Assembly (NCBI GenBank): GCA_003644825.1
Contig: QNDJ01000013.1
Coordinates: 1-12,955 of the forward strand
Source: B21-G16 sp003644825 [NCBI: Candidatus Zhuqueibacterota bacterium]
GTDB taxonomy: Bacteria > SM23-31 > B21-G16
DNA: 12,955 bases
Direction: 5' to 3'
Part shown: piece by piece, positions 1-12,955 of the stretch
How the letters are laid out: the number at the start of each line of letters is the position of its first letter
Numbering within the stretch: the first letter of the stretch is position 1
The notes under the pieces: generated by a model
Database searches by the model: none
Told to the model about the DNA's origin: nothing
Seen by the model: the letters and a program-made list of their open reading frames with translations, nothing else
Translations under genes and position numbers: made by a program

Positions 1-243
1 CAACAATAGAGCTCTGTAGGAGCGGCATAGAAATATTAATTTGATCATAGATTAGTGTAACTCATGCTTCCAGCTTGAGATTTAATTATCATAACCATAC
101 ATTTAAAAAGTACGCAAATTTTTTTAACACAAATTCGTTTAATTAGTGTAATTCGTTGTTTATATATTAACAGAATATCACTACCAGAATTAAATTCTGG
201 TAGTGGATAAAACATTCTGGAAGTCTCTGAAGAGACTGTTTTT
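1..243. repeat. Intergenic long repeat, copy A
   Basis: This stretch matches 657-903 at roughly 90% by eye, in the same orientation. Its modules come in fixed order: a GAGCTC..GTAGGAGC head (9-23); an imperfect hairpin around a TCC loop (61-79); a stretch with attcgttt/gtgtaattcgttg (133-158); a perfect inverted repeat with 13-bp arms around one base (179-191/193-205); and a second hairpin with 7-bp arms (222-228/231-237) followed by a T run. No reading frame or RNA gene is evident. The copy may begin before the window. It may be a non-autonomous mobile element or a repeat-extragenic palindrome cluster; the sequence does not decide this. Confidence 0.8.
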
Positions 244-656
244 TAGTTTCAGCAATATAAAGTTATAATCCTTTTAAAAAAGTCATTTTAATGACTTACC
301 AGTGGACTATTCCAGCACCAGAATTAGATTCTGGTGCGGAAAAAAAAAGGAATTAAATAACATTTCTGTAGTTCAAGAATCCCTATCCGAGCTTTTAAAA
401 CAACATTCCGCTCCTACGGAACTCAATATTTTTTTATCTCTTATCTACAAACATATCGCTCCTGACGGAGCTCTTTAATAAAGCTTAATATGTAATTGTA
501 AGCCTTTACAGGCAAAGAAATCTATAACCTCAACCAAACGGTCAAGAGTGATGAAAAGAATGGAATAATTTCTTTGAGGTAAAATATAAAAAATGAAAAT
601 ATATTTTTCTATTCAAGCCCTGTAAGGGCGAAATGTTTGTAGCAAAAAATAGTAAA
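244..656. repeat. Spacer rich in short palindromic modules
   Basis: No gene is visible here. It holds a variant of the CCAGAAT palindrome (10-bp arms 315-324/328-337, loop TAG). Two reverse-orientation GCTCC..GGAGC modules follow, one imperfect (410-414/418-422) and one clean (458-462/467-471). Next is a GCCT..AGGC hairpin (502-513). A GCCCT-GTA-AGGGC hairpin (617-629) is followed by a tail reading aaatgtttgtagcaaaa. The same tail, inverted, precedes the module at 458-471. Several families of small modular palindromes are thus interleaved between the two long repeat copies. Confidence 0.7.
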
Positions 657-903
657 CAATAATAGAGCTCCGTAGGAACTGCATAAGAAATATTAATTTG
701 ATTATAGATTAGTGTAACTCAAGCTTCCAGCTTGAGATTTAATTATCAGAACCATACATTTAAAAAGTACGCAAATTTTTTTTAAAATAAAATTCGTTTA
801 ATCCGTGTAATTCGTTGTTTATATATTACCAGAATAACACTACCAGAATTAAATTCTGGTAGTGGATTAAAGGATATGGAAGTCTCTGAAGAGACTGTTT
901 TTA
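657..903. repeat. Intergenic long repeat, copy B
   Basis: This is the second copy of the unit at 1-243, with the same module order. The GAGCTCC head is at 665-679. The hairpin with a TCC loop has perfect 8-bp arms here (718-725/729-736), where copy A has a mismatch. The 13-bp-arm inverted repeat is at 838-850/852-864 and the AGTCTCT/AGAGACT hairpin at 881-887/890-896, again followed by Ts. The hairpins are preserved while surrounding bases drift, which suggests that the folded form, or recent copying, matters. Confidence 0.8.
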
Positions 904-940
904 TATACAATTAGAGAAATATGAGAAATTAGTTGTTCCA

Positions 941-980
941 TTACAACCCCGCAGGGGTGTAATATTTGTAGCAAAAATAG
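941..980. repeat. Palindrome plus TTTGTAGCAAAAATAG tail module
   Basis: An ACCCC-GCA-GGGGT hairpin (946-950/954-958, with imperfect pairing beyond) is followed by aatatttgtagcaaaaatag. The tail is nearly the same as that after the unrelated palindrome at 617-629. The module lies 10 bases past the stop codon of the secretin gene, so it is transcribed if the pilus operon reads through. There is no T run on the minus strand, so it is not a standard intrinsic terminator. Confidence 0.6.
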
Positions 981-989
981 TTAAAGATA

Positions 990-2159
990 TTAATTATCCC
1001 CCTTATTTTTCGCTCTTAGCCTCATTTCTTTTAATTTTTCTTTAATAACATCTCTTTCAAACCCAGATTTTCTAAAAGCACGAGAATGAACATCTGGAAG
1101 AATTTCAGCCTTCAAGGATATAACAAGCTCTTTTTCAGAAGTACTTTTACTGTTGTAACCTGTAAGATACCTGATACCAAGAACCCACCAGGGAAGGTCT
1201 TTCAATCCTGGAATTCCCTTTCTTTCGATTGAATTCTCAGTTGAATAAAGACCAGCAATAGCTGTTTCTTCTCCACTGCTTAAAAGAAGAGAAGTTTTAG
1301 CCATTATTTTGTTAACAACAGTGCTAATTGCTCCAGGAGTTACCGAACTTTTCTCCGCTTTTACATTCAGATGAACAAACTCAAAGTCATCCTCCTTAAT
1401 TACTGTTGGAGTAACGGTTAAAATTATTCCGGAACTGACAAAGTTATCGGTTACATTTCCTGCAAAATCTCTCTGCTTAATAGAAAAATCCTGCCCGACC
1501 TGGACTTTGCCTTCTTTTCCATCAAGAACAGTAATCTGGGGCGTGGCAATTATTTTACCAATGTTTTCGGTCTCAAACATCTTTAAAAGCGTAGAAATCT
1601 CCATCTTTCCTGTGGCTTTTGATACCTGAAAATTGAAAATATCCTCCGGTAAAGCACCACCTACAACATTCTGCTGAAAAGAACTGGATATATCACCTTT
1701 CATCTTAAAAAAATTCCAGTTAATCCCTCTTTCCCTCATTTTTTTTCTGTCAGCGTCAAAAAAAACAGCAGATATTTTTACCTCTCTTGAGCTCGAAGTA
1801 TAAATCTCCTCTGGCGATTCTTCTTTCTTCTTCTTTCTTTCTTCAGATATAATCAGGATATAGTTACTGTATTCTTCATACCTGAGATTATTAACAATTG
1901 TAATAAGTTCAAGAGCTTTTCTCCATTCCAGGTTCTCAATATTAACATTTATTGGAGATGTTCTTTTCATAGGGTCTATTATTAGTTTTCCTTCGAGCCT
2001 TCCACTAACTTCACTTAGAGCCTGTATAGCAATATTAAAAGGTGTTCTGCTGTCAAGAGAAATTTTACCCTCTGGCGAAACATATTCAGATGGTATTCTT
2101 TCCTGAGAATACCCATTATTAAATAAAAAAACAATCAGAAAAATTGTAAAATACCTCAT
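990..2159 (-). CDS. pilQ: Short PilQ/GspD-type secretin
   Basis: Outer-membrane secretin subunit, forming the channel through which the pilus leaves the cell. I chose ATG 2159 (389 aa) because it has an AGGTGA ribosome site at 2164-2169 and opens directly with a Sec signal peptide (1-19, ending GYSQ). The longer frame from 2183 would overlap the upstream gene and bury the signal. Residues about 33-105 look like the secretin/TonB N0 domain. Residues 127-150 (VKISAVFFDAD..GINWNF) are the usual strand-helix entry to the secretin core. Residues 185-355 are the core, with ATPQITVLDG, GIILTVTP and RKGIPGLKDLP. The tail 356-389 is basic. PilQ proteins usually exceed 600 residues; here the AMIN domains and additional N-domains are absent. 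It is the last gene of the operon, 4 bp after pilO/P. The secretin assignment is secure; the pilus role rests on context. Confidence 0.88.
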   Translation of the reverse strand: MRYFTIFLIVFLFNNGYSQERIPSEYVSPEGKISLDSRTPFNIAIQALSEVSGRLEGKLIIDPMKRTSPINVNIENLEWRKALELITIVNNLRYEEYSNYILIISEERKKKKEESPEEIYTSSSREVKISAVFFDADRKKMRERGINWNFFKMKGDISSSFQQNVVGGALPEDIFNFQVSKATGKMEISTLLKMFETENIGKIIATPQITVLDGKEGKVQVGQDFSIKQRDFAGNVTDNFVSSGIILTVTPTVIKEDDFEFVHLNVKAEKSSVTPGAISTVVNKIMAKTSLLLSSGEETAIAGLYSTENSIERKGIPGLKDLPWWVLGIRYLTGYNSKSTSEKELVISLKAEILPDVHSRAFRKSGFERDVIKEKLKEMRLRAKNKGDN

Positions 2160-2163
2160 TTCA

Positions 2164-2169
2164 TCACCT
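2164..2169 (-). promoter_or_regulatory. Ribosome binding site setting the pilQ start
   Basis: AGGTGA lies 4 bases before ATG 2159 and overlaps the TGA stop of the preceding gene (2164-2166). This supports translational coupling and the shorter secretin start. Confidence 0.6.
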
Positions 2170-3045
2170 GTAATTAAATTCAATTTCTAAAAATCTCTTT
2201 TCTATGATTCCCCCGATATTCAACAGGAATTCTGCTCTATTCTTTTGATGGTCTATTGCAGTTAACCTTCCAAGATACACTTTATCACCCAGATTAAGCA
2301 TCTTTAACTCACCGTTTTCATTTTTCAGGAAAATTTTATTACCGCTTATCCCTATCAGCTTAACTTTATCAATTTCAACGAGCTTCTCAGTATTTGGTGG
2401 CAATGTCTTTCTTATCAGTGGTCTAAAAGGATTAAAAACAAAATATTTATACTGCCCCGCATAATTATAACTTACTCTATTTTTACCAGCAATTTCTGAA
2501 TAAAAAGTTTCTATAACCATATCAAATTTCACAAGATACTTTATTTTTCCACTTTCGGGTCGAACATCCTCCTTATTATTTATGGATAATGATTTTATCC
2601 TTATAAGAACAGGAAAATTTTCAAGCTTCCATATAAAACTCCTCAACCTCCTGAAATCTCCAGAACCATATAAAATATATGTACATATTCCAACATCTCC
2701 TTCTTCTTTAGCACCAAGATAATCTATATTAATAGATATAAAACTATCCTTCGTTGAAGCGAGAACATTTAATAACCTGAAGATTAATACCGAATTTTCT
2801 TTTTCCAAAATATATTTTTTCCTTACAAGCCAGGCTTCCCTTAATTTTTTCAGGTTTTCTTCAACATTACTTCTTGTTGCAGTTATTTTCCTTGCTTTAA
2901 TAAGTTCATTTTCTTTAATTTTTTGAATCTTGACAAGGTTACGAATTTTCTTTGTTTCCCCGAAATAGAGAGATAAAAAACCACCCATTGACACTATAAT
3001 TAGAAGAATCAGAAAAATCATTGAATTTCTTTTACCATAACTCAT
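2164..3045 (-). CDS. pilO: PilO-PilP fusion, inner-membrane alignment protein
   Basis: Inner-membrane component linking the pilus motor to the secretin. ATG 3045 (293 aa) is preferred over the GTG at 3066, since AAGGGAG sits 5 bases upstream. One membrane helix (about 8-28) is followed by a charged coiled-coil stretch (30-85). Residues 88-183 fit the ferredoxin-like PilO fold, with the characteristic GSGDFRRLRSFIWKLENFP. A linker leads to NPFRP (205-209), the pattern that opens the globular part of PilP, and to a beta-rich end (228-293: KLIGISGN.., NLGDKVYLGRLTAID). PilP is normally a separate lipoprotein; here no lipobox is seen and the domain is tethered through the PilO helix. Homology to PilO is clear from layout and motifs; the PilP assignment is an inference from pattern and position. 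Confidence 0.72.
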   Translation of the reverse strand: MSYGKRNSMIFLILLIIVSMGGFLSLYFGETKKIRNLVKIQKIKENELIKARKITATRSNVEENLKKLREAWLVRKKYILEKENSVLIFRLLNVLASTKDSFISINIDYLGAKEEGDVGICTYILYGSGDFRRLRSFIWKLENFPVLIRIKSLSINNKEDVRPESGKIKYLVKFDMVIETFYSEIAGKNRVSYNYAGQYKYFVFNPFRPLIRKTLPPNTEKLVEIDKVKLIGISGNKIFLKNENGELKMLNLGDKVYLGRLTAIDHQKNRAEFLLNIGGIIEKRFLEIEFNYR

Positions 3046-3050
3046 TTTTA

Positions 3051-3057
3051 CTCCCTT
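3051..3057 (-). promoter_or_regulatory. Ribosome binding site setting the pilO/P start
   Basis: AAGGGAG lies 5 bases upstream of ATG 3045. It selects this start over the in-frame GTG at 3066, which overlaps the previous gene's stop as GTGA. Confidence 0.6.
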
Positions 3058-3062
3058 AAAAA

Positions 3063-4592
3063 TCACCTGTGTTTAGCAAAAATCTCAAACTCATAAATTT
3101 TTAACTTCCTTATTTTATTTTCTTTTACATTTTTTATCTGGGTCAGCGAATCCTTTTGAGCAAGAAGATTTATTCTATTTCTATAAAGAGACTTACCCTC
3201 AATAGAATAATTCTTACTGTTACCCTGAAACTTTTCTATCCATAAAGAATTCAGAACCTGAATATTTCTGGAATAGTTTTCAAGAATATCACTGTACTTT
3301 ATAGAACTATTCTCAAGACTATCAAGAATTGAATTTTTCTTTTCCAGTAATTTAATTTCTCTGACCATATTATTAACGTAGTCAACAATCTGGTTTTCAA
3401 ACTCAATTTCGCTTTGCAGGCTGTTGATATTTGTTTCCAGATTTCTGATAGTCATATTTGCATCAACTTTCTTTTTTAATATGAAAAGACTCATTAGCAT
3501 AAGAAATAAAAGCAGCAGATATCCATGCCACTCTATCCTGAGTGCGTTCTGTTTTCTCCTGATTCTTTCCGGTAGAAAATTAATTTTGAAGAACTCTCTG
3601 TTTTCAGGCTCCAGTATTTTCCATGCAATAGAGATTGGAATAGCATAACTCGATATTAAAAACCTCTTATCCTGGTCAACTGCCGATTGGTCTAAAATTT
3701 CAGGTTCCAGATAATTAATAACAACAGAATCACCAAATTTCTCTTCAAGATATTTTTTAAGCTCAATGTTAATGGACTCTCCAGCGAGTAAAATCGTATT
3801 AACACCCGAAATACCCCATTCATCAAGCCCTAAAAGGATTTTACTGTAAATAGTATCTTTGATAGAAGAATCATTCACACCTTCATTTATTACATCTCCG
3901 AGATGGAACAACTCGCCACCTTTTATAAAAATTATCCGGGCAAAATCATTACCAACATAAATTATTATCCCGGTTTCATCTTCCTGGAATCTGTAACATC
4001 TTCTCGCATAACCAATTAAAGCAAGCTCATTTACTTCAATAAGGCTTATTTTAATCTTTCCTGAAACGTAACTATTGATCTCCTCTAATTGTTCAAGGAT
4101 ATAATTATTTCCTTTGCAGTATATTCCAAGATATGAACCATCATACTTCCTTATACACTCAAAACAATCTTCTTCAATTGGTTCTTTCTGGTTAGAATTT
4201 ACTTCTCTGAGGAAATTATATTTTATTTTTTTCTTTTTAATGTTCTTAAACTTTCCGTTCTGTATGAAATAGACGTTTGACTCCGGAATATTTACCCCGA
4301 ATCTTCCTTTTTTTACAGGCAAATGATTTATAGAATCCAGTATAATGGAAAGATTTGTGGGTTTTTCAAGTTCTGTAATTTCCTGAAAACCAGAATCATC
4401 CATAGATTGTGCATCTCCAAAAATTTCTTTGCTCTGGTCTAAATTTTCCGATGTTTTTTCCTCCTCAACCTCAACTCTTGAAATAAGCTTTGAAGTAAAT
4501 ACGTCTTTAATAAATATTTTTCCTTTTCTTTTTACAAGATGAGCAACTTTTAAATCCAATCCATCAATAAAAATTCCAAATGAATGCTTCAT
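3063..4592 (-). CDS. pilM: PilM-PilN fusion, actin-like plus membrane assembly protein
   Basis: A fusion (509 aa) of the cytoplasmic actin-like PilM with the bitopic PilN. Residues 1-330 look like PilM: FGIFIDGLDLKVAHL at the start, a second nucleotide-fold strand pair at 207-233 (GIIIYVGNDFARI..GGELFHLGDV) and an adenosine-type motif at 266-273 (TILLAGES). Residues 337-347 read INFLPERIRRK, matching the INLLP motif at the N-terminus of PilN that normally binds PilM. A membrane helix (357-372), a coiled coil (380-430) and a small C-terminal domain follow, as in PilN. In standard pilus operons these are two genes. An acidic low-complexity insert lies at about 40-80. GAGAGGA at 4602-4608 supports the start, which lies 3 bp after pilT. 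Confidence 0.8.
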   Translation of the reverse strand: MKHSFGIFIDGLDLKVAHLVKRKGKIFIKDVFTSKLISRVEVEEEKTSENLDQSKEIFGDAQSMDDSGFQEITELEKPTNLSIILDSINHLPVKKGRFGVNIPESNVYFIQNGKFKNIKKKKIKYNFLREVNSNQKEPIEEDCFECIRKYDGSYLGIYCKGNNYILEQLEEINSYVSGKIKISLIEVNELALIGYARRCYRFQEDETGIIIYVGNDFARIIFIKGGELFHLGDVINEGVNDSSIKDTIYSKILLGLDEWGISGVNTILLAGESINIELKKYLEEKFGDSVVINYLEPEILDQSAVDQDKRFLISSYAIPISIAWKILEPENREFFKINFLPERIRRKQNALRIEWHGYLLLLFLMLMSLFILKKKVDANMTIRNLETNINSLQSEIEFENQIVDYVNNMVREIKLLEKKNSILDSLENSSIKYSDILENYSRNIQVLNSLWIEKFQGNSKNYSIEGKSLYRNRINLLAQKDSLTQIKNVKENKIRKLKIYEFEIFAKHR

Positions 4593-4595
4593 AAT

Positions 4596-5834
4596 TTATA
4601 TTCCTCTCAAAAGTTCTAAAATTCTATTTTTGTTATTTGCATAGTTTACAGCATTTTCTTTACTTATTTTTCTCTCTTTATATAACCTCAATAAATCCTG
4701 TTCCATAGTAATCATTCCCAATCTTCCAGATTCATTAATCATCTGATAAATTTCCCCGGTATTATTATTTTTAATTGCAGCTTTCACTGATGGTGTAGTT
4801 AGAAGAATTTCTTTAGCAAGAACCCTTTTTCCGGATAAATCTGGAACTAACTTTTGAGATACAACACACGTAAGAACATCTGCCAGTCGATTTCTTACTC
4901 TTTCCTGTTCTATTGGTGGGCATTCACCAATTATCCTGTCGATACTTTCCACTGCTGAAGCAGTATGCAATGTTGAAAATACTTTATGCCCACTATCAGT
5001 AATTTCAAGAACGGCCATTATAGTTTCAGGGTCTCGCATTTCGCCGACCACAATTATGTCTGGGTCCTGTCGTAATGACTGGATGACCCCCTCCTTAAAT
5101 GAAAGAACATCTCTTCCAACCTCTCGATGCCTGATTATACTCTTAAATGGTTTATGAACAGTTTCTATTGGAGAACCGATAATGGTTATATGGGCATTAA
5201 CTGTATGGTTATTAGCGCTTATTATACTATCCAGGGTGGAACTTTTCCCCGAACCGGTAATTCCGGTAACGAGAATGAGACCCTGCTTCACATAATTAAG
5301 ACTCATAACTTTGAGAACATTAGGATGAAATCCCAGCTCTTTTATTGGTCTGATTTTATTGGAAATATATCTCATATTTAAACATAAGTGGTCAAGGTCA
5401 AAATAAAGGTCTGCTCTGAATCTTTCTGCATCTTCAAGAATCTGGTAAGAAAAATCAAGATTCCTGTTAGAATAAAGATAATCCCTCTGTTTTTCCGTAA
5501 GTATACTCTGGCAAAGAACATCAGTTTCTGTTAAAGTAAACTCTCCAAATTCCATCTCGGGTTTTTTCTCCCCATATATTCTATACCATACCTTTCCATT
5601 ACAACCCCTACCGCCAATATCTATATCAGAAGCCTCTTTCTCTTTCATAAAAAGCAAGAAAGTATCAAATAATCTTTTTAAAAACATCCTTTCTTCTGGA
5701 GTAATTTTTTTCAAGCTATTCCCTATAAATACCTGTCTGTCTAATCCAATCAGGTTTTCCGGTACCTGTTCAGCAATGTTTTTTAAAATCTTTCTCGGAA
5801 AAGAAATATTTTTATGGTTAACAATATTTAACAT
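4596..5834 (-). CDS. pilT: PilT-like pilus ATPase with altered Asp box
   Basis: Hexameric AAA-type motor of the PilT/GspE family (412 aa), expected to act at the inner membrane on PilC to retract the fibre. Walker A is GITGSGKSST (191-200), Walker B is IIVVGEMRD with Glu265, and the His box is SGHKVFSTLHT (281-291). The C-terminal part ESGRLGMITMEQ (368-379) matches PilT rather than PilB, and there is no zinc tetracysteine. Two departures stand out. The Asp box, usually TIEDPIE, reads IIGSPIE (218-224), so Glu-Asp has become Gly-Ser. The AIRNLIRE retraction motif is reduced to AIKNNNTG (353-360). The N-terminus is also extended by about 45 residues. AGAGGT 6 bases upstream supports the start. 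Whether it still hydrolyses ATP normally is uncertain. Confidence 0.87.
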   Translation of the reverse strand: MLNIVNHKNISFPRKILKNIAEQVPENLIGLDRQVFIGNSLKKITPEERMFLKRLFDTFLLFMKEKEASDIDIGGRGCNGKVWYRIYGEKKPEMEFGEFTLTETDVLCQSILTEKQRDYLYSNRNLDFSYQILEDAERFRADLYFDLDHLCLNMRYISNKIRPIKELGFHPNVLKVMSLNYVKQGLILVTGITGSGKSSTLDSIISANNHTVNAHITIIGSPIETVHKPFKSIIRHREVGRDVLSFKEGVIQSLRQDPDIIVVGEMRDPETIMAVLEITDSGHKVFSTLHTASAVESIDRIIGECPPIEQERVRNRLADVLTCVVSQKLVPDLSGKRVLAKEILLTTPSVKAAIKNNNTGEIYQMINESGRLGMITMEQDLLRLYKERKISKENAVNYANNKNRILELLRGI

Positions 5835-5844
5835 TATAAAACCT

Positions 5845-6405
5845 CTATTCTAATAAATTTCTGGGAACAATTTTTTTCCTTATATAAGTTTTAATATAAT
5901 CATTTCGTAATGGAACAATACTTTCAACTTCCAATTCGATGCCTATATTTCTTATATTCTTCAAAACAGAAGTTTCAGAACCCGTACTATCATAATAACT
6001 GAAATGAAGTTTCGTTATTCCAGCCGAGATCGCCAGAGGAGTCTGTCCATTTATCACCCTGTACAGTACCCGATCATCCGGATTATCAGTATAATCGAGT
6101 TCCGAAACATCTCCAGTATAATATAATACAGAATCGACCATACCATTATTATCTATATCTGCTATAAAAGATATCCTATCAGAATCAGCCGTAGTGATTG
6201 AAGTTATCAGGGAATCCACACCAAAACCAATTTTCCTTATATCCTGTTCAATCATTCTGGAAATATCAACAACATTTTGCTCTGTTACAAGCATCAAATT
6301 ACTTCTGTAGTTTGATTCAATAAGATTCGCATTCGTGCCAATAAGGGCTAAAAGAAGAACTGAACCTGCTATAAAAGCTCCTATTATGTCAAGCAATGTG
6401 CTCAT
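5845..6405 (-). CDS. PilW-like minor pilin with non-canonical N-terminus
   Basis: A 186-residue protein with a hydrophobic segment (about 5-23) right at its start, followed by an amphipathic helix containing MIEQDIRKIGFG (51-62). This resembles PilW/GspJ minor pilins, as does the following section: DRISFIADIDNNG (77-88), a VLYRVINGQ strand (113-121), LHFSYYDSTG (133-142), then paired strands. Minor pilins of this group prime or cap the fibre. The usual prepilin leader (Gly/Ala before FTLIE) and the Glu at mature position 5 are missing, so how it is processed is unclear. Asp83, Asp85 and Asn87 (DIDNNG) could form a small calcium loop. GAGGT overlaps the stop of the upstream gene, 7 bp away. 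Family assignment is by pattern and context. Confidence 0.65.
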   Translation of the reverse strand: MSTLLDIIGAFIAGSVLLLALIGTNANLIESNYRSNLMLVTEQNVVDISRMIEQDIRKIGFGVDSLITSITTADSDRISFIADIDNNGMVDSVLYYTGDVSELDYTDNPDDRVLYRVINGQTPLAISAGITKLHFSYYDSTGSETSVLKNIRNIGIELEVESIVPLRNDYIKTYIRKKIVPRNLLE

Positions 6406-6412
6406 ACTTACC

Positions 6413-6904
6413 TCATTTACTGAGTGAAAAAAGAATAGAATTTTTTATACTATCATCAAAGAACGGGCTCGAAATAGCAACCGTCATTTTTTTAAGAAAT
6501 GTTGGACCTGAAGTTATTATTGAATCGGGTTGTATAGTATCAACATAAGCCACCGATACTGTAACAACATAGTTAATTAATGGTGTTTTTACTGTATCTG
6601 AATATCCATTGTAGTCATCCACATCATCAAAACTCGAAGGAGTCTCCCCTGGTTCAGGTCCAAGAAATTCTGGAGAAGTAAGAGCACCAGGTAAATCAAC
6701 TACTACGGAATCAACAAGAACTTCATCAAAAGAAAGACACAATGAATTCTCTATAATTTCCTGAGTCAATTCGACTCCAGTTATTCTTAATTCATTCTGT
6801 ATCAATGTTAATTCATTCTGACCAATAGTATTATTAACCGAAAGAAAAATGAGACCTAAAATTATTGTGGCACCTATTACAAGCAACATTTCTCCGGTAT
6901 TCAA
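6413..6904 (-). CDS. Small pilin-like membrane protein, TTG start
   Basis: A 163-residue protein encoded between pilB and the PilW-like gene. A hydrophobic segment (about 7-23) follows the short start MNTGEM. A polar helix (28-55, IGQNELTLIQNELR..) and an acidic, beta-prone domain with one cysteine (Cys56) come next. This layout is that of a minor pilin or pseudopilin (compare GspI/PilV), but I recognise no specific family. Gly4 followed by Glu5 could be a degenerate peptidase site, but Glu would be at mature position 1, not 5. The start is TTG, supported by AAGGAG 9 bases upstream; the next ATG (6889) would cut into the leader. A role in priming or fibre structure is inferred from position. 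Confidence 0.6.
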   Translation of the reverse strand: MNTGEMLLVIGATIILGLIFLSVNNTIGQNELTLIQNELRITGVELTQEIIENSLCLSFDEVLVDSVVVDLPGALTSPEFLGPEPGETPSSFDDVDDYNGYSDTVKTPLINYVVTVSVAYVDTIQPDSIITSGPTFLKKMTVAISSPFFDDSIKNSILFSLSK

Positions 6905-6913
6905 AAAATTTTT

Positions 6914-6919
6914 CTCCTT
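6914..6919 (-). promoter_or_regulatory. Ribosome binding site supporting a TTG start
   Basis: AAGGAG lies 9 bases before TTG 6904 and overlaps the TAA stop of pilB (6918-6920). It favours the TTG over the in-frame ATG at 6889, which has only a poorly spaced GGAGAA. Confidence 0.5.
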
Positions 6920-8693
6920 AATCTTCAGCTGTTACAAATGCGACTTCATCACAGGTTGTTATTCCTTCTTTAATTCTTTCTCTTCCCGAAGCTCTTAATG
7001 TTAACATACCTTCTTTTATTGCCAGATCTTTAATTGCCTCTTCATTTATCTGAGAATTTGAAGAAAGAATGACCTGCCTTATCTCTTTATGGAAATAAAG
7101 AGCCTCGTGAATAGCAACCCGTCCTTTATAACCCGAGTAATTACATTTTTCACATCCTGCACCTCTATAAAAGGTCGTATTTTCTATTTCTTCATCAGTA
7201 AAACCCAGAGAAAGCGGTATATTAGGATTAATATTTTTAACTTCTTCTTTACAGTTATTACAGATTGTTCTTACCAGCCTCTGGGCAACAACAATATTTA
7301 TGGCATATGCAATCAGAAATGGTTCAATTCCCATTTTATAAAGCCTTGATACCGCACTGGCAGCATCATTAGTATGCAGGGTGGAAAATGTCAAATGCCC
7401 CGTATTAGCCAGTTTGATAGCAATTTCAGCTGTTTTAAGGTCTCTTATTTCACCAACCATCACTATGTCCGGGTCATGTCGCAGGATACACCGTAGTGCC
7501 TGATCAAAATTCATCTTTTCACCGATCTTTAACTGTCGAGCACCCCGAATTAGATACTCAACCGGTTCCTCAATAGTAATAACATTCAATGTCGGGTCTA
7601 TAACATGGTGTAAAGCAGCCATCAAGGTTGTGCTTTTACCACTTCCAGTAGGTCCTGTAAGAATAACAATACCTGAAGGCTTTTTTATAGCCTTCAGAAA
7701 ATCCTCTTTTGCTTTTTTCTGAAAACCAAGTTTATTTAAATCAGTAATAACCTTTCTATCATCAAGGATTCTTATAACTATACTTTCAAATCTTCTTTGA
7801 TATTCAGAGCCAACAATCGGCAGAATAGAAACCCTGTAACGAATCAGATAATCATCAACTTTTCTCTGAATAAATCCATCCTGAGCTTTTTCTCTTTCAA
7901 ATCGGTTTACATTTTTAGACCTATCCTTGAATACAGCAGCAATAGCTTCTGGTTTTGTATTTTCCTGTCTTAACCACAACTGGAGTTTTCCATCAATTCT
8001 GAATAATATATCAGTTGTTGATTTATCTCTTGGCATAATATGGATATCACTGGCTCCTCTCCGAACAGCCTCAACCAGGCATCCTTCAACGAGATTTACC
8101 AGTAAACTCTGATTGATTTCAGCATCCAGAGCTTCTTCCTGAAATTCTTCTTCTTCCTCAACAGATTGAACCTCCGGAGTAATCTCCTGCAATAACTCAA
8201 GATACTCATTTTCGACAGGTGTTATTTTTTTAATCAATTCATCCAGTTGTTCCATACGACAATAAGCAATCTCATATCTCTTGTATCCAAAGTACATTGC
8301 AATTTCAGGAATTTCCCTGTCAGTAGGGTCTGGTGTAAGGAAAATCAGTGTGTTTTTCTTTTCATCAAGCAATTTGTATGGAATAATTTTTTTCTTTAAT
8401 ACAATCGATCTTTTGTCTTTTGGTAAACCGGATAACACTTCAGAAATGAACTTTAAACATTTATCATCCATTTCATCCTTTGATAAATCCACCTCCCGAA
8501 AAGCATAAATAGAGGCAATTTCCCGATAAACAAGGTGTCTATCCACACTGAAATCATTTATTAAAATTTCTCCGAGTTTTCTTCTTTTCTCAGGTGGTTC
8601 TTTTTCCTGAATTCTAAGCGCAATCTGGACGGTTTCCTCCGAAACTATCCCTTTTTTTATAAGCCTTTCACCTATTCTTGTTAAAGCTTTCAT
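6918..8693 (-). CDS. pilB: PilB/GspE-type pilus extension ATPase
   Basis: Cytoplasmic hexameric ATPase that powers fibre assembly through PilC. At 591 residues it has the usual PilB length. An N-terminal MshEN-type domain (about 1-160) is joined through an acidic linker (178-190) to the N2 domain (195-310, with RRGASDIHIMP and FEREKAQDGFI). The motor domain has Walker A GPTGSGKSTT (347-356), an intact Asp box TIEEPVE (373-379), Walker B VMVGEIRD with Glu415, and a His box TGHLTFSTLHT (431-441). Four cysteines (478, 481, 514, 517) form the zinc site typical of PilB/GspE. Nothing required for catalysis is missing, in contrast to the PilT homologue of the same operon. The gene begins 5 bp after pilC ends; AGGAT lies 8-9 bases upstream. 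Confidence 0.95.
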   Translation of the reverse strand: MKALTRIGERLIKKGIVSEETVQIALRIQEKEPPEKRRKLGEILINDFSVDRHLVYREIASIYAFREVDLSKDEMDDKCLKFISEVLSGLPKDKRSIVLKKKIIPYKLLDEKKNTLIFLTPDPTDREIPEIAMYFGYKRYEIAYCRMEQLDELIKKITPVENEYLELLQEITPEVQSVEEEEEFQEEALDAEINQSLLVNLVEGCLVEAVRRGASDIHIMPRDKSTTDILFRIDGKLQLWLRQENTKPEAIAAVFKDRSKNVNRFEREKAQDGFIQRKVDDYLIRYRVSILPIVGSEYQRRFESIVIRILDDRKVITDLNKLGFQKKAKEDFLKAIKKPSGIVILTGPTGSGKSTTLMAALHHVIDPTLNVITIEEPVEYLIRGARQLKIGEKMNFDQALRCILRHDPDIVMVGEIRDLKTAEIAIKLANTGHLTFSTLHTNDAASAVSRLYKMGIEPFLIAYAINIVVAQRLVRTICNNCKEEVKNINPNIPLSLGFTDEEIENTTFYRGAGCEKCNYSGYKGRVAIHEALYFHKEIRQVILSSNSQINEEAIKDLAIKEGMLTLRASGRERIKEGITTCDEVAFVTAED

Positions 8694-8698
8694 TTGGG

Positions 8699-10051
8699 CT
8701 ATCCTATGTTTTGCATTCCAGGCATTTTTGGTCTTATCACAGCAGTTTCAGATGATACCAGGGTTAGAACAATCATAATGACCATTATAAAAAGTGATAT
8801 AGAAATATTAATAAAATCTATAATGTTTTTAAGTTTGTATGTCGTTTCTTTTTCGTAATAATTTGCCACCTGCAAAGAAGCCATTTTTAATGTTCCGGTT
8901 TCTGCTCCTGAATTTAACCTCGAAAGAGCATTTTTAGGAAAAACACCTGTCTTCTCAAAAGCTTCTACTAATCCTGTTCCTTCTTTAAGCATTAATGGAA
9001 TTGCTATAGTTTTTATCTGATTTTCTATATACTTATTTCTACATGCTTCAGCAGCAATCCTTATTGCCGTAATATTTTCACCTGAACCTGAGTAAAGGCA
9101 ATGAAACACTCTCGAAAATATCTCTATGCTTGTTTTATGAAACAGCCCCCCTATAACCGGTAATTTGATGAGATATTTATCGAAAATAATTCTTCCTCTT
9201 TCAGATTTTATTAACTGTAGAAAAACTAATACTAAAACTATTGTAAAACCAGCAATAAATAGTATATTACTCTGTAGAAAATCACTTATCATCAAAGTCA
9301 TTTTTGTCATAGGTGGTAATGGAATATCATACTTGGTGAACAATTCTGCTGTTTTAGGAAATATATAACCAACATAAAATATTACTGCCCCGAAAAGAGC
9401 AATGAGAACAACTACCGGCATTATAAGAGCCTGTCTTAAACTTTTTTTAAACTCTTCATCTCTTTCCAGGAATTTTGCCGTACTCTCATAAATCGATGCC
9501 ATATCTCCGCTTGTGGAAGCAATACCAAGCATATATGAGGGAAATTTACCAAGAACTGAGGAGTGTTTTTCAAAAACTTCCTTACCATCTTTTCCTTCTT
9601 TCAGTTCCTGATGAATATCTTTTATTGTATTTTTTAATGTATTATTTTCAATATCATTGGATAATAGAGAAAGGATTTCGTCAAACGGGAGTTTTTCTCT
9701 GAGCAAATCCGCACAAATCCTTATAAACATTACCACATCTTTACAGGGCGGTTTAAACTCAAAATCAAATAATTTTTTTTCAACCTTAATAACCGAATAT
9801 CCTATTTTTCTGAGAGCTTTTTCGACATCTTCTTTAGAAAAGGCTTTCTGCTCACCCTTAACAGGTTTTTCAAGTCCTTTCTGTGCTTTATAAAGGAATG
9901 TTCTTTTTTTCTCAAGATTTGTAACGCGAATGGCAAACTTTGCAGTTATTTCTTTGACAGCTTTTCTTGCTTCTCTTGAGTTCCTTGCAGAAAAATATCC
10001 CTGTACTACTTTATTCCTTATGTTTATTCCTTTATATCTATAATCAGCCAT
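8699..10051 (-). CDS. pilC: PilC/GspF-type inner-membrane platform protein
   Basis: Inner-membrane platform (450 aa) on which PilB and PilT act. Two T2SSF domains are visible: residues about 105-232, with GIASTSGDMASIYESTAKFL, and about 306-432, with RLNSGAETGTLKMA and the YYEKET loop. Membrane helices fall near 208-231, 262-281 and 408-432. The N-terminal 100 residues are longer than usual and look like two related half-units: YRYKGINIRNKVVQGYFSA..VTNLEKKR (5-50), then FSKEDVEKALRKIGYSVIKVEKKL (71-94). Both end in a strand followed by E-K-K. The strong AGGA site is 7 bases upstream. It follows the pilin gene after a hairpin-bearing gap, so its level may be set relative to pilin. Confidence 0.93.
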   Translation of the reverse strand: MADYRYKGINIRNKVVQGYFSARNSREARKAVKEITAKFAIRVTNLEKKRTFLYKAQKGLEKPVKGEQKAFSKEDVEKALRKIGYSVIKVEKKLFDFEFKPPCKDVVMFIRICADLLREKLPFDEILSLLSNDIENNTLKNTIKDIHQELKEGKDGKEVFEKHSSVLGKFPSYMLGIASTSGDMASIYESTAKFLERDEEFKKSLRQALIMPVVVLIALFGAVIFYVGYIFPKTAELFTKYDIPLPPMTKMTLMISDFLQSNILFIAGFTIVLVLVFLQLIKSERGRIIFDKYLIKLPVIGGLFHKTSIEIFSRVFHCLYSGSGENITAIRIAAEACRNKYIENQIKTIAIPLMLKEGTGLVEAFEKTGVFPKNALSRLNSGAETGTLKMASLQVANYYEKETTYKLKNIIDFINISISLFIMVIMIVLTLVSSETAVIRPKMPGMQNIG

Positions 10052-10082
10052 TTTACTTTCCTTTCTCTAAACTTTTCATTGA

Positions 10083-10111
10083 AGGCTGCCCGGAATAGAA
10101 CCGGACAGCCT
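10083..10111 (-). promoter_or_regulatory. Stem-loop between the pilin and pilC
   Basis: On the minus-strand transcript an 11-bp stem (arms 10101-10111 and 10083-10093) encloses the 7-base loop TTCTATT. Its only irregularity is one U-G wobble; the same sequence on the plus strand has an A-C mismatch instead, so it is best as minus-strand RNA. It starts 6 bases after the pilin stop codon. No U run follows, so it is more likely a 3' stabiliser, processing site or partial attenuator than a full terminator. It would let the major pilin be made in excess of the machine. Confidence 0.7.
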
Positions 10112-10117
10112 CCTGTA

Positions 10118-10522
10118 TCAGTCAGCTGTAACAGTAGCTAATGTAGGGGTTCCTACCGTTGGAATAGTAATAGAATAAACGGCAAGAGTTCCATCTCCAT
10201 CACCATCTTCCTTTAATGTTCCTGTAACTACAAGAGTTGCACCGGGAGTCCCGGAAATAGCAAAAGAACCGTTCTCATTTGTAGGATTTACACCAAGAGT
10301 TGCAAGTGTTACACCGGTAAAATCTCCAGTAGTTGGTCCACCCATTGAAGCAGGTTTTCTCAGATACTGCTGAGCCTTCTGAGCAATCTGATTCAAATCA
10401 AGTATTACAGCATCCCTGTTGGATTCAAATGCAGACTGATTGAATATATTTAACCCCGCAACAACTGCTATCCCAACAATTATTACCCCCAGAACAATCA
10501 ATAAAAGTTGTTGTTGACCCAT
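10118..10522 (-). CDS. Major pilin-like protein, leaderless type
   Basis: Probable main fibre subunit (134 aa), first gene of the operon. It begins MGQQQLLL and continues as an unbroken hydrophobic helix (about 6-24), then a polar helix (29-55, with NRDAVILDLNQIAQKAQQYL) as in pseudopilins, then a Gly/Thr-rich beta domain. A DGDGDG loop (106-111) could bind calcium, as the C-terminal loop of GspG does. There is no cysteine. The prepilin motif (Gly before FTLIE) is absent: Gly2 is in a possible -1 position, but mature residue 5 is Leu, not Glu. A perfect AGGAGG 8 bases upstream, a likely dedicated promoter and a 3' hairpin all suggest high expression. I recall similar uncharacterised proteins from Ignavibacteria-type genomes; the pilin role is inferred. 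Confidence 0.75.
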   Translation of the reverse strand: MGQQQLLLIVLGVIIVGIAVVAGLNIFNQSAFESNRDAVILDLNQIAQKAQQYLRKPASMGGPTTGDFTGVTLATLGVNPTNENGSFAISGTPGATLVVTGTLKEDGDGDGTLAVYSITIPTVGTPTLATVTAD

Positions 10523-10582
10523 AACTCTTTCCTCCTATATGCTAAGTTAAGTAATATTGTTTTCTCTCCACTGGATAACATT

Positions 10583-10598
10583 TACAATTATTATGCCA
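10583..10598 (-). promoter_or_regulatory. Possible sigma-54-like promoter of the pilin operon
   Basis: Minus strand reads TGGCA (10598-10594), six bases, then TTGTA (10587-10583). The consensus is TGGCAC-N5-TTGCW. The GG and the 10-base spacing fit, but the -12 GC is GT. A start near 10573 would leave a leader of about 50 bases. The same bases can also be read as an extended -10 (TGGCATAAT) for a housekeeping sigma factor without a clear -35. Type IV pilin genes in several bacteria use sigma-54, which is why I report it. Confidence 0.35.
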
Positions 10599-10680
10599 TA
10601 GCAGTTTTGATGATTATTAAGCACTAATTATCGAATTGAACAGAAATTTAATTGATTATTTTTCAGATAAAAATAAATAG

Positions 10681-10696
10681 TGGTTAATATTAACCA
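10681..10696. promoter_or_regulatory. 16-bp perfect palindrome, possible operator
   Basis: TGGTTAATATTAACCA is a perfect 16-bp inverted repeat in the gap between the divergent pilin operon and SHMT gene. Its centre lies about 115 bases upstream of the inferred pilin transcription start, a typical distance for an enhancer-binding activator of sigma-54. It is also about 280 bases upstream of the SHMT start codon. The bound regulator is unknown. Confidence 0.45.
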
Positions 10697-10971
10697 GATT
10701 TATAAAACAGTAAAGGAAGGAAAGCCTGTAAAAGAAATATAAAATTGCAAATTGTTTTTGCTTTATTTTTAATGATTAATACTTTAATCTTTTTTTAAAC
10801 AAATCGTAAGATCTTTTTAAAAAGAAAAAATGTTTATAATCTTCTATAAAATGTTAAACTTATTTTGAATAATAAATAAACATCTTGATTTTATTGTTTA
10901 TCTTTAATATTTTATGAAAACTTAAGTTAATTAGTTTAATAAGAGTGAATATCTCATAATGGAGGTGCAAA

Positions 10972-12369
10972 ATGGATGCATTTGTTGAAAAGACTTTTAA
11001 CCTTGTTAAAAAAACAATCGAAAATAATAGATGGAGACAGGAAGAATGCATTAACCTCATTCCTTCAGAAACAACACCGAGTATTCTCGTTAGATTACTC
11101 GAAATATCTGACCCCTCAGGAAGATATGCAGAGCACAGAACTATGAAAGGAAAAGAAATATATTTTTACCAGGGAATAGACTTTATAAAAGATGTTGAAA
11201 TAGAAGTAAAAAAAGAATTAATAAAATATTTCAACTGTAACGAAGTAGATGTAAGACCTATAAGCGGTCAGATGGCTAATATGGTCGCATTTAATGCTAT
11301 GCTTAAATTTATAAACAGGGGTAATAAAGGAAAACCCTTAAGAAGAATGACAGCCGTGATGAACAATGAACTGACTCACGGAGGGCATCTCAGTTCACAG
11401 CCTATGGGTGCTCTTTTCAACTGTGTTGAAATCGACCCCAATACAGGAAGAGAACGAACCATTGGTTTTCCTGTAAGAAAAGATAACCCTTACAAAACCG
11501 ATATAACAAAACTTGACGAGTTAATAAAAAAATATAAACCTGAACTGATAATATTTGGCAAAAGTATGTTCATATATCCTGAACCTGTAAAAGAAGTTTA
11601 CGATATGGTAAAAGATATGGAAAATAGACCTGTCATTATGTACGATATGGCACATACCCTTGGTTTATATGGAGCTTTTCAGAAACCTTTTGATGAAGGT
11701 GCTGATATTTTAACGGGAAGTACTCATAAAACTTTCTTTGGACCCCAGAGAGGAGTAATAGCAACAAACTTTGACGAGGACTCCCCTTTTAGAAAATTAT
11801 GGATAGATATTAAGAATCGAGCCTTCCCTGGAGCTACAAGTAACCACCATCTTGGTACATTACTGGCACTGCTACTTGCAACTATAGAAATGAATCAATT
11901 CAAAGATGAATATCAATCTCAGGTGATAAAAAATGCTAAATCTTTTGCTCGTTCTCTGAAAAGTTATGGTATAGATGTAGAAGGTGATGAATCTGATGGC
12001 TATACAAAAACTCATCAGGTCCTTATACGGGTGAAAAAATATGATTCTGGCGAAGTAATTGCAAAAAAACTCGAAGAGAATAATATTATAGCAAACTATC
12101 AGGCTTTACCGGATGATGAAAGTTTCATAAATTGCAGTGGAATCCGCCTCGGGGTTCAGGAAATGACAAGATTTGGAATGACTGAAAAAGATTTCGATAC
12201 CATTGCGGGTTTAATGGCAGAAGTAATTGTATATAATAAAAATGTAAAAGATGAGGTGAAAAATCTAAGAAAAAATTTCCTGAAAATGAAATTTTGTTTA
12301 CCGGACAAAGAATCAATAGAGCTTACAAAAAATTTATTAAACAGTATCTATTCTAATTTATCGGGTTAA
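10972..12369 (+). CDS. Divergent serine hydroxymethyltransferase-family PLP enzyme
   Basis: Cytoplasmic fold-type I PLP enzyme of the SHMT family (465 aa; GlyA is usually about 420). The cofactor machinery is intact: the Schiff-base lysine in STHKT (Lys253), Asp225 and His228 in YDMAH, His136 in THGGHL stacking on the ring, and Arg392 in SGIRLG for the substrate carboxylate. Glu33 (NLIPSET) and RYAE (51-54) match the active-site entry. Other positions depart from GlyA: the phosphate-binding SGSQAN is SGQMAN (98-103), YYGG is FYQG (65-68), and a helical C-terminal extension covers about 415-465. It may therefore be true SHMT (serine to glycine, C1 units) or a paralogue such as a beta-hydroxy amino acid aldolase. 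GGAGG 6 bases upstream fixes the start. It is divergent from the pilus operon, with no evident functional link. Confidence 0.82.
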   Translation: MDAFVEKTFNLVKKTIENNRWRQEECINLIPSETTPSILVRLLEISDPSGRYAEHRTMKGKEIYFYQGIDFIKDVEIEVKKELIKYFNCNEVDVRPISGQMANMVAFNAMLKFINRGNKGKPLRRMTAVMNNELTHGGHLSSQPMGALFNCVEIDPNTGRERTIGFPVRKDNPYKTDITKLDELIKKYKPELIIFGKSMFIYPEPVKEVYDMVKDMENRPVIMYDMAHTLGLYGAFQKPFDEGADILTGSTHKTFFGPQRGVIATNFDEDSPFRKLWIDIKNRAFPGATSNHHLGTLLALLLATIEMNQFKDEYQSQVIKNAKSFARSLKSYGIDVEGDESDGYTKTHQVLIRVKKYDSGEVIAKKLEENNIIANYQALPDDESFINCSGIRLGVQEMTRFGMTEKDFDTIAGLMAEVIVYNKNVKDEVKNLRKNFLKMKFCLPDKESIELTKNLLNSIYSNLSG

Positions 12370-12382
12370 TTCAATTACAAAT

Positions 12383-12955
12383 ATGCATAAAAATCTCCTA
12401 ACATATCTCTTATTTATAGCTATCGTATGTAGTTACTCTTTGATTTTTTCACAGACCCTTCCTCTTAAAAACTACAATACAAAAGACGGTTTACCTCAGT
12501 CAACAATTAGATGTATATTTCAGGATTCAAAAGGATTCATCTGGTTCGGCACTTTTAATGGAATCTCAAAATTCAACGGAACTAAATTCTATAATTACAA
12601 TATTGAGAATGGCCTGAGTAATAATACTGTTAATTCAATTATGGAAGACAATAATGGAAATATATGGATTGGTACTCCCAAGGGTCTGAATAAAATGGTT
12701 AATTCGAAAATTACCGTAGAAAAGCTTAAAGGTAATATTACTAAAATCTTAAAAGATAAAAAGGGAAACTTATTTATTCTTATTCCCAAGCAAACCATTT
12801 ACAAATATGATGGAAAAGAGTTCACTCCATTAGATTTTAACTTTAACAAAAAAGAGTTACACATAACTAATTTCGCGCTCGATAAAAAAGATAACATCAT
12901 TTTAATCAATTCAGGAAAACTATATAGATATGATTTTGTTTCTACAAAGGAAATA
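12383..12955 (+). CDS. Two-component-regulator propeller sensor (partial, 5' part)
   Basis: The first 191 codons of a gene that runs off the window. A signal peptide (1-24, ending LIFSQ) is followed by beta-propeller repeats of the Reg_prop type: GLPQSTIRCIFQDSKGFIWF (37-56), then GLSNNTVNSIMEDNNGNIWI (76-95). Both are followed by GT..G(I/L).. blades. Such propellers form the periplasmic sensor of large hybrid kinases or membrane-bound regulators, commonest in Bacteroidota and relatives; the output domain lies outside the window. ATG 12383 begins 13 bp after the SHMT stop, with no recognisable ribosome site, so it may depend on coupling with the SHMT gene. Confidence 0.85.
   Translation, partial: MHKNLLTYLLFIAIVCSYSLIFSQTLPLKNYNTKDGLPQSTIRCIFQDSKGFIWFGTFNGISKFNGTKFYNYNIENGLSNNTVNSIMEDNNGNIWIGTPKGLNKMVNSKITVEKLKGNITKILKDKKGNLFILIPKQTIYKYDGKEFTPLDFNFNKKELHITNFALDKKDNIILINSGKLYRYDFVSTKEI

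Follow-up and report, generated by a model that had tools for sequence, protein, structure and literature searches.

The window, by which we mean the whole stretch of 12,955 nucleotides analyzed, carries nine genes, all on the minus strand, that to judge from their sequences form a type IVa-like pilus operon (Table 1). PilB, PilC, and PilT are found together in the locus by Pfam and NCBIfam searches, and a secretin is also encoded. In the PilM-PilN-type fusion protein, positions 344 to 491 of the family profile (A6) match PilN (3jc8; E = 1e-9), with PF05137 matched by 2 of the 17 family members. The PF04350 match of the PilO-like protein is weak (2 of 15 members of family A7; best E = 0.001). 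To judge from sequence patterns, this protein may have a PilP-like C terminus, and P2, in view also of its position, may be GspI/PilV-like. As an earlier note on this DNA had stated, the nine include no prepilin peptidase (PilD), and none of their family matches points to one.

Table 1. Predicted genes of the pilus locus in the window
Feature	Position	Strand	Evidence
Major pilin, leaderless (MGQQQLLLIVLGVIIVGIAV...)	10118..10522	-	ORF and start analysis; relatives beside pilC; type IV pilin matches to AlphaFold model (pLDDT 88)
PilC platform protein (T2SSF)	8699..10051	-	Pfam PF00482, E 8e-29
PilB extension ATPase	6918..8693	-	TIGR02538, E 4e-131, under curated cutoff; falls in leaderless-operon PilB clade
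Minor pilin P2, leaderless (TTG start, MNTGEMLL)	6413..6904	-	ORF, start, relatives; no useful family match
Minor pilin P3, leaderless (MSTLLDII), GspJ/PilW-like by predicted fold	5845..6405	-	Relatives; AlphaFold pLDDT 92
PilT retraction ATPase	4596..5834	-	TIGR01420, 324.3 bits vs cutoff 319.1
PilM-PilN-type fusion (PilN part supported, PilM part inferred)	3063..4592	-	PilN 3jc8 match, PF05137
PilO-like protein	2164..3066	-	PF04350, weak
Secretin, PilQ-like	990..2183	-	Pfam PF00263, E 3e-27; TIGR02515, E 5e-22, under cutoff

The pilins start MGQQQLLL (ATG, position 10522), MNTGEMLL (TTG, 6904), and MSTLLDII (ATG, 6405). The earlier note had read these starts as placing the hydrophobic helix almost at residue 1 with no prepilin signal, and the surrounding DNA bears this out. 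In-frame stops lie 4, 9, and 13 codons upstream of pilins 1, 2, and 3, respectively, with no ATG, GTG, or TTG between, and a Shine-Dalgarno (SD)-like sequence stands just 5′ of each start; a CTG before pilin 2 sits upstream of that gene's AAGGAG. These close stops leave no start codon for a leader, and the possibility that the window pilins carry one that is short or hidden was rejected. A class III signal peptide (a hydrophilic leader, Gly or Ala, and then a hydrophobic stretch) is absent from the window pilins and from their relatives.

Among major-pilin relatives, an additional upstream in-frame ATG, GTG, or TTG occurs in only 3 of 96 frames, and a loose test places an SD-like motif before 89 of the 96 genes. 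The start also adjoins the helix in relatives of P2 and P3 (22 and 21 frames, respectively), some of which have a possible start further upstream or a weak SD, and in a fourth pilin-like type, P4, of which the window's genome has a copy. Mis-started or truncated genes, with the true leader encoded upstream, could account for the three major-pilin frames and for several P2 and P3 frames, but in the window, as in most relatives, a stop lies close by and an SD site precedes the gene, which largely refutes this reading for the window and leaves it scarcely credible. Recurring as they do in relatives from many genomes, the leaderless starts of the window pilins are, on this sequence evidence, real and not a product of chance.

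Searched singly, none of the three window pilins matched N_methyl or another Pfam pilin family. In Pfam, NCBIfam, and PDB sequence searches, pilin 2 had no useful match and pilins 1 and 3 had only weak ones, with geopilin (E = 0.5) and PRK10557 (E = 0.025 [pilin 3]) as weak pilin-like matches; in the major-pilin alignment, 19 of 48 rows gave a weak ComP_DUS match (best E = 2e-4). Structure prediction covered pilin 1 and P3, and both models have the lollipop fold of a long N-terminal helix with an antiparallel sheet. Residue 2 of the pilin 1 model aligns with residue 1 of PilA4 and of gonococcal pilin, the register against canonical pilins shifting by 1 to 3 residues (with PAK pilin, residue 4 aligns with residue 1). 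The P3 model matches TTHA1219, XcpW (3nje), EpsI-EpsJ, and GspJ (3ci0_J) with VIA-align Z scores of 14.4, 11.4, 10.9, and 10.1, respectively, in registers that differ between entries. By predicted fold, then, pilin 1 is a type IV pilin and P3 a GspJ-like minor pilin. P4 carries DUF4900 and matched no pilin family, GspK included, by sequence, nor anything in the PDB sequence search, so it is position and start that would suggest a GspK-like role.

The major pilin has relatives (MG[Q/T/S/H]QQ...) in several phyla; a tblastn search of a plasmid collection returned no match. Among 80 loci with relatives, many of them cut by contig ends, pilC was present in 62, pilB in 54, and pilT in 43, and in 58 of those 62 pilC loci no more than 1.5 kb separated the end of the major-pilin gene from the pilC that followed. 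The comparison that the earlier note had proposed, of MGQQQLLL-type proteins near pilB and pilC in other genomes, thus finds the leaderless MG start recurring, mostly just before pilC. Two to four major-pilin copies occur in 22 of the 80 loci. It is unlikely that these proteins are machine parts or form a short pseudopilus instead of a surface fiber: P3 resembles the pseudopilin GspJ, as such a reading would have it, but the predicted major-pilin fold of pilin 1, the gene position and copy number just described, and the PilT encoded in the locus speak against it.

Whether Glu5 has been lost depends on the register in which position 5 is counted. The earlier claim that Glu is missing at mature position 5 of every pilin is partly wrong, being true only on the assumption of cleavage after Gly2 or Gly4. 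Numbered from the start codon, the window's major pilin carries Gln5 and its P2 Glu5; across the 21 P2 rows, which include the window, 16 have Glu or Gln there. P3 carries Asp6 (13 of 20 rows), and loss of the initiator Met would make this residue 5. P4 has no acidic residue near the start. As aligned, Glu5 is not wholly lost, and around this position minor pilins apparently retain Glu, Gln, or Asp. Residue 2 varies among the minor pilins, and Gly2 is kept in every major pilin with a readable start. In the major-pilin alignment (A2), whose 48 rows are the window pilin plus 47 relatives out of 83, the Gly2 and Gln5 counts hold by construction because all rows were picked for an MGQQQ start, and conservation of the GQQQLLLI motif is partly selected because one scan seed contained it. 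Among 15 major-pilin frames without GQQQ, 13 start MG[T/S/H]QQ and 2 have no readable start.

The whole-genome search for PilD proposed in the earlier note gave a positive answer for the window's genome, where a PilD gene (G000:C197) lies beside another ATPase and canonical prepilin genes lie on contigs 148 and 368. A canonical prepilin elsewhere in the genome was what the earlier note had named as its refutation, should it prove to be the fiber subunit; these genes may encode one, but the second PilB of this genome groups with canonical PilBs, and most class carriers of the leaderless pilin have no N_methyl prepilin match (see below). The picture differs in the Ignavibacteria class, for which 147 genomes were drawn with at least 95% completeness as the requested filter. 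The leaderless major pilin is carried by 78 of them; just 7 of the 147 have a prepilin peptidase, all among the carriers, so 71 of the 78 carriers have no PilD match. In those 7 genomes, 8 of 9 PilD places (at least one per genome) are 0.6 to 1.2 kb from an N_methyl prepilin. An N_methyl prepilin match is missing in 69 of the 78 carriers and occurs in only 2 of the 140 PilD-less class genomes (G123 and G045). Four PilD-less class genomes with large contigs, all containing P2 and P3, had no PF01478 match over the cutoff even when searched at E ≤ 10. Four types of leaderless pilin, but no peptidase, are encoded by a single-contig genome taken as Melioribacter roseus, for which the genome's authors reported pilT, pilQ, pilB, and pilC and not pilA or pilD (PMC3534657). 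In a mixed-phylum set of 50 carriers (50 of 70 named loci), PilD was present in 24 and unmatched in 26; for the other phyla, namely, Kryptonia, Calditrichota, Marinimicrobia, Cloacimonadota, and KSB1, these data come from genomes of mixed quality.

PilD could in principle be replaced by some unrelated protease or by a prepilin peptidase of highly divergent sequence, and two sub-threshold PF01478 matches (E = 0.4 to 0.5; 48 positions each) might be read in this way. We regard this as very improbable: there is no leader to cut, the family search gave matches over the cutoff in 12 of a control set of 14 genomes that included archaea, and few PilD-less genomes have an N_methyl prepilin.

Prepilins keep Gly at −1, and the earlier note had offered cleavage after Gly2 (MG-QQQ) or Gly4 (MNTG-E) as one of two routes, which would imply a leader of two to four residues. 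The constancy of Gly2 in major pilins fits such cleavage, which could occur in PilD-bearing carriers since the window's genome and 24 of the 50 mixed carriers have the enzyme. However, the MG start is kept in genomes with no PilD match, including that taken as M. roseus, the minor pilins differ from one another at residue 2, and window P3 has no Gly among its first eight residues. Leaders of 6 to 26 residues are reported (PMC4471445). We therefore disfavor cleavage as decidedly unlikely. There is good support for the other proposed route, in which the pilins are inserted unprocessed by PilD, as the same pilins occur in the 71 PilD-less filtered genomes, four of which had no match over the cutoff even at E ≤ 10.

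The earlier note had further suggested a different class of pilus. For a PilB tree, 26 sequences were taken from the 47 loci that had a full-length PilB and were joined by that of the window and 3 others. In it, the PilBs of leaderless operons form one clade (support, 96/88), and the second PilB of the window's genome groups with canonical PilBs; the fetched peptidase regions L152 and L154 had no PilB match. The separate clade favors the suggestion, but in its machinery and folds the system matches type IVa pili, and we therefore call the pilus a variant and not a class.

The leaderless DNA, its conservation, the operon context, the folds predicted for pilin 1 and for P3, the PilD-less majority of carriers in one class, and the separate PilB clade are established. 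They very probably reflect a type IVa-like pilus, with fibers predicted, in which translation yields leaderless pilins, major and minor alike, that start at or a few residues from the mature N terminus, so that a prepilin peptidase would be unneeded. The initiator Met would be deformylated and then removed by methionine aminopeptidase where residue 2 is small (Gly or Ser). The N-terminal helix would insert N-in, and subunits lacking N-methylation would pass directly into PilC/PilB, with GspI/J/K-like minor pilins priming assembly and PilT retracting the pilus. A polar residue near position 5 may replace Glu5, namely, Gln in the major pilin, mostly Glu or Gln in P2, and mostly Asp in P3, with none acidic in P4.

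Many bacteria of one large group thus appear to build gripping pili from mature-length pilins, often without a gene for the leader-cutting enzyme. We think it likely that a whole branch of superphylum scale has dropped both the class III signal peptide and PilD, its pilins being born mature with no charged leader, no N-methylation, and a Gln/Asp core instead of the salt bridge from Glu5 to the N-terminal amine. If so, PilD is not obligatory for type IV filaments. In reviews (PMC4471445, PMC6668835, and PMC10191384), prepilin peptidase is regarded as a core part of these filaments and the leader motif serves to define and find pilins; leaderless pilins would escape such searches, and the pilA that the M. 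roseus authors concluded was missing (PMC3534657) is an example. We recognized no report of leaderless type IV pilins or of a PilD-independent pilus in a literature search of open-licence papers. The proteins described here supply candidate pilus subunits for lineages with seemingly incomplete sets, one cultured species included, and a natural leader- and peptidase-free system opens a direct question as to what the leader, N-methylation, and Glu5 do (topology, subunit hold-back, or docking).

The system shares with type IVa pili the extension and retraction ATPases, platform, secretin, a PilN-like part, a putative PilO-like protein, minor pilins, and, by prediction, the fold of the major pilin but differs in its leaderless pilins, the absence of PilD from most carriers of one class, Gln in place of Glu5 in the major pilin, the separate PilB clade, and a single protein that joins a PilN-type part to a putative PilM-type one. 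The predicted fold of P3 matches minor pseudopilins of type II secretion (XcpW, EpsI-EpsJ, and GspJ) and Thermus TTHA1219, and P4, with no acidic residue near its start, in this respect resembles the tip-capping subunit, which lacks Glu5 (PMC10191384); unlike GspI-J-K, the pilins here are leaderless. Peptidase-free loci are also described for MSHA pili in Denise 2019 (PMC6668835), but those genomes had another peptidase-encoding system, whereas here most carriers of one class have none. The archaeal pili are similar in Glu5 loss and peptidase-free clusters: as far as the passages concerned go, Glu5 is often absent and the peptidase was not detected in Nanoarchaeota (PMC4471445), and some Nanohaloarchaeota pilus clusters lack a prepilin peptidase and have no annotated pilins (PMC9563170), with leaderless pilins not described in these passages. 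For Caldithrix abyssi, a type IV pili cluster is mentioned without detail (PMC5317091).

The type IV pilus operon in the window (contig 13 of a genome that lies in 493 contigs and is 84% complete) comprises nine genes on the minus strand. Its PilM- and PilN-type parts appear to be joined in a single protein, as they are in GspL. Each of the three pilin starts is preceded by a close in-frame stop (4, 9, and 13 codons upstream), and none of these intervals contains an ATG, GTG, or TTG. A passage of PMC4471445 describes prepilin leaders as spanning 6 to 26 residues; given the close stops, there is no usual start codon from which such a leader could be translated. The annotated pilin starts are real, and the same features bear out the claim of the earlier note that the three pilins have no prepilin leader.

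Genes of the pilus operon and its neighbors, with positions in the window
Feature	Position	Strand	Remark
Pilin 1 (major pilin, MGQQQLLL)	10118-10522	-	First gene of the operon
PilC	After pilin 1 in operon order	-	
PilB	After PilC	-	NCBIfam match strong, score below curated cutoff
Pilin 2 (MNTGEMLL)	6413-6904	-	
Pilin 3 (MSTLLDII)	5845-6405	-	
PilT	After pilin 3	-	Above curated cutoff
Protein with a PilN-like and a presumed PilM-type part	3063-4592	-	PilN part backed by 3jc8 match
PilO-like protein	After PilN-bearing protein	-	
Secretin	Last of nine	-	NCBIfam match strong, score below curated cutoff
Presumed glycine hydroxymethyltransferase-like gene	10972-12369	+	
Presumed propeller-type sensor (start of)	12383-12955	+	

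The predicted folds of pilins 1 and 3 are those of a type IV pilin and a GspJ-like minor pilin, respectively. The AlphaFold model of pilin 1 (pLDDT 88; helix 3-55 plus four strands) best matched Pseudomonas aeruginosa PilE (Z 9.9; rmsd 2.4; 90 aligned), followed by Neisseria meningitidis PilV (9.6), Thermus PilA4 (9.4), and PAK pilin (8.8), with the first unrelated chain at Z 5.2. The pilin 3 model (pLDDT 92; helix 2-57) matched TTHA1219 (Z 14.4; rmsd 2.3; 141 aligned), an XcpV-XcpW complex chain (12.1), XcpW (11.4), EpsI-EpsJ (10.9), and GspJ (10.1); unrelated chains appeared only from Z 5.1 downward. In first-residue alignments, residue 2 of pilin 1 pairs with residue 1 of PilA4 and gonococcal pilin, and residue 4 with residue 1 of PAK pilin. 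Residue 2 of pilin 3 pairs with residue 1 of an XcpGHIJK model chain, and this +1 offset recurs against 3nje, 3cfi, 2ret, and 3ci0, with other offsets against 5bw0, 5vtm, 6utu, and TTHA1219. Because of these alignments, the models place the mature N terminus of pilins 1 and 3 at the translated start to within a few residues, in a register that varies between reference structures.

Counted from the start codon, the N termini include Glu/Gln5 and Asp6, so the earlier statement that all three pilins lack Glu5 depends on an assumed cleavage. With this numbering it holds for the major pilin, in which residue 5 is Gln, but not for the pilin 2 family, in which 16 of 21 rows have Glu or Gln there. The pilin 3 family has Asp at position 6 in 13/20 rows and Glu/Gln at position 5 in 4/20.

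The earlier note had proposed aligning MGQQQLLL-type proteins from other genomes, and leaderless starts do recur in them. A scan of genome contigs confirmed at least 337 major-pilin relatives, of which the best 80 were kept. These were labeled Ignavibacteria, Kryptoniota, Neomarinimicrobiota, Calditrichota, KSB1, LCP-89, Zixibacteriota, Cloacimonadota, and Latescibacterota, with two labeled as Patescibacteria lineages; most of the lineages named belong to the FCB group. Among these best 80, 96 frames at 71 loci read xGQQQ, a motif enriched by selection since GQQQLLLI was one of the scan's two seeds. The 96 frames start with ATG (86), TTG (8), GTG (1), or ATA (1); a loose test detects a Shine-Dalgarno-like motif in 89, the upstream stop is a median of 4 codons away, and only 3 have a further in-frame start upstream. 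Of 15 non-GQQQ frames, 13 begin MGTQQ, MGSQQ, or MGHQQ, and the start is unreadable in 2. Two to four major-pilin copies occur at 22 of the best 80 loci (e.g., L020, L076, and L082), often in tandem and with nearly identical N termini.

Starts also adjoin the helix in 22 frames of pilin 2 relatives and 21 of pilin 3 relatives; extra upstream starts occur in some (e.g., at L069 and L094 among the pilin 2 relatives and at L053 and L094 among those of pilin 3). A fourth, pilin-like type, about 400 to 460 residues long in 11 aligned members (10 with DUF4900), begins MGRF, MGGK, MFGK, and similar. The window's genome encodes one on contig 260, starting MGRSLILL. In all 11, the last polar residue among positions 2 to 9 is Lys or Arg, a likeness to the canonical tip-capping subunit, which lacks Glu5 according to a passage of PMC10191384.

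No prepilin peptidase lies among the nine operon genes, as the earlier note stated, but the whole genome does contain one, on contig 197, adjoining another PilB-type ATPase. Canonical prepilins lie on contigs 148 and 368, and together these genes outside the window suggest that the genome has a second system besides the leaderless one. A tree built from 44 ATPases places the 30 PilBs from leaderless operons in a single group (support, 96/88); 10 canonical-system PilBs, including this second PilB and five from the Ignavibacteria class of L020, group apart (85/95). The tree, in which some canonical rows are long-branched, is consistent with a single origin of the leaderless system. L052 and L066 have a second PilB-like ATPase upstream of the pilins, outside the main leaderless PilB clade (98/100).

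Where PilD is present, as in this organism, trimming of the pilin after Gly2, one of the cleavage sites considered in the earlier note, is conceivable but improbable; carriers without PilD indicate that such trimming is not required. Within the class of L020, among 147 genomes drawn with a requested completeness filter of ≥95% (per-genome values not given), 78 encode the leaderless major pilin, 7 encode Peptidase_A24, and 9 encode N_methyl prepilins. No peptidase match was found in 71 of these 78 carriers. All seven peptidase genomes carry both the leaderless pilin and N_methyl prepilins, and eight of their nine peptidase matches, with one or more in every genome, lie 0.6 to 1.2 kb from an N_methyl match; such a match occurs in 2 of the 140 genomes without peptidase (P = 1.4e-10 by Fisher's test, kinship ignored). 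In 50 mixed multiphylum carriers of unspecified quality, 26 had no match and 24 had at least one. Of 14 control genomes, 12 were positive in the family search. With the E-value limit relaxed to 10, four large-contig class genomes still gave no match over the cutoff (best E, 0.4), and all four contain pilins 2 and 3. One, taken as Melioribacter roseus, carries a pair of MGQQQ pilins next to PilC-PilB-PilT; a separate locus encodes MNTGQ, MGFSTLLD, and MGGKA proteins one after another. A passage of PMC3534657 reports that pilA and pilD were not found in M. roseus; a leaderless pilin would explain the missing pilA, and the absence of pilD would then be unsurprising.

Judging from gene content, PilD is dispensable for leaderless pilins. 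Methionine aminopeptidase would remove Met where residue 2 is small, and the pilin would insert N-in without a charged leader, escape N-methylation, and be assembled by PilB/PilC. Our open-access literature search recognized no account of leaderless or PilD-free type IV pili. Passages of PMC4471445, PMC6668835, and PMC10191384 regard the peptidase as core to type IV filaments, and in the passages of the cited works exceptions are only in archaea (PMC4471445 and PMC9563170) or at loci possibly borrowing another system's peptidase (PMC6668835).

A lone leaderless MGQQQ pilin (at 10001, within 9926-10414) occurs at L018, on a contig labeled Patescibacteria, beside genes that read as gyrB-, adk-, and map-like. 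Window-type pilB and pilC were not found at this locus, and the pilin possibly reflects lateral transfer or a binning artifact. Past the secretin gene, window positions 1-977 contain long direct repeats of 97 nt (97%) and 125 nt (90%), spaced by ∼657, together with shorter related units.
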